This document shows, piece by piece, positions 1 to 64,000 of a DNA stretch of 64,000 bases. A model generated the notes under the pieces. That model saw only the letters and a list, made by a program, of their open reading frames with translations, was not told the origin of the DNA and searched no databases. This DNA is from a virus. The position numbers were made by a program, and so were the translations under genes. The DNA lies in the IMG/VR virus record IMGVR_UViG_3300033149_006612, positions 1-64,000 of that record. One strand, 5' to 3'. Within the stretch, counting starts at the first letter, position 1. The number at the start of each line of letters is the position of its first letter.

Positions 1-98
1 AGGACATAGGGTCTCCCGTCTACGTCAACCTGTACCGATCGAATCGGACCACCTGCAACTACCTCTCTGTAATTTTCCTTCAGGAATACCTTCATCAT
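1..98 (-). CDS. Partial hypothetical gene at left window edge
   Basis: From an ATG at 98 the frame is open to the window edge (32 codons visible, beginning MMKVFLKENY). It lies just after the capsid gene on the same strand, where head-completion proteins often sit, but too little is visible to name it. A TTG at 161 is in the same frame and would add 21 residues (MAFVQGEGS...), but it directly abuts the hairpin at 162-189. ATG 98, preceded by AGGG at about 8 nt, is my choice. Confidence 0.5.
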   Translation of the reverse strand, partial: MMKVFLKENYREVVAGGPIRSVQVDVDGRPYV

Positions 99-161
99 AA
101 GTCTTACCCTACCTCTCCAGTATACCGCGAAGGTACTTCCCTCCCCCTGTACAAAAGCCAA

Positions 162-189
162 GGGGTAGCTACATCTCTATAGCTACCCC
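162..189 (-). terminator. Hairpin after the capsid gene, terminator-like
   Basis: Perfect 10-bp inverted repeat (GGGGTAGCTA / TAGCTACCCC, 8-nt loop) just downstream of the capsid stop. On the minus strand it is followed by TTGGCTTTTG, only a modest T tract. A shorter AAGGA/TCCTT stem precedes it. The same double-hairpin layout recurs near 57.6 kb. Confidence 0.55.
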
Positions 190-216
190 ATATCAGAGGC
201 CAAGGAAGATCCCTCC

Positions 217-1224
217 TTAGGACTTAGACCCGGCATCCACGGTGGCGGTGCGGTCATAGACGTTGATACGCGCATGATGCCTGGTTCCACCGAGAAGTTC
301 CAGGGCACCGAACATTACCGTGGTATACTGCTGATCGAGCCCGTTGTCTAAGGCGATCTCGAAGGTCTTCGGATCGCTCCCGGCCATCCCGAGTACTTCG
401 ACGTACTGCCATGACAGCTTGTCTTCACTCACGATGAAGGTCGGGTAGACGCTGGGGGTCCCGGCAATCGCCGAATTGAACGGATCGACGATTAACGGCA
501 GGAGCCCCGCGGGGGTCGCCAGCTGCGCCATCGTATAGACGGTCTGTCCGACCTGAATCTGGCTCCACATAAGCTTGTTGCCGATGTTCAATAGTTCCTG
601 TTCCAGCAGGAACAGAACACGGGCATTCAGGTAGATGGCGGTCGGCAACACGTCGCTGTTCGACGTGTTCATCATGCTGGTGATCTTGGAATTGATGCCG
701 ACAAGGACGGAATCGGAAGCCCCGATGTCGGTTCCATCACCGAGAAGCTTCCTCAGGCCGTCAAATTCGTTTGAATCCGACCCCGTATCGCCAAGGTAGA
801 ACTGACGCTGCCAATCACGAAGACAGGCAACCTTCATGTCCCGTACGTCCTTAGCTTCAAGGTCACCAAACCTTCGACCCTGCTGTTGGTAAACCGAACG
901 GTCGAACATGGTGAATTCGAGGTTGGAAACGATGGCCTTTATATCCCGCCTGGTCCGGGCCGTCCTGGTTGCGGACGTGGCGGAAAAGCCGAGATTCCGG
1001 ACCGGTGCGGCACGCGCCGTCTGGACTGCGGTTTGATCGAAACCGCCGGTCGTCTCACCGGGGGAGAGCCTATGATCGATCCGTCTCCAGACGACCTGAT
1101 TTCGATAGACGTCATCGAAGATAAGGCTGTCATACTCATCAATCAGGATCGCTCCATCGGTGAGAACCACGGCAGCTTCGAAGGACATTGACTGTGCTTG
1201 TGCTCTCAACTGTGATAATCTCAA
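217..1224 (-). CDS. Major capsid protein (HK97-fold type)
   Basis: 335 residues, the usual size for an HK97-fold shell protein, encoded directly after the prohead protease/scaffold gene. Composition and layout fit: N-terminal helical part, then strand-rich A- and P-domain-like parts, and a C-terminal segment with FGALELLGG followed by basic strands. The start is a TTG at 1224, supported by GGAGGGG about 7 nt upstream; an in-frame ATG lies 12 codons later. No lysine-asparagine crosslink can be judged. The call rests mostly on context; a different head protein is less likely. Confidence 0.7.
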   Translation of the reverse strand: MRLSQLRAQAQSMSFEAAVVLTDGAILIDEYDSLIFDDVYRNQVVWRRIDHRLSPGETTGGFDQTAVQTARAAPVRNLGFSATSATRTARTRRDIKAIVSNLEFTMFDRSVYQQQGRRFGDLEAKDVRDMKVACLRDWQRQFYLGDTGSDSNEFDGLRKLLGDGTDIGASDSVLVGINSKITSMMNTSNSDVLPTAIYLNARVLFLLEQELLNIGNKLMWSQIQVGQTVYTMAQLATPAGLLPLIVDPFNSAIAGTPSVYPTFIVSEDKLSWQYVEVLGMAGSDPKTFEIALDNGLDQQYTTVMFGALELLGGTRHHARINVYDRTATVDAGSKS

Positions 1225-1305
1225 TGTTTATCCCCTCCAAAGGAAGAAAGGTTATAGTTATGGGACGTCCACTGGTACTGCCGTTATCCCGGTATTAAAA
1301 CTGCG

Positions 1306-2571
1306 TCAGGCCCTAAGCTGACCCTTGAGCAACCGGCGTTTGGCACCGGAAAGCTTCTGGATGATCGAAAGCTTCTCCTCCTTGGTGAGCGTGTCATCCT
1401 GCTCCACCGCTGCGCAGGCAGCCGAGAGGGATTCGACCGTCACCTCGACATCGTCATCACCGCCGTACTTGGAGATGACCTGCACCTCCTCGGCAGTCAA
1501 GGTATGACGCCGCCTTTTCGGATCATCATCGTCATTCCCAGCCTTCGGGGCTTCCTTGATGGCGTTCAGGATCTCGTCCTGCTTGTCCACCATCGGCTTG
1601 ATGGCCTCGCTGATCCCGGCCGCGATGCCGTCAATCAGGTCAGAAATCTTCACCCGTTCCGGTGCACCGGCCCGTAATCCAGGTCGGGTATTCATCGTAC
1701 CCTGCCCGGCCCCGGCCTGCTGGGTCTCCACTTTATCCTGCCCGGCCCCGGCCTGCTGGGTCTCGTCATCGGACGCGGAACTGTTCTCCTTCTGCTCCAT
1801 GGCGGTCAACTTAGCGGCGTTGGCCTCGGTCGCCGCCTTAACTTCAGCGATGCTGGATTCTACCTCTTCCATCATCGGGGAGATGGCGTCCTTTTTAAAC
1901 GCGTCAAGCTCCTCCTTAAGGATAGATCGGATCTCTTCTTTAATGTTCACGTCTTCTCCTCCGTTATGTTTTTGCGCTGCAAGTTTGGTATTCGCGTAAG
2001 CACCGGCTTCTCTAAGTAGGATGGTAGCACCACGCCACTTAAAATCGGTGACCACACAGATCTTCTCACCATAGATGTCCTCCAGCGTAAACTTCACGTC
2101 CTTGATGTCATAAGAGAAGCCAAGTCTTCCCTCGCGTGCTAACTCGATAATCTGTGCCGCGAATTCTGGTTCCCTGTCTTTAAACAGGACGCCGGATGCC
2201 TTGGCCGCTAGAACTGAAGCTCCATCCGACGTTTGTGCTAACTCGCACCAGGTATCGGTGAACTCGCCTACCACCTTCGCGTGGGAGTGGGATACTAGTT
2301 CAGCAGATGCGTAGACGGTCTTACCGCTTAACTCCTTAATCTTTCGGCGTATGACCTCGGGAGGAATTAGGACCCTATACGGCCCCCCCGGAATGTTTTC
2401 GGTACCGCCGACATACCTTTCCGAGATTTTCCCTGCATATGTGATGATGCCGCTGAACGGATGCGGGCCGCCCTTCGACTGCGCCGCTTCGAAAGCGAAA
2501 TCATCCGAAAAGATCAGCATCTTGTTGATCGTCTCCGGATCGACGTTAAGTATTAGATGATTGATTTCCAT
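1306..2571 (-). CDS. Prohead protease fused to scaffold-like C-terminus
   Basis: 421 residues. The first about 190 resemble caudoviral prohead serine proteases: a His-containing stretch (ELVSHSHAKV) and the LGFSYD block where the catalytic serine usually sits. From about 200 onward it becomes charged and helical (EEIRSILKEEL, MMEEVESSIAEV), then low complexity and acidic, as expected for a scaffold cleaved away after assembly. A duplicated QQAGAGQ segment lies near residue 270. It directly precedes the capsid gene. Protease identity is by pattern and synteny; the catalytic residues are inferred. Confidence 0.75.
   Translation of the reverse strand: MEINHLILNVDPETINKMLIFSDDFAFEAAQSKGGPHPFSGIITYAGKISERYVGGTENIPGGPYRVLIPPEVIRRKIKELSGKTVYASAELVSHSHAKVVGEFTDTWCELAQTSDGASVLAAKASGVLFKDREPEFAAQIIELAREGRLGFSYDIKDVKFTLEDIYGEKICVVTDFKWRGATILLREAGAYANTKLAAQKHNGGEDVNIKEEIRSILKEELDAFKKDAISPMMEEVESSIAEVKAATEANAAKLTAMEQKENSSASDDETQQAGAGQDKVETQQAGAGQGTMNTRPGLRAGAPERVKISDLIDGIAAGISEAIKPMVDKQDEILNAIKEAPKAGNDDDDPKRRRHTLTAEEVQVISKYGGDDDVEVTVESLSAACAAVEQDDTLTKEEKLSIIQKLSGAKRRLLKGQLRA
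1701..1764. repeat. 28-bp direct repeat inside the scaffold region
   Basis: Two identical 28-bp copies (1701-1728 and 1737-1764), 36 bp apart, encode the repeated TQQAGAGQ segments of the protease/scaffold protein. The 12-codon period keeps the frame, consistent with linker expansion by slippage. Confidence 0.9.
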
Positions 2572-2610
2572 TTTTCTGTCCGGTCTTACGTATAGGTTAA
2601 GAGAAACTGA

Positions 2611-3366
2611 CTACAGCGCTGCCGATATAGGATGCTCTATATCCAGTCTCATGAAACCTTTCAATTCCTCAATAGGAAATTCCAGGACCGCTCCGATCGC
2701 CTCCAGGACGTCGTCCGGAACCTCTTGCAGGATTATACCCCCCTCAATGTTCTGGTAGACCCTCTTCGATACCGGTAAGGCCTCGGCCACCTCATCCATT
2801 CCAAGACCCATGGCTTGACGTCTCCGGTATAACGCCGTACCGAGCCGGGTATGGCTGTTGTCACCGGCGTCAAATTCCAACGTACCGTCAGCGTATAGGA
2901 GCAGTTCCCCGGATTCCTGCGGTCCTTCCGTATCGATAAGGATTTCCCGGTCCATCAGAGCGGCACCGGCTTCCTGGGACCACGGACTGCGGATACTGGG
3001 GTCATCAAACTCCTTCCTCATCTGCGCATACCATCTGTCCACCACCCGTTTGACCGCCGCCTGGTCTGCCGGAGGAATTCTAACCCCACCACGGGCACCG
3101 GATAGGATGTTAGCCACCGCAAAAATTCCACGGGGAATCGCCGTCAGCTGACCGTTGATCACATCGGCATAGCCTAACTTGTAGCTGGTAAACCGATCAA
3201 TCGCGTCACTCTTCCTCCAGAAGAACGCCCTCCAATAATCCGCCCATCTGACGTTATCCCGATTCGGACCTCCGGCCCATCTCCGGACCCGTTTCTCGGC
3301 AGCTGACCCATCCCAGGCCCTCGTCCTAGGTGCCAATGGTAAATCGAGCTTTCGTTGAACCGCCAT
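2611..3366 (-). CDS. Head-module protein with C-terminal Cro/CI-like HTH
   Basis: 251 residues. Residues about 35-110 (AFFWRKSDA, YKLGYADVING, AVPRG-like AIPRGIFAVA, GARGG) match a domain I know from phage proteins next to prohead proteases; its function is unknown to me. Residues about 178-245 form a five-helix Cro/CI-type fold (TALYRRRQAMGLGMDEVAE, SKRVYQNIEGG), so the protein may bind DNA. It lies between the protease gene and a zinc-ribbon gene with which it overlaps by 41 nt. A head-gene regulator or packaging accessory are possible roles. Confidence 0.55.
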   Translation of the reverse strand: MAVQRKLDLPLAPRTRAWDGSAAEKRVRRWAGGPNRDNVRWADYWRAFFWRKSDAIDRFTSYKLGYADVINGQLTAIPRGIFAVANILSGARGGVRIPPADQAAVKRVVDRWYAQMRKEFDDPSIRSPWSQEAGAALMDREILIDTEGPQESGELLLYADGTLEFDAGDNSHTRLGTALYRRRQAMGLGMDEVAEALPVSKRVYQNIEGGIILQEVPDDVLEAIGAVLEFPIEELKGFMRLDIEHPISAAL

Positions 3367-3580
3367 CTCGTCCCTCCGACAAAACTAACTCTTCACACGG
3401 TATCTGTTCGGATTTAGGTGGGTCCATCCGTATCTTGTAACCCATTCCGCTACATCCTTTACACGGCCTCCCGTCCAACGTCCAACCGGTTCCCAGGCAC
3501 TCATCGCAGCTGCTACACCTGTCACAATAGGGAAACGGTCCTTCGTGCTGTCTGTCACCGCCGCATCGAACGCATGCCAT
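3326..3580 (-). CDS. Cysteine-rich zinc-ribbon/DnaJ-like small protein
   Basis: 84 residues with four CxxC-type pairs in the first half (CVRC, CDRC, CDEC, CKGC), the last two in CxxCxGxG form as in DnaJ zinc fingers. Two zinc ions could be bound. Its 3' end overlaps the start of the following gene. No further function can be assigned. Confidence 0.6.
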   Translation of the reverse strand: MACVRCGGDRQHEGPFPYCDRCSSCDECLGTGWTLDGRPCKGCSGMGYKIRMDPPKSEQIPCEELVLSEGRDGGSTKARFTIGT

Positions 3581-3608
3581 CTTAAACTCATAATTTTTTA
3601 CGTGTGGT

Positions 3609-3701
3609 GACCGGGGCAGATTCCCCCAGATGAATCAACCCCGGTCGTGGGAGGTAGAGCTACTCCTCATATTTATATACGAACGAAGCCTGAAATATGA
3701 G
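3609..3701 (-). other. Intergenic stretch with two inverted repeats
   Basis: Just downstream of the gene ending at 3705 lies a perfect 9-bp inverted repeat (CTCATATTT at 3666-3674, AAATATGAG at 3693-3701), and 20 nt further an 8-bp GC-rich one (GACCGGGG 3609-3616, CCCCGGTC 3639-3646), then TAAAAAATT. This could be a terminator or a structured leader for the zinc-ribbon gene. Confidence 0.4.
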
Positions 3702-3704
3702 ACG

Positions 3705-3929
3705 TTATGAAAACTGCTTAAGCGCAACGGCGATCCCGATCGGGATCGATGCGCCGATGGTACCATATAACCCAGCCTTGACCTTTAAGACGGCTATTTC
3801 GACGGCCAGGTCCTTCAGGCATTCAGCCTGTTCATCTTGAACCCTTTTGATCGTATTGAGGGAATCCAGCACTAAAGCCCTGTATTCATCCCAACCGTTA
3901 GTGTTCTTTTTTTCCCCTATCGTGTGCAT
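3705..3929 (-). CDS. Small coiled-coil plus membrane protein, XhlA/holin-like
   Basis: 74 residues. A helical stretch (about 12-48, SLNTIKRVQDEQAECL) precedes one hydrophobic segment (about 52-70, AGLYGTIGASIPIGIAVAL). This resembles hemolysin XhlA-type and other small phage membrane-accessory proteins. It overlaps the PAS gene upstream by 32 nt and lies close to a second small membrane protein (4527-4802). Possible holin or accessory, but the main lysis cassette seems to be at 48-50 kb. Confidence 0.45.
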   Translation of the reverse strand: MHTIGEKKNTNGWDEYRALVLDSLNTIKRVQDEQAECLKDLAVEIAVLKVKAGLYGTIGASIPIGIAVALKQFS

Positions 3930-4530
3930 ACTCTAGGTGCGCCTTCAGTACCTTTTCATAAGTGTCAGATTGAATGGTTGCCGGTTTTTCCGACAAATCC
4001 CGAATACAAGCACCGAAAGAAAGACTGCCTTCTTTTGACCTCCATGCCGATAGACTAGTTTCAATAGGAAACAGTTCACCATTCTTACGAATACCGTCAA
4101 AAATAGCGGTTTTACCGGTGTAAACCCCCCGGTCATTGAAATCGTTCCGAACCCATTCCAGCACCTTCAGGTATGCGGATCTGTATTTCTCAGAAAAGAG
4201 CAGGATGACCCTCCGCCCCAGAATCTCGGACCGACGGAAGCCGAAGATCCTCTCAGCCCCCTCGTTAAAATAGGTGATGATGCCGTCTTCGGCAGATACT
4301 ACGATTGCATCCGGAGAAGAGCTCGAAAACAACCCACATTGCTGGGTCGCCTGAGCTACCTGGATGACGGTCGACTCCATCCCCCTCAGCTTCTCAGTCA
4401 GTTCTGTAAGCTGCTTCATGCCGGTCTGAATGATCTCCATCCGCCGAGTGTACATCGACAGTGACGACGAGCCCCCGCCGAGGATCCGTCTAAACATATC
4501 CCCGGCGGTTATCATCTGTAAAACGTTCAT
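3898..4530 (-). CDS. PAS-domain protein
   Basis: 210 residues. Residues about 70-185 form a PAS domain: SPDAIVVSAEDGIITYFN, GAERIFGFRRSEILGR, then a PAC-like end with RKNGELFPIETSLS and ACIRDLSE. The N-terminus is helical (MEIIQTGMKQLTELTEKL). No kinase, cyclase or HTH output domain is present, so it may sense a ligand, redox state or light and act through a partner. ATGA overlap with the membrane gene upstream suggests translational coupling. PAS domains are unusual in phage genomes. Confidence 0.8.
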   Translation of the reverse strand: MNVLQMITAGDMFRRILGGGSSSLSMYTRRMEIIQTGMKQLTELTEKLRGMESTVIQVAQATQQCGLFSSSSPDAIVVSAEDGIITYFNEGAERIFGFRRSEILGRRVILLFSEKYRSAYLKVLEWVRNDFNDRGVYTGKTAIFDGIRKNGELFPIETSLSAWRSKEGSLSFGACIRDLSEKPATIQSDTYEKVLKAHLEYAHDRGKKEH

Positions 4531-4802
4531 CTAACTAAAAACTTCTCCACGGCCTTAGCGCCTACATTGCCCGATACGTACACTAAGACCACTCGGAATA
4601 CGAACCACGACCATTCCCCTCCGGTCAACAACGGGGTACCGTCCGCCAATCTATCCCGGGTGAGCAAACTGGCTATGGCGATAACTATTATCGCCATCGT
4701 CCATTTTCGCCACCCATAAGGATTAATTAATGACCTCTTCTCACCATCGCTGGCAGCCGGATTCGTATCCGGCGGTGGTGGTAACGGCGGTTGTTCCAAC
4801 AT
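4527..4802 (-). CDS. Small membrane protein, holin-like
   Basis: 91 residues: proline-rich N-terminus (PPLPPPPD), then two hydrophobic segments (about 34-48, WTMAIIVIAIASLL; about 63-83, GEWSWFVFRVVLVYVSG) and a short basic tail. Size and topology fit a class II holin or a membrane partner for the coupled PAS protein. The context does not decide between these. Confidence 0.45.
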   Translation of the reverse strand: MLEQPPLPPPPDTNPAASDGEKRSLINPYGWRKWTMAIIVIAIASLLTRDRLADGTPLLTGGEWSWFVFRVVLVYVSGNVGAKAVEKFLVR

Positions 4803-4804
4803 TC

Positions 4805-5470
4805 CTATTTAATCTCCCTGATATCATGACATCCGTGGTTGTCGTCGGGCTTCCCCAGCCCCTTAAGTTCGAAATGGGGGCAACGCCTGTCGATCTTCCC
4901 GATCCTCAATCGGGCCTGGTCACACCTGGCGAAAAAGTCGATATCATGACCCCCATACCTCCTGTCCCATCTGCCCGTGTACTTCAAATGTTCACCGGCT
5001 ACGGTATACGTGGCCTCCGTCCGGAAGTACGGTTTACCGATTATGTGAAATACACCGGTCCTGACGAGGATACAGCCGAGCCCGGCCCAGAGGACTTTAC
5101 CGGAGCTGGACACCATCATTGAAGGACAGCCGCCGCGAAGATTATAATCGACAGCGCAGACGTCCAATCCCTCCTCCGTCATCTCTATGAGCAGTTCGGT
5201 TAACGTCTCCTCCTCCGGTGCCATGTCCTCCTCCAGGAACCAGAGGTATTCAATGCCCTTAAACCGTAGTGCCCGTTCCACCAATGAATTAACGGAATCG
5301 GGTATGCTCTTGTCGTGCTCGAACAGGGGAATCCAACCCCAACCGGTGGTACTGACGTTGATGCTGGTCTTGAGAAACCACTGCCGGTTGTATTCCACAT
5401 TCCGGTACAGAGATTCAGCGGTTCGGGAGTGGATAAGCCCACGACTAGGAATAAGAATAGCTCCTATCAT
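4805..5470 (-). CDS. Glycosyltransferase-like protein (GT-A type)
   Basis: 221 residues from the ATG at 5470 (MIGAILIPSRGLIHSRT). Features of GT-A glycosyltransferases: the opening strand with IPSRG, EYLWFLEEDMAP in the position of the metal-binding DxD loop, GLGCILVRTGVF, and a C-terminal GGHDIDFFARC. It could modify virion or host surface glycans. The frame extends to a TTG at 5653, but that part spans strong hairpins and does not look coding. No DxD is present; EED replaces it. Confidence 0.6.
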   Translation of the reverse strand: MIGAILIPSRGLIHSRTAESLYRNVEYNRQWFLKTSINVSTTGWGWIPLFEHDKSIPDSVNSLVERALRFKGIEYLWFLEEDMAPEEETLTELLIEMTEEGLDVCAVDYNLRGGCPSMMVSSSGKVLWAGLGCILVRTGVFHIIGKPYFRTEATYTVAGEHLKYTGRWDRRYGGHDIDFFARCDQARLRIGKIDRRCPHFELKGLGKPDDNHGCHDIREIK

Positions 5471-5489
5471 ACCGGGTTTACGTCGGACG

Positions 5490-5603
5490 GCCCCTACCGA
5501 AGGTAGGGATGAAAGGTGTAGGATTCGTACCCCGTGCGCCTTTATACCTAAAAAGGGGAGAGAGGGGGAAAAGCAACTCCCCCGATAAAAAGCGCACGGG
5601 GTC
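5490..5603 (-). other. Highly structured leader upstream of the glycosyltransferase
   Basis: Within the gap 5471-5757, an 11-bp perfect inverted repeat (ACCCCGTGCGC/GCGCACGGGGT, at about 5528-5538 and 5591-5601) encloses a GGGGG/CCCCC hairpin with purine-rich flank. A further 6-bp hairpin with a CTTCG loop lies at about 5492-5508. A terminator for the MuF-like gene, a cis-regulatory leader or an RNA-processing site are all possible. I see nothing else in 5604-5757. Confidence 0.5.
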
Positions 5604-5757
5604 TCATATGACGTCGGAGTTTGAAATCCCACGAAATCCGTAGGAGGAGTCAAAGTTGTTGGGGGTCGACGTCATACATAAGGCTTTACGTTACTGTGAT
5701 TACACCCGGATCTGCCTCTACAAATCTACGACCGGACATCGCCGTCGGCACGTCGGT

Positions 5758-7569
5758 TCAGCCGATCTCCGAAGGTTCAACCGGTCTGGGTTTCTTAAGC
5801 GATACCCGTTCGATTTTATGTTTAAGGACACACCGACAGTTATGAGACACGATCCCGTTAACCAGATAACTCTCGTCCCCCTCTACGGAGAAGTTATAAA
5901 CCATAGCTGTGCCTTGTATCTGTGTTACATGTAAAATCGGGGCATGAAAGAAACCGACGAAGCTTACCTCGCCAGCATCATTGATGGGGGAGGAACGATC
6001 GCGCCTGCCGTCCGAAGAGGTAGAACCGTACCTCAGATTACACCAAAACTCTTTACATCCAACACTGACCTTAAATCGCTGCAGTGGGTGAAGGAAACCG
6101 CTGGAATCAACGGGTGGATGAAAGTGAAGCGATTTCAAGCCACTACCGCCAACGCTTCTACCCCCTGCAAAACCGCACTTCCATATCTCATCGTCAAGCG
6201 TAGACAAGCGGAGGTTATATCCGGCTTTCCAGGAGGACGAAGTACCGAGGACGTCGATACCTACATCCGCCAATTTCAGTGCCCGCCGCTCATATGAAAA
6301 TCGAATGACCCTACCGGTTCCCGACATAGCCAGTACGAGCATCTCCTCACCCGTAAACCGGCCGACCTCCTTCCATCCGGAGTCGGTAAGGAGTCTGTGA
6401 TTGCCGGTCAACCTGAGCTTTCGATGGAAGACTTCGACCTCTACTAGATCACCGGCTTCTCGACTGGCTGTCCTATTTACCCTTCGATATACACCTTGAT
6501 GGGAAAGAACCGCATCCCCCGGTTTAATGTCTGCAATTCGTTTCGGTCCTTTCACCGTGGCTATGACGGCGTCCGGATCCGCTATACAGTTCGCGATCTC
6601 CCCAACCGGCCCCGCCGGATCACGTGGAAACATCAGACCGTTGGAAAATCTCTCATCCAGCTTCCTCTTCTGCCCGTCCAGTCTAACGTGGGAATCCCGG
6701 ACCCTGCCGTCCCTGGCGGTCAACCAGATCTTCCACATCTCCCTGTCCGGTGTAAGCTGCCTGGCTATCTGTTCCGTGGTGTCCTGTTCAGCCAAACTGG
6801 TCAATTTTCCGACCTCCGTTCTGGCTATCACCTGTGGCCTGGATCTCACCCACCTGTTGTATCTAGCATTAATCCGGTCGAGTACCTCCCGTTCGGGAAC
6901 TCCCTCCTCGATGCTCTTCCGGATAATCCTGCCGAGGTCGTTAAGGGTAGTGGTACTCAATTGATCCACCAGGGGGGGAGCATAGTTGGCGAGGTAGGAT
7001 TCGGCTGAGGTAGTAAATCCAGGCCAGTCAAAGCCGAGCTCCGCCGCTTTCCATTTTGCAGCCTTGGTGGCCACACCGAGACCGAATACCTCAAGTTGAG
7101 CGGTCAGTCGATCCCCGGTTCGTTTCAACGTTCGGGAGACGACCACGTCCAGATCGGCTGCCCGAAATTCCTGTGCTCTGATGTCCGCGCCCTTCCTCGG
7201 CTTCCGGATCAATTTCGACTTCCGGATGGCCTTGGCGATCTCGGCAAACTCCACGGCGAAATGCTTCCGCATGATGATTCGCAGCTGATTTTCAAACCCG
7301 GCCGCCCGCCTGATCCACCTGGCCCAGTATCTGTCGTCCGCCGTGGCCCGTGCCTTGAACTCTGCAGACCTGATCCGTTTGATGTCGGCCGAGAACGGAA
7401 CGGTGACCGTCCCGGCACCGGCCTCCCAGATCTTATGCCGCCTCCGCCATTGACTGTGGCAGAACGCCGCACGCTGCGCCCGCTCCGGGAAATCCCGCCT
7501 GGACTCCGGATCTCCCATACAACGCTTCATCCATCCGGCCCTGGTTTCTCCTCTCCTCGGTTCCGGCAT
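5758..7569 (-). CDS. MuF-like minor head protein containing an intein
   Basis: 603 residues. The extein (1-327 plus 578-603) is a Mu gpF-like head morphogenesis protein: VIARTEVGKL, WLTARDGRVRDSH, LDGQ, then the family-typical GEIANC/RC end, here split by an intein. The N-terminal about 45 residues (MKRCMGD, AFCHSQW) resemble a small domain often found in phage head proteins. The spliced product would be 353 residues. It follows the portal region, as is usual for MuF genes. Its 5' leader (about 45 nt) resembles that of the gene at 57540. Confidence 0.88.
   Translation of the reverse strand: MPEPRRGETRAGWMKRCMGDPESRRDFPERAQRAAFCHSQWRRRHKIWEAGAGTVTVPFSADIKRIRSAEFKARATADDRYWARWIRRAAGFENQLRIIMRKHFAVEFAEIAKAIRKSKLIRKPRKGADIRAQEFRAADLDVVVSRTLKRTGDRLTAQLEVFGLGVATKAAKWKAAELGFDWPGFTTSAESYLANYAPPLVDQLSTTTLNDLGRIIRKSIEEGVPEREVLDRINARYNRWVRSRPQVIARTEVGKLTSLAEQDTTEQIARQLTPDREMWKIWLTARDGRVRDSHVRLDGQKRKLDERFSNGLMFPRDPAGPVGEIANCIADPDAVIATVKGPKRIADIKPGDAVLSHQGVYRRVNRTASREAGDLVEVEVFHRKLRLTGNHRLLTDSGWKEVGRFTGEEMLVLAMSGTGRVIRFSYERRALKLADVGIDVLGTSSSWKAGYNLRLSTLDDEIWKCGFAGGRSVGGSGLKSLHFHPPVDSSGFLHPLQRFKVSVGCKEFWCNLRYGSTSSDGRRDRSSPINDAGEVSFVGFFHAPILHVTQIQGTAMVYNFSVEGDESYLVNGIVSHNCRCVLKHKIERVSLKKPRPVEPSEIG
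5839..6588 (-). other. Intein within the MuF-like gene
   Basis: 250 codons, residues 328-577. It starts with Cys (CIADPDAVI, block A), has a block-B-like LRLTGNHRLLTD with the TxxH signature, block F-like MVYNFSVEGDESYLVNG and ends SHN before a +1 Cys, as class 1 inteins do. The insertion interrupts the conserved NCRC of the MuF domain (N/CRC), a typical intein site. The central about 140 residues show no LAGLIDADG or HNH motif in this frame; an endonuclease is instead encoded on the opposite strand. Confidence 0.9.
5944..6297 (+). CDS. Antisense LAGLIDADG-like homing endonuclease nested in the intein
   Basis: 117 residues, wholly inside the intein DNA and on the other strand. It reads like a single-motif LAGLIDADG enzyme: YLASIIDGGGTI near residues 8-19, then RTVPQITPKLFTSNTD, LKSLQWVKE, and ALPYLIVKRRQAEVI, a block shared by this family. 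Such enzymes usually act as homodimers. Codons lie exactly opposite intein codons, so TTA, CTA and TCA must be avoided; none of its 7 Leu or 6 Ser codons uses them. RBS is weak (GGGG before ATG). Confidence 0.8.
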   Translation: MKETDEAYLASIIDGGGTIAPAVRRGRTVPQITPKLFTSNTDLKSLQWVKETAGINGWMKVKRFQATTANASTPCKTALPYLIVKRRQAEVISGFPGGRSTEDVDTYIRQFQCPPLI

Positions 7570-7652
7570 CTTATATCTACTCTCGGGTGTATCGTCCTGC
7601 GCCCCCTCGGTATCCCCTCTATATGAGAAGGATAGCTCCTGGATCCTCGGGG

Positions 7653-8018
7653 CTAGGGGAGGGATATTCTCGGTCTCTCGGCGTCAGTCGGGCCTATGTG
7701 CCCCGGCGTTATGAGCCTGATCGGAGGCCTGACCGGGACCCTCATATGACACCCGTTACAGGTGAAAATCAGCAGGTGGGTCCCCCTGCTGCCGTTCACC
7801 TCCTCCCCCTGTATCACCGGTCGCCTATTCCTGCTGCCGCAGTTCGGGCAGTGGAAGACGCAGTAGCCCTTGGATTTCTGCCTAACGGTCCTGATCTCGG
7901 TTACCCTGTTACCGAAACGGTCGGTCCTCCGCCTGCCTCGTACCTCTACCTTATGCTCCCGGTCCATCCCCGTCACTTCATCAGCATGAACCTCGATCGT
8001 CAATAGACGACGACTCAT
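7653..8018 (-). CDS. Zinc-ribbon protein between portal and MuF genes
   Basis: 121 residues with a C4 zinc ribbon (FHCPNCGSRNRRPV ... FTCNGCHMRV, about 56-94) after a basic N-terminal half. It starts with an ATGA overlap on the portal stop. Function unknown; a head-assembly or DNA-contacting accessory is possible. Confidence 0.6.
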   Translation of the reverse strand: MSRRLLTIEVHADEVTGMDREHKVEVRGRRRTDRFGNRVTEIRTVRQKSKGYCVFHCPNCGSRNRRPVIQGEEVNGSRGTHLLIFTCNGCHMRVPVRPPIRLITPGHIGPTDAERPRISLP

Positions 8019-9463
8019 CTTCCATCTACCCCTGAGGAATACAGCCGAATCACTTTTTCCGCCCCGCCGTCGGCGTAAGCCTCGTTCAACTTTTCGGCTT
8101 CCAGCCCCTCGATCCCGGTAATCATGATCATCGGGTCCATCTCCACCAAGGCCTGCAATGCTCCCGGCGTCAATTGACCGAGTCCGTGTTGTAACGGTCC
8201 CTTGTCGAGGTCCGCCCGGATCTCGTCTACCTTGAGGACGTTGTGCCTGGCGTAGATGTCGTGATTTTCGGCTTCCACCCGGTCATCCCTGGGATTTAAT
8301 CCGATCCAGAACATCTCCAATTCGTTGATTAGATCGTTCTCGGTAATCTCGGCAATCCGTGGAATCGTACTGACGTTGATCCGTTTGGCTATCATTTCAG
8401 CGATCGGCTTTCGGGCTTCCTCCACCGATTGACTGGCGCTTATCTCACCCTGGCTCCGGTTGACGTCCCTCTCCACACCGAAATCCTGCGGTTTCAGGTC
8501 AAAACAGTAGGCCAGGACTCTGGTGAGCATTTCTTGATATTTCAGATATAGGCCCTCATCCCCGGCTGGCTTCAGTTCCAGGACCTCCGGTCTCACCTCG
8601 GCACCGGATTCCAACTCCTCACCGAATCCACCGAAAAAGCCCGGTGAACCCCTACCGGCAAGTGTAGTCTGCCAGAGGTGTTGGAACGCCTGGATCTCAC
8701 TCCGATCGGTATTGGCCCCCAGCCATACCATGATTGCCGGATACGCATTACTGGCAACCTCCTTCTGGTATGAACTCAGGCCGAGCCACGCATCTATAAT
8801 CTCGATTGCGGTTTCAAGAGGCGAAATACCAAACGGTTCGAAGGACCGCTTCCTCATCATGAGGTACTCTATCTGTTTATCCTTCAGGACGGCCACCCTC
8901 CTACCTTGGGCTTCCTGGACCCACCTGAAGGATTCCGGATCTCCGTCCCAACCGCGTATCTTCGATACGGTGTAGCCGGGTACCGCCTCCAGCGCTAGGA
9001 CGTCGTTGCTATTGACGTTGTCCGGGCGCTCCACATACTCCCATACCCCGGCATCCCAGATCAAGATGTCCTCGACGATCTGACCGATGAAGGTGCCGAA
9101 ATCGTCATCATCGGAATTCGGGTTATCCAGGACGGCCCGGACCTGTGCGGCCGCCTCCTGTAGGAGTACGCTTTCCTGTTCCGATTCGGGTTTCTTGACC
9201 GGCTGAATGCCGTAATCCAGCCTCATGATCCCCCTCCTGATCAGGTTGATGGCCCTGCTGGCCATCGCGGTCTCAGAGAAGGCCATGATTTCAGCCACCC
9301 TACGCCTGGGACGTCTCCTGGCCACCTGGCCGTAGGGAACGCCGCCGGATCTGCCGAGTGAAAATCCGGTACGTTTGACGGTAGTCCTCCTATCAGCCTC
9401 CAGTACCGGAGCCGTCATCGGTCTTGCCGTTAGAATCCCGTGGCGTTCGAGCAGCCTCCGCAT
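8015..9463 (-). CDS. Portal protein
   Basis: 482 residues, the usual portal size. Portal-like features: FSETAMASRAINLIRRGIM near residues 62-80, VEDILIWDAGVWEYVE, MRKRSFEPFGISPLETAIEII, a long helix region and a C-terminal ELEMFWIGLNPRDDRVEAE wing/stem-like part. It lies upstream of the MuF-like gene on the same strand. In assembly it would form the dodecameric vertex ring through which DNA enters. Confidence 0.82.
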   Translation of the reverse strand: MRRLLERHGILTARPMTAPVLEADRRTTVKRTGFSLGRSGGVPYGQVARRRPRRRVAEIMAFSETAMASRAINLIRRGIMRLDYGIQPVKKPESEQESVLLQEAAAQVRAVLDNPNSDDDDFGTFIGQIVEDILIWDAGVWEYVERPDNVNSNDVLALEAVPGYTVSKIRGWDGDPESFRWVQEAQGRRVAVLKDKQIEYLMMRKRSFEPFGISPLETAIEIIDAWLGLSSYQKEVASNAYPAIMVWLGANTDRSEIQAFQHLWQTTLAGRGSPGFFGGFGEELESGAEVRPEVLELKPAGDEGLYLKYQEMLTRVLAYCFDLKPQDFGVERDVNRSQGEISASQSVEEARKPIAEMIAKRINVSTIPRIAEITENDLINELEMFWIGLNPRDDRVEAENHDIYARHNVLKVDEIRADLDKGPLQHGLGQLTPGALQALVEMDPMIMITGIEGLEAEKLNEAYADGGAEKVIRLYSSGVDGR

Positions 9464-9635
9464 GGTTCCCCTCCGTCGGTTCTATCTGGTTTACGTCTAT
9501 GGAAGACGGGTCGATGAGAATAAGTTCCAATTCATCAGACTCCCGGTTATCCGGGCAAAGCGCCCTGTGCATCTTAAATTTCTCAGCCAGGATCGGCTGC
9601 AGACACCCGGGGCAGACCTCGTACAATTTGTTCAT
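9393..9635 (-). CDS. Small zinc-finger-like protein upstream of portal
   Basis: 80 residues; YEVCPGCLQPIL then KMHRALCPDN gives a CxxC...HxxxC zinc-binding pattern, followed by an acidic, disordered C-terminus rich in Asp, Gly and Thr. It overlaps the portal start by 71 nt in another frame. Function unknown. Confidence 0.55.
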   Translation of the reverse strand: MNKLYEVCPGCLQPILAEKFKMHRALCPDNRESDELELILIDPSSIDVNQIEPTEGNHAEAARTPRDSNGKTDDGSGTGG

Positions 9636-9820
9636 CGTTTTTACCTCGATAATCGGCTTTACGGTACCGACGTGCCCCGGCCGGTAACCGCGGTTCCATC
9701 AGGACGGGACGTTACGGCAGGCCGATGCAGTTTTTCACGCGAGGTTTAATCTATCTTATGAGCTACCGACATTATGGTTTCTCCCCACTCGATAATCACC
9801 GGGGTCCGGTGACACGCCCG
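9636..9820 (-). other. Intergenic region with a small hairpin
   Basis: 185 nt. A 7-bp hairpin (TCACCGG/CCGGTGA, 9796-9812) follows the upstream gene. An ATGA-coupled 22-codon frame (ATG at 9824, MTGVSPDPGDYRVG...) exists but is not convincing. GATTATCGAG occurs twice. No promoter was recognised. Confidence 0.3.
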
Positions 9821-10108
9821 TCATCCATCCCGCCCGTCTTCCTCCTCTATTTTCCTCCACACCCGTTTACAGTTTGGGCAGATCAAACGGTTCCACTCTT
9901 CATCGAGCGGTACACGGAATACACCGGGGCATGAGGGGCATTCGGCAACGGCCCGCAACAATCCCCATAAAAGCCCGCCCATATCGGCAGCGTCAACCTT
10001 CCTTTCGCCACCAAAATCCAGCCTGACACCCTGAAGTTCAGGGTGTCGGTCGATGAAATCCTTACCCTCATCTATGACGGTATCGACGATCCTCATGTCG
10101 CACATCAT
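9821..10108 (-). CDS. Zinc-ribbon protein, hypothetical
   Basis: 95 residues. The C-terminal half has AECPSCPGVF ... RLICPNCKRVW, a C4 ribbon with about 20 residues between the pairs. The N-terminal part is acidic and mixed alpha/beta. One of about ten small zinc-ribbon proteins on this strand. Confidence 0.6.
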   Translation of the reverse strand: MMCDMRIVDTVIDEGKDFIDRHPELQGVRLDFGGERKVDAADMGGLLWGLLRAVAECPSCPGVFRVPLDEEWNRLICPNCKRVWRKIEEEDGRDG

Positions 10109-10141
10109 CGCCCTCCAATCCCCCAGCAGTCCGATTATAAC

Positions 10142-10402
10142 TCATTCCTGTTCTTCGGTTCTGAAACCGAAGAATATACCTCGTGCGTATTTGCTCTTAT
10201 TTTCGGCCATCCAGGCTACTGTTTCATCGTAGCCGAGGCGGGAAGCAATTGCGACGACGGCATTATAGTCAAACATATTCGTCTCGCCCGTGTCTCGTAC
10301 GGCTTTAATGCCGCCTATCACCCGTTCAGGAGCGGGTACTTCCCAGTTCGGTTTTGTGTTTTCTATCATTCGGGTTTCCTTATCCATTCGATCAGTGTTC
10401 AC
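10142..10402 (-). CDS. DUF5049-like protein
   Basis: 86 residues. The core IGGIKAVRDTGETNMFDYN, AVVAIASRLGYDE, ENKSKYARGIFFG matches the short helical DUF5049 family found in many phages (IxAVRxTGxTNMFD, then a C-terminal YxxFI-type end). Biochemical role unknown. An alternative start is the Met at residue 6. Confidence 0.75.
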   Translation of the reverse strand: MNTDRMDKETRMIENTKPNWEVPAPERVIGGIKAVRDTGETNMFDYNAVVAIASRLGYDETVAWMAENKSKYARGIFFGFRTEEQE

Positions 10403-10438
10403 GGTTAATTCATTCAGCTTCGTTCTTACGGCCGTCCA

Positions 10439-10735
10439 CTAATTAATCCCGTAAAAATTACAGAACTCGATATACGTCAACCTTCGCCATCCTCTTTTCA
10501 GCCTCGGCGTCCACCTGACCGGGTGGTGAAAGCCGTTTTCCTGAAAAAGCGATCTACTGTTTTCATCCTCGTTTTTATCCCATCCCGCGGCCGGGTCTAA
10601 TGGACGAATCGGTAGAGCCAGAAACGGCCTCAGCCGCCTGTACACATCACCGGCCGTCTCTATCGTTAGGCGTGTTTTCAGCGGTTTTATGGCGTGTCGA
10701 TGACAGTAACTCGGCGTTGATTTTAACTCGATCAT
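10439..10735 (-). CDS. Hypothetical basic protein
   Basis: 98 residues, basic, with no motif I recognise. It ends YIEFCNFYGIN. It is closely spaced with its neighbours in the accessory cluster and starts at an ATG. Confidence 0.45.
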   Translation of the reverse strand: MIELKSTPSYCHRHAIKPLKTRLTIETAGDVYRRLRPFLALPIRPLDPAAGWDKNEDENSRSLFQENGFHHPVRWTPRLKRGWRRLTYIEFCNFYGIN

Positions 10736-10752
10736 TGTTCCTCACCCTTTCG

Positions 10753-11019
10753 TCATTCCCCATCCTCCGGTAATCGAAGCTCAGCCCACCAATCGGGATC
10801 ACTATAATAATGAGTCTCTAATTCCAAGTCTAAAATCCATGCCTTCGCCTTCTTGCTGGCTGGCAACCAATCTCTTTGTGAATAATGGGCAACCAACGGA
10901 TACCCAGGATATGAACCATTTTCCCATATTCCGATGATTAACCGCCCGTCCCTCGGCGGTTCCTTATCGCTGGACAGGTACCACGGCCCGGTGGCACAAT
11001 TGCATCGCTCTTTAATCAT
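10753..11019 (-). CDS. Hypothetical protein, DUF551-like
   Basis: 88 residues. PRDGRLIIGIWENGSYPGYP, VAHYSQRDW and the tryptophan-rich end DPDWWAELRLPE resemble the short DUF551-type phage proteins (xPP.DG..I..W ... W..LP). Function unknown. Confidence 0.5.
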   Translation of the reverse strand: MIKERCNCATGPWYLSSDKEPPRDGRLIIGIWENGSYPGYPLVAHYSQRDWLPASKKAKAWILDLELETHYYSDPDWWAELRLPEDGE

Positions 11020-11075
11020 TTCTCACCCTCCGGATCCACTGCCTTTGTGATAACCCCGGCAAGCAGTTTCCCCAC

Positions 11076-11426
11076 TTACTCATTTCTCGCTATCGCCGCA
11101 TTCGCCCACATCACCGCTTCTTCAAGCTTCATAATCGCCAACTCTCTCTCACGACTATCAGGACACAGTCTCACTATGAACTCCGCCATTTCCTTCCCTT
11201 CAGCCCTCAACCTCTTATAGCGATTCAACCGGTCACCTTTCGGGGCATGATAAGAAAACCTTTTCTCCGACTCCGTCTCATCTATTACATTACTCATTTC
11301 TGATAGGGCATCATGGCTGAGAAAGTATCTTGACGCTTCTCCGTATGCCCATAGCACAAGACACCAGAACACAAAAACTACAAGTAGAGTCACCAATCTA
11401 TTTACCTTTCTTTCTACCATCATCAC
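11076..11426 (-). CDS. Acb2/Tad1-like domain protein with N-terminal membrane anchor
   Basis: 116 residues. The C-terminal about 60 match the Acb2/Tad1 hairpin family: FSYHAPKGDRLNRYKRL, EMAEFIVRLCPDSRERELA and EEAVMWANAAIARNE, the last a strong signature. Family members are phage proteins that sequester cyclic oligonucleotide signals and so block CBASS or Thoeris immunity. Here residues about 10-29 form a transmembrane segment (LVTLLVVFVFWCLVLWAYG), which would tether the domain to the inner membrane; I know the family as soluble. Ligand specificity cannot be read from sequence. Confidence 0.75.
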   Translation of the reverse strand: MMMVERKVNRLVTLLVVFVFWCLVLWAYGEASRYFLSHDALSEMSNVIDETESEKRFSYHAPKGDRLNRYKRLRAEGKEMAEFIVRLCPDSRERELAIMKLEEAVMWANAAIARNE

Positions 11427-11512
11427 CTCTCCATGCTCATCGGCCCACCGGTATTCTTCTGCTCCGTAATCATCATTATTCCGTCTCCAACGACAATCAG
11501 GTCACCCCGCCT

Positions 11513-11737
11513 TTATTTTTCGGCCCCCGTAACGCGGACTGGATTGATTTCATCGATCTTCAGTGATACAACCACGCACTCACCACCGTTCAACGCATTC
11601 CACAGATCTTCTCCGCTCTTGGTATGTAGAGCATAAAAAAGATCAACGTGGACCACGGCAAATAGCATACTGTAGTGCTCGTCCCAAATTTCGATCATAG
11701 ATCTATCTCTATTGTTGGGTTTTAAAATGGTCTGCAT
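11513..11737 (-). CDS. Hypothetical small protein
   Basis: 74 residues, mixed alpha/beta (MIEIWDEHYSMLFAVVHVD), no recognised motif. It lies between the Acb2-like and MazG-like genes. Confidence 0.45.
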   Translation of the reverse strand: MQTILKPNNRDRSMIEIWDEHYSMLFAVVHVDLFYALHTKSGEDLWNALNGGECVVVSLKIDEINPVRVTGAEK

Positions 11738-11787
11738 TGCTCTTCTTCTTTCTCACCCCCCGGATTCACTTGACATCTTTTCCTCTT

Positions 11788-12132
11788 TCAAAATGCTTTC
11801 TCGTCCCGTGGTCTTTCCCAACTCTTCTCCGTCTTCTTCATCGCCTCAGCGACGATATCGATGTTGAGACCGTTTGCAACACCGATCAGACGTATTAAAA
11901 CATCGGCAAGCTCTTCGGCAAAATTCTCGCGATCGCCGATCCTGAGAGCCCCGATTGCCTCGTGACACTCGCCCGCCAGCAAGGCGAGTTTGACGACAAG
12001 CTTATAAGGATTTTTCGGTCTCTTCTCGTCTTCAGGCCAATCCTCGATTGAGACAGTACTCCAACCTTTGATCCTCTCAACCCTTACGATCTCCCTGTGA
12101 AGCTCTTCAAAGAGCTTGCCCTCAAAATTCAT
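11788..12132 (-). CDS. MazG-like nucleotide pyrophosphohydrolase
   Basis: 114 residues, all-alpha NTP-PPase size. KLALLAGECHEAIGAL and EELADVLIRLIGVAN give the two helices with the metal-binding ExxE/ExxD pattern of MazG-type enzymes, with the first pair reduced to GECHEA. It could hydrolyse (d)NTPs or a signalling nucleotide. It ends before the Acb2-like gene region and overlaps (ATGA) the gene upstream. The dATP/dGTP diphosphohydrolase-like gene at 36352 is a better candidate for the Z-pathway enzyme. Confidence 0.7.
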   Translation of the reverse strand: MNFEGKLFEELHREIVRVERIKGWSTVSIEDWPEDEKRPKNPYKLVVKLALLAGECHEAIGALRIGDRENFAEELADVLIRLIGVANGLNIDIVAEAMKKTEKSWERPRDEKAF

Positions 12133-12350
12133 CTGTCTTTATTCTCAACAATCAAAAAGTTATACTCACCAGACGGATCTGGGATTTTGTACCCCGGTTT
12201 ACAACCCCCACAATAGTCCATGCAGGGCATCAGGTCGTCTATCCCGCAACCGCACTCGCCGTTAATATTGTAAAGACCGTCATAACCGTGATCTTTCAGC
12301 CAATCTTTGATAATAGTTTGAATATCGAGAGTATTTGCCTTTCTACTCAT
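12129..12350 (-). CDS. Cysteine-rich phage protein (GYDGLYN type)
   Basis: 73 residues: IIKDWLKDHGYDGLYN followed by CGCGIDDLMPC and CGGCKPGYK. I recognise this arrangement from small proteins of many phages; a zinc site is likely. Function unknown. Both ends overlap neighbours by 4 nt. Confidence 0.65.
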   Translation of the reverse strand: MSRKANTLDIQTIIKDWLKDHGYDGLYNINGECGCGIDDLMPCMDYCGGCKPGYKIPDPSGEYNFLIVENKDR

Positions 12351-12817
12351 TTTAAACTCAGCTCTGAAACGATCATTGCCTTGAATTCGTCAAAACCGGC
12401 AGCTTGAATCGCCCCATACCTGTCGCAGACGATGTCCACATTTCCTTTCTTCCAGTATTCTTCCGGGCAAAGAACAATAATGGGAGACTGACGGTTCACA
12501 GACAAGCCCAACTCCAAAAGGGTAATAGGCGATTTCGTACCCGGCTGGAAACACATCGCGATTAGATCCGCCCTTTCAAGGCCCTCAAGCTCCCAGGTAA
12601 CCTGCTCCACGAACTGAGGATTCTCGATGCTCTGCTCCCAAGACGAATCCCAGTCATCTCGACGCGGGTTAAGGATGGTGACGTCAAAATCCTTTAATGC
12701 TTTTTCTACCTCGGATCGCCAATCCTCGACCTTCCCCATTTCGATGCTACCGGCAAGGAATACCGTAGCCTCATCGTAGAAGTTAACCTTTCTCGGTGGT
12801 TTCACTACCTTTGCCAT
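12347..12817 (-). CDS. Nucleoside 2-deoxyribosyltransferase-like protein
   Basis: 156 residues. Residues about 16-30 have VFLAGSIEMG, then DFDVTILNPRRDDWD, WELEGLERADLIAMCF and SPITLLELGLS, matching the nucleoside 2-deoxyribosyltransferase fold with the catalytic Glu in LELG. The reaction would exchange bases on deoxyribosides, or hydrolyse dNMPs. In a phage with altered purines it may belong to nucleotide metabolism. Confidence 0.75.
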   Translation of the reverse strand: MAKVVKPPRKVNFYDEATVFLAGSIEMGKVEDWRSEVEKALKDFDVTILNPRRDDWDSSWEQSIENPQFVEQVTWELEGLERADLIAMCFQPGTKSPITLLELGLSVNRQSPIIVLCPEEYWKKGNVDIVCDRYGAIQAAGFDEFKAMIVSELSLK

Positions 12818-13037
12818 TTTTCTCCCTGTGACAGTCTCCGCCTTCTAATCTTTCAATATTTATAGATTTCCCATATGCCCCTATGGCTTGATTAAAAACA
12901 AATGGTGCGAATCTGCCGAGTGAGATTCCTGCCCGTTCTGAGAAATTCCACACCGACATCCACAATCCGGTCCAGGGCATTAGGAGCATCTTCTTCGTAG
13001 CGATCTTAAAAAGAATCATCCTCTCCCTCACCTCCAA
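12783..13037 (-). CDS. Hypothetical phage protein
   Basis: 84 residues; MLLMPWTGLWMSVWNFSER and SLGRFAPFVFNQAIG resemble a short hydrophobic-aromatic family seen in other phages (LGxFAPxVF). It overlaps the deoxyribosyltransferase-like gene by 35 nt. Possibly membrane associated. Confidence 0.5.
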   Translation of the reverse strand: MEVRERMILFKIATKKMLLMPWTGLWMSVWNFSERAGISLGRFAPFVFNQAIGAYGKSINIERLEGGDCHREKNGKGSETTEKG

Positions 13038-13056
13038 CCTCTTAGCTATGCGTCGG

Positions 13057-13314
13057 TTACCTTTTCGACCGAACGACCCCCCTCGGACCGCTACCGGATG
13101 GAGGTTCCCCGCCGTGCCCGTTCGGCTTCATCCCCGACCTCCGGCGGTTCCGGCTTGCGATCTGCGTAAACTTCCAGAGATATGATACCAGCAGCCATGC
13201 CGGGTGACCGATCCAACCCCGATGGGAGCATAGGTCACAGTAATACCTGTACGGCCTACCGCCCGGCCTCACCTTCCAGTACCAGCCCCATCCTTTACAT
13301 TCCGGACAAACCAT
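13057..13314 (-). CDS. Zinc-finger protein, hypothetical
   Basis: 85 residues with CPECKGWGWYW and CDLCSHRGWIG, two DnaJ-like CxxCxGxG-type half sites, then an aromatic segment (WLLVSYLWKF) and a basic tail. Function unknown. Confidence 0.55.
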   Translation of the reverse strand: MVCPECKGWGWYWKVRPGGRPYRYYCDLCSHRGWIGHPAWLLVSYLWKFTQIASRNRRRSGMKPNGHGGEPPSGSGPRGVVRSKR

Positions 13315-13320
13315 AATCCA

Positions 13321-13389
13321 CCCATCGGCTTAACGCCTTCCCGCCCATCGGCTTAACGCCTTCCCACCCATCGGCTTAACGCCTTCCCA
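13321..13389. repeat. Three 23-bp tandem repeats
   Basis: Three head-to-tail copies starting at 13321, 13344 and 13367 (CCCATCGGCTTAACGCCTTC plus three bases), differing at one position. Because 23 is not a multiple of three, each copy is read in a different frame by the small gene that spans them. Confidence 0.95.
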
Positions 13390-13455
13390 CCCACATTTTA
13401 GCTTTTCCTTAACCTCTTCGTCGGTCATCGCCTCCGGCCCGTCCCCATCATTCAT
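13330..13455 (-). CDS. Small gene coupled to the helicase, 41 codons
   Basis: ATG at 13455 overlaps the helicase stop as ATGA. It encodes 41 residues: an acidic N-terminal half (GPEAMTDEEVKEKLK) and a C-terminus made by the 23-bp repeats in three frames (EGVKPMGG, KALSRW, AGRR). No motif. Expression is plausible from coupling only. Confidence 0.4.
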   Translation of the reverse strand: MNDGDGPEAMTDEEVKEKLKCGWEGVKPMGGKALSRWAGRR

Positions 13456-14792
13456 CTATACACCGACTGTCTCCGCTTCCACGCCGAGTAGAGCATGTCG
13501 ACCTTGGCGTCTACAAAATCTACAACCAAGGCCCGATCCTTATTCGGTGCCGGTCTCGACACCCTACCGATCGCCTGCAGCGTCCTCGGTCCTCCTGAAA
13601 TGGGAGATACCAGGAAAAGGAGGTCCCATCCAGGTACGTCTATACCCTCCCCCAGTAGATGGATGGTCGCAATCGTTAAACGTGCCCCGGCCCGAACTGT
13701 GGATATCGCCCGGCGTCTTTCAACCTTCGAAAGTTGCCCGGTGATCAGGACGGGTCGAAGATCGGCCAGCCGGTCAGCCAGGATGTTGGCGTGCTCAATC
13801 CGATCGGTCAAGATTAAGGCGTGGGAATCCGGGGTCACCCTCCTTCGAACTTCACGTTCGATGTGCCCGTTACGCTCGGGGTCCCGGCTCAGATCGGCGA
13901 TCATCCTCGGCCATTCACCGGCATCCTTGATGTCGTAATAATAGTCGGTACCGACCGATTCAACACGTGGCCATACCATCCGGCCGACCGCTTCCACCCC
14001 TTGACGTGTAATCCTCGCCGATTTATCACCGATGACGCGCCACATTAAAAATTGAAATCCGTCCTTCCTCCACGCCGTCGCCGTGAAACCGTACCGGTAC
14101 CTGGCCGGTAATTGATTCAACAGCCTGGCCCAGGTAAAGGCCGGGGAATGGTGGCATTCATCGACCAGGACGCCGCCGAAGTATGAACGGATCTCACGCA
14201 GGTCCCTCCGGGCCAGCGTCTGGATCATACCCACCGTCACCTGTCCGAGCTTTTCCTTACCGGCACCGATGACCCCCGGTTCAATCCCCAGCCAGGACCG
14301 GCAGCGGTCCACGGTCTGATTTAGCAGTTCAACGGTGTGAACCAAGATCAGGACATTGGTCTGTAGGTGTGGAACGGTCGAAAGTAAGATGTTGGTCTTA
14401 CCGCTACCGGTCGGGGCTTCCAGGACGCCTGTCGGCCGTCGCAGCAGATCGGCCAGCGCCTCCGCCTGGTAGGGGTATAACTCCCCGTTAAAACCGTCGC
14501 ACGGGACCGCGGTGGGAGGACAGACCGTCAGGTCCCTCACCTCGAAACGTAAACCGTTATCGTTCAACGCCTTAACGACTGAACGGTAATAACCGCGTGG
14601 TAACCTTATACCCCCGTCGTCCAATATATCCACCAGGGAAACGATCCTAGGGGTCTTGCCGGTCCACTTCCCCAACCTCAACAGCGTGTCAAACTTCGGA
14701 TTGTTAAACCGGTTTTCACTGACGAACCTGGCTTTCAAAAAGTCGGGAAGACCGTTGACGGTAATCTTAGATTCAAGCTCTATCACAATCAT
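13452..14792 (-). CDS. SF2 DNA/RNA helicase (UvsW/RadD-like)
   Basis: 446 residues from ATG 14792, chosen because it overlaps the upstream stop as ATGA; ATG 14816 would add eight residues. Motif Q-like YPYQAEAL, Walker A APTGSGKT (about 126-133), DECHH, TATAWRKDG, and in the second RecA-like domain GEGIDVPGWD and QAIGRVSRP. An ATP-dependent branch-migration or unwinding enzyme like T4 UvsW fits; a role in recombination-dependent replication is inferred. Confidence 0.85.
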   Translation of the reverse strand: MIVIELESKITVNGLPDFLKARFVSENRFNNPKFDTLLRLGKWTGKTPRIVSLVDILDDGGIRLPRGYYRSVVKALNDNGLRFEVRDLTVCPPTAVPCDGFNGELYPYQAEALADLLRRPTGVLEAPTGSGKTNILLSTVPHLQTNVLILVHTVELLNQTVDRCRSWLGIEPGVIGAGKEKLGQVTVGMIQTLARRDLREIRSYFGGVLVDECHHSPAFTWARLLNQLPARYRYGFTATAWRKDGFQFLMWRVIGDKSARITRQGVEAVGRMVWPRVESVGTDYYYDIKDAGEWPRMIADLSRDPERNGHIEREVRRRVTPDSHALILTDRIEHANILADRLADLRPVLITGQLSKVERRRAISTVRAGARLTIATIHLLGEGIDVPGWDLLFLVSPISGGPRTLQAIGRVSRPAPNKDRALVVDFVDAKVDMLYSAWKRRQSVYR

Positions 14793-15001
14793 CGCGTGTG
14801 CCGCCCCGTCGTCCATTCATACTGTAAAACGCCGCCATCCTTTACAAACCCGATCCGTCTATTCCTGATTAACGGCCTACCGTTTGCGTCATACAGGATC
14901 GGCGTCTCACCCTCCTTGACGTAGACGACGATACTTCCAACCGAGGTCGTCCAGACCTCCTCATCCTCCCACCGGCCTGCCGGACGCCTCATATCCATCA
15001 C
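14789..15001 (-). CDS. Hypothetical protein
   Basis: 70 residues, strand-rich (VGSIVVYVKEGETPIL, RRIGFVKDGG). It is linked by 4-nt overlaps to the SDR gene before it and the helicase after it, so it is probably expressed. No recognised domain. Confidence 0.55.
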   Translation of the reverse strand: MMDMRRPAGRWEDEEVWTTSVGSIVVYVKEGETPILYDANGRPLIRNRRIGFVKDGGVLQYEWTTGRHTR

Positions 15002-15822
15002 TCAGGCTGCTCCAGGAAATCGGAGATCATATCCAGGACGGATCGCCTACATACATAACCGGGCACGGGTGCCGGTCCCTCCCTCGGCTCGATGTGCCTA
15101 TACGGGTTCTCCGTCAGCTTTAACTTTGGAGGTTTGTTCATCCGATCGGCCAGCATACACACCAATGACAACGTCTGGACGGGTTCCTGCCCACCGACGT
15201 CGATCAGGTCAAACGACTCCGGATAAACAAGGCTGGAATAATGCACTATAGCCTGGCAGACGTCGTCCACGTGGCTGTAATACCGGCTGGATAGACCGTA
15301 ATCGTAAAGTTGGATCTCGCTGCCCTCCCGGAGCTTACGCCATGCCTCATATAGGAACATATTCTTCCGCTGCCCCGGCCCTAGAACGGTGAAAAGCCTT
15401 AGGACGATCACCGGGACCCCCGCGTTGATCTTGAGCATCTCCTCCATCGCCCTCTTGGAGGCCCCATAATAGCTCTTCTGATGCTTGGCTGCCGACGTGG
15501 AAGCCACGATCATTGCACGCGGCCATCCGAATTCCTCATTGAAATCGTTACAGATCTCCTGCAGCTGAAGGGTAGATAGAACGTTGGCCCGGACGTATCG
15601 ATCGTATTCAAGATATCCGTGCCTGACCCCGGTTTCGGCAGCCAGATGGATCACCACGTCCGGCCTGGCCGCCGACAGTTCACCGACGACCCGCTCCCGA
15701 TCTAGGAGATCCTGGCCGTCCTTCCTGTCATACACCCCGACCGGGTTCCGGATATATGAGGAGATAAGGCGACGACCGATAAAACCACGATGACCGGTTA
15801 TCCAAGCTTTAATCGTACTCAT
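14998..15822 (-). CDS. NAD-dependent epimerase/dehydratase (extended SDR)
   Basis: 274 residues. N-terminal Rossmann signature TGHRGFIG (about 9-16), VVIHLAAETG, a catalytic YGASK (Tyr and Lys three apart, about 119-123) and VLRLFTVLGPGQ. This is an extended short-chain dehydrogenase acting on nucleotide sugars, such as an epimerase or reductase. With the glycosyltransferase at 4805 it may help alter surface or virion glycans. Substrate unknown. Confidence 0.85.
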   Translation of the reverse strand: MSTIKAWITGHRGFIGRRLISSYIRNPVGVYDRKDGQDLLDRERVVGELSAARPDVVIHLAAETGVRHGYLEYDRYVRANVLSTLQLQEICNDFNEEFGWPRAMIVASTSAAKHQKSYYGASKRAMEEMLKINAGVPVIVLRLFTVLGPGQRKNMFLYEAWRKLREGSEIQLYDYGLSSRYYSHVDDVCQAIVHYSSLVYPESFDLIDVGGQEPVQTLSLVCMLADRMNKPPKLKLTENPYRHIEPREGPAPVPGYVCRRSVLDMISDFLEQPE

Positions 15823-15884
15823 ATACGGTTAACGGATCCGGGCTCGAAGGCTCCATTTCAGCGACGGAGGACCACATCGGTGGA

Positions 15885-16136
15885 TTAATTGGTCCTCCCG
15901 CGTTTGACCGTTCTCCTGTCTACCCCCCTCTGCCAGAGGAAAATCTGCTTCATCGTAAACCAGAATCCACAGTTCTCGTACATGGTCACCACCGCACGCC
16001 TACCCGATGAATCGGGCTCGCGCAGCATGTTAAAGGTATAGTCGGCGTCCATACGGGTCCTGCGGATGTAGATCTTCCGGGCACCGCTATCATCCTCATA
16101 CCGGATTACAAACGGAACCTTAAACGGGCTCCTCAT
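15885..16136 (-). CDS. Hypothetical protein
   Basis: 83 residues from ATG 16136, which overlaps the upstream stop as ATGA (a longer frame to 16220 exists). Strand-rich N-terminus (FKVPFVIRYEDDSGARKIYI), no recognised family. Confidence 0.5.
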   Translation of the reverse strand: MRSPFKVPFVIRYEDDSGARKIYIRRTRMDADYTFNMLREPDSSGRRAVVTMYENCGFWFTMKQIFLWQRGVDRRTVKRGRTN

Positions 16137-16384
16137 GGCGATCCCATCCCACAATCCACACAAAACCGGCGGACTTCGTCCTCCCCGGAGGCATCCATAC
16201 CCACCGCCGTCACCGTCCAAACGCCGTCGCGCCTCTCCAGTAAGACGTGTTCCGCCCCGAACCTGGCCTTAAGCTGGGCCTCGTATGCCCGCCTCTTACA
16301 TGGACCCACACTCCCGATCCGGAGGACGACGGTCCTCCTGCCGTCCTCCGTGTCCGGTCCACGATCGAATACATTCCCCGTCAC
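16133..16384 (-). CDS. Hypothetical protein
   Basis: 83 residues with an N-terminal variable part, RTVVLRIGSVGPCKRRAYE, and a C-terminal FCVDCGMGSP. Coupled to both neighbours by 4-nt overlaps. Function unknown. Confidence 0.5.
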   Translation of the reverse strand: MTGNVFDRGPDTEDGRRTVVLRIGSVGPCKRRAYEAQLKARFGAEHVLLERRDGVWTVTAVGMDASGEDEVRRFCVDCGMGSP

Positions 16385-16776
16385 GGTATCCCGCCCGTCC
16401 TCAGTTTAACGTTATACTCCCAAACCCTACGGCTGGCTATTAACGCGGTCCTACAATCCACCAATCGTGCAAACTGCCGGTCCCGCTCCTTAACGTCGAA
16501 CCTCGGCCGGGCACCCCCAGATCGAAGCTTCCCCTCCGCCCTGGGGAGATCGAACACGGCAATCATGAGGCATCGTTCATATAGGTTCATGATGCCCCTC
16601 GGCCGCTGGACTATCTGGAACTCCCCGATAAAGTCACCCGGCTTACAGTCGCCCGGTAAACGTGGATCGAGCCTCATATCATATGGGTTGCATTGCCGAT
16701 GTTCCTCCACCGGCGGGTCCTGGGCCGTCATAAGCCCGGTCAGCAGCAGTAAAACCGGGACGATGCCCGCCTTCAT
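16381..16776 (-). CDS. Putative exported protein
   Basis: 131 residues from ATG 16776. The N-terminus MKAGIVPVLLLLTGLMTAQD looks like a Sec signal peptide ending in an Ala-rich cleavage region. The mature part holds several cysteines and no known domain. ATG 16794 is an alternative start. A secreted phage protein in the middle of packaging genes is unusual. Confidence 0.5.
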   Translation of the reverse strand: MKAGIVPVLLLLTGLMTAQDPPVEEHRQCNPYDMRLDPRLPGDCKPGDFIGEFQIVQRPRGIMNLYERCLMIAVFDLPRAEGKLRSGGARPRFDVKERDRQFARLVDCRTALIASRRVWEYNVKLRTGGIP

Positions 16777-16780
16777 ACCT

Positions 16781-17011
16781 CTACCGTATCTCATCCCCCG
16801 GTTCCACCTCCTGGATGCGGTCGGCGTCCACCCAGTGGCAGATCCGGGCGTATTCACACTCAATGCCCGCATCGTCAAGTCTACTCCTCTTTAAGGCGTC
16901 GTTGTGCGCCTTGATCACCCGGGCCTTGACGTTCCCGACCCCTTCACCGTGTTCAATACGACCGGCCAATCCGCACGTCTGACATTGCCAATATCGGATG
17001 ACGCTCTTCAT
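16781..17011 (-). CDS. Small zinc-binding protein, hypothetical
   Basis: 76 residues; YWQCQTCGLAGRIEH at the N-terminus and IECEYARICHW further on could bind zinc. Overlaps its upstream neighbour by 4 nt. Confidence 0.5.
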   Translation of the reverse strand: MKSVIRYWQCQTCGLAGRIEHGEGVGNVKARVIKAHNDALKRSRLDDAGIECEYARICHWVDADRIQEVEPGDEIR

Positions 17012-17253
17012 CCCTCCTTACCTCCATCAACCGAGATCCTGTCCTGGACGGCGTCTACAACCCTGCCGAACTGCCCGGCTATTACAACCACCGTCTCCAA
17101 CAGCAGTACGACCGGCCAGAACATCACATGGAGCCCCATCCACGCGGCCTTTTCCATACCGACCGTCAGGGTGTAGAATAAGGCCCAGCCGACGCCGATC
17201 ACAAAGTACAGTAGCACAGCCAGGACCCAAAGAACTGATTCCATCTGTCTCAT
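17008..17253 (-). CDS. Membrane protein, hypothetical
   Basis: 81 residues with two hydrophobic segments (about 6-29, VLWVLAVLLYFVIGVGWALFY; about 38-60, WMGLHVMFWPVVLLLETVVVI). Coupled to both neighbours. Role unknown. Confidence 0.55.
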   Translation of the reverse strand: MRQMESVLWVLAVLLYFVIGVGWALFYTLTVGMEKAAWMGLHVMFWPVVLLLETVVVIAGQFGRVVDAVQDRISVDGGKEG

Positions 17254-17720
17254 CCCTCCATTCTTACCGGATTCTGAATCCAGAATCTGATACTATAGTA
17301 CAACCATGCGACGTCATCCCTGTCCTCACCTCTCGACGGTATCATATAGAACCCATCGCCCCCCTCGGGATCGTCAACCGGACCGACATCTAAGAGCCCC
17401 CCGTCCCGTTCATCTGTAATCGTTCCAAACGGTACAAATAGGAATATCACCTGCCGTCGTCGAAACGGGGGCAGCAGGACGACGCCGATCTCGTCCACAT
17501 CGATGCCGTTCCTGTCTATGATGTCGCAAACGGTCGCTATACCGTCCATACTCCAGACGCAGAAAGGATAATGCCCAACCCTTCCCTGCAGGTATCCCAT
17601 CAACCTATTCCTGATGACGTCCTCCCTCACCGGGCCGTTCAAAAATTCGCTCCTGAGCGTCTCGATGATCTTGAGGAACATCGGATGATTCTGAATCTCT
17701 AACGCCTGCTCAACATCCAT
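17250..17720 (-). CDS. Hypothetical protein downstream of terminase
   Basis: 156 residues: a helical N-terminus (EIQNHPMFLKIIETLRSEF) and a strand-rich rest. No recognised domain. It follows the large terminase by 2 nt. Confidence 0.55.
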   Translation of the reverse strand: MDVEQALEIQNHPMFLKIIETLRSEFLNGPVREDVIRNRLMGYLQGRVGHYPFCVWSMDGIATVCDIIDRNGIDVDEIGVVLLPPFRRRQVIFLFVPFGTITDERDGGLLDVGPVDDPEGGDGFYMIPSRGEDRDDVAWLYYSIRFWIQNPVRMEG

Positions 17721-17722
17721 AA

Positions 17723-19384
17723 TTAAAACGCAAACGGTCGTCTGCCCTCCCGCCTTGATTCAAACCGGTCTAGGACCGCCACAGTCGCATCCGGCGCATC
17801 GTCATGTGCACTCGGGTTCGGAAAATCGTCAAATTGACTGAAGTATGTAAACGACAGGTTTTTGTCGAATACCACCCTACTGTTGATCACCGGCTGAGCC
17901 TTCATTATCCGTTGTACCTTGTTTTTACTCTGTGAGAATAGCTTGAGCGGAAGCGCTACCCCACGCTCCTTGGCCCTCTGCTGGAGGTACGGCCTGATCA
18001 TCCCCCATCCGCCGTTATCCTCATACCAGAGCTTCGAAACCGGGTATCGTTCCAGGAGGTCCAACGCCGCCTCCACCTGTCCTTCCGGTTTATCCTTCCT
18101 AATATAAGCGGCGCAGACGAAGTACCAACGCCTCATCCCCTCATACGGCTTACGGACGACATCGGTCCAGGCCTTCACCTTCAGCGCCTTTAACAGTTTG
18201 TCTATATGTTCAAACTTGAACTGCCGGGTAGCCACTATCACTATACAGGGGTAGTCCGAATCCCTAACCGCCGTCACCCCCGGATCGGACGGGTCCCACC
18301 ATCCCACGACCTGGAATCCCTTAAGGTTTAGCCTCCGGTGGTCAAACCGCATAAAGGCGGAGGAATCGTAGATCACATCCTCCTCACCTTTGTCAAGGTT
18401 TAGAAACTCCAACGCAAAATCACGCTCGGATCCCATCTCCTCCTTCTTCCGGTCAAGTACCTCCTTGGGCCATCTTTCCGGCCACAACGCCGAGCCGTCC
18501 TTCTTGGTGTTACCGATTACAAACTCCAGGCCTTGCGGTCTGGGAAGATTGATCGCCTGATACAGCTTACCGTCCCAGTTGGGAGATTTCAGCAACTTGG
18601 CAATTAGGGATTCTTTGTGCATGAGGTTGCCCACTACAAAGATGTCACAGTTTTCGCCGCCCAGGTTAAGAATCGTCCTCCGGAATCGACGTGCCAGCTT
18701 CTCCCGCCGGAAGAACGTGGCTACATCCTCCTCATCCTGTGGATCGTCGATGATCATGGCATCCGGCCTGTACTGCTTCATCTTTAAACCTCGGAATTTA
18801 GACATGATGCCCCGACATTCGACGGTAGCCCCGGAAACCAGCCTCATCCTATAATCGGTCCAGCTGATGAACTGTCCTTTGAAATCAAGCATCGGTCTGA
18901 GATGCGGAAAATCGCTTAACAGTTTCTCATTGCTGGATTTTACCTCGGTCTCCCCTGGAACGACTTGAGTGTTGGGTTCCAACTCATCCTGTAGAGCGGA
19001 GTAATGCGGAAAGATGGCGTCATGGGTAGACCCGAACAGGACTATATACCACTTTAACCGGTATGCCAGCCAATATAGGGGGGCTGCAACGATCATAAAG
19101 GTCGACTTGCCGAACTCCCGGGGCTCGGCCCGGACCACCCTTAACCTTCGATTGACCGCTCCACACTCGATCAGCGATATGAGATCGTGGTGATGCTCCC
19201 CGAACGGTTTCGTGAAATGATGCGGTAGGTATTCCTTACAAAACTCCTCGAAGTCCCGACAGCGGTCAATCCGCTTTCGCTGTCGGACGCTTACCCTGCC
19301 CCTTTTTAACCCCTGGACGGCCGGGCTTATACTCAGCGGCGATGAAATCCCGGTCTCCGTTATTAAGACGTCACCGAGCCTCAT
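17723..19384 (-). CDS. terL: Terminase large subunit
   Basis: 553 residues, the typical TerL length. ATPase: Walker A variant VRAEPREFGKST (about 84-95), Walker B-like DAMIIDDPQDEED near 210, and a coupling-motif region with FVVGNLMH. Nuclease: GWWDPSDPG near 357 starts an RNase H-fold with YEDNG later and a C-terminal HDDAPDAT carrying the last acidic residues. It drives packaging at the portal and cuts concatemers. Confidence 0.93.
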   Translation of the reverse strand: MRLGDVLITETGISSPLSISPAVQGLKRGRVSVRQRKRIDRCRDFEEFCKEYLPHHFTKPFGEHHHDLISLIECGAVNRRLRVVRAEPREFGKSTFMIVAAPLYWLAYRLKWYIVLFGSTHDAIFPHYSALQDELEPNTQVVPGETEVKSSNEKLLSDFPHLRPMLDFKGQFISWTDYRMRLVSGATVECRGIMSKFRGLKMKQYRPDAMIIDDPQDEEDVATFFRREKLARRFRRTILNLGGENCDIFVVGNLMHKESLIAKLLKSPNWDGKLYQAINLPRPQGLEFVIGNTKKDGSALWPERWPKEVLDRKKEEMGSERDFALEFLNLDKGEEDVIYDSSAFMRFDHRRLNLKGFQVVGWWDPSDPGVTAVRDSDYPCIVIVATRQFKFEHIDKLLKALKVKAWTDVVRKPYEGMRRWYFVCAAYIRKDKPEGQVEAALDLLERYPVSKLWYEDNGGWGMIRPYLQQRAKERGVALPLKLFSQSKNKVQRIMKAQPVINSRVVFDKNLSFTYFSQFDDFPNPSAHDDAPDATVAVLDRFESRREGRRPFAF

Positions 19385-19797
19385 GCCTCGCCTCTATTTA
19401 CACCACGCGGAATCTCTATCAGTTTGGGCAGGCAGCCCGAGAACCGGATGCATGTGTTGATGTCATCGAGGACCGCCGGTGTGACCTCCTTCAGCGTTAC
19501 CACATGGAGGTCAAGATTAATGTCCGGGCGGTTCCTGCAGACGTCCTCCAGTAAAAGGCGTCTCCTATCGACGGTCCGCCACGATCCATGGCCCAACAAT
19601 ACGGCCGGTGACGACGATAGATCAAACAGGACGGACAGGCCGTGTATATGATGGAAATCATTCCCGTCGAAGTAATGGACGACGTCGTTAATCAGGTAGT
19701 ATTGGTACCGGGTCAGTCCTCTTTTGTCGGTGGTCCGGTCAATGACGAGATCCTCGCCACCCATTTCGGTCTTACGCGTATCCATGAATCCCCCCAT
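19381..19797 (-). CDS. Hypothetical protein upstream of terminase
   Basis: 138 residues; YQYYLINDVVHYFDGNDFHHI and VLLGHGSWRTVDRRRLLLE give a mixed fold with no family I recognise. Internal Mets at residues 5 and 12 are alternative starts. It overlaps TerL by 4 nt. Confidence 0.5.
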   Translation of the reverse strand: MGGFMDTRKTEMGGEDLVIDRTTDKRGLTRYQYYLINDVVHYFDGNDFHHIHGLSVLFDLSSSPAVLLGHGSWRTVDRRRLLLEDVCRNRPDINLDLHVVTLKEVTPAVLDDINTCIRFSGCLPKLIEIPRGVNRGEA

Positions 19798-20072
19798 ATC
19801 GTGAAGTTAAACTTATCCATACCTTGTATTAATTCCTTTAAGTGAGTAAGGACGTAGCATATAAAGGTGAACAGCAACAGCCAATAGACAAATCCCGCCA
19901 TCGAAACCGGAAAGGTCCAGGCCCAGAGAAACCAGACGGTCATGAGAAATAGGACGGCGGATGTAAGCAACGCCGCCAGGAACACCCACGCCTGGATAAA
20001 CAGCACTACGCACACCCGTAAGAGCAGCTCCTTATGAGTCTTGATTACGTCTCTCAGCATCGCACCTGTCAC
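19713..20072 (-). CDS. Three-segment membrane protein
   Basis: 119 residues with hydrophobic stretches at about 18-38, 40-58 and 61-80 (ALLTSAVLFLMTVWFLW, VYWLLLFTFICYVL). It overlaps neighbours at both ends, by 85 and 41 nt, in different frames. Function unknown. Confidence 0.5.
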   Translation of the reverse strand: MTGAMLRDVIKTHKELLLRVCVVLFIQAWVFLAALLTSAVLFLMTVWFLWAWTFPVSMAGFVYWLLLFTFICYVLTHLKELIQGMDKFNFTIWGDSWIRVRPKWVARISSLTGPPTKED

Positions 20073-20475
20073 ACTCCCCTGGACGTGGATCCCGCCGCTC
20101 GGGCTCCGGCGATTCCTCCGCCCCTATAATACGGCCCCTGACGTCGTACACGGTCTCCTCGTCGCAGGCATGATCCGCCTCAAACGCCAGCCTCCGGTAG
20201 TCAAATCCGTTCAACTCCCTCCTGTCCTCCTCTCCTCCGTCGTTACCCGGGGTCTCTACATTTTCGGTCAATGCCAGTACGGCTCCGGCCGTGCCGGGCA
20301 TCTCCGATTTCAAATCCTCCTCCGATTCAAAGACCAGGCACACACCGACGGCCTTGGTCCTCTTGATGAAGCATTTTAGCCCCCTGAGCTCGCCCGGAGG
20401 TATGGGACCGGCTCCCCAGGTCTCCCAGGCCGCAGACAGCTTATCCCATCCATATATTTTTAATCCTAAAATCAT
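20032..20475 (-). CDS. Hypothetical protein
   Basis: 147 residues; strand-rich first half (KAVGVCLVFESEEDL), acidic second half ending in PGECDRCDAERR, a possible half zinc site. No recognised domain. Confidence 0.45.
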   Translation of the reverse strand: MILGLKIYGWDKLSAAWETWGAGPIPPGELRGLKCFIKRTKAVGVCLVFESEEDLKSEMPGTAGAVLALTENVETPGNDGGEEDRRELNGFDYRRLAFEADHACDEETVYDVRGRIIGAEESPEPERRDPRPGECDRCDAERRNQDS

Positions 20476-20512
20476 ACCACATCAGATCCGGGAGGTTAAA
20501 CCCGCTTTCTAT

Positions 20513-20767
20513 CTACGATGATTTCGGTAGGTGGTCCGTGGTCATCACCAACGGTGGTTTCTCGATCCTCTTCCTCAGGGATTCGTGCCTGTACGGGTAT
20601 GCACGGATGATCAGTTTACACCTCTTACATTGATCGATGATCAACCCGATCTCAGGTCCGAGGACGCCCTTACTCTCCGTCCTCCAGAGGTAGGAGACGC
20701 AACCGCAGACCAGTTTGGTAGGTGGCTCGTCCGGCTTTTTGTGTGGGTCTAGTTTATGTGTTTCGAT
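20513..20767 (-). CDS. Probable zinc-binding protein with a non-standard ATC start
   Basis: An open frame of good coding character has no ATG, GTG or TTG at its 5' end. It encodes LVCGCVSYLWR, a CKRCKLIIRAYPYRH block and a basic C-terminus, ending at 20513. A perfect GGAGGA (20774-20779) lies 6 nt before an in-frame ATC at 20767, giving 84 residues and an 18-nt overlap with the terminase small subunit-like gene. Either ATC is the start or a frame change has removed the normal one. Confidence 0.5.
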   Translation of the reverse strand: METHKLDPHKKPDEPPTKLVCGCVSYLWRTESKGVLGPEIGLIIDQCKRCKLIIRAYPYRHESLRKRIEKPPLVMTTDHLPKSS

Positions 20768-21486
20768 GAGGATTCCTCCACGATCTTGTTAACATGCGAA
20801 TCGTCGATCTGGATGCCGTCCCAATCCGCTTCGATCTTAACCAGGACGGCTTCGTCCTTGACGTGTTTGGCTACGACCAACCCCACCTGCTCCATGATCC
20901 GTTTAAACGTCGCCAGGGATATGGTCCTCTGCTGCCGGTGCTTCTGGATCTTATCCACAATGTCGGCGATGGTCCGAATTATCCTAGAGGCATCGGCGAT
21001 GTCCACGATCTTATGCGGCTTCCTACTCGGGTTCGGGGTCCCCCAAGAGGCGTGCCAGGCAATCAGGGCTTCCGAGAACTCGTCGTATCGCTCGATGAAA
21101 TCGATCAGGATGGCCCGTTGGAGCTCCAGTTCAGGGATGAGGTCCAGGGGGTCCCGGTCCTCGGCATGCTTGATCACGTCGATCAGTTCCCTGAACCTGG
21201 CTCTATCGATTACGCTGTATCGGCCGGTTATCCGTGGTGTGCTCCCGCCGTGGAGCTTACATCGGCCCTGGCCCAGATGGTCGGTCCCCCAACCTGCCTC
21301 ATGTTGGCAGTATTTAGTGTGGTAGATGTTCCTGGCGTTACATTTAGTATCGGGCGGTTTAAGAGGTAGATTGCCCATCTTCCTCTTGCGTTTAGTATCC
21401 TTAAACCTGACGAACTTTTCGTCGCTCTTATCCTTCTTCGGTCTGTATGGGTGACTCCCCGTGTCACCTGGTTTTAGCTTACCCAT
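20749..21486 (-). CDS. Terminase small subunit-like protein
   Basis: 245 residues from ATG 21486; a GTG at 21513 would add nine. The N-terminal CNARNIYHTKYCQHE ... GRCKLHGGSTP is a Cys/His motif typical of phage proteins near TerL. The rest is helical (ELIDVIKHAEDRDPLDLIPELELQRAIL, then KIVDIADASRIIRTIADI), as in small terminases that recognise the packaging site. TerL lies 1.4 kb downstream on the same strand. The role is inferred from family and position. Confidence 0.65.
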   Translation of the reverse strand: MGKLKPGDTGSHPYRPKKDKSDEKFVRFKDTKRKRKMGNLPLKPPDTKCNARNIYHTKYCQHEAGWGTDHLGQGRCKLHGGSTPRITGRYSVIDRARFRELIDVIKHAEDRDPLDLIPELELQRAILIDFIERYDEFSEALIAWHASWGTPNPSRKPHKIVDIADASRIIRTIADIVDKIQKHRQQRTISLATFKRIMEQVGLVVAKHVKDEAVLVKIEADWDGIQIDDSHVNKIVEESSSKHIN

Positions 21487-21632
21487 AGCAAGATCAATGA
21501 TAAACCGGAACACCCCATCCAGAAATGGAACCTATAAAAGAGATCCTCGCTTTCAATACGTACGCTGATCTTAAGATTTCGGAACGCGCACAAGGACGAG
21601 ACTGAAAGCAACAATACCTCCAATATCTGCAT
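21474..21632 (-). CDS. Small membrane protein candidate, 52 residues
   Basis: ATG 21632 with GGGG 8 nt upstream opens a 52-codon frame (MQILEVLLLSVSS ... LSLILLWVS) with two hydrophobic ends, overlapping the start of the next gene by 13 nt. Coding is plausible, not proven. Confidence 0.35.
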   Translation of the reverse strand: MQILEVLLLSVSSLCAFRNLKISVRIESEDLFYRFHFWMGCSGLSLILLWVS

Positions 21633-21643
21633 AGGCTCAACCC

Positions 21644-22105
21644 CTAAGGCCCCACCACCTTGGTCGGGGTAGTGGACATCCTTTCCAGCTGTTTAACCCG
21701 CTCCCCCCCGGGCACCGGCATCGATGGAGTATTCGGTTTCACCGACCCATACGACTCACCGGCATTCACCTCGGCCACCCAATCATTAACGTTCCTGACG
21801 AAGTCCCGTATATAGTCGACCACCTGCTCATCCTCGGTCGGCATCCGAAATTTCAACATCGGGAGATCCCATCGTCGAGAACCGTTACCCCGTCCCGGTC
21901 TGACCTCGGCCCCGTCCTTTAACTCCTCGACCAACTTTTTAGACGGCTTAACGGAACCGGGCTCCATGACCCATACCAAGGCTACGGTGGCCCCCATCAG
22001 AGCATAATAGGTGGGAGATGTCTCCGGGACGATGGCCTTGATTATTTCGAGAACTTCCAACTCCCGCTTCATGTCGACGATTTCTGGAATGCGAGATTTA
22101 TTCAT
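21644..22105 (-). CDS. Hypothetical protein
   Basis: 153 residues: helical N-terminus (DMKRELEVLEIIKAIV), a hydrophobic stretch (YYALMGATVALVWVM), then a proline-rich tail. GAGG precedes the start. The gap 22106-22204 holds a 14-bp perfect palindrome (GTTCATATATGAAC, 22152-22165), a possible operator. No domain recognised. Confidence 0.5.
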   Translation of the reverse strand: MNKSRIPEIVDMKRELEVLEIIKAIVPETSPTYYALMGATVALVWVMEPGSVKPSKKLVEELKDGAEVRPGRGNGSRRWDLPMLKFRMPTEDEQVVDYIRDFVRNVNDWVAEVNAGESYGSVKPNTPSMPVPGGERVKQLERMSTTPTKVVGP

Positions 22106-22204
22106 ATCGGCCCTACCTTCCTCAGTGACGGGACGTTCTACGCCGTCGGCGGTTCATATATGAACAGGTCCGTTTCCCAGGGCTGCCCTGCCAGTTAGAC
22201 CGGG

Positions 22205-22489
22205 TCAGATTTGATGTACCGTGATGCCCCAGTCCCTCAACACCGAGAGTGATTCCGGCCTGATGACGCCCGTTACCGCGTCGGCACCCTGGCTTTCAAC
22301 CCGGACAAAATGTTTCTGTAGGATTTCTGCATGCCTCGGCTGGGATAGATTGGCCGTGACTCGGACGGTTTTATGGCTACTCCGAATGCGGACCGACCTT
22401 GAACCACAGGCTCTGCAGGGCACCCCGGTAGCCTTCTGCCGGTGCCCACACTCCAGACAGATTAAATACGGACCGTCGGTAATGGCCAT
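22205..22489 (-). CDS. Zinc-ribbon protein, hypothetical
   Basis: 94 residues; ICLECGHRQKATGVPCRACGSRSV is a compact C4 ribbon at about 10-33, followed by a beta-rich domain (KTVRVTANLSQPRHAEIL). May bind nucleic acid or protein. Confidence 0.55.
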   Translation of the reverse strand: MAITDGPYLICLECGHRQKATGVPCRACGSRSVRIRSSHKTVRVTANLSQPRHAEILQKHFVRVESQGADAVTGVIRPESLSVLRDWGITVHQI

Positions 22490-22497
22490 AGATCCTC

Positions 22498-22818
22498 CTA
22501 CCGACCATTACGTCCGTTCTGGGCACTCAGATTCCTGAGAGCTTGTCGGATCTCCCCGATCTGCTCATTCATCTGGGCCTCTACCTGCTTGATGGAGGCC
22601 TGCAACTTGTCGTCAAATCGGGCGGACAACCTCCGTTCAACGGCCTGTTGAACCTCGGTCATGTAGGCCTGTTCACGCCGTTCCATCCCCTTGACGGACT
22701 GACCCACGGAGCGTAGGATATCCCTCTTTACCTCCTGGATATATTCCGAGGTATCGGAGATCTTACCGAGCAGCCTGACTTCCAGCGCCCTGATCGTCTC
22801 ATCAAGATTGTCCGCCAT
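22498..22818 (-). CDS. Coiled-coil protein, hypothetical
   Basis: 106 residues from ATG 22818, preceded by GGAG at about 7 nt (a longer frame to 22872 is less likely). Nearly all helical with heptad pattern (LEVRLLGKISDTSEYIQEVKR, IKQVEAQMNEQIGEIRQAL). It overlaps the previous gene by 17 nt. Function unknown. Confidence 0.5.
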   Translation of the reverse strand: MADNLDETIRALEVRLLGKISDTSEYIQEVKRDILRSVGQSVKGMERREQAYMTEVQQAVERRLSARFDDKLQASIKQVEAQMNEQIGEIRQALRNLSAQNGRNGR

Positions 22819-23107
22819 CAGCACTCTCCCCATTGCTACCAGTGAATTTCCTATTTTTGCTAGCATGGGCATACCTCCTTAACTGTGCCTTCGGCGTACC
22901 TATGGCGGATTGAACGGCACAACCGATCGTACCCCTCTTATCGAGAGCCAACATCACCTGGTGACTGATCGACCGTGTACGGCTTAGCTTTCCCTCATCC
23001 AGGAAAGGAATCACTTCCTCCTCTAGGTCATATTCCTTGGCCCTACACCAGTCCAACACATCTCCAACCGTGATGGAGCATATCACCCTGTCCCGATCGA
23101 CGTCCAA
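22802..23107 (-). CDS. Hypothetical protein
   Basis: 101 residues with a helical core (VGDVLDWCRAKEYDLEEEV) and a basic C-terminus. It follows the recombination nuclease genes; role unknown. Confidence 0.45.
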   Translation of the reverse strand: MDVDRDRVICSITVGDVLDWCRAKEYDLEEEVIPFLDEGKLSRTRSISHQVMLALDKRGTIGCAVQSAIGTPKAQLRRYAHASKNRKFTGSNGESADGGQS

Positions 23108-23131
23108 TTTCCAAATCTCCTCTTGTATTTC

Positions 23132-25030
23132 TTACGCACGCCGAGCGTAAATCCGGCTGTACCCATCGGCGTAGACTATTTTGAGTATATTTGGAATCCT
23201 GGACGTCAACGCCGAATTATGGGAGATCGCAAAGACCGTCCCCCTCCTCCTCGCCTCCCCCTCAAGTAGATCTACAAACGTAGAGATCCCGGCTTCGTCC
23301 AATGAAGCATCGATCTCATCAAAAACGGATATGTTCGAACCTCCCCACATGGTCTCAACCAGGGACTGGAATGAGAGTGCCACACAGAGGTCAATCCGCT
23401 TTGACTGTCCACCCGAGGAGGCCAGGTAGGAACCGGCCCTCTTCGGTATGTCCACAACCACATCGATACGGTCCTTGGCGGATTTCTGAAACTTAACCGA
23501 TATCTCCCCCCCGGTCAGGATTCCGGAGAAGTATTCGAGCTTCAGATTTAGGAAATCCACCACCTGTGAATAGCAGTACTCCTTAATTCCCCTTTCCGAA
23601 AAACCCGTCATCCAGAAACGCAGGTACCACAAGAGGTTCTGAATCTCCTCGATCCTGTCATCCATCTCATCGATCCCGTCCATCTTCGCCTTAATCTGGG
23701 TCGATACCGTCTTCCTGTCCTCCTCCAACTGCCGTTTAACGGTCCGGTTCCCCTTGATCCGGTTATCCAGTTCGGTTATCTCGGCGTTCAGCTGGGCTTG
23801 CCGCCGCTGAAGACCGGCCAGGACGTTCAACGACCCAACGTCGTCCCGGTCACACTCGGCCATCCCGGCTTCCAATTCCGCCCTCTCCGCCAGAAGTACG
23901 TCCAGTTCCTGTAACTCCTCCCTCAACCTGTCGATCTTGTACGCGATGGCCTTCCGATCGTTCTTGAGCCCCTTGATCACATCACCCATTAACGATCTCT
24001 GCTGCTTGATGTGTTCCTCGGTAAACGGACGTTTACACTCCTTACACACCCGCCCCGGTTTAATCTTTACCAACTCCTCCTGCTTCGCTTCCAACGATCC
24101 GTCAACGGTCTCCAGCTTCGTTTCAAACCTTGAAATCTCACGCTCCAGCTCGATTTTGTTCTCCGGACCGGCTATGATTTCCTTTAACCGATTATCCAAC
24201 TCCCGTTTCCGTCTGAGATTGTCGTCCCGCCGTGCGGTCTCCGTCTCGATGTCCCGGTTTACCGCGTCTAACTCCTCCCGTCTGTCCTCCCGTTCCCGTT
24301 CCAGCTTAGCCGTCGTCCTAAGCACCGATTCCTGTTCCTTCAACTTTCCGTCTATATCCTCCTGCCACGCCCGAAGACCGGCAAGCTCGGACTCCTCGTT
24401 CTCCCGCCGCCGCTTCAAATCTTCAAGTTCGGACTCCAACCCGTCCTTGTCCGCCTTAACGCGTTCCCGTGCCTTGGTAAATCTATCCAGCCTAAGGAAG
24501 GATTCAAGGACCTTCCTCCGTTCTGCGTCCGTACATTGGGTGAACCGCTTAACGGCCCCCTGCCCGAAGATCATCGAATTGATCAGCGACTGATAGTTCA
24601 GACCGAGCAACTCCACTACCTTAGTCTCGGTCTCCTTGATGCTTTCACCGGATAGGTCCTCGGACCCCCGTTTCAGGATGAGGCCGTTCCCGTGCTCCGA
24701 ATCCCTCCTATACCTGATGACCGAATAGGACCTGCCGTCGACCTCAAGATCGACCTGGACCATACAGTCGGCTTTGGTCTGCCGGTTGACCACGTCGTCC
24801 ATCTTAAACTCCGCGGAGTCCCTACCGAATACGACCTGCCGGGCGGTCATCCCGAACAGGCACCACGGGATCGCATCGGTCAGCAATGCCGATTTTCCAG
24901 AACCGTTCGAATCTGCGCTTGGGGAATCGTAATTCTTACCGACCACCAGTACCAGCCCCCGGTCGGCCAGGTCAAGTTCGGCCTCCCTGAAGCTGAAAAA
25001 ATTCCTCACTGTAAGACGGGTGAACCTCAT
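23132..25030 (-). CDS. SbcC/Rad50/T4 gp46-like recombination endonuclease subunit
   Basis: 632 residues. N-terminal FFSFREAELDLADRG and Walker A NGSGKS (about 42-47); a Q-loop region with MIFGQGAVKRFTQC; two long coiled-coil arms with a zinc hook CKEC near 330; ABC signature SSGGQSKRIDL, Walker B/D-loop FDEIDASLDEAG and ISHNSAL. This SMC-type ATPase pairs with the nuclease encoded next (4-nt overlap) to resect DNA ends for recombination and replication. Confidence 0.95.
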   Translation of the reverse strand: MRFTRLTVRNFFSFREAELDLADRGLVLVVGKNYDSPSADSNGSGKSALLTDAIPWCLFGMTARQVVFGRDSAEFKMDDVVNRQTKADCMVQVDLEVDGRSYSVIRYRRDSEHGNGLILKRGSEDLSGESIKETETKVVELLGLNYQSLINSMIFGQGAVKRFTQCTDAERRKVLESFLRLDRFTKARERVKADKDGLESELEDLKRRRENEESELAGLRAWQEDIDGKLKEQESVLRTTAKLEREREDRREELDAVNRDIETETARRDDNLRRKRELDNRLKEIIAGPENKIELEREISRFETKLETVDGSLEAKQEELVKIKPGRVCKECKRPFTEEHIKQQRSLMGDVIKGLKNDRKAIAYKIDRLREELQELDVLLAERAELEAGMAECDRDDVGSLNVLAGLQRRQAQLNAEITELDNRIKGNRTVKRQLEEDRKTVSTQIKAKMDGIDEMDDRIEEIQNLLWYLRFWMTGFSERGIKEYCYSQVVDFLNLKLEYFSGILTGGEISVKFQKSAKDRIDVVVDIPKRAGSYLASSGGQSKRIDLCVALSFQSLVETMWGGSNISVFDEIDASLDEAGISTFVDLLEGEARRRGTVFAISHNSALTSRIPNILKIVYADGYSRIYARRA

Positions 25031-26136
25031 ACCTCCTCCAGGTAGTACAGTCCGATTTCAAGGACGCCCCTTGCCGTTTCTTCATCCTCGACATGACCGG
25101 CCACATATTCAGCCAGGATGGTCGATTCGTCCCAGGCCCCGACCTCGACCGTCCTGCCGTCATCCTCCTCCCGGTATTCGATCAGGATGTTGGTGTATCT
25201 CTCCTTCAACTTTTGTGCCTCGGCCACCCTGGCCGGGTCCCGCAGCCTGAACCGGACAAAGACGTCCCAGGTCGCCCGACCGGCATCGAATATATCCTTC
25301 ATCAATCCTACCGTCTCATCGAAGTTCTCATCCGTGGCGGTCATATAGATCGGGCCGTCCTCGTACCAGACCGGTTCCGATACCCCGGTATCGGTATCAA
25401 ACTTCCACACCCCCCGGTTCTGACCGGCGTCACCGAAGTTAAATCCATACGGCGCACCGACCATTATGATCTCCGGTTCCGCCCGATTCAGTGCCCGTGG
25501 TATGTGGATGTCCCCACAGAAACAGACGGTATAGCGGTGCTGCCTCATCCATTCCCGGAGGTCCCGTTCAACGATCCCCTTTTCAGCCCTCTTACCTGAC
25601 TCGAACTTAGCACCGACGATGTTCTCATGGATCATTAAAATCCGCCGTGCCAGGCCCCCGGTGTTGCGGTCGATGCCGCTCCCACCTTTAATTGCCTCGG
25701 CCGCAACACCGGCCGGGATCCCCGAGATGATCAGGTCCTCATCCCCCGCCGTGAGGTTAAAATGGGTAATCGGCGTGCCGTCCAGTACCTTCAGATTATC
25801 CAACGCCTGGCCCAGGACATAGATACTGTGGATCGAATCGTTCGACCTGGAATACCTGTCGTGGTTGCCCGGGATTACAAGCATAATCCGGCCTTCCAGG
25901 AACCTGCTTAACTCATCCAACGTTCGGTTATACAGCGGAATCGAAATGGCGGTCCTCTGATCGAAGAGGTCGCCGCAATGGAGGATCACGCTCGAATCCC
26001 ATCGCGCCATCTGCCGGTCAAGCCAGTTTAGGAATTCAAACCCGGCTTCCGCAGCCGTGGTCAGCCCGTCCGATAGGGGTCGGCTGAACATGCCGGTGGT
26101 CCTGAAATGCCAGTCGCCGGTCACGGTTATGATCAC
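25027..26136 (-). CDS. SbcD/Mre11/T4 gp47-like nuclease subunit
   Basis: 369 residues. Calcineurin-type metallophosphoesterase motifs in order: GDWHFR (about 7-12), HCGDLFDQR (about 53-61), PGNHDRY near 89, and CGDIHIPR near 210. These bind two manganese ions. It is the 3'-5' exo- and endonuclease partner of the gp46-like ATPase with which its stop overlaps. Confidence 0.94.
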   Translation of the reverse strand: MIITVTGDWHFRTTGMFSRPLSDGLTTAAEAGFEFLNWLDRQMARWDSSVILHCGDLFDQRTAISIPLYNRTLDELSRFLEGRIMLVIPGNHDRYSRSNDSIHSIYVLGQALDNLKVLDGTPITHFNLTAGDEDLIISGIPAGVAAEAIKGGSGIDRNTGGLARRILMIHENIVGAKFESGKRAEKGIVERDLREWMRQHRYTVCFCGDIHIPRALNRAEPEIIMVGAPYGFNFGDAGQNRGVWKFDTDTGVSEPVWYEDGPIYMTATDENFDETVGLMKDIFDAGRATWDVFVRFRLRDPARVAEAQKLKERYTNILIEYREEDDGRTVEVGAWDESTILAEYVAGHVEDEETARGVLEIGLYYLEEV

Positions 26137-26735
26137 TGTATCGTCCTCTTCTTCCTGTCGATCAAGGTCTTCTCCAACCGATCGATGACGTCTTCCCGGA
26201 GTACATTACCCCTCTTTTCGATGAATTCGACCAACCAATCCTCATCCTGATAGGCCAGCCATGTCGGGCTGATGTCCCCGCTGTTAACGTGCAGCGCTAT
26301 GACGTCAAAATAATCGTCGGAATCCCTCCGGATCAGGCCGTGTGTAACCATCAGCCGGTCTACCATGGCGTCGGAGGCCTCAACGGCCTTCCTCTCCAGC
26401 TTTTCGGCGTTGATGACGTCCAGGGTGTCCGCCCTGCCGATGTAACTGATGAACCTATCCACCGCTCCCCCGGTCGCCATGGCTCCCGGCGGTGGATACG
26501 GCAGGTGGAACAACTTGAGACAGGTACTCCGGTTCAACAACTGGAACTGGACCTTAATCCAGTAGTCCGGCTGTACGTCCAGTTCCAGCACGATGTCCGC
26601 GGTCTCCAGGAAGGCGGATCGCTGTCTCTCCACCCAGTTGATCCGGAATTTAGCGTCCGGGACCCTCTTCGACAGATGCCTCATATAGGCATACCTCAAC
26701 CTGTTGGCCATGATCGGTCTTTTAAACTTCTCCAT
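26133..26735 (-). CDS. Hypothetical protein upstream of gp47-like gene
   Basis: 200 residues from ATG 26735 (MEKFKRPIMANR). Helical with FRINWVERQRSAFLETADIVLEL; no known domain. First gene of the leftward unit. The frame extends to 26780 through the repeated GC-rich element, giving the alternative start GTG. Confidence 0.5.
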   Translation of the reverse strand: MEKFKRPIMANRLRYAYMRHLSKRVPDAKFRINWVERQRSAFLETADIVLELDVQPDYWIKVQFQLLNRSTCLKLFHLPYPPPGAMATGGAVDRFISYIGRADTLDVINAEKLERKAVEASDAMVDRLMVTHGLIRRDSDDYFDVIALHVNSGDISPTWLAYQDEDWLVEFIEKRGNVLREDVIDRLEKTLIDRKKRTIQ

Positions 26736-26749
26736 CGCTTTCACGGTAT

Positions 26750-26778
26750 GGCAGATCCCGGGGGGGTGACCGGCTTTC
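26750..26778 (-). repeat. GC-rich leader element, copy 1
   Basis: GAAAGCCGGTCACCCCCCCG followed by GGATCTGCC, about 15 nt before the ATG at 26735. Two related copies lie at 27023 and 33808 on the plus strand, all just upstream of early or replication genes. Confidence 0.75.
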
Positions 26779-27022
26779 ACGCGAGGTCGTCCGCGATTTC
26801 TCTTTAATCTGACAAATGGCGTCCAATACCTGTCGATGCGTACCTTGCTGTTGTCTCAGCACGGAACAACGCTTAGCGACAGCAAGACGTGACGGGTCCC
26901 TACCCTTCTTCGAAGCCTCCCCCGAAATTCTCCGGGTATACCCTTCTCGTTTAGAGAAGGGTACCCCCCGAGTCAAATTCCCATCATTCCGTCCCCCCCA
27001 CTGCTCCATCCCGTCTCCGGAT

Positions 27023-27052
27023 GAAAGTCGGTCCTCCCCCCGGGATCCGTCG
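27023..27052 (+). repeat. GC-rich leader element, copy 2
   Basis: GAAAGTCGGTCCTCCCCCCG followed by GGATCCGTCG, ending 4 nt before the HAD start at 27057. Differs from copy 3 at four positions. Confidence 0.75.
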
Positions 27053-27056
27053 TTGT

Positions 27057-27452
27057 ATGCGTGTATATATAGATTTTGACGGTACCCTTTTTCAAAGTTT
27101 AGACTTCCCGGACCCGGGGAAGCCCGTTCCCGGAGCCGCTGCATTTTTAAAGCGGCTCCGGAGGGAAGGTCACCATATCGTCATATATTCAACCAGAGCG
27201 ACCAAATGCGGCATCAACACCGAAAGGCAACGCCTCAAGCTGCTTAGACTTATGAAGGACGCCCTTGACGAATACGGCATGGTTTACGATGAGATCTCCG
27301 AGGATAAACCCCCGTGGGACATCCTCATCGACGATCGGTGTATCCGGTTTAAAGGTTCCTATGCCGACGTAGCCGATGAGATGAAGGAATTTCGCCCCTT
27401 GGACTGGTCGGCCTGCGACGGATCGATGGATGACACGTTCAATGTGAGGTAG
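27057..27452 (+). CDS. HAD-like phosphatase
   Basis: 131 residues from ATG 27057 (MRVYIDFDGTLFQS). Motif I DFDGTL, motif II-like IVIYSTRAT, and a C-terminal DILIDDRCI with the acidic pair of motif IV. A small HAD hydrolase, probably a nucleotidase or sugar phosphatase. First gene of the rightward replication unit; an upstream ATG at 27021 lies in the repeated element. Confidence 0.75.
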   Translation: MRVYIDFDGTLFQSLDFPDPGKPVPGAAAFLKRLRREGHHIVIYSTRATKCGINTERQRLKLLRLMKDALDEYGMVYDEISEDKPPWDILIDDRCIRFKGSYADVADEMKEFRPLDWSACDGSMDDTFNVR

Positions 27453-27458
27453 GAAGAG

Positions 27459-28472
27459 ATGGTAAAAAAGGTTACCGATTCGAAGACCGTCAAGGACATC
27501 ATGGCCCGGATTGAAAAGAAGTATGGCTCCGGGACGATCTCAACCGGGATGAACTGGAGCATCGATCGGATCTCTACCGGGATACTGGCCGTCGATCTCA
27601 TCACCGGTGGCGGTATCCCGGTTTCGAGGATTACCGAGGTCTTCGGAGATCCGTCAACCGGTAAAACCCTCCTCGCCCTACAGTGGCTCTCGGTGGTACA
27701 GAAGTCCCAAGGGACCGCCGTTTACATCGCTACCGAGGATGACCCGGACCCGGACTGGGCAGCCGGTACCGGTCTTGACGTTAAAGATCTGATATACATC
27801 CGTACGAAATTTCTGGAGGAGATCTACGACATCATCCAACTGATCTGCGAATCCCACCAGAAGGAAAACCCGGATCGATATCTCGGGATCGTCCTTGACA
27901 GCATAGCCAACGCCGAATCGAAGGAGATGATCGATACCGACGTGGCCGACATCGGGAGGACGATGAACCTGGCCCGTGCCAAGGTCAACGCGGACGGTAT
28001 GCGCCGGATAGCCAGAATCCTCCCAAAAACCAGAATAGCCGTCTGGATGGTCAACCACATGCAGAAATCGATCGATCCTTATGCGTCCATGTTCAACACC
28101 CCCGGTGGAACTATGGTTAAGTATAATGCGGCACTCCGGCTGGCCCTATATGGAATCAAACCGGAGGACGCCGGAATCAGGATGAGGGTCAAGGTTATAA
28201 AATCCAAGATCTGCCCACCCGGTGGAAAGGTTGAAATCATCCAGCTGAGATCGTCCAAGGTCAATTGGTACTCCGGCTTACTCCCACTGCTCGTCCGGTA
28301 TGGACACGTTAAGGCATTGGCCGGTGGTTGGTATGAGATGGATGGAAATAGGTTCCAGGCTGGTAAGGCCGACGATCATCTCGGCTTCGAACGCTTCCTC
28401 GGTGATCATCCGGAGATCCTACGGAAGATCTTAAACCTGAAATATATAGAGGGGAGGATGGATGATGACTAA
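27459..28472 (+). CDS. UvsX/RecA-like recombinase
   Basis: 337 residues. Walker A GDPSTGKT (about 63-70), Walker B GIVLDSIAN near 145, and a long helical N-terminus as in T4 UvsX and RecA. The DNA-binding loop region follows MQKSIDPYASMFNTPGG. It forms filaments on ssDNA for strand exchange, together with the SSB and gp46/47-like nuclease encoded nearby. Confidence 0.9.
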   Translation: MVKKVTDSKTVKDIMARIEKKYGSGTISTGMNWSIDRISTGILAVDLITGGGIPVSRITEVFGDPSTGKTLLALQWLSVVQKSQGTAVYIATEDDPDPDWAAGTGLDVKDLIYIRTKFLEEIYDIIQLICESHQKENPDRYLGIVLDSIANAESKEMIDTDVADIGRTMNLARAKVNADGMRRIARILPKTRIAVWMVNHMQKSIDPYASMFNTPGGTMVKYNAALRLALYGIKPEDAGIRMRVKVIKSKICPPGGKVEIIQLRSSKVNWYSGLLPLLVRYGHVKALAGGWYEMDGNRFQAGKADDHLGFERFLGDHPEILRKILNLKYIEGRMDDD

Positions 28473-28947
28473 AAGGAGTACCCGGAAGGGGGCGAACTTC
28501 GAACGGAGGATAGCAAAGATCCTCCGCAACGTGTGGGGAATACCCCTGGAGCGGACGCCGCAGTCCGGCGCATGGGGGAAGATGCGGACCAAAGGAGATC
28601 TGGTCGCCCCGCCGGAGATGGATTTTAGCCTACACGTCGAGTGTAAAAACCAGGAGGGGTGGAACCTCGATATGCTCTTCACCGACAGGGGGAAGATCCT
28701 CCAAGACTGGTGGAGGCAATGCACGACACAGGCCGAGGAGGAAAGACGGGAGCCGCTGTTGATCTTCAGTAGGAATCTACGCCCGGTTTACGTCCGCCTC
28801 CTCCCCTCAAGGCCGGACTGGACGGAGGCGATACTCAAGACCGGGGAGACGGTGATGGTGCTGCCGGACGGGTCCTACGTTATGACCCTGACGGCGTTCC
28901 TCAAGGCGTTCCCGGAAGCCCCGACGGATACTCGACACGACACCTAG
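28462..28947 (+). CDS. PD-(D/E)XK Holliday-junction resolvase-like nuclease
   Basis: 161 residues. KGANFERRIAKIL (Glu), QSGAWGKMRTKGDLVAP (Asp) and LHVECKNQEGW (E-x-K) give the PD-(D/E)XK catalytic triad in Hjc-like order. It overlaps the recombinase gene by 11 nt and probably resolves recombination or replication junctions before packaging. Confidence 0.8.
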   Translation: MMTKRSTRKGANFERRIAKILRNVWGIPLERTPQSGAWGKMRTKGDLVAPPEMDFSLHVECKNQEGWNLDMLFTDRGKILQDWWRQCTTQAEEERREPLLIFSRNLRPVYVRLLPSRPDWTEAILKTGETVMVLPDGSYVMTLTAFLKAFPEAPTDTRHDT

Positions 28948-28967
28948 GGTGTGTTATACTAAAGGAG

Positions 28968-29576
28968 ATGGAAACCGAGGAGATGGTCGGGCTGATAAGG
29001 GAGTATAGGGAGAGCGGCTCAAACGAGACCCTGGGTCGACTTTTACTCTACGTCGAAAATCTCTCCAAAAGCATAATCCGGAAGAAAAAGTGGTATAGGT
29101 ATGAGGAGGACATGGTACAGGACGTCATGGTCCATTTCATCGAGAAGGATGCCTTTAACTTCATACGCATCGACACGGAGGCCGAGAGGAAGACCGTACA
29201 GCAGGTCATATATAGGATAACTTTCAACCGGATGGTCTCCTACCTCCGGTTGATGCGGCCGCACCAACATCTGAACATTTCCGACATCTCCTCCGGTCCA
29301 AACCGATTTTACTCCCGCACCGACGACAACATCCGCCTAATAGAGCACAGCTTTCTCGACTATCACAAGCTAGACCGGGAGGAGATGGCAATCGTTAAGT
29401 TCTGCTTCGACTGGCTGGACGATCACCACTCCTATATAGGGATGAAGACCGCCCTGGCCGAGTATCTGGGGGTCTCCAAGACCAAGGCCAGGCAGATCCT
29501 CTACGGCATATTCAGCAAGATGATCCCGGACCCGAATGAAAGTAGACTGAAACGGCGGAATCCGTTTTCAAGATGA
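28968..29576 (+). CDS. Sigma-70-like transcription factor
   Basis: 202 residues. Region 2-like RYEEDMVQDVMVHF, YRITFNRMVSYLRLMR, and a C-terminal region 4-like HTH (TALAEYLGVSKTKARQILY). Likely directs RNA polymerase to phage promoters, perhaps for late genes. AAAGGAG directly abuts the ATG. A TATACT sequence lies upstream in the short gap. Confidence 0.65.
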   Translation: METEEMVGLIREYRESGSNETLGRLLLYVENLSKSIIRKKKWYRYEEDMVQDVMVHFIEKDAFNFIRIDTEAERKTVQQVIYRITFNRMVSYLRLMRPHQHLNISDISSGPNRFYSRTDDNIRLIEHSFLDYHKLDREEMAIVKFCFDWLDDHHSYIGMKTALAEYLGVSKTKARQILYGIFSKMIPDPNESRLKRRNPFSR

Positions 29577-30343
29577 AAGCTATGGGGAAGGACGTGCCGT
29601 CACCGATGAGGATTGTGAGGAAGATCACATGGACGCCGGGTGGGACTACATATGATAGTTGCCCGGAGTGTGGTGGTAGATGGGCCTCATCCTGTGGATG
29701 CCCCATCTTGGAGAAGCAATGTGAAAACGGACACCGGTTTCACCTGTGCGTCATCCACGCCAAGATCGTCTCCGGCCAAGCCCCCAACCACGGTACGGCA
29801 TTTAGCTGTCAATGCAAACCTTTAACCGAAGAGGAGACTAAACAGATGGCAGAGAAACATGGCGTCGAGACTAAGAAACTATCGTTACAGGAACTCCGGA
29901 AGAAGGCTCGGAGAGCGGGGCTCCCCGTATCCGGCGGTAGGGAGACGGTGGAACGTAGATCGGTTGAACATGAACCGAGGAGGGAAACCTCGCTCCGAAA
30001 ACCCCCAACTCTTCCCAAACGGGTCACCAGGGATATGATGAGGCCTTACATACCGAAGCTGTCCAAGGCTCAACGGGAGGCGGTGTCTAAGTTCAGCGTG
30101 GTCCTAGATAAGCCCGCCAAGGCGCTTCGGAAATATGAGGTCAGCGATTATCTCGCCCTATACCTCCATCGGGACGTTCAGACCAGAAAACAGGTCGGTG
30201 CCATAGCCAAAAAGATCGGCCTGGATGCGGAAAAGATCGAGCGGTATCTTGCGCTTGAGGATGAAGGACTGGCCAGGATGAATTTTGCCAATACGCTTCG
30301 GAAGATCCTCACCGACAAGGCCGAGGATGAGGGTATTGATTAG
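29573..30343 (+). CDS. Zinc-finger protein, hypothetical
   Basis: 256 residues. N-terminal cysteine-rich part (SCPECGGRW, SCGCPIL, CENGHRFHLCVIH, FSCQC) likely binds two zincs; the remainder is basic and helical with a C-terminal HTH-like run (RKQVGAIAKKIGLDAEKIERYL). ATGA-coupled to the sigma-like gene; may be a partner or regulator in transcription. Confidence 0.55.
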   Translation: MKAMGKDVPSPMRIVRKITWTPGGTTYDSCPECGGRWASSCGCPILEKQCENGHRFHLCVIHAKIVSGQAPNHGTAFSCQCKPLTEEETKQMAEKHGVETKKLSLQELRKKARRAGLPVSGGRETVERRSVEHEPRRETSLRKPPTLPKRVTRDMMRPYIPKLSKAQREAVSKFSVVLDKPAKALRKYEVSDYLALYLHRDVQTRKQVGAIAKKIGLDAEKIERYLALEDEGLARMNFANTLRKILTDKAEDEGID

Positions 30344-32926
30344 ATGAAGTACTGTAAATCATGCCCCAGGGCGGATGACCCCCTGGTCAATCCGGTACCT
30401 GGATTCCATCTACAACCGTCCAGCCGGGAGACTGCCAGAGTTATGATAATTCTGGAGTCTCCCACCCATATCCAAGTCGAACACGGTGATCCCCTGATGG
30501 ACCGGGACTCGATCGATGACCCGGAAGCCGTCGAGGATATAGGTGCCATAATAGTTCAGCTGGAACGATGGAAGATCGACCCCTCCGAGGTTTTCATCAC
30601 CTACCTTCAACGCTGTAAACCGCCTAAGTTCTCAAAAATCCAGGCCACCGAGTGTTATAAAACCCACGTCATGCCCGAGATTGAAACGGTCCGACCGGAG
30701 ATCCTGATGCTGATCGGGAACAACGTCCTGTATACCATAACGGGTAGTAGAGGGATCCTGGCCAAACACGGTACTGTAATCAGGGTCGAAGGCTCCGACA
30801 CCGTCCTCCTGCCCTGTATAGCTCCGAGTTACGTCCGTGCCATGGACGGCAGGCGACGGGAGGATGCCCAGCGGATGTGGGTCCAGGCGTTCCAGAGGTT
30901 GGCCGGTCTCCTCTCCGGGAGCGACGACGATGTAAATCAGAACTATCATATAGTCACGGGTCGCGACCGATCCCAATTGAAAGAACTGGAACGATACCTA
31001 CTCGATCATGACTTCCATATGTTCGACCTGGAAACCTGGCCGTTGAAGCCTTGGGCTGAAGGGGCTCAGATACTGACCGCCGCCTGGTCCGCCTTTGAAG
31101 GTGAAGGTTGGGCAGTGGCATATGATCATCCCGAGGCCACCTGGACCTCCAAGGACAGGCGGTGGCTTAAGGACATGATCAAGGCATGGGCATCGGACAG
31201 GGATAAATTAAAAGGCGCAGCCAACGCCAAGTTTGAAATCATCTGGGTTCGGGAGATCCTCGGGGTAGAGCTGGAATCGGTCGTCGTTGACCCGATCGTG
31301 CTGGACTATCTTGATGATGAGAATCGCGACCACGACGTCGGAGCTATGGCCTGGAGGTATACCGATCTCGGCGGATACGACGCCTGCATGCGGGACTTTC
31401 GATATAGGGGTAAGGACGGCAGGGAGCAGCCCGACTACAGGAGAGCCCCGCTCGATCTGCTGGCCCGATATAACGTCACCGATACGGACGTCGAGATCCG
31501 ATCCATGAATGTCTTGATAGACAGGCTGGATGCCACATTAAAGAGAGTTCACGATGAGATACTGATCCCGGTTGCCTACACCCTGGCTACGGTAGAGAAG
31601 AACGGCTGGACCGTGGACATAGATCAGGCAATCAAGATATATGAGAAGTATGATCAGAAGTTGAAGGATCTACATGAGGAGCTCCGGGAAGACCCGGTCT
31701 TCCGACAGTTCGAGGAGGACCAGGGTAAACCGTTCAACTTTGACTCCTTCCCGCAAAAGGTGAAGCTCTTTTTCGGATGGGACCCGAAGAAACACAGGAA
31801 ATTCGATGACGCACAGAACCGGTATTTCGATTTCCCGATCGACTTTAACTTCATGACTAAAGCCCGGCATCCGTCCACCGATAAGAACTGGCGTGCCGCC
31901 AACAAACACCACCAATTCGTGTCCGTCTATGATAGGTACATGAAGGCCTGGGGGCTGATGAAAGGATTCCTTAAGCCTCTGCCGGACTACATCGACAACA
32001 AGGACCGGCGGATCCACACCGACTACAACGCCGCGAAGGTGGTCTCCGGGAGACTGTCCTCCACCAACCCCAACACGCAGAACTTCCCCGATGATAAGGA
32101 ATTCTGGAGCATATTTATCTCTCGGTGGGGAAAACGAGGTGGAAGGTTCGTTAAAGCCGACTATTCCCAGGTGGAACTCCGCGTATTGGCCTGGCTGTCC
32201 AACGATCAGCCGATGATCCAGACGTTCAAAAACGGGATAGACATCCACATCCAAACCACGAAGGAATTCTTGGTTATCTCCGACGAACAGTGGAACGCCT
32301 GGGACGATAAAACCCGGCACTATAAGCGGCAATGGGGGAAGAGGATGAACTTTGCCGTGGCCAATGACCGTGGCGCACATCACCTGGCCCTGGATCTCAC
32401 CTCCCTTCAGAGGGAGGTATCCGGAGATTGGAGCCTGGTCGTTACGGATGAGGAGGCCCAGGAATATATCGATCGCTGGTATGCCCCCCATGAAGCCATC
32501 CTCGCCTGGAAGGAGGCCGAAATCGCTAAAGCCAGGGAGGTCGGCTACGTTGAATCCCCTCAAGGTTACCGGCGACGGGCACCGGACGTCAATAACAGGT
32601 ATGACAGCCATAAACGACTGGCTGCCGAACGCACCCTGATCTCGTTCCTCATGCAGAGCACGGCCGGGGTGATTACGCTGATCGCCAAAACCCGAATCCA
32701 AGAGCTGATCACGGAAGGAAACTTTAAATCCAAGATCTGTGGGAGTGTGTACGACAGCATCATCCTCGATATAAGGATGGACGAACTGGACGTCCTGTGC
32801 AGTCAAATCCCCGACCTGATGCGCCAGGTCGGTGTTGACTACGGCTGCCCGGTTCCGCTGGCCGTGGATCTGGAGATAGGCGAAGACGGGGGGAGCCTGG
32901 TGGCATATGATGAGGTCCCGTTTTAA
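30344..32926 (+). CDS. UDG-like domain fused to family A DNA polymerase
   Basis: 860 residues. Residues 1-190 resemble family 4 uracil-DNA glycosylases: four Cys (4, 7, 91, 104) in 4Fe-4S spacing and RPEILMLIGNN, but the GEAPG motif is LESP and the HPS motif is IAPSY, so catalysis is doubtful. Exonuclease motifs follow (FDLET near 227, YNVTDTD). Polymerase motif A DYSQVELRVLA near 606; motif B is odd (GKRMNFAVANDRGAHHLA, no YG) and motif C is VYDS rather than HDE. The likely replicative polymerase, possibly adapted to Z (2-aminoadenine). Confidence 0.88.
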   Translation: MKYCKSCPRADDPLVNPVPGFHLQPSSRETARVMIILESPTHIQVEHGDPLMDRDSIDDPEAVEDIGAIIVQLERWKIDPSEVFITYLQRCKPPKFSKIQATECYKTHVMPEIETVRPEILMLIGNNVLYTITGSRGILAKHGTVIRVEGSDTVLLPCIAPSYVRAMDGRRREDAQRMWVQAFQRLAGLLSGSDDDVNQNYHIVTGRDRSQLKELERYLLDHDFHMFDLETWPLKPWAEGAQILTAAWSAFEGEGWAVAYDHPEATWTSKDRRWLKDMIKAWASDRDKLKGAANAKFEIIWVREILGVELESVVVDPIVLDYLDDENRDHDVGAMAWRYTDLGGYDACMRDFRYRGKDGREQPDYRRAPLDLLARYNVTDTDVEIRSMNVLIDRLDATLKRVHDEILIPVAYTLATVEKNGWTVDIDQAIKIYEKYDQKLKDLHEELREDPVFRQFEEDQGKPFNFDSFPQKVKLFFGWDPKKHRKFDDAQNRYFDFPIDFNFMTKARHPSTDKNWRAANKHHQFVSVYDRYMKAWGLMKGFLKPLPDYIDNKDRRIHTDYNAAKVVSGRLSSTNPNTQNFPDDKEFWSIFISRWGKRGGRFVKADYSQVELRVLAWLSNDQPMIQTFKNGIDIHIQTTKEFLVISDEQWNAWDDKTRHYKRQWGKRMNFAVANDRGAHHLALDLTSLQREVSGDWSLVVTDEEAQEYIDRWYAPHEAILAWKEAEIAKAREVGYVESPQGYRRRAPDVNNRYDSHKRLAAERTLISFLMQSTAGVITLIAKTRIQELITEGNFKSKICGSVYDSIILDIRMDELDVLCSQIPDLMRQVGVDYGCPVPLAVDLEIGEDGGSLVAYDEVPF

Positions 32927-32953
32927 CCGTGGAGGAGACGCTAAATTTATATA

Positions 32954-32973
32954 CCCTCCCGTACACGGGAGGG
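32954..32973 (+). other. Hairpin after the polymerase gene
   Basis: Perfect 8-bp stem (CCCTCCCG/CGGGAGGG) with TACA loop, between the polymerase stop and ATG 33004. No T tract follows, so a terminator is unlikely; an RNA-processing or translational signal is possible. Confidence 0.5.
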
Positions 32974-33003
32974 CATCTTCCGAGGCAAAAGGAGCTATAC
33001 GAG

Positions 33004-33255
33004 ATGACATCAGAGAACAAAGATGAGGTACGGAGACAGTCTACACTACCCGATCGGGCGTGGTTTTCCTTCGGTCTAACCGCCAAGATGGGTGATCCGG
33101 GCGATCCCGACACCCGGAACTACTGCAGGATAGATGCCGGGTACGCCAGGGATCTGAAGCCCGGGGAGACGTTCCAAAAGGCGGTGGACGACATCAGTCG
33201 CGACGTGGTGGCCGAGATCTTGTCCTCATTGGACGGTCTGGGGGTCAAACTATGA
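33004..33255 (+). CDS. Hypothetical protein
   Basis: 83 residues from ATG 33004, preceded by AAAGGAG at about 9 nt; a GTG at 32929 would run through the hairpin. WFSFGLTAKMGDPGDPDTRN and a helical C-terminus. No recognised domain. Confidence 0.5.
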   Translation: MTSENKDEVRRQSTLPDRAWFSFGLTAKMGDPGDPDTRNYCRIDAGYARDLKPGETFQKAVDDISRDVVAEILSSLDGLGVKL

Positions 33256-33701
33256 ACATCATGAAGATTGAAATCTCCCTCGACGGCGATACGGTTGAGC
33301 GGGACCTGAATCGGGAGATGGACATCATACCGGAGAACCTGGACGACGAGATGCGGGCATTCCCCGGTTTACTGTGTTGGTGGAGTCTCCTGGCCGCCCG
33401 GGCCAAGGCCGAGCGGGAGACGATCGAAAAGGAGATCAAGGCCCTGGAGGCCGATCTTGATCTGGAACTCAGGAATCCACGCCACGTCAAGATGCTCCAG
33501 GATGAAGGTTACCGGGTTACCGAGAGTATGATTGCCAGCAGGATTCGATCCTCCGAATCGTGGCGAGCTTTAAATAAGAGATGGTCCGATGCCCGATCGA
33601 GGGAATTAAAGCTTGACGGGGTAGTAAGGTCTCTGGAGGCCAAACACACCCTGATCATCCAGATGAACGCCGACAGACGGCAGGAACGGAGGATCGGTTA
33701 A
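33252..33701 (+). CDS. Coiled-coil protein next to SSB
   Basis: 149 residues, helical (AARAKAERETIEKEIKALEA), with GYRVTESMIASRIRSSESW. Small helical proteins of this kind with a KxTE-like block often lie beside phage SSB or recombination genes; a recombination-mediator role is a guess. Confidence 0.5.
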   Translation: MNIMKIEISLDGDTVERDLNREMDIIPENLDDEMRAFPGLLCWWSLLAARAKAERETIEKEIKALEADLDLELRNPRHVKMLQDEGYRVTESMIASRIRSSESWRALNKRWSDARSRELKLDGVVRSLEAKHTLIIQMNADRRQERRIG

Positions 33702-33929
33702 CAGGGATGGAGGAAAAACCTGAACTCAGTACCGAGATCGATACAGCGGTTAAGAGTTAAGACGGCACCGGCATCCGCGACGGGTAGGAGTCCGGGACGG
33801 TTACGGCGAAAGCCGGTCACCCCCCCGGGATCCGTCGATGGAGGCAGACCCGGCGTATGCCCATAATGCGGTGCGGCCGCCGCTGCCGACGTTTAAACGT
33901 TAACAGACAAACGGAAAAGGAGAAGGAAA
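33702..33929 (+). promoter_or_regulatory. Leader region of the SSB gene
   Basis: 228 nt with a CGGC-GAAA-GCCG hairpin inside GACGG/CCGTC, the third copy of the GC-rich element, a GC-rich stretch and a 12-bp palindrome ACGTTTAAACGT (33889-33900). An AAAAGGAG site serves the SSB ATG. It likely has a regulatory role; no sigma-70 promoter was recognised. Confidence 0.45.
33808..33837 (+). repeat. GC-rich leader element, copy 3
   Basis: GAAAGCCGGTCACCCCCCCG followed by GGATCCGTCG, about 92 nt before the SSB start. In this copy GAAA forms the loop of a CGGC/GCCG hairpin. Confidence 0.75.
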
Positions 33930-35132
33930 ATGGTAGATATGGCCGCCATCCGTCGTCGCTACGACGAGATGCAGAGGAAACAACGCGCGTCTTCAATCTG
34001 GAGACCGGCAGAAGGTGAGAATCTGATAAGGATCATCCCGTGGACCCATAAAGGGGTAGAATTCTTCTACCTTCAGTCGGCTCAGCATTTCTACGTCCGG
34101 CCGGATAAGGTGCCGGTCGAATGCCGGACGGGTCTTCTCGGTGAAGACTGCCCGATCTGCACCAGGCTGGAAATGGACCTTGAAGATCCGGAGACGGGGG
34201 AATCCGAACTCACCCGCATCAAGCGGATGCTGGCACGCGACGTCTATTACTTCAACATCTTCGACTGGCTCGCCTGGGAGGAATGGCAAAAACTCAGCAG
34301 GAGTGAAAGGAGCAACGAAACCAAACCCGGATGTGAAATCTTCCCATGCCCCCCCGGCCTGGCCAGGGACATCTTCCAGAAAATCCAGAATGAGAGGCTG
34401 TACCCGAATTTCTTCGATCTAGAAGACGGCTGTGATCTGTACATCCAGAACAGCGGTGAAGGATTCAACCGCTACACCCTGGACATCCCACCGCAGCGAA
34501 CCGCGGTTCCCAAACACGTCCTCGGGGAGGCGAAAAACCTGTTCACCTATGTTAAAGCTCCGTCTGAAGCCTGGGTGGAGGAATTGATCACCAGGAACAT
34601 CCGGGACATCAAGGATCTGAAGGAGGAATACCGCGGCGTTAACCGGATCGAGGTTCTGGGTGACATCGATGAAAGACCCGAAAACTGGCTCCTCTATTAC
34701 TCCCCCGAAGAATCCACAAAATCCGCTGAGGGAAAGGCCGTCAATAAGGGGAGGAAAAAGAAAAAGGACAAAGGGAAGAGTGGCCTGGCCGCGCTCCGCT
34801 CAAAGATGGAGGGGAAGGAAGAAGGCGGAGGGAAAAAGCCTAAAAAGGAGGGATTTAAACGATCACCGATGACCGAGGATGATGAAGACGTCCCCCGTTG
34901 CTGTGGGACCGATGAGACACCCGGTCACTGGGAGGAGGGATGTTCAGACTGCATCGCCTGTGTGGCCGAGGATGTCTGCCGCCATTTCACCGAGGGTCAC
35001 AGGACCGTTACCAGGATCGCGAATGAGACGGAAACGAAGGCTGAGGAGGACAGCCCCCACCTCCGTGGCGTACAGGAACCCACACCTGAGGAGAGTCCCC
35101 TAGACAGGCTTCGTAGGTTTAAACGGAAATGA
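33930..35132 (+). CDS. gp32-like single-stranded DNA-binding protein
   Basis: 400 residues. N-terminal basic part, GENLIRIIPWTHKG and the zinc-type CRTGLLGEDCPICTRL in the position of the T4 gp32 zinc site; a low-complexity Lys-rich segment (about 270-300), a second Cys-rich segment (CCGTDETPGHWEEGCSDCIAC) and an acidic tail. Coats ssDNA during replication and recombination. The C-terminal Cys-rich insertion is unusual. Confidence 0.75.
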   Translation: MVDMAAIRRRYDEMQRKQRASSIWRPAEGENLIRIIPWTHKGVEFFYLQSAQHFYVRPDKVPVECRTGLLGEDCPICTRLEMDLEDPETGESELTRIKRMLARDVYYFNIFDWLAWEEWQKLSRSERSNETKPGCEIFPCPPGLARDIFQKIQNERLYPNFFDLEDGCDLYIQNSGEGFNRYTLDIPPQRTAVPKHVLGEAKNLFTYVKAPSEAWVEELITRNIRDIKDLKEEYRGVNRIEVLGDIDERPENWLLYYSPEESTKSAEGKAVNKGRKKKKDKGKSGLAALRSKMEGKEEGGGKKPKKEGFKRSPMTEDDEDVPRCCGTDETPGHWEEGCSDCIACVAEDVCRHFTEGHRTVTRIANETETKAEEDSPHLRGVQEPTPEESPLDRLRRFKRK

Positions 35133-35183
35133 GCGACAGCACCGGCAACGGAAGGTTAAAACAAATCGTCAAGGAGATTAAAA

Positions 35184-36299
35184 GTGAAGCGAGGAAAACT
35201 CAACGTGCTGATTGACGGACAGTGGGGCAGCACCGGAAAGGGGAAAATTGCTGCCTATCTCGCCAACAAGTTCCGGATCGACCTGGCCATTTCGAACAAC
35301 ATGAGCAACGCCGGTCACACCTTCTACGTGGACGGCCGGAAGTATGTGGCCTTCCACGTCCCGGCTGCGGTAGCCCGGCCGGACTGTGAAGTCCTGCTGG
35401 GTCCGACCACGGCCATCACGCTGGACCTGTTCGAGAAGGAATTGGACTGTATGGAACGGTTAAACGTTCGAAAGCGGATGAGCATCCATCCCCATGCAAC
35501 AATCATCACCGAACGGCATCGGGAGATCGAGGCCGGGTCCGTTGAACGGATTTCGTCCACCGTCAAAGGCTGTGGAGCCGCCCTAGCCGAGAAGGTGTCC
35601 CGGAGTAAAAACGTCCGACTGGCCGGTGAAGTTAAGGAACTAAGGCCCTATATCGCCGATACGGTCGAGATACTGCATACCGCCTTGGAGAATGGAGCCA
35701 TCTGTTTAGCGGAGGTAGCGCAGGGATTCGATCTATCGTTAAACCACGGCATGCAGTATCCGTTCGTCACCAGCCGGGACGTCACGGTCTGTTCCTGCCT
35801 CAATGATTGTGGTGTCCCGCCCGCTGCGTTAGGTGACGTTTACGCCTCCCTCCGCTGCCATCCCATCCGGGTAGGGAATGTGGTCAGGGAGGGGAAGACG
35901 GTAGGTTGGTCCGGTCCTCATTACCCCGATCAGGAGGAATTGAGCTGGGACACCGTCACCAGGCAGTCCGGGAGTGAGAAACCGTTGATCGAGAGAACCA
36001 CCGTTACCGATAAGGTTCGCCGGGTCTTCAGCTGGTCCGACATCCAGTACAACAAATTCGTCAAGATGTGCGATCCGGATTTTGTATTCCTGAACTTCAT
36101 CAACTACCTTGACGCCGATTTGTACGGTGTCAGTTCAGATGATGAATCCGGAATGCAGAGAGTCCTGGACTCCGAAAAGGTCGTCGAATGGCTCGACCGC
36201 CATTCCAAAGGTAACCCTAACTGGGTACCGGTCGCATACGTCGGGACCGGGCCGGATGAACGTCACATGGTCGATATGGGAATCGACGACATCCGCTGA
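35184..36299 (+). CDS. purZ: PurZ-like N6-succino-2-aminodeoxyadenylate synthase
   Basis: 371 residues, adenylosuccinate synthetase fold. The P-loop reads GQWGSTGKGK (about 12-21): Ser replaces the catalytic Asp of PurA (GDEGKG), the change reported for phage PurZ enzymes. The His of NAGHT (about 45) remains. PurZ joins aspartate to dGMP, the first committed step to dZTP. GTG start with AAGGAG 7 nt upstream. Followed at once by a dATP/dGTP diphosphohydrolase-like gene. Confidence 0.85.
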   Translation: MKRGKLNVLIDGQWGSTGKGKIAAYLANKFRIDLAISNNMSNAGHTFYVDGRKYVAFHVPAAVARPDCEVLLGPTTAITLDLFEKELDCMERLNVRKRMSIHPHATIITERHREIEAGSVERISSTVKGCGAALAEKVSRSKNVRLAGEVKELRPYIADTVEILHTALENGAICLAEVAQGFDLSLNHGMQYPFVTSRDVTVCSCLNDCGVPPAALGDVYASLRCHPIRVGNVVREGKTVGWSGPHYPDQEELSWDTVTRQSGSEKPLIERTTVTDKVRRVFSWSDIQYNKFVKMCDPDFVFLNFINYLDADLYGVSSDDESGMQRVLDSEKVVEWLDRHSKGNPNWVPVAYVGTGPDERHMVDMGIDDIR

Positions 36300-36351
36300 A
36301 ACCCGGCCTTCCCGTGGGAATCCGCCTATCATATAGGATCGGTATATTGCT

Positions 36352-36837
36352 ATGAGAAAAGATGAGGATAGCCGCCCCCGTCGTCATAGATACGACCCCG
36401 ACGGGGAAGAACCGAACGACGAGGCCCCTCCGCCGGTAAACCGAGACGGATACATCGAGTTCAAGACCGGGGCGACCCGCCAATGCATTAAGCCCCGGTT
36501 TGATCTAATCCCGCGAGACTGCCTCGTCAGACTTGCCACCGTCTACCTCGAAGGTATGAGGAAATATGGGGTCGATAACTGGAAAAAAGGCATGCCCTGG
36601 TCGGATACCCTTAACCACGCCATCGACCACCTGCTGGCCTGGAAGGAGGGCAGACGGGATGAAGATCATCTCGGCCACGCCGCCTGGGGAATTTTTACCC
36701 TGATGTTCTTTGAGATGAACGATTATAGGGAGGACTGCGATCTGCCCTTACTGACCGAAACATTAGGAGTGAAACCGGATGAACAAACTGCAGGTAAAGC
36801 GCCTGAAGGGACATCCTCACAGGCACCCGGAACTTAA
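36352..36837 (+). CDS. dATP/dGTP diphosphohydrolase-like protein (DUF5664/MazZ type)
   Basis: 161 residues. YIEFKTGATRQCIKPRFDLIP, GMRKYGVDNWKKGMPWSD, NHAIDHLLAWKEG and DEDHLGHAAWGIFTL match the phage family annotated as dATP/dGTP diphosphohydrolase N-terminal domain. In Z-phages such an enzyme supplies dGMP for PurZ and removes dATP. The family also occurs in phages without PurZ; the neighbourhood supports the Z role here. Confidence 0.7.
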   Translation: MRKDEDSRPRRHRYDPDGEEPNDEAPPPVNRDGYIEFKTGATRQCIKPRFDLIPRDCLVRLATVYLEGMRKYGVDNWKKGMPWSDTLNHAIDHLLAWKEGRRDEDHLGHAAWGIFTLMFFEMNDYREDCDLPLLTETLGVKPDEQTAGKAPEGTSSQAPGT

Positions 36838-37252
36838 GTATTGCTACGACGGTGATGTCGGGATGGACCTGATCGTCAACGTTGAAGATCAGGTCGTGAT
36901 CCAACCGGGGGAGTTCGCGGACATCCCAACCGGCATCGCGATAAAGCTACCTGAAGGAACTTGGGCCGCCATCCGTCCCCGGAGTTCGACCTTTTTCCGA
37001 CGAAGGTTAATCGTCTATGACGGTACGATCGACAACGGGTATACGGGACCCCTCTATATCGGGGTGTTTAACCCGGGACCGGACGTTCAGATCATCCCGG
37101 AAAAGGCAAAACTGGCTCAACTGGTCATATTTAACCGAGTACCGATAGAGGAGGTTGAATACGTCGACAGCCTTCCCGAAACCCAACGCGGGGAAGCCGG
37201 TATGGGGAGTTCTGACGCGGACGTAGATGGACGATGGACACGTACAACCTAG
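36779..37252 (+). CDS. dut: dUTPase
   Basis: 157 residues, trimeric dUTPase: DVGMDLIV (motif 1), RPRSSTF (motif 2), DGTIDNGYTGPL (motif 3), KAKLAQLVIFNR (motif 4) and a C-terminal RGEAGMGSSD (motif 5). Hydrolyses dUTP to dUMP, keeping uracil out of DNA. Overlaps the previous gene by 59 nt. Confidence 0.93.
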   Translation: MNKLQVKRLKGHPHRHPELKYCYDGDVGMDLIVNVEDQVVIQPGEFADIPTGIAIKLPEGTWAAIRPRSSTFFRRRLIVYDGTIDNGYTGPLYIGVFNPGPDVQIIPEKAKLAQLVIFNRVPIEEVEYVDSLPETQRGEAGMGSSDADVDGRWTRTT

Positions 37253-38508
37253 ACTTCGAGACCCAGGTCAAGATCCTGGCGATGGCCTGCCAGGATCCAT
37301 CCTTCCTGTTGCAATACCGAGAATGTATAAATGCCGATTTCTTCACCCAAGAATCCTTAGTTCGAATCGCAGCCGTCATCCTTGACCATTTTGACCGTTA
37401 TGACGACGCCCCGGATCGGACGGTAATCCGGCAGATGATCAAGGATCGTCATAACGATTTCGACGAAAACGAGCTTGAAGCCCTGATCGATGCCCTGTTC
37501 CACCCTCAGTATGACGCCGGTTTCGTCAGGGATGCCGTGATCGAATTTGCTAAGCGGGCAGCCTGGAAAGAACACTCCCTGAGATCCATCGATTTAATCG
37601 AATCCGGGGAATGGGAGGAGAAATGGGCCGACATCGAAAAAGGGGCTATGGACGCCCTATCTATAGGAGATCCCCAGCTTTCGATCGGCTATGAATGGAG
37701 GTCCGATCTCCGGGAAAGAATCCTAAACCTAAATAAGAAGGTACCGCGGGTCCCGACCATGATTAGAGGTCTGGATGAAGCCATCAACGGCGGTCTGGCC
37801 GAGGGTGAACTCGGGATAGTGATAGCCCCCACCTCCGGATTTAAATCTACCCTCCTGATGAACTTCGCCGCCACGGCCCTTCTACAGAATAAAAGCGTTT
37901 ACGTCTCCACCCACGAAATCCGAGACGTGTTCTGGGGGAGACGGCTGGACTGCCGTCTGACCGGCATGAACTTTGCCGCCATGAACCGGAATCCGAGCAT
38001 GGCGATCAAGAGGATGGAAACCATCCTCAAGAAATACCGGGCCAAGATAATCATTAAGGAATTCCCATCCGGGCAGGCAACATGGCAGCAGGTCAAGAGG
38101 AACATTAACCTGTGGAGACGTCGAGGTTATCATTTCGACCTGATAATAGTCGACTATCTCGAAGAATTGAGAACTACGATCTCCACCAGGGACCGGCATG
38201 ATCTAAGCCTGAAGAGTATAGCACAGGGGCTTCGAGCGATCGGTCAGGAATTGAAAGTCCCTGTCTGGACGGCCCAGCAGGCCCGTTGGCAGGCCGAAAA
38301 CAGGGACCGGGCTGACTGGACATATGCAGCGAATTCCAAAGGCACCGTCCACGTCTCGGATGTAACGCTTACCATCAACCAGACCAGGGATGAGAAGGAG
38401 GCGAATGAGGCCCGGTTATACGTGACCAAGAACCGCGAAGGTAGGAACCATGTGACCATTCCGGTCTCCATTAACCCGGACTATTTCAGAATCAGCGAAA
38501 ATCCCTGA
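37234..38508 (+). CDS. DnaB-like replicative helicase
   Basis: 424 residues. An N-terminal helical domain (FETQVKILAMACQDPSFL), linker, then a RecA-like core with Walker A variant APTSGFKST near 189-197, DLIIVDYLEEL (Walker B) and QARWQAENRDRADW in the arginine-finger region. Hexameric 5'-3' helicase partnering the primase next door. The P-loop lacks the usual first Gly. Confidence 0.88.
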   Translation: MDTYNLDFETQVKILAMACQDPSFLLQYRECINADFFTQESLVRIAAVILDHFDRYDDAPDRTVIRQMIKDRHNDFDENELEALIDALFHPQYDAGFVRDAVIEFAKRAAWKEHSLRSIDLIESGEWEEKWADIEKGAMDALSIGDPQLSIGYEWRSDLRERILNLNKKVPRVPTMIRGLDEAINGGLAEGELGIVIAPTSGFKSTLLMNFAATALLQNKSVYVSTHEIRDVFWGRRLDCRLTGMNFAAMNRNPSMAIKRMETILKKYRAKIIIKEFPSGQATWQQVKRNINLWRRRGYHFDLIIVDYLEELRTTISTRDRHDLSLKSIAQGLRAIGQELKVPVWTAQQARWQAENRDRADWTYAANSKGTVHVSDVTLTINQTRDEKEANEARLYVTKNREGRNHVTIPVSINPDYFRISENP

Positions 38509-38514
38509 AGCACT

Positions 38515-39429
38515 ATGGATTATTCAAGGCAGCAGCAACGGATCATCCGGTCCCTTGAAGCCAAACTGGGCTCCGGTAGGAAATCCGGGTGGAACATCTA
38601 TTTTGACTGCCCGTTCTGCAACGATACCCGGCGGAGGATGGGAGTTGAGATCCGGAAGCAGATCTTCGGCTGTTTTAACTGTAATGCCGGTGGGACCCTC
38701 TCGGCGTTGTTTCGGGAGATCGGGGTCGAACGACGGGCAAGGATCGTTCCGGAGAGGGTCATCGGGGAGCCCGAATTCCAGTCGGGTCTAAACAGGATAG
38801 ATCTGCCGGAGCACTACACGCCGATCGGAAATCCGGTGCGTGGATTCCTCATGCGCCGAGCGGTTACCTATCTTCAAAATAGGGGTCTCGGGATGGATTG
38901 GATCGTTAAGCACAATGTCGGTTACTGCCCGGACGGACCTTATATCGATCGGGTCATCTTCCCCATGTTTCACCACGGTGACTGTGTATACTGGGTGGCG
39001 AGGTCCATCATTCCCGACGTCAAACCTAAGACCAAACATCCGGCCGGGGTACGAAGGCCCGTCTGGACATTCGAACCGCCACGCAAGTCGGCCCGAAGAC
39101 TGATTATCGTTGAGGGTCTGTTCGACGCCATCCCGTGCCCCGACTCCGTGGCACTCCTGGGATCGACGGCCAGCCGGTCTCAGCTGGATTTCCTGCTTAA
39201 GCTCAGACCTAAGGAATACATCCTGATGTTTGACGGCGATAAAGCCGGGATCGACGGTGCCGTCAAGCTCGGAACCCGGCTACAGGAGCGGACGGAAGCC
39301 CCGGTTACGGTGGTAGAACTCCCGGACGGTCTAGATCCGGCCGATCTCAGGACGGAGGAGAACCTCCGCCCCTTCATCGAAAACCGGAGAAGACTGGATC
39401 TCCGGTATGTGTTCTCCAGGAGACTCTAA
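38515..39429 (+). CDS. DnaG-like primase
   Basis: 304 residues. N-terminal CHC2-like zinc finger FDCPFCNDTRR ... GCFNCNAGG (about 27-62), a catalytic core with YIDRVIFPMF, and a TOPRIM domain: RRLIIVEGLFDAI and YILMFDGDKAGIDGA with the Glu and DxD metal ligands. Makes RNA primers with the DnaB-like helicase. No C-terminal helicase-binding domain seen, as is common in phages. Confidence 0.9.
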   Translation: MDYSRQQQRIIRSLEAKLGSGRKSGWNIYFDCPFCNDTRRRMGVEIRKQIFGCFNCNAGGTLSALFREIGVERRARIVPERVIGEPEFQSGLNRIDLPEHYTPIGNPVRGFLMRRAVTYLQNRGLGMDWIVKHNVGYCPDGPYIDRVIFPMFHHGDCVYWVARSIIPDVKPKTKHPAGVRRPVWTFEPPRKSARRLIIVEGLFDAIPCPDSVALLGSTASRSQLDFLLKLRPKEYILMFDGDKAGIDGAVKLGTRLQERTEAPVTVVELPDGLDPADLRTEENLRPFIENRRRLDLRYVFSRRL

Positions 39430-39437
39430 AAGATTTC

Positions 39438-40211
39438 CTAGAACTCCTTCCTTATTTCGGCCATCCGACGTGAAACCGTGGCCGATGAGACGCCCAGAGC
39501 CTGGAACTCCTTCCTTATTTCGGCCATCCGACGTGAAACCGTGGCCGATGAGACGCCCAGAGCCTGGGCATAATGCTTATTGTGAATCTTTAATTCATTC
39601 AGACCCATTACCAGTTCCCCACGTTCCCTTCGGGCCTGTTTTTCCCTAAACTCGGCTTCCGCCTTCATCCGGATCTCCTCCGGTGGCTCAAGGATCAAAT
39701 CCAGAAGCCGCTTAGCTTTGGGATTCAACCGTTCTCGCAGCTGCGACATCTTGCGGTTGAAATCGATCCTGTTGATCGGATCTTCCGTCGAGTTTTTACC
39801 TCTAAACTCCATCAACATCTTCGGCGGTCTGCCCGATTTAGCGGCGACCTCCTCAAGCTTTTGGATTGAATAAACCGGACTGCGTTTACACCGCTCACCC
39901 ATATTCGGATTCAGCCCCTGGAGGCCTCCTTGTTTGAACTTCTTCCGGATTTCCTTCCATAACGCATTGCGGAAATAGCGGTCGACGTCGTCATATTCGA
40001 TCTCTTTCCCATCCATCAGCATGGGCCTCAGTTCCACGCTACCGTCAGGACGAATCCGGGCCTTCCGTTTCCGGATGATCTCACACCAGAGCAGCAACCC
40101 CTCCTGTCTGAGATCCTCAAACGTGGCCTCATCATCCGAGAATTGACTAGCCAGCTTATTAATGTACCGTTCCTTTGACTTCCATCCGTCGATATCCGTT
40201 TTGTGTTCCAT
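39438..40211 (-). CDS. Sigma-70-like factor with duplicated C-terminal HTH end
   Basis: 257 residues. Region 2-like DEATFEDLRQEGLLLWCEII and FRNALWKEIRKKF, and a C-terminal HTH YAQALGVSSATVSRRMAEIR. The last 21 residues are present twice because of an exact 63-bp duplication. Convergent with the primase gene, 8 nt from its stop. May be a second phage sigma factor or an inactive variant. Confidence 0.6.
   Translation of the reverse strand: MEHKTDIDGWKSKERYINKLASQFSDDEATFEDLRQEGLLLWCEIIRKRKARIRPDGSVELRPMLMDGKEIEYDDVDRYFRNALWKEIRKKFKQGGLQGLNPNMGERCKRSPVYSIQKLEEVAAKSGRPPKMLMEFRGKNSTEDPINRIDFNRKMSQLRERLNPKAKRLLDLILEPPEEIRMKAEAEFREKQARRERGELVMGLNELKIHNKHYAQALGVSSATVSRRMAEIRKEFQALGVSSATVSRRMAEIRKEF
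39441..39566. repeat. Exact 63-bp tandem duplication
   Basis: Two identical 63-bp copies (39441-39503 and 39504-39566) at the 3' end of the sigma-like gene. The period is 21 codons, so the protein keeps its frame and gains a second recognition-helix copy. Identity suggests a recent event or assembly error. Confidence 0.95.
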
Positions 40212-40267
40212 CCTGGTAATGACCTCCTTCCATATGTTTGATTCTCCGAATCCATCTCACCTGCTTT

Positions 40268-40762
40268 TTATTGGCCAGCTTTGGAACGATCTTCCCTTGT
40301 AACCGCCTCGATCTCGAACGATCGACCCAATGGTGGTGTTGTCTCCTCGGATGGGGTGGAATATGTTTGTATGTATTCCCAGCGGTTGCCACCGATTCGC
40401 CGGGTGGCAACCGGGTCGATCTTGGACTCGGGATTGAAGGGATACTTCCATGCCAGAACGATTGTATCGTCCTGGCAGCCACTGCGGAATTTGCGATAGG
40501 CTTCTCGTTTTGCGCCTAACTCTGTCCGGGCTTGACACCGATATACGGGGCTTGGGCTGGCGTTTGGTGTCTCCACCCAAGCAATCCACGGCCTATTTTT
40601 AGCGAGACGATCCCTGGCCGCGATCAGCTGATCTGCGGAAAGACCTGAGATGTCTGCCAGCAACAGGCACCACGCGTCTGGACTTTCGGCGGATATGATA
40701 TACCCGCCAACCCATAAAACGTTTCTGACACCGTTATATCTTACGACGCTTTCTTCTTTCAT
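40268..40762 (-). CDS. Hypothetical protein
   Basis: 164 residues; LWVGGYIISAESPDAWCLLLAD, AARDRLAKNRPWIAWVE and TELGAKREAYRKFRSGC. No family recognised. Between the sigma-like gene and the DHH-like gene, in an inverted block set apart from the neighbouring plus-strand genes. Confidence 0.5.
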   Translation of the reverse strand: MKEESVVRYNGVRNVLWVGGYIISAESPDAWCLLLADISGLSADQLIAARDRLAKNRPWIAWVETPNASPSPVYRCQARTELGAKREAYRKFRSGCQDDTIVLAWKYPFNPESKIDPVATRRIGGNRWEYIQTYSTPSEETTPPLGRSFEIEAVTREDRSKAGQ

Positions 40763-40777
40763 GACTTTTCCCTTTTT

Positions 40778-41818
40778 TTATAAATAGCCCCCGGCGAAAC
40801 CCCGAGCAGGATCGCCGTACTTGTCGATCACCGGACAATGATCGAGGAACCATCGCACCTGCTTCGGTGAAGCCGACTGTAGGACCACCTTTTCCCGACC
40901 ACCTCTGTCCCGTAATGACGCGATAAATGCACGCCCTTCACGGGCTGCCGCCTCCGGGAGTTCCGGAATGTGGTACCGCTGTTGGAGCAGATTGGCGATC
41001 CCCCAAGGGGCGGATACCGCGTCATATAGGCCACGGGCAGTCCCGATCAGTCTTCCTTGATAGATTCTCACCGCCTGGAGATTACGGGCATGGCGCACGA
41101 TCTTTCGCGCCGCTTCGACATCGGCCAATAACTCTTCAACTTCCCGTCCCTGGAAGAGGGCTCTCCTCTTCGCCCGCCAGGCCATCAGGCGATCGGGATC
41201 GACACCGGGACACTTGCCCCGATAGGCAGCTCCAAGGCAATGATCCGCCGCAGCTGTGAAGACCGCGGTATCGGGAATATGGACCGCCTTCGACCGGAAT
41301 CCTGGTAACGCCGCGTAGACCAACCACTCCCCGTTCTCAAAGTGAATCGTGCCGGAGCGTTCCCGGTTAGATGTGCCGCCGTCGACCTCTTTGAACCCGT
41401 CCGGCCAGACGATGAGGTTGTCACCCTCACTACGACCAAACCAACAAAAGGATGTAAGCCCGGCTACTTCAGACGCGAGCTGGGAAATCACCTGGCCCAA
41501 GCTGGATGCTTGAAGAAATTTTTCGGGCGTTTGCCCATACCCGGGATCACCCGGGCGGTGGTGGTCGATCCGGGTAATCGGTGTGTAATTCTCCGCCTCG
41601 AATTCCAGTTGGAGGTCGAGACAGAAACCACACTCGACCAAGACGATTAAATCCGGTCGATCAGGTCCACCTATCCAGCCGTCCGCCTCGTAGGCGTTGC
41701 CGGGGTGGACCCAATTGGCCCCCACCGAGGCATAGGCGACTGTCTCGCCTACCCCCCGGAGGAGGCGTTCGATCTCATAGATTTCGGGATCTGATGCCCC
41801 GAGTATCCACAGTCTCAT
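40778..41818 (-). CDS. DHH-like phage protein
   Basis: 346 residues. The N-terminal half has LILVECGFCLDLQ and TRIDHHRPGDPGYG, a DHH-type block, then AAADHCLGAAYRG; I know the combination from uncharacterised phage proteins. A metal-dependent phosphoesterase activity is possible but the full DHH motif set is not present. It has its own sigma-70 promoter and a GGAGGTG ribosome site, so it is probably expressed separately. Confidence 0.6.
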   Translation of the reverse strand: MRLWILGASDPEIYEIERLLRGVGETVAYASVGANWVHPGNAYEADGWIGGPDRPDLIVLVECGFCLDLQLEFEAENYTPITRIDHHRPGDPGYGQTPEKFLQASSLGQVISQLASEVAGLTSFCWFGRSEGDNLIVWPDGFKEVDGGTSNRERSGTIHFENGEWLVYAALPGFRSKAVHIPDTAVFTAAADHCLGAAYRGKCPGVDPDRLMAWRAKRRALFQGREVEELLADVEAARKIVRHARNLQAVRIYQGRLIGTARGLYDAVSAPWGIANLLQQRYHIPELPEAAAREGRAFIASLRDRGGREKVVLQSASPKQVRWFLDHCPVIDKYGDPARGFAGGYL

Positions 41819-41846
41819 CGTAGCTCACCTCCTGTAGTTTTCAACT

Positions 41847-41876
41847 ATTATAACACAGGGCTATGACGTTCATCAA
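41847..41876 (-). promoter_or_regulatory. Sigma-70 promoter for the DHH-like gene
   Basis: On the minus strand TTGATG (41871-41876), 18 bp spacer, TATAAT (41847-41852), about 30 nt before the ATG at 41818. It is a strong match. Confidence 0.8.
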
Positions 41877-41918
41877 GTGATTTTCGTCACATAACGGATG
41901 GACTCTAGCCGGGCAATA

Positions 41919-41956
41919 ATGGTTCACCTTAAAAATCGAAATTTAAACTGAACCAT
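41919..41956. promoter_or_regulatory. Inverted repeat between divergent promoters
   Basis: ATGGTTCA (41919-41926) and TGAACCAT (41949-41956), 22 bp apart with an AT-rich centre. Lies between the two divergent promoters; a candidate operator for a dimeric repressor. Confidence 0.5.
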
Positions 41957-41976
41957 ACTTGGAGCCCATTTACTAC

Positions 41977-42006
41977 TTGACAAAACCTATCCATCTGTGG
42001 TATAAT
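41977..42006 (+). promoter_or_regulatory. Sigma-70 promoter for the ribozyme operon
   Basis: Perfect TTGACA (41977-41982), 18-bp spacer and TATAAT (42001-42006). Transcription would start near 42013 and read the small-gene operon and ribozymes. Confidence 0.88.
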
Positions 42007-42031
42007 AAAAAGTATGGAAAGGAGAAACACG

Positions 42032-42163
42032 ATGAACAAAGACCCACCGAGGACAATACAGCCCCTGTCGCAAGGCAAGCCACAGGAATCCTACGCTCCC
42101 ACGATGGAGACAGGCAGGGGGTCACGAAGAGGTCGAGCCAGTACGGGTCTGCCAGGACGCTAG
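42032..42163 (+). CDS. Small basic protein, 43 residues
   Basis: First ATG after the promoter, with AAAGGAG 7 nt upstream, the same leader style as later genes. Encodes MNKDPPRTIQPLSQ..., basic and proline/glycine-rich. No motif. Ends at TAG 42161. Confidence 0.5.
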   Translation: MNKDPPRTIQPLSQGKPQESYAPTMETGRGSRRGRASTGLPGR

Positions 42164-42298
42164 AGGCCGAGGCAACGGATGACGCCGAGCAGAGCCACCC
42201 GGAGAGCGATGAAGACCTCGATTGAACGTGAGCGAATCGGGTAAGCCCACACCATGTGGCCGCCACCCGACCGAGCACCAGGTGCCGGTATAGTAAAT
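42164..42298 (+). other. Structured untranslated stretch before the type III ribozyme
   Basis: 135 nt with no convincing gene. A TCGGGT/ACCCGA stem (42237-42270) encloses CCAC/GTGG, and a second stem ACCG..GCAC/GTGC..CGGT (42270-42289) follows, 10 nt before the ribozyme. May aid ribozyme folding or be a separate RNA element. Confidence 0.4.
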
Positions 42299-42365
42299 GA
42301 CCTGTCCGGACATACCGATTGAGTCCGCTGATGAGGATGGGGGTAGGGTCCCATCGAAACAGGTC
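42299..42365 (+). ncRNA. Type III hammerhead ribozyme
   Basis: Stem III GACCTGT/ACAGGTC (42299-42305 with 42359-42365), cleavage predicted after C42306 (GUC triplet), stem I CGGAC/GTCCG, core CTGATGA, stem II GATGGG/CCCATC, then GAAA. One extra G sits between A9 and stem II; natural hammerheads with an extra residue there are known (CChMVd, sLTSV). Loop I (TACC) and loop II (GGTA) can pair as a kissing interaction. It lies in the 5' leader of the gene at 42378. Confidence 0.92.
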
Positions 42366-42377
42366 TTGGAGGTTACC

Positions 42378-42665
42378 ATGGCAGAGCGTTATACTCCTCA
42401 AGTTGGAGATCATTTAGTCCCCGACGGCTGGGGGTTTGGTGAGAATCTGGAAGCCGATGACGGGTATAGTGACGGCAGTTTCCCCGGATGTGAATTCCGG
42501 CTTCCGGCGGGCCTTGACCGTGTATACCGGCTTGCAGTCAACGTGAAGGTCACCGGCGGTGACCACATCGTGAACTTCGGCAGGTATCGGTCCCGCTGCA
42601 GGATCGAGTTTGTCGGTGACGGTGAACCGAGCACCTTCACCGGTGGATGGATCTACCACTCCTAA
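42378..42665 (+). CDS. Hypothetical protein, 95 residues
   Basis: ATG 42378 with GGAGG 5 nt upstream (MAERYTPQVGDHLVPDGWG). Beta-rich (FRLPAGLDRVYRLAVNVKV, ending TFTGGWIYHS). No family recognised. It is bracketed by a type III hammerhead in its leader and a type II hammerhead starting 1 nt after its stop. Confidence 0.6.
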   Translation: MAERYTPQVGDHLVPDGWGFGENLEADDGYSDGSFPGCEFRLPAGLDRVYRLAVNVKVTGGDHIVNFGRYRSRCRIEFVGDGEPSTFTGGWIYHS

Positions 42666-42666
42666 A

Positions 42667-42730
42667 GCCGAAACCAGCCGAAAGGCTGGTCTGCTGGAGA
42701 TAACCTCCCAGCACTGATGATGGCAGGTTA
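42667..42730 (+). ncRNA. Type II hammerhead ribozyme A
   Basis: Stem II GCC (42667) / GGC (42722), GAAA, stem III CCAGCC-GAAA-GGCTGG, cleavage predicted after C42691, stem I TGCTGG/CCAGCA with loop AGATAACCTC, core CTGATGA (42714-42720) plus one extra T. Loop I TAACCT (42701-42706) can pair with AGGTTA (42725-42730), a pseudoknot. Starts one nucleotide after the upstream stop codon. Confidence 0.93.
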
Positions 42731-42750
42731 CCATCGAGGAGGTTTTTACC

Positions 42751-43023
42751 ATGGAATGCCCACTTTGCGGTTCCCGCGGTTCTCGTTTCCTTAAGCCCCA
42801 TCCGAGCGTTTTCGGCGTTTACGAATGCCGAAAATGCCGAGCATTGTTCGGCGAATGCTACCTGGGAGATAGCTATTCGCTAGTGTCTCCCATGTGGTCC
42901 CGGCAGGACGTCGAGGATACCGAATGCCGGTACTTCGATTTCATCTGTGTGGGATCCGGTGGGATCACACGCAGGCATGGTTGGTTCAATCCGGCTGACG
43001 GTCGGATCGTTCAAACCGGTTGA
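42751..43023 (+). CDS. Zinc-ribbon phage protein
   Basis: 90 residues; MECPLCGSRGSRFLK and YECRKCRALFGECYLGDS form a C4 ribbon, followed by YFDFICVGSGGITRRHGW. I recognise this small family from other phages and mobile elements; its function is not known to me. GAGGAGG upstream. Flanked by hammerheads A and B. Confidence 0.7.
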   Translation: MECPLCGSRGSRFLKPHPSVFGVYECRKCRALFGECYLGDSYSLVSPMWSRQDVEDTECRYFDFICVGSGGITRRHGWFNPADGRIVQTG

Positions 43024-43027
43024 GTAA

Positions 43028-43093
43028 GCCGAAACCGGCTAGAGATAGCCGGTCTAGCCGGGATGACCTCCGGCTACTGATGATGGTAGGTCA
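43028..43093 (+). ncRNA. Type II hammerhead ribozyme B
   Basis: Stem II GCC (43028) / GGT (43085), GAAA, stem III CCGGCTA-GAGA-TAGCCGG, cleavage predicted after C43054, stem I TAGCCGG/CCGGCTA, core CTGATGA (43077-43083) plus an extra T. Loop I TGACCT (43064-43069) pairs with AGGTCA (43088-43093); relative to copy A this is a compensatory change. Starts 4 nt after the stop. Confidence 0.93.
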
Positions 43094-43128
43094 CTCTAAC
43101 GTTAAAAGAAAATAAAAGGAGAAACACG

Positions 43129-43536
43129 ATGAACAACGAGGTAATCGAAATCCAAGTCGCTTGCACTGACAACATCACGGCTAAATGGGCCGTGATTAAA
43201 CTGATGGTTAAGACGTCGGTCATCGACGTCTTAAGCAGATGCGATAACGGCGTCTACAAACCGCAGGTCAAGACCGGAGAGGAGATGTTCGCAATCCGTC
43301 CGGTAGTGGATGCGGTCGACATCGAGATGATCTGCCCCACCGGGGTGGTCAAGTGGGTCGCCAAACCCGGGGAGGAGATGTTCGCATTGGTCCGCCCGAT
43401 AGTGGAGGCGATCGACATCGAGCTGGGTTGCCCCACCGGGCAGATCAAGTGGGTCGTCAAAACCGACGGGATCGTCTCCATCCACGCCGTCGATGACCAG
43501 GGAATGGAGACGGTATCAATCATCAACCTGTGCTGA
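43129..43536 (+). CDS. Protein with internal duplication
   Basis: 135 residues. Two about 33-residue repeats share GEEMFA..RP.V.A.DIE..CPTG..KWV.K (residues about 50-115), the rest strand-rich. No family recognised. AAAGGAG precedes the start. Flanked by hammerheads B and C. Confidence 0.6.
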   Translation: MNNEVIEIQVACTDNITAKWAVIKLMVKTSVIDVLSRCDNGVYKPQVKTGEEMFAIRPVVDAVDIEMICPTGVVKWVAKPGEEMFALVRPIVEAIDIELGCPTGQIKWVVKTDGIVSIHAVDDQGMETVSIINLC

Positions 43537-43538
43537 CA

Positions 43539-43607
43539 GCCGAAATGCCGGGGGACCTCCCCCGGCATCTGCCGGAGATGACCTCCCGGCACTGATGAGG
43601 CAGGTCA
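43539..43607 (+). ncRNA. Type II hammerhead ribozyme C
   Basis: Stem II GCC (43539) / GGC (43599), GAAA, stem III TGCCGGGGG-ACCT-CCCCCGGCA, cleavage predicted after C43569, stem I TGCCGG/CCGGCA with loop AGATGACCTC, canonical core CTGATGA (43592-43598) with no extra base. Loop I TGACCT (43579-43584) pairs with AGGTCA (43602-43607). Starts 2 nt after the stop. Confidence 0.94.
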
Positions 43608-43639
43608 AATAATTCACCAAATCAGAAAGGAGAAAACAG

Positions 43640-43834
43640 ATGAAGGAAACGGGCATAGACGGAAACTGCCCCAGCTGGCCCGGTGCCAGCGAAGTTTACT
43701 CCAAGGCATACCGCTATATGGAGAAACATGGAGCAGACCACGCATTAATCAAAGCCCTGGAAAAGGGTAATGAAGAGGAGGTCAAAGCAAATATGCTCAG
43801 GATAAACACCGAATCGCTCCTGAGCATGGAATGA
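43640..43834 (+). CDS. Hypothetical protein, 64 residues
   Basis: Mostly helical (SEVYSKAYRYMEKHGADHALIK) with MKETGIDGNCPSWPG at the N-terminus. AAAGGAG upstream. No domain recognised. Last of the small genes before the ATPase. Confidence 0.55.
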   Translation: MKETGIDGNCPSWPGASEVYSKAYRYMEKHGADHALIKALEKGNEEEVKANMLRINTESLLSME

Positions 43835-43869
43835 AAGCCAATTAATAATCGTGAATCTGTTACCTATTA

Positions 43870-43895
43870 GTGCGCCGGGGGTGCCCCCGGCGCAC
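43870..43895 (+). terminator. Strong GC hairpin before the MoxR-like gene
   Basis: Perfect 12-bp inverted repeat (GTGCGCCGGGGG / CCCCCGGCGCAC). No T tract, so it is more likely an mRNA stabiliser or processing boundary than an intrinsic terminator; it takes the place a ribozyme holds at the other boundaries. Confidence 0.45.
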
Positions 43896-43924
43896 AGGAG
43901 AAACGCACACACAGGAGGAACACG

Positions 43925-45043
43925 ATGGACACCAGACAGAAAATTAAAAAGATATACACCACCCTTAACGATCAACTGGTAGAGAGGTCCGAAGTCCTAC
44001 AAGGGTCGATAATAGCGATCCTTGCTCGGAAACACCTCTTCATGATCGGGCCTCCGGGTACGGCCAAATCACTCGGAATCGAGAAGTTCTGCGAGTCAAT
44101 CTCCGGCATGACATACTTCGAGGAACTGATGACCCAGCAGACAAAGCCCGAGGACCTCTTCGGTCCGATCAAAGTCTCAGCGTATAGAGAAGATCGATAT
44201 GAGCGGAACGTCGAAGGATTCCTACCGACTGCCGACATCGCCTTTCTCGACGAGATCTTTAAGGCCGGTGGACCAAATCTTAATCCGCTGCTGAGGCTGA
44301 CGGATGAAACGCGCAAATTCCGGAACGGCAAACCCCAGATGGAGCGATGTCCGCTGAACAGCCTGTTTGCCGCCAGTAATGAATTCCCCGAGAACGCAGC
44401 CGAACTCAGCGCTCTTTGGGACCGGCTGCTACTCCGATATGTGGTGGACGACATCGTCGATGATTCCAACTTCGAAGCCATGATGGCCTTGGAGGAAATC
44501 AAAATCGAGCACACCATCACCAAGGAGGAGCTCCGGCAAGCCCAGGAGGAGGTCGACCGGGTAAAGATCACACCAGAAATCATCCATGTGCTGACCGAAC
44601 TCCGCTCGAAGCTCCGGAAGGAAGGATATATATTTTCTCCCCGGAGATGGCGGGAGTCAAAGCAGGTCCTCAGGGCTCATGCCTGGTTCCACGGCCGGGA
44701 CGAGGTCTCCGAGGATGATCTTGAAATCCTGGCCGCGGTCCTCTGGGACAGGCCCGAGCAACGGCGCGAGGTACTTCGCATCTTGATGTCCACCACCAAT
44801 CCCGACACTGCCACAGCCCTAGCGTTGTTCGACGACATCCAAGAGATCATTGATGACATCGAAAAGCAGCCGGACGAATCGGCCAAACTCGCTGCCAGTC
44901 AGGAGGCCGTAGTCAAACTCCGGGATATGATCCCGCTGTTTGACAACTTCCGGCCCCACGCTAAGATTTTTGAATTAAAAAATCAGGCCATAGAGATGCA
45001 ACGTGCCGTCGTCCGGAGGTATTTCGGAATTAACATTAACTGA
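43925..45043 (+). CDS. MoxR-type AAA+ ATPase (RavA-like)
   Basis: 372 residues. Walker A GPPGTAKS (about 42-49), Walker B IAFLDEIF (about 105-112), sensor 1 FAASNEFPE, arginine-finger region WDRLLLRY, and SPRRWRE in the lid. MoxR proteins remodel partners together with VWA-domain proteins; the next gene encodes one. GGAGG upstream. Confidence 0.9.
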   Translation: MDTRQKIKKIYTTLNDQLVERSEVLQGSIIAILARKHLFMIGPPGTAKSLGIEKFCESISGMTYFEELMTQQTKPEDLFGPIKVSAYREDRYERNVEGFLPTADIAFLDEIFKAGGPNLNPLLRLTDETRKFRNGKPQMERCPLNSLFAASNEFPENAAELSALWDRLLLRYVVDDIVDDSNFEAMMALEEIKIEHTITKEELRQAQEEVDRVKITPEIIHVLTELRSKLRKEGYIFSPRRWRESKQVLRAHAWFHGRDEVSEDDLEILAAVLWDRPEQRREVLRILMSTTNPDTATALALFDDIQEIIDDIEKQPDESAKLAASQEAVVKLRDMIPLFDNFRPHAKIFELKNQAIEMQRAVVRRYFGININ

Positions 45044-45053
45044 GGAGGCAGTC

Positions 45054-46490
45054 ATGTTCGTAACCAATGTTGACGCATTCGACCGGAGGACATTCGAGGA
45101 CATCGCTCCCCGGTCCAGCAAGGTGGAGGACATCCGGTCCTCCGCCGAATATTCCGAATACGGAGACCTGCTAGAGGATCTCATGGTTGACGGCTTCGGC
45201 TCCCTGTACAAATACGCCCCCCGGGTTCTGGAAGACGTCCCACCGGAACGGATTCTCTCCAAGCGGGTCATTGAACAGTGGCAACAGTTACCGGAATGGC
45301 AGCAGTTCCGGAAGTTCACCGTAGGTGACGAGATCGTCAGTATGGGAGCCGTAGACGCCGTGTACCGGGTGTTCAAGGAGATGCCGGTCGAGGTTAAACG
45401 ACGCCAACGGGAACTCCAGGACTTCTCGGATCGGCTGACCGAAATGTTGAATTCCGACGATACTGATTTTGGTAGTGACGAATTCAAGGATGCGGTAACC
45501 GACATGGTCGAAGCCGGTAATAGGGTGGATCAAGCCCTGGATGCCGACGAGGACCGGATACGAAAATTGTGCCGGGTGGCACTTCGAGAGGCCGCGGATG
45601 AGGCAGAGATCGAGGGAAAGGCAATGCTGGCACTCGGTTTTGATGACTCTACCGGGGAACTTAACGGTTCCCACAAGGACGATCGAATCAAAATAGCCAG
45701 CATGCTGCAGAACAATCCCAAGCTTCGAGAAATCGTTAAACTCGCCGGTCGATTCTGCTATGTGGCGGATAAAAAGCAGCGGGAGAAATCCGAATACGCC
45801 CGGTCCCAGGTATCCGGTATTGAATTCGGAGACGACCTGCAGCGGGTAACCCCCTCCGATATGGCCCTCCTGTCCGATAAAGACTTAGAGGAATTGTTCT
45901 GGCTGAAGTACATCGAATCAGGACTCCAGCTCTACAAGATCACCGGCACCGAGACCCTAGGTAAAGGACCCGTCGTGATAATGGTCGACTGTTCCGGTAG
46001 TATGGCGGGTCAGAAGGATATATGGGCAAAAGCCATGGCCCTAGCGGGTTATTCCATAGCCCGGAAGCAAAACCGGGACTTCGCCTTTCTGTTATACAAC
46101 ACCGAGGTCAGGAAACAGATCTACCTTAAATCCGGCACCGGCAAACGGAACATGACCGGTCTGGCCGAGATTCTATCATCCGGCGTCGGCGGTGGTACCG
46201 ATTTCGAAGTTCCCATCACATACGCCATGCGGGAGGTCCTAACCAGGTCCGAATTTACCAAGGCCGACATCATCTTCATCTCGGACGGTTACTACATGAT
46301 CGGTGACGACTGGTTCCGGGATTATCAAACCCGAAAGGACGGTATGGAATTCGCGTTCTGGGGAATTCAAATCGGCCCCAGGCTGAGAGGTATGGACGCG
46401 TTGGATAGACTGAGCGACGACGTGGTTTACCTGGACGGTGACATCCTGGCCAATCAGGACCGGGCTTTTGACATGGCCTTTACCATCTAA
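45054..46490 (+). CDS. VWA-domain protein, MoxR partner (ViaA-like)
   Basis: 478 residues from ATG 45054, with GAGGAGG upstream. Helical N-terminal two thirds, then a von Willebrand A domain with MIDAS DCSGS near 312-316 (VVIMVDCSGSMAG), GGGTDFEVP and IIFISDGYY. With the MoxR ATPase it would form a RavA-ViaA-like chaperone pair. The phage role is unknown; control of a host complex or virion component is possible. Confidence 0.88.
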   Translation: MFVTNVDAFDRRTFEDIAPRSSKVEDIRSSAEYSEYGDLLEDLMVDGFGSLYKYAPRVLEDVPPERILSKRVIEQWQQLPEWQQFRKFTVGDEIVSMGAVDAVYRVFKEMPVEVKRRQRELQDFSDRLTEMLNSDDTDFGSDEFKDAVTDMVEAGNRVDQALDADEDRIRKLCRVALREAADEAEIEGKAMLALGFDDSTGELNGSHKDDRIKIASMLQNNPKLREIVKLAGRFCYVADKKQREKSEYARSQVSGIEFGDDLQRVTPSDMALLSDKDLEELFWLKYIESGLQLYKITGTETLGKGPVVIMVDCSGSMAGQKDIWAKAMALAGYSIARKQNRDFAFLLYNTEVRKQIYLKSGTGKRNMTGLAEILSSGVGGGTDFEVPITYAMREVLTRSEFTKADIIFISDGYYMIGDDWFRDYQTRKDGMEFAFWGIQIGPRLRGMDALDRLSDDVVYLDGDILANQDRAFDMAFTI

Positions 46491-46582
46491 CCCGTCAATG
46501 AAAACAAATCTCAACCATGGAATCCGTTAATGAAGCCGGGGAAGGATGTCCCCGGCAAAGCCCATCATCGAGGAGAAAGACG

Positions 46583-47815
46583 ATGAAACAAAAAGAGGAA
46601 ATCAAGCGAACAATCGCAGAACAGGCGAACGGCCTCCCCATACTGGGCCACCTGGTCTGGTGGACCGTCCACAAGGTGGAAATCCCCAGACTGGACTTGG
46701 AAGACCTGCTCGCGAAGACCGTCGGCATTCAATACATGCCCACCGAGCACCGGAAGGCTAAAGCTCTCAAGAGGGGCTTAGAATCGATGAGGGAAGCTGG
46801 CCTGCTGGACCTCATCCGTGATGACAAGGTCATGACGGCTTATCAGATCACCGATAAGATGATCGACGTCAAGGAGGTCAAGGCCGACTACCGCCGCAAG
46901 GCCGCGGTCCAATTCGTGAAGCGGGGAGACGGGGTCCCGATGGGTGGGGAAATCCGGGTATACGGTGATGTGGACAGGAAGGAGGTCCAAGAACGGTTGG
47001 ACCACTACCTGCAGGTGTACACCGCCGATGACATCCGAATGATCCTCAAGGCATATGTCAGAGACAATGCCGGGATCAACCTGAATGAGAACGGCCTCCT
47101 CTACTTCGTCCCCGAGCCTGAGGTAGTTGACGTCATGAAGGTTTTCCTGGAAGCCGTCGGTGGTGACCTTGGGCTCTCCCCGGTTACCGACACCGAATAC
47201 GTCAAGACCAACATGGTCACTCGGATTCGTGATGAACTGGAGGCCGAAATCGAATCGGCCGCCGAGGAGGTCAAGAGGATGAGCAGCAGCAAGTTCACCA
47301 GAGGACTGACCTTCAAAGCCCGGTTAAAGGAATTCGCCGCTCTCAAGAACAGATGTGAGACGTACAGCGAGCTACTGAAGTTGGATGCCGAGACCATGAT
47401 TCAGAAGGTGTCCGAGCTCCAGGAATCGGTAGAGGATTCCCTAATGGGAATCCACGTGGATTACCCCCAGATGAAGGAGTTCCCCTATGGCACCCGGGTC
47501 AGATACACCGGCGACGCCCCTAAACTGCTCATCAACCTTAACGGCAGCACTACCGGAACGGTAATCGGGTATCTCAATTCCAAGACCGGGAAACAATACG
47601 TCAAAGTTCGGTTCGATACTAAAGATATCAAGGTCATCCGGCCGATTGCACCGGGCAACCTGGAGATCACCGAACGCGCCGTGGAAACCGATCTGACGGA
47701 GATGGATGAGGATCAATTGCTGGCCAGGTTCGAAGTCTCCCCCGGCTGGTACCAGATCCCCGGTCACACCAAAAAAGTCCGGAAGGCGGAAGCCGTTCAA
47801 TTACTGAAAGCGTAA
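46583..47815 (+). CDS. Hypothetical protein of the MoxR-VWA operon
   Basis: 410 residues from ATG 46583, preceded by GAGGAG. An N-terminal part like HTH-bearing proteins, a mid region (KFTRGLTFKARLKEFAALKNR, helical), and a C-terminal RYTGDAPKLLINLNG beta part. No certain family; possibly DUF6744-like. A GCCGGGG/CCCCGGC hairpin lies in its leader. Confidence 0.55.
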   Translation: MKQKEEIKRTIAEQANGLPILGHLVWWTVHKVEIPRLDLEDLLAKTVGIQYMPTEHRKAKALKRGLESMREAGLLDLIRDDKVMTAYQITDKMIDVKEVKADYRRKAAVQFVKRGDGVPMGGEIRVYGDVDRKEVQERLDHYLQVYTADDIRMILKAYVRDNAGINLNENGLLYFVPEPEVVDVMKVFLEAVGGDLGLSPVTDTEYVKTNMVTRIRDELEAEIESAAEEVKRMSSSKFTRGLTFKARLKEFAALKNRCETYSELLKLDAETMIQKVSELQESVEDSLMGIHVDYPQMKEFPYGTRVRYTGDAPKLLINLNGSTTGTVIGYLNSKTGKQYVKVRFDTKDIKVIRPIAPGNLEITERAVETDLTEMDEDQLLARFEVSPGWYQIPGHTKKVRKAEAVQLLKA

Positions 47816-47845
47816 AAGGGATGTGTTTCTTCCTGGTAATGCGGA

Positions 47846-47879
47846 GGAAGGTCGGTCGTCCAAGAGCGGCCGACCTTCC
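47846..47879 (+). other. Hairpin after the 410-residue gene
   Basis: GGAAGGTCGG / CCGACCTTCC, 10-bp perfect stem with 14-nt loop, about 30 nt after the stop. No T tract follows; role uncertain. Confidence 0.4.
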
Positions 47880-47947
47880 GAATTCGTGGGAGCACAACGA
47901 AGAATCAAGGCCGCCTTTCCCTCCCAAGAGAAATCAAGGAGATCGAA

Positions 47948-48049
47948 ATGGAAATCGTAATCGCTACGTTAATAGCAACTGCAGTGGTAATACCGATCTG
48001 GGCATCGGTAAGCAAGATCAGAGACATTATGGAGGACATTAAACGTTAA
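47948..48049 (+). CDS. Small single-pass membrane peptide, 33 residues
   Basis: MEIVIATLIATAVVIPIW... with a membrane segment at about 3-20 and a charged C-terminus (SKIRDIMEDIKR). AAGGAG lies 6 nt before the ATG. Last gene of the plus-strand operon; a holin-like or regulatory peptide is possible. Confidence 0.5.
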   Translation: MEIVIATLIATAVVIPIWASVSKIRDIMEDIKR

Positions 48050-48055
48050 AAGAGA

Positions 48056-48083
48056 AAGAGGGGGGCGTCATGGCCCCCCTCTT
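48056..48083. terminator. Terminator between convergent units
   Basis: Perfect 11-bp stem (AAGAGGGGGGC / GCCCCCCTCTT, 6-nt loop) between the ends of the plus-strand peptide gene and the minus-strand coiled-coil gene. On the minus strand it is followed by TCTCTTTT; it may act for both strands. Confidence 0.75.
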
Positions 48084-48084
48084 A

Positions 48085-48960
48085 CTAAAACAGCAGCTTT
48101 TTGATTAATCCCAAGTCCCAGCCGATCATGACGGCCACACCCGGTCCAAGCTTCCCGTCCCCCCCTAACACCATACCTCCACCGACCATGACGTCCGGCA
48201 CCACCCGCTCCCAGAATAGTTTCCTTTCATAGGATGAAATAAGCTCAGCCTGAACCCTGCTCTCAATCCGACCGGCCATAAACGCGTCTTCCCAACCCCG
48301 GCTGGAGCTCTTCCACCGATCCTTCAATTTGACCATGTCCTTGAAGCTTCGATCCTTCAAAATCATCTCACGGGTTTGATTCTCAACGATCAGGTTGAGA
48401 TCGGCTATCCTCCCCTGAAATAGACCGACCTGGTCACGGAGGTTGGTCGTTTCCTCCAACGAGAAGACGAAACCACGCATGGCCGGTTCATTCGCCCTAT
48501 AGACGTCGTCGGTCACAGAATAGTTAACTTCGGACCCGGCCTGCTGTGGATACAGTTGAACTACCAAGGTTTCAGCCGTCCGGGCGAGGTCGTCCGGCAT
48601 CATCTCCTCAACTTTTCCCACGGCATCTGCCAAGGCGGTCTGCAACCGGTTGACGTCCGTCTGTAGCCGTCGAATCCGGTCCAAGGCCCCCCTCCTTTCG
48701 GCCCGAAGACCGGCTATCACCTCCTCACGCGCAGCCAGATCAAGTATAAATCTCCTCTCGGCCTCCCCGGCTGCCCGCTTCTGCCGATCGGCCTCCTCTA
48801 CCGCCGATCGGACCGCCTCCCGCTGCGCCTTCAATCTATCTTTCAGATCTGCTATCTGTCTGTCGGTGAAATATCTGACGGAGAAATAAGTCCCGGCCAC
48901 GGCCAGGACCGCTCCCAGTATAAAGACCGACAGATAACCCCGAAATTGCTTGCTTACCAT
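48085..48960 (-). CDS. Membrane-anchored coiled-coil protein, spanin-like
   Basis: 291 residues: one N-terminal membrane segment (about 10-28, LSVFILGAVLAVAGTYFSVRYF), then a long coiled coil (about 30-120) and a mixed C-terminal domain ending in Gly-rich strands. Directly follows the endolysin (7-nt overlap). An inner-membrane spanin is possible, though it is larger than typical ones. Confidence 0.55.
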   Translation of the reverse strand: MVSKQFRGYLSVFILGAVLAVAGTYFSVRYFTDRQIADLKDRLKAQREAVRSAVEEADRQKRAAGEAERRFILDLAAREEVIAGLRAERRGALDRIRRLQTDVNRLQTALADAVGKVEEMMPDDLARTAETLVVQLYPQQAGSEVNYSVTDDVYRANEPAMRGFVFSLEETTNLRDQVGLFQGRIADLNLIVENQTREMILKDRSFKDMVKLKDRWKSSSRGWEDAFMAGRIESRVQAELISSYERKLFWERVVPDVMVGGGMVLGGDGKLGPGVAVMIGWDLGLIKKLLF

Positions 48961-49619
48961 TTAACCGTCTTCCAAAGCTTAAAGATCTTATGGACGTAAT
49001 CCCGGTTTTCCCGGAACGCCTCCTCACCCCGGTTCGAGCACTCCTCCACACAGCCGAACCACATATCCCTTTCACAATGCCTCAGCCTGGGTTCATGACG
49101 TTTCCTCCCATCGAGCAACTGCTGATCCTTCCGAACCCAACCCAAACCCCCGTTGTAAGAGGAATAGACGAATGCCCAATGGTGATCTGTATCTGCCCCC
49201 ACGGTTCTCTCCCATAACCACCTGTCATAGAGGATAATCGCCCGGATGGACCAGACCGGATTGAACCTCGGATCCGGATCTTCGAATCCCTGAAGGGAGG
49301 GGAACAGTTCGATGATCCAGTCCCGGGTCTTCGGCATAAACTGACCCAGGCCCGCTGCGCCGATACGGTTCTCGGCATCCGACTTAAACCAGGATTCCTG
49401 TTGGATCTGAGGAGGAAATCTCGTGGTATCCACCTGCAAGCCCCAGTTGGTGTAGGCCTCGGCCTTAATGATCCGGGCATACTTCCAATAATCTCTCGGA
49501 GGCTCTTCCTTGGCCTCAGGTTGCCCTATGGCTATTATATTCGCCACCCATGCGCTCAAGGCCAAGGAGAGTACCATCCTGCGTCCGGATGATATGTGTG
49601 AGATCGTAGATGTGGCCAT
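48954..49619 (-). CDS. SLT-type lytic transglycosylase, endolysin
   Basis: 221 residues. IQQESWFKSDAENRIGAAGLGQFMP holds the catalytic Glu and the AxGLxQxMP motif of soluble lytic transglycosylases. A hydrophobic N-terminal stretch (about 15-32, MVLSLALSAWVANIIAIG) suggests a signal or release anchor. Cuts peptidoglycan at the end of infection. Sits between holin-like and spanin-like genes. Confidence 0.85.
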   Translation of the reverse strand: MATSTISHISSGRRMVLSLALSAWVANIIAIGQPEAKEEPPRDYWKYARIIKAEAYTNWGLQVDTTRFPPQIQQESWFKSDAENRIGAAGLGQFMPKTRDWIIELFPSLQGFEDPDPRFNPVWSIRAIILYDRWLWERTVGADTDHHWAFVYSSYNGGLGWVRKDQQLLDGRKRHEPRLRHCERDMWFGCVEECSNRGEEAFRENRDYVHKIFKLWKTVKW

Positions 49620-49707
49620 CTTGTACCGTCCAGGATTCTACCGATACGCCTTCTACCCACTCCGGATGTTTCAGCGTCGGGTTTTGCGTGTTTTATGGTC
49701 CTATGTG

Positions 49708-50031
49708 TTAAGGTCCACCGATATTGGCCATAACTCCGAGGATTAAAGCCCCATAGATAAACGCCCTCAGTACACATACCCCGGCAATGATGACCGCATC
49801 CGGAAGGCTGTTATCGTCCCGTTCAATCATCGCCTTGACGTCTATATACCCGAATGCTGATTTCCACAGTATGTGTGCCAGCACAAACGCCAACGTGCCG
49901 AGAAACAGCCTCCAGCCCCCGGCTAAAACCAGTCTGAAGTCGAAAAAGAAAATCGACGCAGCCAGGATCAGCCATACCGGCCAAAGCCTAATCAGTTCAC
50001 GCTTTACCCTGTCAAGTAACTCCTTCACCAT
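49708..50031 (-). CDS. Holin-like membrane protein
   Basis: 107 residues from ATG 50031, with AAGGAG 6 nt upstream (the frame runs on to 50250 but overlaps the neighbour). Two or three hydrophobic segments (LWPVWLILAASIFFF, LFLGTLAFVLAHILW, AVIIAGVCVLRAFIY) with a charged N-terminus. Next to the endolysin gene, so a holin is likely. Confidence 0.65.
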   Translation of the reverse strand: MVKELLDRVKRELIRLWPVWLILAASIFFFDFRLVLAGGWRLFLGTLAFVLAHILWKSAFGYIDVKAMIERDDNSLPDAVIIAGVCVLRAFIYGALILGVMANIGGP

Positions 50032-50032
50032 C

Positions 50033-50371
50033 CTACTCTCCTTTTTCATGTCGAATAATGATTTCAATCCGCTGGCAGGATGCTGGAACGCTGACCACCA
50101 CCTCTCGGCATCCGTCGTCCGGCGGTGACGGTTTTGATCCTTTAGGTTTTTTCGGCCGTTTTGGCTTCTTGGGTGGTTCCGGCATACCCAGAATCCCCCT
50201 GGCTTCGGCCATGGTACCTCCGAATTCATACCACTCCGGCTTAGCCACACCCCCGGTGCCGAGCCCGATCGGCATTCCTACTTTAAATTTAAACCGGTCA
50301 TCATCCTTCAGGATGTCACCGTTACCCTCATAGACGATGTCTCCGTCGGAGCATCTGATCTTATACTTCAT
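50033..50371 (-). CDS. Hypothetical protein upstream of holin
   Basis: 112 residues; beta-rich start (MKYKIRCSDGDIVYEG), a Lys-Pro-rich linker (PKKPKRPKKPKGSKP) and a C-terminal REVVVSVPASCQRIEI. No known domain. It follows the fibre genes. Confidence 0.5.
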   Translation of the reverse strand: MKYKIRCSDGDIVYEGNGDILKDDDRFKFKVGMPIGLGTGGVAKPEWYEFGGTMAEARGILGMPEPPKKPKRPKKPKGSKPSPPDDGCREVVVSVPASCQRIEIIIRHEKGE

Positions 50372-50422
50372 CTCCTTCTACCTCCTTGAGGCCTATTCGA
50401 CCACAACATATAAAAGTTCAAA

Positions 50423-51634
50423 TCAGTCACCCCCCGTTACAATCGGTGTGGGTGGCGTTTTCCGTACCATGTTCTCAATCATAAACGCCATGCGACGTCT
50501 TCTGACTTCTTCGATGGGTGCTTCCTCATCCGGCGTATCGATGAACGGTTCCTCATCCCCCTGCAGCAACAGTACCGTCGTACCGCCGGAGCCGGGGCAC
50601 GGACCCGCTTCATTCGTTATTCCACACCTTACCGACACCGACGTCGACGGTGTAAAATTACCTGTAATGCCACCGTCTCCGCCGTTTATAATGTGGACTT
50701 CGTCAACCTCTCCGATGAGAAAATTCCCCGGATCGTCAGCATCCTCGGCCCCCACCAGTACAGCGTTTGCACCCGTGTTGTTCGTCGTCCCTGCAAAGGT
50801 TCCGCTGTCCTCCGCTATACCGTCGATGTATAGCGTTACCGTATTATCGCCGGTCCGCACAACCGCGACATGGTGCCATTCACCGTCTGCTATGTTCGTC
50901 GTCCCTGTAAGTTCAAACGCTGTCGTCGTTCCATCCGTCGAGGCTCTAAATACGGCCACGCCGTCTTCAATCACCAGTTCCCAGCCGAGATCGCCTGCCG
51001 TCCAATTCGTAATCAGTGCTCCGTCACCTTCGGTCTTACACCACAGCATGATCACAAAATCGCCGTCAAACTGAAAATCGGTTGACGGCGACGGCGTTAC
51101 CTCTATATAGCTGGCACCGTCGAACACAATCGAACCGTCACCCGTCTTCGGCGTCGACGTGTTCTGGCTGACGGAGCCTGCCGAAGTATCGATCTCTTCC
51201 GGGGTAAACGAATCCGACGTATACCTCGCCGTTCCGTTTATGATCCGTGCCTGCGTTATCCATCCATCGATACCATAGTCACCACCGGCACCGTCGAGAT
51301 GGAACAGTCGAAGTAGCCCTGAGTAATCCCCGATAGACTGCGCACTTACTACCTCCGCTACTTTGTTCCCATCTATGTACATCCGCCATGTATTCACGGA
51401 TCTGGTCACCGCGAAGTGATACCATGTGTCCAGCGATACACCGGCTGACGTTTTACTTATTATCGACACCCCATCAACATAAAAATGCCACGCATCAGCC
51501 GAACTGTCATACATGCACCCCCACCAGTTGCCGGAGTCCTGCCGCTGGGTCCAGAAATAATTCTCATCATTACCGTTCCAGGCATTGAACCTCACGTAAC
51601 ATTCAATCGTGAAATCGCCGGATCCTCCGCCCAA
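50423..51634 (-). CDS. LamG-like fibre protein, C-terminal segment
   Basis: 403 residues with two LamG/concanavalin-like domains: GGGSGDFTIECYVRF, DTWYHFAVTRSVNTWRMYIDG, and later EWHHVAVVRTGDNTVTLYIDG. No ATG; TTG 51634 is the nearest start. The frame is open and LamG-like upstream of it (AWADQDDWQLGGG), to within the end of the 938-residue gene. It looks like the C-terminal part of one longer fibre protein split by a frame change. Confidence 0.7.
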   Translation of the reverse strand: MGGGSGDFTIECYVRFNAWNGNDENYFWTQRQDSGNWWGCMYDSSADAWHFYVDGVSIISKTSAGVSLDTWYHFAVTRSVNTWRMYIDGNKVAEVVSAQSIGDYSGLLRLFHLDGAGGDYGIDGWITQARIINGTARYTSDSFTPEEIDTSAGSVSQNTSTPKTGDGSIVFDGASYIEVTPSPSTDFQFDGDFVIMLWCKTEGDGALITNWTAGDLGWELVIEDGVAVFRASTDGTTTAFELTGTTNIADGEWHHVAVVRTGDNTVTLYIDGIAEDSGTFAGTTNNTGANAVLVGAEDADDPGNFLIGEVDEVHIINGGDGGITGNFTPSTSVSVRCGITNEAGPCPGSGGTTVLLLQGDEEPFIDTPDEEAPIEEVRRRRMAFMIENMVRKTPPTPIVTGGD

Positions 51635-51641
51635 CTGCCAG

Positions 51642-54458
51642 TCATCCTGATCGGCCCAAGCTAACCCCGGTCCCTTCAGAGGATTTACTCACCTCTCCAG
51701 ACTGTTCTTCCGCTTCGTAATTCAAGTCTCCATGTATTAACACCTGCGTGTTGGGATCCATCTCGAACGGTTCAGTGGGTGGCGTGAAGTTAGACGTATA
51801 ACGAGCATTACTGCTTATCCTTATCTCATCAAAACTACCTACTCCCGGAGATCCGCTCACAATCCCTCTAGCCCAAAACGTCTGCGACTTTTGAGGTAGA
51901 TCCACTGAATTCGTTGAGGTAGAGCCGACTTGATTTCCATTAACAAACATACGGGTCGATCCACCGCTTCTACATACCGCCAGGTGATACCAGGTATCGG
52001 TTGCCGGAGTCCAGTTAACCTCTATCAACCAATTGTACGAACCTTCATACCGCCCGACCCTGAGAACCGGACTCGCCCCCGATCTATCGAAGAACCAGTG
52101 CCACCTGCTTGACGTAGAATTCGCATGGGTGAAAATCGGAAACTTATTGATGCCTGCAGCCAGACCGCTGAACGACGTCGGCGTCTTCCACCAGCACTCC
52201 CATGTGAAATCCCCGGTGCCGGGTGCAGTATAACTGTCTATTTCGAGACCGGCAGTAGACGGCGGTGCCTCGCTTCCCCTCGTCCAAAACAGAGCGCCCG
52301 ATCCAAATTTTTCTTCGAGTCCGTCATGGTCCGTCGCCCTCACACGCTGATTAAGAGTCACCGTATACGGAGACCCTCCGTTTTGAACCTCATCGGTAAC
52401 TGTACTTCCATCTCCGTGTATCAAACTCAACGTATCTTCGTCGACGGTAAATGCAGCATCAGGCGGTGTAAACTCTGACGTATACCTGGCTACGTTGCTG
52501 ATTCTTATCTCATCGAATTCACCTACAAGAGCGTCGATCTGTGTCCCATCCGATAGGTTTCCCTCCCTGCCGAACCACATCGTGTTGTAATCCGCCAGGG
52601 ATATGGAGTTCGTTGCCGTCCCCTTCGACACACCGTCTACAAAAAACTCCCACGCGTTGCCGTTCCTAACCAGCGCTATGTGATACCAGGTATTATCTTC
52701 CGGCTGCCATGCCTTGTTGATGACGTTCGTCCAGTTCCCAGAACTCACCTCTACACGGAAGTCAAGAGCCGGTCCATCGTGTGCCGGTCCCCGCCACGCC
52801 ATTATCCATCTGTGATCGTTGTCGGTATGGTAACTGAGGAACGTTTGGATCTTCTTCGAATCCATATCGTTACCGGTCTTCCACCAGAACTCTACCGTGA
52901 AATCGCCGGTTCCGAGCGCAAATCCGGGCCTGTCCTGCAGAGTCAGATATCCGTCGTCACTTGCCGATCCGGTATATTGGTCTCCATAAAAATGTATCGC
53001 ACCCGTCCCAAACTTTTTCGTCGTCAATGCCTGTATCTTCGTCGGTGTCAACGTTACGGCAGTCCCGCCCTCAATGGCCTCCGACTTCCGGGCATTTACG
53101 CTGCTCTCCGTCACCTTGTCTTCAGCATCAATCTCCTCGTCGCCCGTAAGTACAAAGTCTCCGATCTGAACGCCTTTCGAAGATACGGTCGGCTGCGTCT
53201 GGTCACCGACCTCCATGACGATTTCAAGACTCGGGGTAAACAGATTGTCCCCATCGGTTATCTCGACGGCATAACGACGCCCGTCCTCCATAGGCGTCGT
53301 CCCGTTCAATGCTGACGACAGCTGCACGTCACCACGGTTCTCCGATCCGACGGCAGGTGTAACCTCTGCAGTAGCCTTGAACCACACGTTCCCACCGGAA
53401 TCCATGTCATTCCAGCCGTTATCTACTCTAACGGCTACCTTGTATTTCCCGGTCCCGGCATTCTTATATCCGATGGAGCGGAGATACGCCACTTGATCTG
53501 CAGCTACCCCGTCTCCCCATCTGCTTGCCGTATATAGAAATCTCCCGTCAGTTACGTCAGGTTGCTCAACGGCAGGCGGTTGACGGAACGGAATCGGTAT
53601 CCTGACGCCTTCGACCAGCGAAAGCCGCATCCACAATCGCGCCGAGTACAGCGCCATATCGGCCGCCCCACCGTTCCAATACTTCACCTCGAACGATTCA
53701 CCGTCGGTGAAGTTTTCTGCATCATCGGCGAAGTCTGCCTGGAACGCCTGCACATCAGTCCCGGTATTCGTAGTGGGTCCTACTTCGCTGCCCGCAACCT
53801 TGCCCCCATTTGAATTGAACAATGCCGCCCGCGTCCCACCGGGATCCACATCACCGCCCAGATTACAATCCAGCGTCCATCCGTCAATGACGGCGTTCCC
53901 ATGCCAGAAATCCTTGTCCTTCTTCCATAGTACGAAGTTCCCCGCCGATACTTGGCTCGGCGATGTACTGCCGGGCGATGAAATCAGTTCGGGTGTCTGC
54001 CCCCAATCGGCCGTGTGATTCGATGGGGCACTGTAAAAATCCATCAGGTTGAACGGGATAGCAAGCTTCGTGGCATTCGTCAGCACCACCACAACAAAGC
54101 ACTGCAGGCACGGCCCGAGCACATCACCTTCGTCGGCTGGCATACTGAGATAATAGTTACGCGCCGTCACCATATCCAGCGACAGACCGGTCGCCCGCTG
54201 CCTCCCGTAACTGCGGTTACCGGCAGGTAGCGACACCGTGTCCTGCTGCGTTCCGTCATCCCTATATATCCTAATCGTGTGGCTGTTTTGAGCGGTCTTA
54301 TCGATCGAAAAAAACTCAAGCTCCATCGATATACTGTCCGCTTCAAACCAGCTCGGGTTGAAATGGAACATGTTCCGTTTAAACCGCTTCGTTGTGAGCG
54401 AGTCGGCCTTGAACGAACCATTCCCAACGGGTATGTAAACCTCGCAATTGACGCCCAT
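51642..54458 (-). CDS. Large LamG-repeat fibre/receptor-binding protein
   Basis: 938 residues. The N-terminal part is unassigned (MGVNCEVYIPVGN); from about 480 it holds LamG-like domains: ALGTGDFTVEFWWK, TWYHIALVRNGNAWEFFVDG, then GTGDFTWECWW, TWYHLAVCRSGGSTRMFVNG, joined by IHGDGS linkers. Likely a tail fibre or glycan-binding decoration protein. Its end runs into the next LamG frame. Confidence 0.75.
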   Translation of the reverse strand: MGVNCEVYIPVGNGSFKADSLTTKRFKRNMFHFNPSWFEADSISMELEFFSIDKTAQNSHTIRIYRDDGTQQDTVSLPAGNRSYGRQRATGLSLDMVTARNYYLSMPADEGDVLGPCLQCFVVVVLTNATKLAIPFNLMDFYSAPSNHTADWGQTPELISSPGSTSPSQVSAGNFVLWKKDKDFWHGNAVIDGWTLDCNLGGDVDPGGTRAALFNSNGGKVAGSEVGPTTNTGTDVQAFQADFADDAENFTDGESFEVKYWNGGAADMALYSARLWMRLSLVEGVRIPIPFRQPPAVEQPDVTDGRFLYTASRWGDGVAADQVAYLRSIGYKNAGTGKYKVAVRVDNGWNDMDSGGNVWFKATAEVTPAVGSENRGDVQLSSALNGTTPMEDGRRYAVEITDGDNLFTPSLEIVMEVGDQTQPTVSSKGVQIGDFVLTGDEEIDAEDKVTESSVNARKSEAIEGGTAVTLTPTKIQALTTKKFGTGAIHFYGDQYTGSASDDGYLTLQDRPGFALGTGDFTVEFWWKTGNDMDSKKIQTFLSYHTDNDHRWIMAWRGPAHDGPALDFRVEVSSGNWTNVINKAWQPEDNTWYHIALVRNGNAWEFFVDGVSKGTATNSISLADYNTMWFGREGNLSDGTQIDALVGEFDEIRISNVARYTSEFTPPDAAFTVDEDTLSLIHGDGSTVTDEVQNGGSPYTVTLNQRVRATDHDGLEEKFGSGALFWTRGSEAPPSTAGLEIDSYTAPGTGDFTWECWWKTPTSFSGLAAGINKFPIFTHANSTSSRWHWFFDRSGASPVLRVGRYEGSYNWLIEVNWTPATDTWYHLAVCRSGGSTRMFVNGNQVGSTSTNSVDLPQKSQTFWARGIVSGSPGVGSFDEIRISSNARYTSNFTPPTEPFEMDPNTQVLIHGDLNYEAEEQSGEVSKSSEGTGVSLGRSG

Positions 54459-54468
54459 TGCCGCGACC

Positions 54469-54774
54469 TCATTTCACAGGATGGATATACAGGGATCCGT
54501 CATCCTCTCCGGTATCCTTAATCGCAGCAATCCGTGCCCCCTTACTGACCGGGAATCTGTAAGTCGCATTCGCCACCATGAAATAGCTAGTGCCGACTAC
54601 CGCTGTAGGAGTACCGGTACTGGCGATCCGGATCCATACATTGACGGTGGATACCAGATCCACAAATACGTCCTCCGCATCGGCAGCCAGGAGTTCGGTG
54701 TTAGCCGAAGTTCCGGTTACCGACAAAACCTTCCCGGTCAAATCCTCCGGGGTCTTGAAGCCTTTCTCAATCAT
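54469..54774 (-). CDS. Small tail-region protein, hypothetical
   Basis: 101 residues, beta-rich (LTGKVLSVTGTSANTELL, DVFVDLVSTVNVWIRIAS), resembling short phage structural proteins. Between fibre genes. Confidence 0.5.
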   Translation of the reverse strand: MIEKGFKTPEDLTGKVLSVTGTSANTELLAADAEDVFVDLVSTVNVWIRIASTGTPTAVVGTSYFMVANATYRFPVSKGARIAAIKDTGEDDGSLYIHPVK

Positions 54775-54775
54775 C

Positions 54776-55801
54776 CTACAACCTCTCTAAGAGTAGATTC
54801 ATGTTATAAACGGTCAGATTCTGTACAGGTCCCGAAGCGTCTTGGACCTGCAACGTCAGTATATCGCCGGAGTCCAGGTCAACGAAGCTGACGTGGGTGG
54901 CGACTCCGGTGTCGGAACTGCCCGTAGTCCTCCGCATCCGGGTCTTATAGGCCGGTGCCGCCCCGTTGATGCTCAACCCAAATATATAATCGCCACCGGA
55001 ACCGCCGGAAAAGCTGACATGATAAGTTAAGCGGTAATTGCCGCCTACCTCTACTAACAGCGAATAGTTGCCGGATTTCTGCATACCGGCAGTCGGACCC
55101 AACGACAGCTGACCGCCGTTGCCGGTGATGTCGGTCCAGACACCGGCACCGGAGGGAGACACCGTAAAGCTGCTGGAATCCTCATACAGCTCACCGTAGA
55201 CCTTATCGACGAGGGTACAACGGATGTTGTCATCCACGTCCACCACGGCCAGGAAGATGATCCGCCTTCCGGGATAGATGGTATCCGGCTCATTGTCAAA
55301 GATCCACTTAGACTCAAAGTCGATGCTGTGGGCACTGTCAGTACCGGCCACGCCCGTTACATCGATCATGAACATGACGCCCCGTGGCAGTACTGACGGA
55401 TCCTTCATCGTAATCGTATCGATCACGGCTATCCGGTGATAGAGGCCCTGCCCGAGATCTATGGTGAAATCGCCGGACTGGTTCCCCCAGTCCTTAAAGC
55501 CCTGTATCGGAGCGTCCACCAGACCGGCTCCGGCCTGTCTGGCTTTCCATACCTGGTCGGCATTGTCCCATCGCAACCTTGGTTTTTCCCCGGCTCCGTC
55601 GGCGGTCTGAGCCTCGATCGTTTTATCGCTGTCGGTGCCGTCCCCAAGATGGATGGTATCCTCATGATGTCCGGTTGATGGATCGTGGTCGACTTCATGC
55701 TGCTGCTTATTATACTCCGTGTTCTCGATCAGATCGTTGACGTCCTGATAGAATAGAGGATCCCCCAAAGTCTTATCCGTTATCGCGTTCCAATCTGCCA
55801 T
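54776..55801 (-). CDS. Tail fibre/baseplate-associated protein
   Basis: 341 residues. N-terminal WNAITDKTLGDPLFYQDVND and HEVDHDPSTGHHEDTIHLG (His-rich) are typical of phage tail proteins; the C-terminal about 140 are beta-sandwich-like (GNYSLLVEVGGNYRLTYHVSFSG), perhaps a C1q/TNF-like trimer domain. Confidence 0.55.
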   Translation of the reverse strand: MADWNAITDKTLGDPLFYQDVNDLIENTEYNKQQHEVDHDPSTGHHEDTIHLGDGTDSDKTIEAQTADGAGEKPRLRWDNADQVWKARQAGAGLVDAPIQGFKDWGNQSGDFTIDLGQGLYHRIAVIDTITMKDPSVLPRGVMFMIDVTGVAGTDSAHSIDFESKWIFDNEPDTIYPGRRIIFLAVVDVDDNIRCTLVDKVYGELYEDSSSFTVSPSGAGVWTDITGNGGQLSLGPTAGMQKSGNYSLLVEVGGNYRLTYHVSFSGGSGGDYIFGLSINGAAPAYKTRMRRTTGSSDTGVATHVSFVDLDSGDILTLQVQDASGPVQNLTVYNMNLLLERL

Positions 55802-55818
55802 GATAGTCTACCTCCGTT

Positions 55819-57540
55819 TTACGAGCAAAATGTATGAGGATCGGAACCGTCTCCGAACTTTCCGGTGATCTCATCGGCCAGATACCACCACGTTTCCTTT
55901 TCAGCATCGGTAGCAGACGGGTAGTCGGATGGCGGGTTATCCCGATCAGCCAAAACGTGGCATTCCACCAGATTGGTCCTGATCCCCGTGACGCTGTATT
56001 TCAGTTTGTCAAAGTCGAACTTGAGCCCGGAAATCCAGATCGGCTCTTCCGTCGGACCGGCTCGCTGGTAATGGGTCACATTGATGTACTCACCGATTTC
56101 CAGGTTCGACATCGTCTCCGGTGCCGGTACCTCAAATTCGACTATATCGGATACCGTCCTCCGTAGGAACAACCGCTTCTGCGCCACGTCCAACGCAGTA
56201 GTGGCGTCACCCACAAACCAGAAGAACGGTGAATCCTCGTACACCCGCCCCAGCACGGACAGGCCCTGGGCATCTTCAACCGACCCGAAACCGCGCCAGT
56301 TCTTCGCCAACCAGTCCCGGTCGTACTGGTAGCTTACCTTATTCTTAACGTTCCCCTGTTCGGCCTGGGAGAACGTGTTCATCAGGATTAGTTGGGTCTC
56401 GTCATACGTCTCCGGGTCCGCCGCGATCGCCTCAAAGATCTTGATGTCCAGCCTACCTCTGGTATTGACGAACATGAACATGTTGAATGAACTCAGGAAC
56501 CGTGCTACCACGTCCTCGATGCTGGTCAATTCCAGCACGGCCCCGTTACACAGCCAGCCCCGGCTAAGGACGAACTGATTGGCCGTGTTCCATGATGATT
56601 TTTCGAACTTGGAAAAGGTTATGCCCACATGATTGACCAGGAAATCGCGCAGGCATTCGATCGGGGAGGTCGCCAAGGCCCCCCCGGCTCCGCCGGACAG
56701 GGTAGCGCCCCTAACGTTGGCCGTAACCGTATCAAACCGGATGAAGGTGTGGTCTACCCCGTCCACCGTCGTGGTGTCGATGAAATAATCCGTATTAAGG
56801 ACCATCCCGAGGTCATCCTCCACGTGCTGTCCGTACAGGTAGACGTCGTCCACCGAGTGAACCGCGGTCTGTGCTACCAGGTGTCGATGTGCCACGGTAT
56901 CCACGTATGGGCAGGGAACCGCCCCTCCGGTCGCACTCAGGTTACCGTAGATGATCGGTTTGAAGGTCCACGGCTCCCGCTTCTCCGGCAGGTTCGGGAA
57001 CTGCTCCTCGGTAATGACCCCGGAGACGTCCCGGTTAAAGAGGTCATAGGTATAATCCCGGAGGGTAATGAGGAAGGACTGGTCCTCCATGATCCTGCCG
57101 GTGTACACCGTCCCCTCGAATATCTTCGAGAAATCGTTGGAGAAGGATCCGCCCTCCGGACCGATGTACAGGGTCCCGGTTCCACCCCGGATCGTGTCCG
57201 TCGTCTTCCAGGTCGTGAAGTGGCCGTCCGCGTTACTGAGCTTAATGCTGACGTTACCTACGATCGGCATGCCGGGCGGATTAGGAATCGATCTGACGCC
57301 TACACCGTATGAAAGGATTCGAGGGTCATACCACCTGGTAGGATGCTTGACGGCCACGCTGGAGTAATACCGGGTCTCGTTATTACTGGAGAGTTCCAGC
57401 AACAGCAGTTCCCCCTGCAGGCTCGGCAGTTCGTCGCTGGGACCCGGCCACCAGTTGATGTGCCAGTACGAGGGGTCACCGCTCCCTATCTGACCGGCAA
57501 ACCAACTGGCATCAAAATACCCCTCTCCGCCTTCAGGCAT
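55819..57540 (-). CDS. Tail tip/baseplate hub-like protein
   Basis: 573 residues. VSIKLSNADGHFTTW, IFEGTVYTGRI, FLITLRDYTYDLF and later FMFVNTRGRLDIKIFEA fit tail-tip hub proteins that bind the tail end. An N-terminal MPEGGEGYFDASWFAG follows a leader resembling that of the MuF-like gene. Domain assignment is tentative. Confidence 0.55.
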   Translation of the reverse strand: MPEGGEGYFDASWFAGQIGSGDPSYWHINWWPGPSDELPSLQGELLLLELSSNNETRYYSSVAVKHPTRWYDPRILSYGVGVRSIPNPPGMPIVGNVSIKLSNADGHFTTWKTTDTIRGGTGTLYIGPEGGSFSNDFSKIFEGTVYTGRIMEDQSFLITLRDYTYDLFNRDVSGVITEEQFPNLPEKREPWTFKPIIYGNLSATGGAVPCPYVDTVAHRHLVAQTAVHSVDDVYLYGQHVEDDLGMVLNTDYFIDTTTVDGVDHTFIRFDTVTANVRGATLSGGAGGALATSPIECLRDFLVNHVGITFSKFEKSSWNTANQFVLSRGWLCNGAVLELTSIEDVVARFLSSFNMFMFVNTRGRLDIKIFEAIAADPETYDETQLILMNTFSQAEQGNVKNKVSYQYDRDWLAKNWRGFGSVEDAQGLSVLGRVYEDSPFFWFVGDATTALDVAQKRLFLRRTVSDIVEFEVPAPETMSNLEIGEYINVTHYQRAGPTEEPIWISGLKFDFDKLKYSVTGIRTNLVECHVLADRDNPPSDYPSATDAEKETWWYLADEITGKFGDGSDPHTFCS

Positions 57541-57541
57541 C

Positions 57542-57595
57542 TTATCTCATCCCTCTCATATATCGTCCTGCGTCTCCTCTACGCAGAAAGGCCAT
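57542..57595 (-). CDS. Possible 17-codon leader peptide
   Basis: ATG 57595 to TAA 57542 encodes 17 residues (MAFLRRGDAGRYMRGMR), ending 1 nt before the next ATG. DNA around it resembles the leader of the MuF-like gene (7570-7613), which has a similar open frame but no start codon. Coding is uncertain. Confidence 0.3.
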   Translation of the reverse strand: MAFLRRGDAGRYMRGMR

Positions 57596-57630
57596 GGTGG
57601 TTATATATATATAGCCACCCCACATCAAAA

Positions 57631-57654
57631 GCCGAGGAAGATACCTTCCTCGGC
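57631..57654 (-). terminator. Intrinsic terminator at the end of the tail gene
   Basis: 10-bp perfect stem GCCGAGGAAG / CTTCCTCGGC, 4-nt loop, followed by TTTT, overlapping the stop codon at 57654-57656. A second stem (GTGGCTATA... / TATAACCAC) follows. The layout mirrors that at 162-215. Confidence 0.8.
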
Positions 57655-58235
57655 TAAGATGAAGGTGACAGCGTTATGGCCGTCCTCTCATCGAACGCGT
57701 TTACAACACCGATGATGCGGACCGCGTTTCCGTTCGGGGTCTTAAAAGTCGATCCCTGATCCGTGGTTACCCCGGCCAAGGCTGCCAGGATGATCGACTC
57801 GGCCTGCTGCCGGGTGATGCTCCCCTCCGATTCGATCACCGAATCGTCCACTCCCGCCGTCACCAGTGAGACGAACGCGTCATCCGTGATGTTCCGGTTT
57901 CGGGCGTGCTGCCCGTCACTGTTACCGTAGAAGGTTATGTTTATCTGTTGATCCTCCCACGCCTTGGGATCGGTCTGGTCTATGATCAGGACGGTTAACC
58001 TCTTACATTGAGTCTCGGCATCGGTGAGCACCAATCGAAACGTCCCCTTCTCCACATGGGACGGTAAATTTGTCGCATCCCCGGTCGTGGGACCCCCGGT
58101 CTCATTCGTATATTTATGCAGGCGGACGTCCCCCGTGACGAATGAAGGAGGGTCATCGTTAAAATTCATCTCACCCGTCCGGAGGAGGGGGAATTCAACC
58201 TGCGTGCTCACTCCATATTGACGTTCAAACTCCAT
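57654..58235 (-). CDS. Tail protein, hypothetical
   Basis: 193 residues; beta-rich with VLTDAETQCKRLTVLIIDQT and helical ITRQQAESIILAALAGV. Resembles an unassigned structural protein by composition and position. A terminator overlaps its stop. Confidence 0.5.
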   Translation of the reverse strand: MEFERQYGVSTQVEFPLLRTGEMNFNDDPPSFVTGDVRLHKYTNETGGPTTGDATNLPSHVEKGTFRLVLTDAETQCKRLTVLIIDQTDPKAWEDQQINITFYGNSDGQHARNRNITDDAFVSLVTAGVDDSVIESEGSITRQQAESIILAALAGVTTDQGSTFKTPNGNAVRIIGVVNAFDERTAITLSPSS

Positions 58236-58247
58236 ACCTTACATCTC

Positions 58248-59393
58248 CTAAAAGCCACGGCTTATACCCCGGTTGCCCCCCCTGAATATCCCACGCTCCC
58301 TAACCCCGACACCGGTCGGTATCTCGATCAGTACTTCGACCGGCAGCTGGGTCAATCTCGCCGGGTTTACATTTGAATTAAGCACCGCTTCTAGCGCCAC
58401 CTGCGTCACCCGGACCTGTGCATCCGTCGGGGTAACCAGGACCTCGGCCCCGGCCTGGGTCACCTGCGCCTCGTCGTCGAGCGAATCGGTGCCGAAGCAG
58501 AAATAATGATAGGTGTCCCCGCTTCGATTTACATTCGAGCTGTTCCCCAGCGAAAAGCCGGTGGCGGAAAGCGTGATGCCGTTACTGAATCCGCTACCGG
58601 TCTCCACCGTCCTTCCCTGGGTGGTTGAGGTACCCGATTGATAGGTGTCGTAGTAGGACATCTCGACCCGGTCCCGGAAAGAGAAGCTGCCACCTATGGT
58701 CGAATTCCCCTTAATGAAAACCATCATCGGGGCAAATCCGACGTCGACGCTCTGACTCGATCCGTTCCCGGTATAGCTGCCCTCCGCGAAGTTCCCGGTA
58801 AAGGTATCCAATATACCCCAGTAATAATAGGTCTGATCGATCTGATTGACGTTGTTCGCGTTTCCTATCTGGAACCCGTTCGTGATGAAGGCCTGGATGT
58901 GGTTGGCAGCCAGGCCGGAACTCATGTCGTAATAAGAATTGTCACCGGCAATCGTGGCGATCCTCCAGACGCATTCATAACTGGAACTGGCCGGTATGAT
59001 CATCAGCATTTGAGGGTCGGACGACAGCCCGACGATGTTCCGGTTGTCCGTGCCGTCCCCGACATAACTACCGGTGAAAAAATCCGTCCCCCACATCGCA
59101 CACCAACCGTAGGCAGACGGAATCGATTGTGCAGAGGTTATAGTGGGTGCGGCGTTAAAGTTATCGCTGTCCCCGATGGTGAAGCCCTGGCTGTCCAGGC
59201 TGATGATACGGTCCGCCCCGCCGAGCCTGGCGTCGTAGTAATGGGTGTCAAGCAGCATCTCGGGAGTTTTGACGGCCAGACCCCGGCCTGAAAACCAGTA
59301 ATGCAGGATAACCGGTTGGCCCCCGATCCTCCTGATCTGCTTCGTGGCCGATCCGTCCCCGAGATGGACGCCGTTAACGCAGTATAGGCTCAT
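58248..59393 (-). CDS. Repeat-containing fibre protein (DUF7483-like)
   Basis: 381 residues. Three copies of a 90-110 residue repeat share SxGFxIGxxxNxN and FFTGSYVGDG/FAEGSYTGNG blocks, as in phage fibre proteins I know as DUF7483-like. The C-terminus is VQVTQAGAEVLV-like with repeated VTQ/RLTQ motifs. Likely part of a fibre or receptor-binding structure. Confidence 0.55.
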   Translation of the reverse strand: MSLYCVNGVHLGDGSATKQIRRIGGQPVILHYWFSGRGLAVKTPEMLLDTHYYDARLGGADRIISLDSQGFTIGDSDNFNAAPTITSAQSIPSAYGWCAMWGTDFFTGSYVGDGTDNRNIVGLSSDPQMLMIIPASSSYECVWRIATIAGDNSYYDMSSGLAANHIQAFITNGFQIGNANNVNQIDQTYYYWGILDTFTGNFAEGSYTGNGSSQSVDVGFAPMMVFIKGNSTIGGSFSFRDRVEMSYYDTYQSGTSTTQGRTVETGSGFSNGITLSATGFSLGNSSNVNRSGDTYHYFCFGTDSLDDEAQVTQAGAEVLVTPTDAQVRVTQVALEAVLNSNVNPARLTQLPVEVLIEIPTGVGVRERGIFRGGNRGISRGF

Positions 59394-60433
59394 ATCCTGA
59401 CCTCACACCCGAATTCACAATTGTTCACCTTATCTATAGTCCAGGCCGCCGAATTCGGATCTACGTCTTCGAACAGCTGGTCGTACATCCAATCGGCATT
59501 AATCGCCTTAACGTCCGTGGTCTGGCCTTCCCCGGAGTATGGACCGGTCAGGACCGCGTATCCCCCCAACTTCCGGACCCCTGGGTGCTCCTTCATCCCC
59601 CTTATATTCCAAGCTACGGTATGTACATCCCCCACCGTGCTGACCAGATCGGCATATGTATATGTATCCTTGTTACCCACGGCCGTGGTATGGACGTAGC
59701 TCGTGGCGTCGTCCGGGTCTGCCTCATCGACGGCCTGATAATTGCTGGCCGCCCCGGAGACCGACCAGGTCGTGTAGGTCCCGGTTCCGATCGGAAGGAT
59801 CGATTCCACCCGGCAGTTACCCTTCGGCGTGTTACCGTCCAGGATGTAGACGTCATCCCAGTGAAAATTGACTCCAACCGTACCGCCGAAGCCCTCGAAG
59901 CTACCCAGTATACTCATGTCGATGAAGGCGTTGGCCGAATTCTGGGTATCCTGCCCGGTTAGATTAAACTCCTGGACCCTGTTGCCAGCGCTGTCGGTCA
60001 GCCACATGTTGAACACACCGGCCGTGTTGTCGATGGTGACCGCAATCTCTATGTAGTACCATTCGTTAGCGTTTATCACCGAACTGGTACCCAGCAGGAT
60101 CCCGCCGTGCCTATATGCCCTCAACGATCGATCGGTATGGATGGTTAGGTATACCTGCCGGGTATAGTTCTCCCGGCATTCCCAGATCGTCCTAGCCGCG
60201 GACGGGGTCCCGGTGACCTCAAATCCGAATCCGACTACATGTGTAGTCAGCTGGGGAAGCGCAACTCCGGCCCCCTGGTTTTCCCGACTGTCGGAATAAA
60301 GATGCTGATTGCCGGTCCTCGGGTTCGTGGTCCTGATCTCAAAGGTGTTGCTGAACACCCTCTCCACCCGGTCATACTTATCCGTGATTTCGCTGTAATG
60401 ATCGAAGCTGTCGATAAACTTGAAATCAGACAT
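59390..60433 (-). CDS. Tail protein, DxFDHY family, paralog 1
   Basis: 347 residues. FIDSFDHYSEI at the N-terminus, a beta-sandwich lectin-like middle (ANEWYYIEIAVTIDN, GNRVQEFNLTGQDT), YTYADL and an end with AWTIDKVNNCEFG. Similar to the two genes upstream, so part of a tandem family. Confidence 0.7.
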   Translation of the reverse strand: MSDFKFIDSFDHYSEITDKYDRVERVFSNTFEIRTTNPRTGNQHLYSDSRENQGAGVALPQLTTHVVGFGFEVTGTPSAARTIWECRENYTRQVYLTIHTDRSLRAYRHGGILLGTSSVINANEWYYIEIAVTIDNTAGVFNMWLTDSAGNRVQEFNLTGQDTQNSANAFIDMSILGSFEGFGGTVGVNFHWDDVYILDGNTPKGNCRVESILPIGTGTYTTWSVSGAASNYQAVDEADPDDATSYVHTTAVGNKDTYTYADLVSTVGDVHTVAWNIRGMKEHPGVRKLGGYAVLTGPYSGEGQTTDVKAINADWMYDQLFEDVDPNSAAWTIDKVNNCEFGCEVRI

Positions 60434-60442
60434 ATCTAAAGT

Positions 60443-61489
60443 CTAGGCCGTCAGGATGTATCCGGCCTCCATCGCGTTAACCCCGGCTACGGTCCACGCC
60501 GTCGCCGTGTCGGGATCGGTCTCCCAGATATGCCAGTAATGCTTATAATACGGATCCAGGTTCTCATCGTTGCCGGATGCCTCGGCAGTACCGGATCTTA
60601 TCCTTAAAGCGATGGTCCTCGTGGCGTCCAACGCGTTCCTATCCCGAGCCCAGATCCAAGGTTTAACCGCGTGTACCGTCCCGGCCGTGGTAGACAGGTT
60701 CTGTTGGGCAAACGTATCCTGATCGGTAACCGTAGCTGAGTAATTGAACGTCCCATCCTGGTCTATCTGATCGGTCTCATCTACTTCGAGGTAATTCGAT
60801 CCCCCACCGATGCCGGTCCAATCGGCGTTCGTCCCGGCCCCGCTGGGTCTGATCGTCTCCACGAGCGGGTCACCCAGTTTAGTCCCTGCGCCGGTCATGA
60901 TATACAGATCGTCAATGCGCCACGGGTCCCAGTTGCTCTGTAGGGTCTGGGATCCACCTATATAGACGGTATCGACCCCGTCGAGAGAGGCATGAGCGTT
61001 AAAGTCGATGCCGGTTCGGTCAATCTTCTGTACCCCGTTGATCCAAACCTGAATCTCCCCGTTCGGCGACTCCCGGCAAACCGCCCTTAACTCTACATAA
61101 TTCCAAGTTCCGATCTTGAGCGCCCCGCCGGTAAACCGGTCCACCTCTCCGGCGGTCTGCCAGATCTGCAGGCCCCCTCCACGAATTAAGCGTAGTGAGA
61201 ATTGAAGGGTAGTATTCCGGTAGCATTGTGCCAGGATCTGTTCCTGGCCGGTCCCCGAACCGTCACGATCGTTCTCAAGCCAGACGGCGAACCCGAATAT
61301 GACCGTTTGATCCGCCGTGAAGGTATATTTATGGTACGCCCGGGAGTTCTCATGCCGTTTGGAATATCCGCCGAATCTGCCGGTGGCCCGGCGGAATTGA
61401 GCGACCGCGATACCGTCGGTGGTTAAGTTCTGGGCCTTGTGCCACCACCAGCTCGAAAAATCGTACCCCTCCATCGCTTCGAGCGCCAT
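60443..61489 (-). CDS. Tail protein, DxFDHY family, paralog 2
   Basis: 348 residues: MALEAMEGYDFSSWWW replaces the DxFDHY start, then KIGTWNYVELRAVC, VYIGGSQTLQSNWDPWRIDD and ATAWTVAGVNAMEAGY. Diverged copy of the same fold; the N-terminus is the most altered. Confidence 0.7.
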   Translation of the reverse strand: MALEAMEGYDFSSWWWHKAQNLTTDGIAVAQFRRATGRFGGYSKRHENSRAYHKYTFTADQTVIFGFAVWLENDRDGSGTGQEQILAQCYRNTTLQFSLRLIRGGGLQIWQTAGEVDRFTGGALKIGTWNYVELRAVCRESPNGEIQVWINGVQKIDRTGIDFNAHASLDGVDTVYIGGSQTLQSNWDPWRIDDLYIMTGAGTKLGDPLVETIRPSGAGTNADWTGIGGGSNYLEVDETDQIDQDGTFNYSATVTDQDTFAQQNLSTTAGTVHAVKPWIWARDRNALDATRTIALRIRSGTAEASGNDENLDPYYKHYWHIWETDPDTATAWTVAGVNAMEAGYILTA

Positions 61490-62526
61490 TATGCGTCCAT
61501 CTCCATCCCGAATTCGGTATTAAGTAGATTGGCCAGCGTCCAACCTGCCCCGGTGGGGTCAAGTTCGAAGATGTGCTGTAGGTTGTTGTACTCGTCGCTG
61601 AACACCGGCAGTTGGTCGCTTAAATCGTCCGTAGCGGCCCTCCTCTGAAGTGCTTTTAGATACCTATGACCGCCGCTGTCCTTCTTCGACATCAGGTTGA
61701 CAGCCGCGGCGAACACCGTACCGCCGGTCGGCGTCGGACTGTCAAAGGTGTAGGAGTCCAGCTGCCCGGCCGTGGCGCTATATACATAGCTGGTATCGTC
61801 GTCCGGAGGATTTTCATCTACCATCTCATAGTTATTCGATCCTCCGGATCGACTCCACTGACTGTAATTCCCGGCCCCGTTCGGTAGCAGGCCCTCCACC
61901 CGGACGTCGGCCAACCGGGTAACATTCCCAACAGCGTCGTTCGGGTCCATGATGTAGACATCGTCCACCCACTGCTTATCCAAATTCGTAGTGAGCGCAG
62001 ACCACCTGTCGGAGAAGGCTAAAACGCAGATATTCGAACTATCGGATCCACCCTTGGTATCCTGCCCGGTCAGGTTCAAGACCTGTACGTCGTCCACCCA
62101 GACGATGGAGGTACCGACCGTATTATCAACCTTAATCCGCCATTCAATATAGCACCAACCACCGGCTTTACAGATCGGGGTCCCGGTTCCTCCGATCTTG
62201 GTACCGGGCGATCCACCATAAGCGTTAATGTGCATGGCCGGAGTAATTTTCAGTGAGGCGTGGAAATCAAACGACCCCCAGACCTGACAGATGGTCTGTT
62301 CCAACATCGGTGCCTGATCAATCTTCCAGGCAAATCCGATGATCAGATCGTTACTGTCCTCGATCCTCATCTCCCAGTAGTCACGCGGCGTGTCCCAACT
62401 GACCGCTCCTCCCCCCCATCTGCCCTCACCGTTGATCACGGGAGGACCGCTGAGACTATAATAGTCATCCAGTTTATCCAGGATGACCGTGTAATGATCG
62501 AATCCGTCTACCCTAATCAGGCTCAC
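61489..62526 (-). CDS. Tail protein, DxFDHY family, paralog 3
   Basis: 345 residues. IRVDGFDHYTVI, CYIEWRIKVDN, VQVLNLTGQDTKGG, SYTFDSPTPTGGTVFAAAV and an end with GWTLANLLNTEFG. Overlaps paralog 2 by 1 nt. Such proteins recur beside distal tail genes; host recognition is inferred. Confidence 0.7.
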   Translation of the reverse strand: MSLIRVDGFDHYTVILDKLDDYYSLSGPPVINGEGRWGGGAVSWDTPRDYWEMRIEDSNDLIIGFAWKIDQAPMLEQTICQVWGSFDFHASLKITPAMHINAYGGSPGTKIGGTGTPICKAGGWCYIEWRIKVDNTVGTSIVWVDDVQVLNLTGQDTKGGSDSSNICVLAFSDRWSALTTNLDKQWVDDVYIMDPNDAVGNVTRLADVRVEGLLPNGAGNYSQWSRSGGSNNYEMVDENPPDDDTSYVYSATAGQLDSYTFDSPTPTGGTVFAAAVNLMSKKDSGGHRYLKALQRRAATDDLSDQLPVFSDEYNNLQHIFELDPTGAGWTLANLLNTEFGMEMDA

Positions 62527-63290
62527 AGCTCAATCCTTACTCCCTTGCTCTCTTCCACCATGGTGATGTCGGCGCTGAACCGACACGGCGCTATCGATCT
62601 GACGTTCCAATCGGGATTCTTCCTACCGTAGATCAGGAAAGGTCGCGCCAGAATCGGTACGAAGAGAAACGGCCTACCGTCCCCCCTGACGGCATCATGC
62701 ATGTTGAATACGTCGTCCCGCTCCGATTCGGTCAACGGTTCAAACCGATACGATCTACTCTCCAGGTTATACATGTCATAGGTGTGTCTCACCCCGCGCT
62801 GCGTCTGATGCCTGACCTTGACCTCCTCCATCGCTTCGCCATGACCGATCTCGAACATCACCGGCAATTCGACCATCAGGCCGATGATCAGTTCCCCGAT
62901 CTCGGTATTTTCACTGTTCGCGTCCGTAATCTGGATGTATATGTCCCTCGATTGCTCCGGCGTGTCCAACCTCCAGTACATGTCCTTCAACCGATAAGTC
63001 GGGCTTCCACCGACCGGAACCGGAGACCCGGTTCCGGCAATGTCGGCCAGCACCACGATCGACACCGAAGGATGGAAGTTATGACCGATGAAAGCTATGG
63101 TGTCCCACGTCTTAACCTCCCCCATATCGATGTTGATATTTCCCCCGGTGGTCACGGTAAACCTGAACGGTTTCGCCGGATTCCTGTTATAGAGGTTCTC
63201 CTTAGGATAACCGGCGTCCTCGGTGGAAACCGATACCGTGGAATCCTCCAGGTAATTCGTCACTACATAACCGGGGTATTTACTGCCCAT
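62523..63290 (-). CDS. Distal tail-like protein
   Basis: 255 residues. An N-terminal galactose-binding-like beta sandwich (NINIDMGEVKTWDTIAFIGHN, RDIYIQITDANSENTEIGEL) and a C-terminal part with SRSYRFEPLTESERDDVFNM, as in phage proteins next to the tape measure. A distal tail or tail-tip connecting role is inferred from position. Confidence 0.6.
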   Translation of the reverse strand: MGSKYPGYVVTNYLEDSTVSVSTEDAGYPKENLYNRNPAKPFRFTVTTGGNINIDMGEVKTWDTIAFIGHNFHPSVSIVVLADIAGTGSPVPVGGSPTYRLKDMYWRLDTPEQSRDIYIQITDANSENTEIGELIIGLMVELPVMFEIGHGEAMEEVKVRHQTQRGVRHTYDMYNLESRSYRFEPLTESERDDVFNMHDAVRGDGRPFLFVPILARPFLIYGRKNPDWNVRSIAPCRFSADITMVEESKGVRIEL

Positions 63291-64000
63291 TTAAGGTCCC
63301 CTGTATCCTTCTAATGCGTTCGGCCGTCCGTTCCGCAATCTGAGCGGCGTTCCGCTCCATTAACTCGTTAATCCTCATAGCCAACGCTTCATCATCCTGC
63401 ACATCACCTTCTACCGTGATGGGAGAATTTACATTTACACTGACGTTAACCGACCGGCCCCCGGCAGGCATCCTGCTGACCGGTTCCCCGCCACGCCTGG
63501 CATTAAAGACGTCGGCGAACGACTGCTGCAGCCGGGACATGGCCGCCGATTGCCTCCTGTTTATTATCTCCTCACCGGCGTGTACAAAAGCCAGGCCGGA
63601 TCTCTCAACGAATCCCCCGATTTGACCACCGGGCGGTCTTATTCCGGGTGGAGACCCGATCTGCGCATACCGTGCATCAACATCACCGAACGGGATACCG
63701 GTTATGCTGTTTATCGCGTCCACCGCGCTACCGGTGTCATCCCTGATGTCGGCCAGATCGGAATTGATTGAGGCTGCCGTGTCCGACGACGCCGCTTTAA
63801 CATTCGCCAAAGCGTCGATCAATCGTTCAATCGCCACCTCAAACCGTTTCGTCATATCCTCGATGGCCGATGCCAGGGTATCCTGCAGCCCCTCTACCTC
63901 GCCCATCACATCCTGCACGACTGCCTGTGCCTTTTCATTGTCGGCAATGAATTCGGCCAACGACAGCCCGGCCGCCTGTGCCTCCTGAACGATCCGGGTA
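63280..64000 (-). CDS. Tape measure protein, C-terminal part
   Basis: Open from the right edge to 63280, 239 codons visible. Helical (VVQDVMGEVEGLQDTLASAI, RFEVAIERLIDALANV) then FVERSGLAFVHAGEEIINRR, a tape measure-typical C-terminal block with HAGE. The N-terminal part lies outside the window. It sets tail length and chaperones tube assembly. Overlaps the distal tail gene by 11 nt. Confidence 0.82.
   Translation of the reverse strand, partial: TRIVQEAQAAGLSLAEFIADNEKAQAVVQDVMGEVEGLQDTLASAIEDMTKRFEVAIERLIDALANVKAASSDTAASINSDLADIRDDTGSAVDAINSITGIPFGDVDARYAQIGSPPGIRPPGGQIGGFVERSGLAFVHAGEEIINRRQSAAMSRLQQSFADVFNARRGGEPVSRMPAGGRSVNVSVNVNSPITVEGDVQDDEALAMRINELMERNAAQIAERTAERIRRIQGTLNGQ

Follow-up and report, generated by a model that had tools for sequence, protein, structure and literature searches.

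Hammerhead ribozymes at gene boundaries of a phage operon and their probable part in forming mRNA 3' ends

Clusters of hammerhead ribozymes in phage genomes have been described before. The main text of Perreault et al. (2011; PMC3088659) describes prophages in which single genes are flanked by multiple hammerheads and proposes that the ribozymes cut the transcript into gene-length mRNAs, with cleavage seen in vitro for three arrays and in E. coli for one; 4 of the 18 consensus hammerheads tested there were inactive, and circular or spliced array products were looked for and, as reported in that text, none were found. The same text describes the haloviruses HF1 and HF2, in which a hammerhead lies 13 nt ahead of an operon's first ORF and a main transcript has its mapped 5' end at most 3 nt from the hammerhead cut; this match suggests that hammerheads in leaders are able to act in cells. 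What hammerheads do in bacteria and phages is described in the field as an open question (PMC6155905; PMC10085705).

The array that we describe here belongs to this published kind, being a cluster of phage hammerheads that flank genes on one strand. A sequence-only reading of the locus had stated that no such tandem array was known, a claim to novelty that fails because PMC3088659, in its main text, had already reported both the clusters and the same transcript processing. Such arrays are frequent in IMG/VR: one narrow pattern recovered 105 contigs, and as many as 11 type II copies are present in a single record. In the ten arrays that we examined closely (that of the present phage and nine others) every hammerhead is on the coding strand, and one gene is the most frequent content of the interval between hammerheads (27 of 54). 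The array phage itself has four copies and one gene per interval.

The array and its operon

The source record, IMGVR_UViG_3300033149_006612, is an 80,182-bp IMG/VR virus, and its first 64 kb form the window, the whole stretch of DNA that was analysed. The record is probably a complete genome, since it carries a 114-bp exact terminal repeat, and its proteins, which include a baseplate wedge, a large terminase, a DNA polymerase and DnaB, identify a contractile-tailed phage. A nucleotide-similarity search among annotated phages returned no relatives; by protein, the closest relative is one almost identical contig, in which the three type II copies are unchanged letter for letter. The features of the array region are these:

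41977-42006, + strand: predicted sigma-70-type promoter (TTGACA, 18-nt spacer, TATAAT, extended -10 TG; 12/12 consensus match)
42013-42306, + strand: leader RNA predicted to be freed by the first cut, ~294 nt, with hairpins at ~42238-42290 in the predicted fold
42299-42365, + strand: type III hammerhead, predicted cut after 42306, 12 nt ahead of the gene 1 ATG; descriptor score 19.4
42378-42665, + strand: gene 1, 95 aa; a relative of 49% identity occurs in other contigs with type II hammerheads
42667-42730, + strand: type II hammerhead no. 1, predicted cut after 42691, 1 nt past the gene 1 stop; Rfam RF02276, 43.1 bits
42751-43023, + strand: gene 2, 90 aa, resembling a zinc ribbon below threshold
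43028-43093, + strand: type II hammerhead no. 2, predicted cut after 43054, 4 nt past the gene 2 stop; Rfam RF02276, 46.5 bits
43129-43536, + strand: gene 3, 135 aa
43539-43607, + strand: type II hammerhead no. 3, predicted cut after 43569, 2 nt past the gene 3 stop; Rfam RF02276, 44.0 bits
43640-43834, + strand: gene 4, 64 aa, the last gene of the array
43870-43895, + strand: 11-bp perfect hairpin after gene 4, without a U tract; -26.5 kcal/mol for 43866-43900

Much of this anatomy had been set out by the sequence-only reading. Its coordinates and types, one type III and three type II hammerheads, are borne out by Rfam for the type II copies and by a structure descriptor for all four; the descriptor gives the same four cut positions; the starts of the type II copies 1, 4 and 2 nt past three stop codons were confirmed from the sequence; and the consensus promoter that it placed ahead of the array is a perfect sigma-70 consensus.

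The two Rfam models that it had named for a scan gave a divided answer. Hammerhead_II (RF02276, gathering cut-off 37 bits) matches all three type II copies on the + strand, at 42666-42732 (43.1 bits), 43027-43095 (46.5 bits) and 43538-43609 (44.0 bits), and the scan of the whole 80,182-bp record shows no hammerheads beyond these three. Hammerhead_3 (RF00008, cut-off 48.5 bits) gives no match above threshold at 42299-42365. The same model passes only one type III ribozyme among 22 other phage loci, which hold dozens of them, and because other phage type III ribozymes nearly all fail in this way, we conclude that our copy is left out by the threshold and not by its structure. Annotation pipelines miss nearly all phage type III ribozymes owing to the RF00008 cut-off.

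The descriptor required the full core and three stems and was applied to the whole record on both strands. It found exactly four hammerheads in 80,182 bp, the type III at 42299-42365 and the type II copies at 42667-42724, 43028-43087 and 43539-43601, all on the coding strand and inside 1.3 kb. The type II scores in the array are 15.4, 18.4 and 20.0. As a control for chance, random sequence matched to the phage in dinucleotide content was scanned, 1.09 Gb in all; the best type III score was 18 (three hits, and none at 19), and type II scores of at least 15 were seen only 13 times, so that four hammerheads in 1.3 kb are not a product of chance.

The type III copy has the core, closed stems I and II and an open stem III, with all three stems present in the predicted fold, and its loops I and II can pair (UACC/GGUA). 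In the type II copies the core (CUGAUGA, GAAA, H17 after U16.1) is present, stems I and III are closed and stem II is open. In each type II copy loop I can also pair with the 3' tail in a pseudoknot of six pairs, UAACCU/AGGUUA in no. 1 and UGACCU/AGGUCA in nos. 2 and 3, the difference between them amounting to one covarying pair within the array. Over 141 type II ribozymes loop I matches the tail in 4.55 pairs on average; when tails are swapped the figure is 3.08 +/- 0.08.

An extra nucleotide stands between A9 and stem II in three of the four copies (U in type II nos. 1 and 2, G in the type III) and may slow their cleavage. An insertion at this junction occurs in 46 of 170 surveyed type II ribozymes (mostly U), 2 of 213 of type I and 2 of 71 of type III. 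It is the one feature which favours regarding the copies as folded but inactive hairpins, of use only for stalling exonucleases or for spacing the genes. Against this, the three type II copies, together with hundreds of relatives, keep every catalytic nucleotide, the A15.1-U16.1 pair, H17 and the pseudoknot, and we consider inactive spacers very improbable. A separate idea, that loop I of type II no. 1 (AACCUCC) is an anti-Shine-Dalgarno switch able to form 7 pairs with the next ribosome-binding site (GGAGGUU), was dropped because 141 type II ribozymes average 3.66 such pairs and 3.70 with swapped sites.

The surrounding genes offer several further observations. The leader has a plausible ribosome-binding site and an ATG at 42032 that opens a 43-aa frame, which codon statistics do not favour; the binding site and start context in the leader (42013-42298), AAGGAGAAACACGATGAACAA, is the same as that of gene 3, and the best codon statistics in this interval belong to a different frame without a start. 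The leader frame may be a decayed or frameshifted duplicate. The frame of gene 1 is open in the 5' direction across the entire type III ribozyme, as far as position 42297, where there is an ATG that has no ribosome-binding site; the start at 42378 is supported by homolog alignment. Beyond gene 4, the 43870-43895 hairpin stands ahead of a MoxR ATPase gene, and the region 43925-47815 on the 3' side of the array encodes a bpMoxR ATPase, a VWA protein and a DUF6744 protein. In L257 a type I hammerhead lies 0 nt past a stop codon and 38 nt ahead of a distant MoxR-VWA pair. A tie between MoxR-VWA genes and hammerheads was rejected, there being one weak match only in 50 hammerhead records.

Placement across phage hammerheads

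In order to compare this array with others, we surveyed 716 phage hammerheads in IMG/VR, made up of a first set of 454 (213 type I, 170 type II and 71 type III, from pattern scans plus the array phage) and a hold-out of 262 from two further scans, for which scanner, windows and thresholds were left unchanged. It is important to note how this sample was drawn. For types I and III the patterns specified letters of stem II, and for type II letters of the stems and core, so the upstream flank played no part in selection and certain lineages were sampled; the contigs come from one collection, genes were called by simple ORF rules, and near-duplicates were removed by shared flanking words and not by phylogeny.

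A ribozyme was counted as abutting a stop codon if the stop of an ORF of at least 50 aa fell within -10 to +15 nt of it, a condition that a random position meets in 7.7% of cases. After removal of near-duplicates, 65% of type I ribozymes in the first set and 73% in the hold-out abut a stop in this sense, whereas for type III the figures are 14% and 13%; for type II they are 75% and 67%, the latter being a weak figure because the hold-out has only 12 type II ribozymes. Part of the type II abutment may be compact packing, since these ribozymes fill nearly the whole spacer, and part of that of type I is built in, since the core CUGAUGA itself contains stop codons: among the 303 type I ribozymes with a nearby stop, it lies on the first core UGA in 74, within stem I in 85 and before the ribozyme in 144. 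In those 74 the upstream gene has the first UGA of the catalytic core as its stop codon.

Type III ribozymes tend instead to open arrays. The order in the array phage is leader, type III, gene, type II, gene, type II, gene, type II, gene, and then the 11-bp hairpin, with no ribozyme; the order III-II-II-II recurs in L439, where the type II copies lie -1, 0 and -1 nt from stops. With the array phage excluded, 18 of 20 independent mixed arrays begin with a type III, against 8 expected from random order (p ~3e-6), as do 7 of 8 in the hold-out alone (p = 0.007). Several of these array-opening copies lie 10-25 nt before the first start codon and have no gene for 450-900 nt upstream. Enrichment of promoters before leader-type III ribozymes was weak (5 of 28, with 1.4 expected), and the known large ornate RNAs GOLLD and ROOL were rejected as occupants of this region, there being no Rfam match. 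The related phages L318, L334, L379, L402, L405 and L448 share a conserved stretch of ~200 nt of leader RNA before the leader-type III, for which Rfam also gives no match. An unannotated type I hammerhead lies ahead of a tRNA cluster in the cultured Xanthomonas phage RiverRider (L573, 3034-3083).

The position of a type III close to a start codon bears on one alternative, namely that the hammerheads are active 5' insulators, natural counterparts of RiboJ, which trim the leader and give each gene a fixed hairpin beside its ribosome-binding site, with the 3' ends incidental. The array's type III, 12 nt ahead of its ATG, fits this, as do the type II tails, which run 20-40 nt into the next ribosome-binding site, and there is precedent for a hammerhead before a first ORF in HF1/HF2, as described in the main text of PMC3088659.

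What lies on either side of the cut argues otherwise. The sequence-only reading had each cut leave the upstream mRNA with the stem III hairpin; this holds for the type II copies but not for the type III, whose stem III is open and whose cut leaves the upstream product without a hairpin. Such a hairpin is nevertheless commonly found next to type III ribozymes as an addition. The 35 nt on their 5' side fold at z < -2 in 46% (44% in the hold-out), the corresponding value being 7-10% at types I and II, as at ordinary regions around stop and start codons. Of the strong hairpins, 42 of 55 in the first set, near-duplicates removed, and 33 of 47 in the hold-out come to within 0 or 1 nt of the ribozyme. 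Where a stop codon lies 12-110 nt upstream of the type III, a perfect hairpin of at least six pairs abuts 61% of the ribozymes, against 6.5% of control positions, while for leader-like type III ribozymes with no gene end within 150 nt the figure is 10%, against 11.5% of control positions, this split being made post hoc with both survey sets pooled. In the sequences that were inspected, these hairpins do not resemble intrinsic terminators, because stem III sequence follows them and not a U tract.

Type I ribozymes, which are common in arrays, supply the converse. No hairpin on their downstream product was found within 35 nt (z < -2 in 7%, both survey sets), and that product has a bare 5' end. 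Since the intergenic type III has a hairpin added and the type I leaves its 5' end bare, the output common to all designs is an upstream mRNA that ends 3' in a hairpin, whereas one at the 5' end of the downstream message is optional. The claim that both ends of each message are capped by hairpins was thus too strong: it stands as regards the general 3' hairpin upstream, and falls for the type III upstream product and for the type I 5' end. For the insulator explanation, the bare ends left by type I, and a hairpin added before the intergenic type III, to the benefit of the upstream mRNA only, are both awkward; the explanation suits the leader-type III better than the hammerhead set as a whole, and as an account of that set we think it unlikely.

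The same placement bears on the suggestion that the hammerheads are selfish or neutral boundary modules, marking gene cassettes and serving as recombination sites, with cleavage tolerated and of no useful role. The neighbouring genes are small and not conserved, gene 1 has a relative in other hammerhead contigs that lacks a ribozyme at its own stop, and stems are repeated within some arrays, all of which would suit boundary modules of this sort. Type-specific placement, however, is not expected of neutral elements, nor are a dedicated hairpin that appears only with an upstream gene and the coding-strand-only orientation in ten arrays, and we regard this suggestion as distinctly improbable.

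Proposed processing of the transcript

Hammerhead cleavage produces a 2',3'-cyclic phosphate and a 5'-OH, and hairpins in general resist 3' exonucleases. Our preferred reading, which we hold to be rather likely, is that four functional hammerheads cut the nascent operon transcript by themselves and that, in this phage as in others, their main job is probably the making of protected mRNA 3' ends without terminating transcription. The array probably chops one long message into single-gene messages, as the sequence-only reading proposed; that proposal is the best available and fits the anatomy, once its capping of both ends and its absence of precedent are set aside.

On this preferred reading the copies would cleave inside the cell as follows. 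The type III would trim the leader of ~294 nt and leave gene 1 with a hairpin-headed 5'-OH end near its ribosome-binding site. The type II copies, cutting just past the stops, would release genes 1, 2 and 3 as separate mRNAs of ~385, 363 and 515 nt, each with its stop codon, a 3' hairpin and a blocked 2',3'-cyclic-phosphate end, while the polymerase would continue to the next gene after each cut. The last small mRNA would be capped by the hairpin at 43870-43895 in place of a ribozyme. With a ribosome on the stop codon, the 3' strand of stem II would be covered, as would part of stem III, and for this reason cutting may wait for translation termination. The hairpin and the blocked end would shield each 3' end from exonucleases, so that neighbours in the operon could have separate message lifetimes and decay independently.

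Adjacent cuts would also leave a 5'-OH and a 2',3'-cyclic phosphate on one RNA, the right ends for a host RtcB ligase, and the hairpins could, to judge from their sequences, bring these ends together. There is thus a further scenario in which paired cuts free single-gene RNAs that RtcB joins into circular mRNAs. We give it only a slim chance: RtcB was not found in the array phage nor in 25 other array-bearing records, and the search for circular or spliced array products reported in the main text of PMC3088659 yielded none.

For phage hammerheads more widely, the survey suggests a grammar in which types I and II sit behind stops, type III opens the leader, and an intergenic type III is given its own hairpin. 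That this grammar reflects widespread 3'-end formation without termination is a proposition on which we are evenly divided. The placement rules turn the open question of what prokaryotic hammerheads do into a specific claim. If that claim is true, forming 3' ends with RNA only allows hundreds of phages to bypass the RNases and terminators of the host, the grammar would answer what prokaryotic hammerheads are for, and the design could be borrowed for operons with independently tuned messages.

Comparison with known systems

Synthetic insulators of the RiboJ type combine a hammerhead with a hairpin near the ribosome-binding site and are engineered for 5' ends. The leader type III of the array phage resembles them, whereas most of the array lies behind stop codons instead. 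The theta ribozymes of gut phages (PMC10879173) are likewise phage ribozymes with a likely role in RNA end-processing, in their case of tRNA 3' ends, but they have an HDV-like fold and lie beside tRNAs, not between protein genes. The hammerhead of HF1/HF2, HHphage, is similarly placed to our type III (13 nt before the first ORF and 12 nt, respectively); as described in the main text of PMC3088659, it is single and has a variant core, whereas the type III of the array phage has a canonical core and an array behind it.

The three type II copies match RF02276 over its full length, two of them differing by an extra U after CUGAUGA. The nearest likeness is to the clusters of Perreault et al. (2011), for example the triple array at ardA of Agrobacterium tumefaciens, where, according to the main text, several hammerheads flank single small genes of phage operons and hammerhead types are mixed, as they are here. 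The main-text passages of that paper give no rule relating type to position, and the terms "stop codon" and "exonuclease" are absent from its main text, while its figures and supplements may already show part of the placement pattern. Set beside the clusters described in that text, the present phage is distinguished by its III-II-II-II order, with the type III in the leader.
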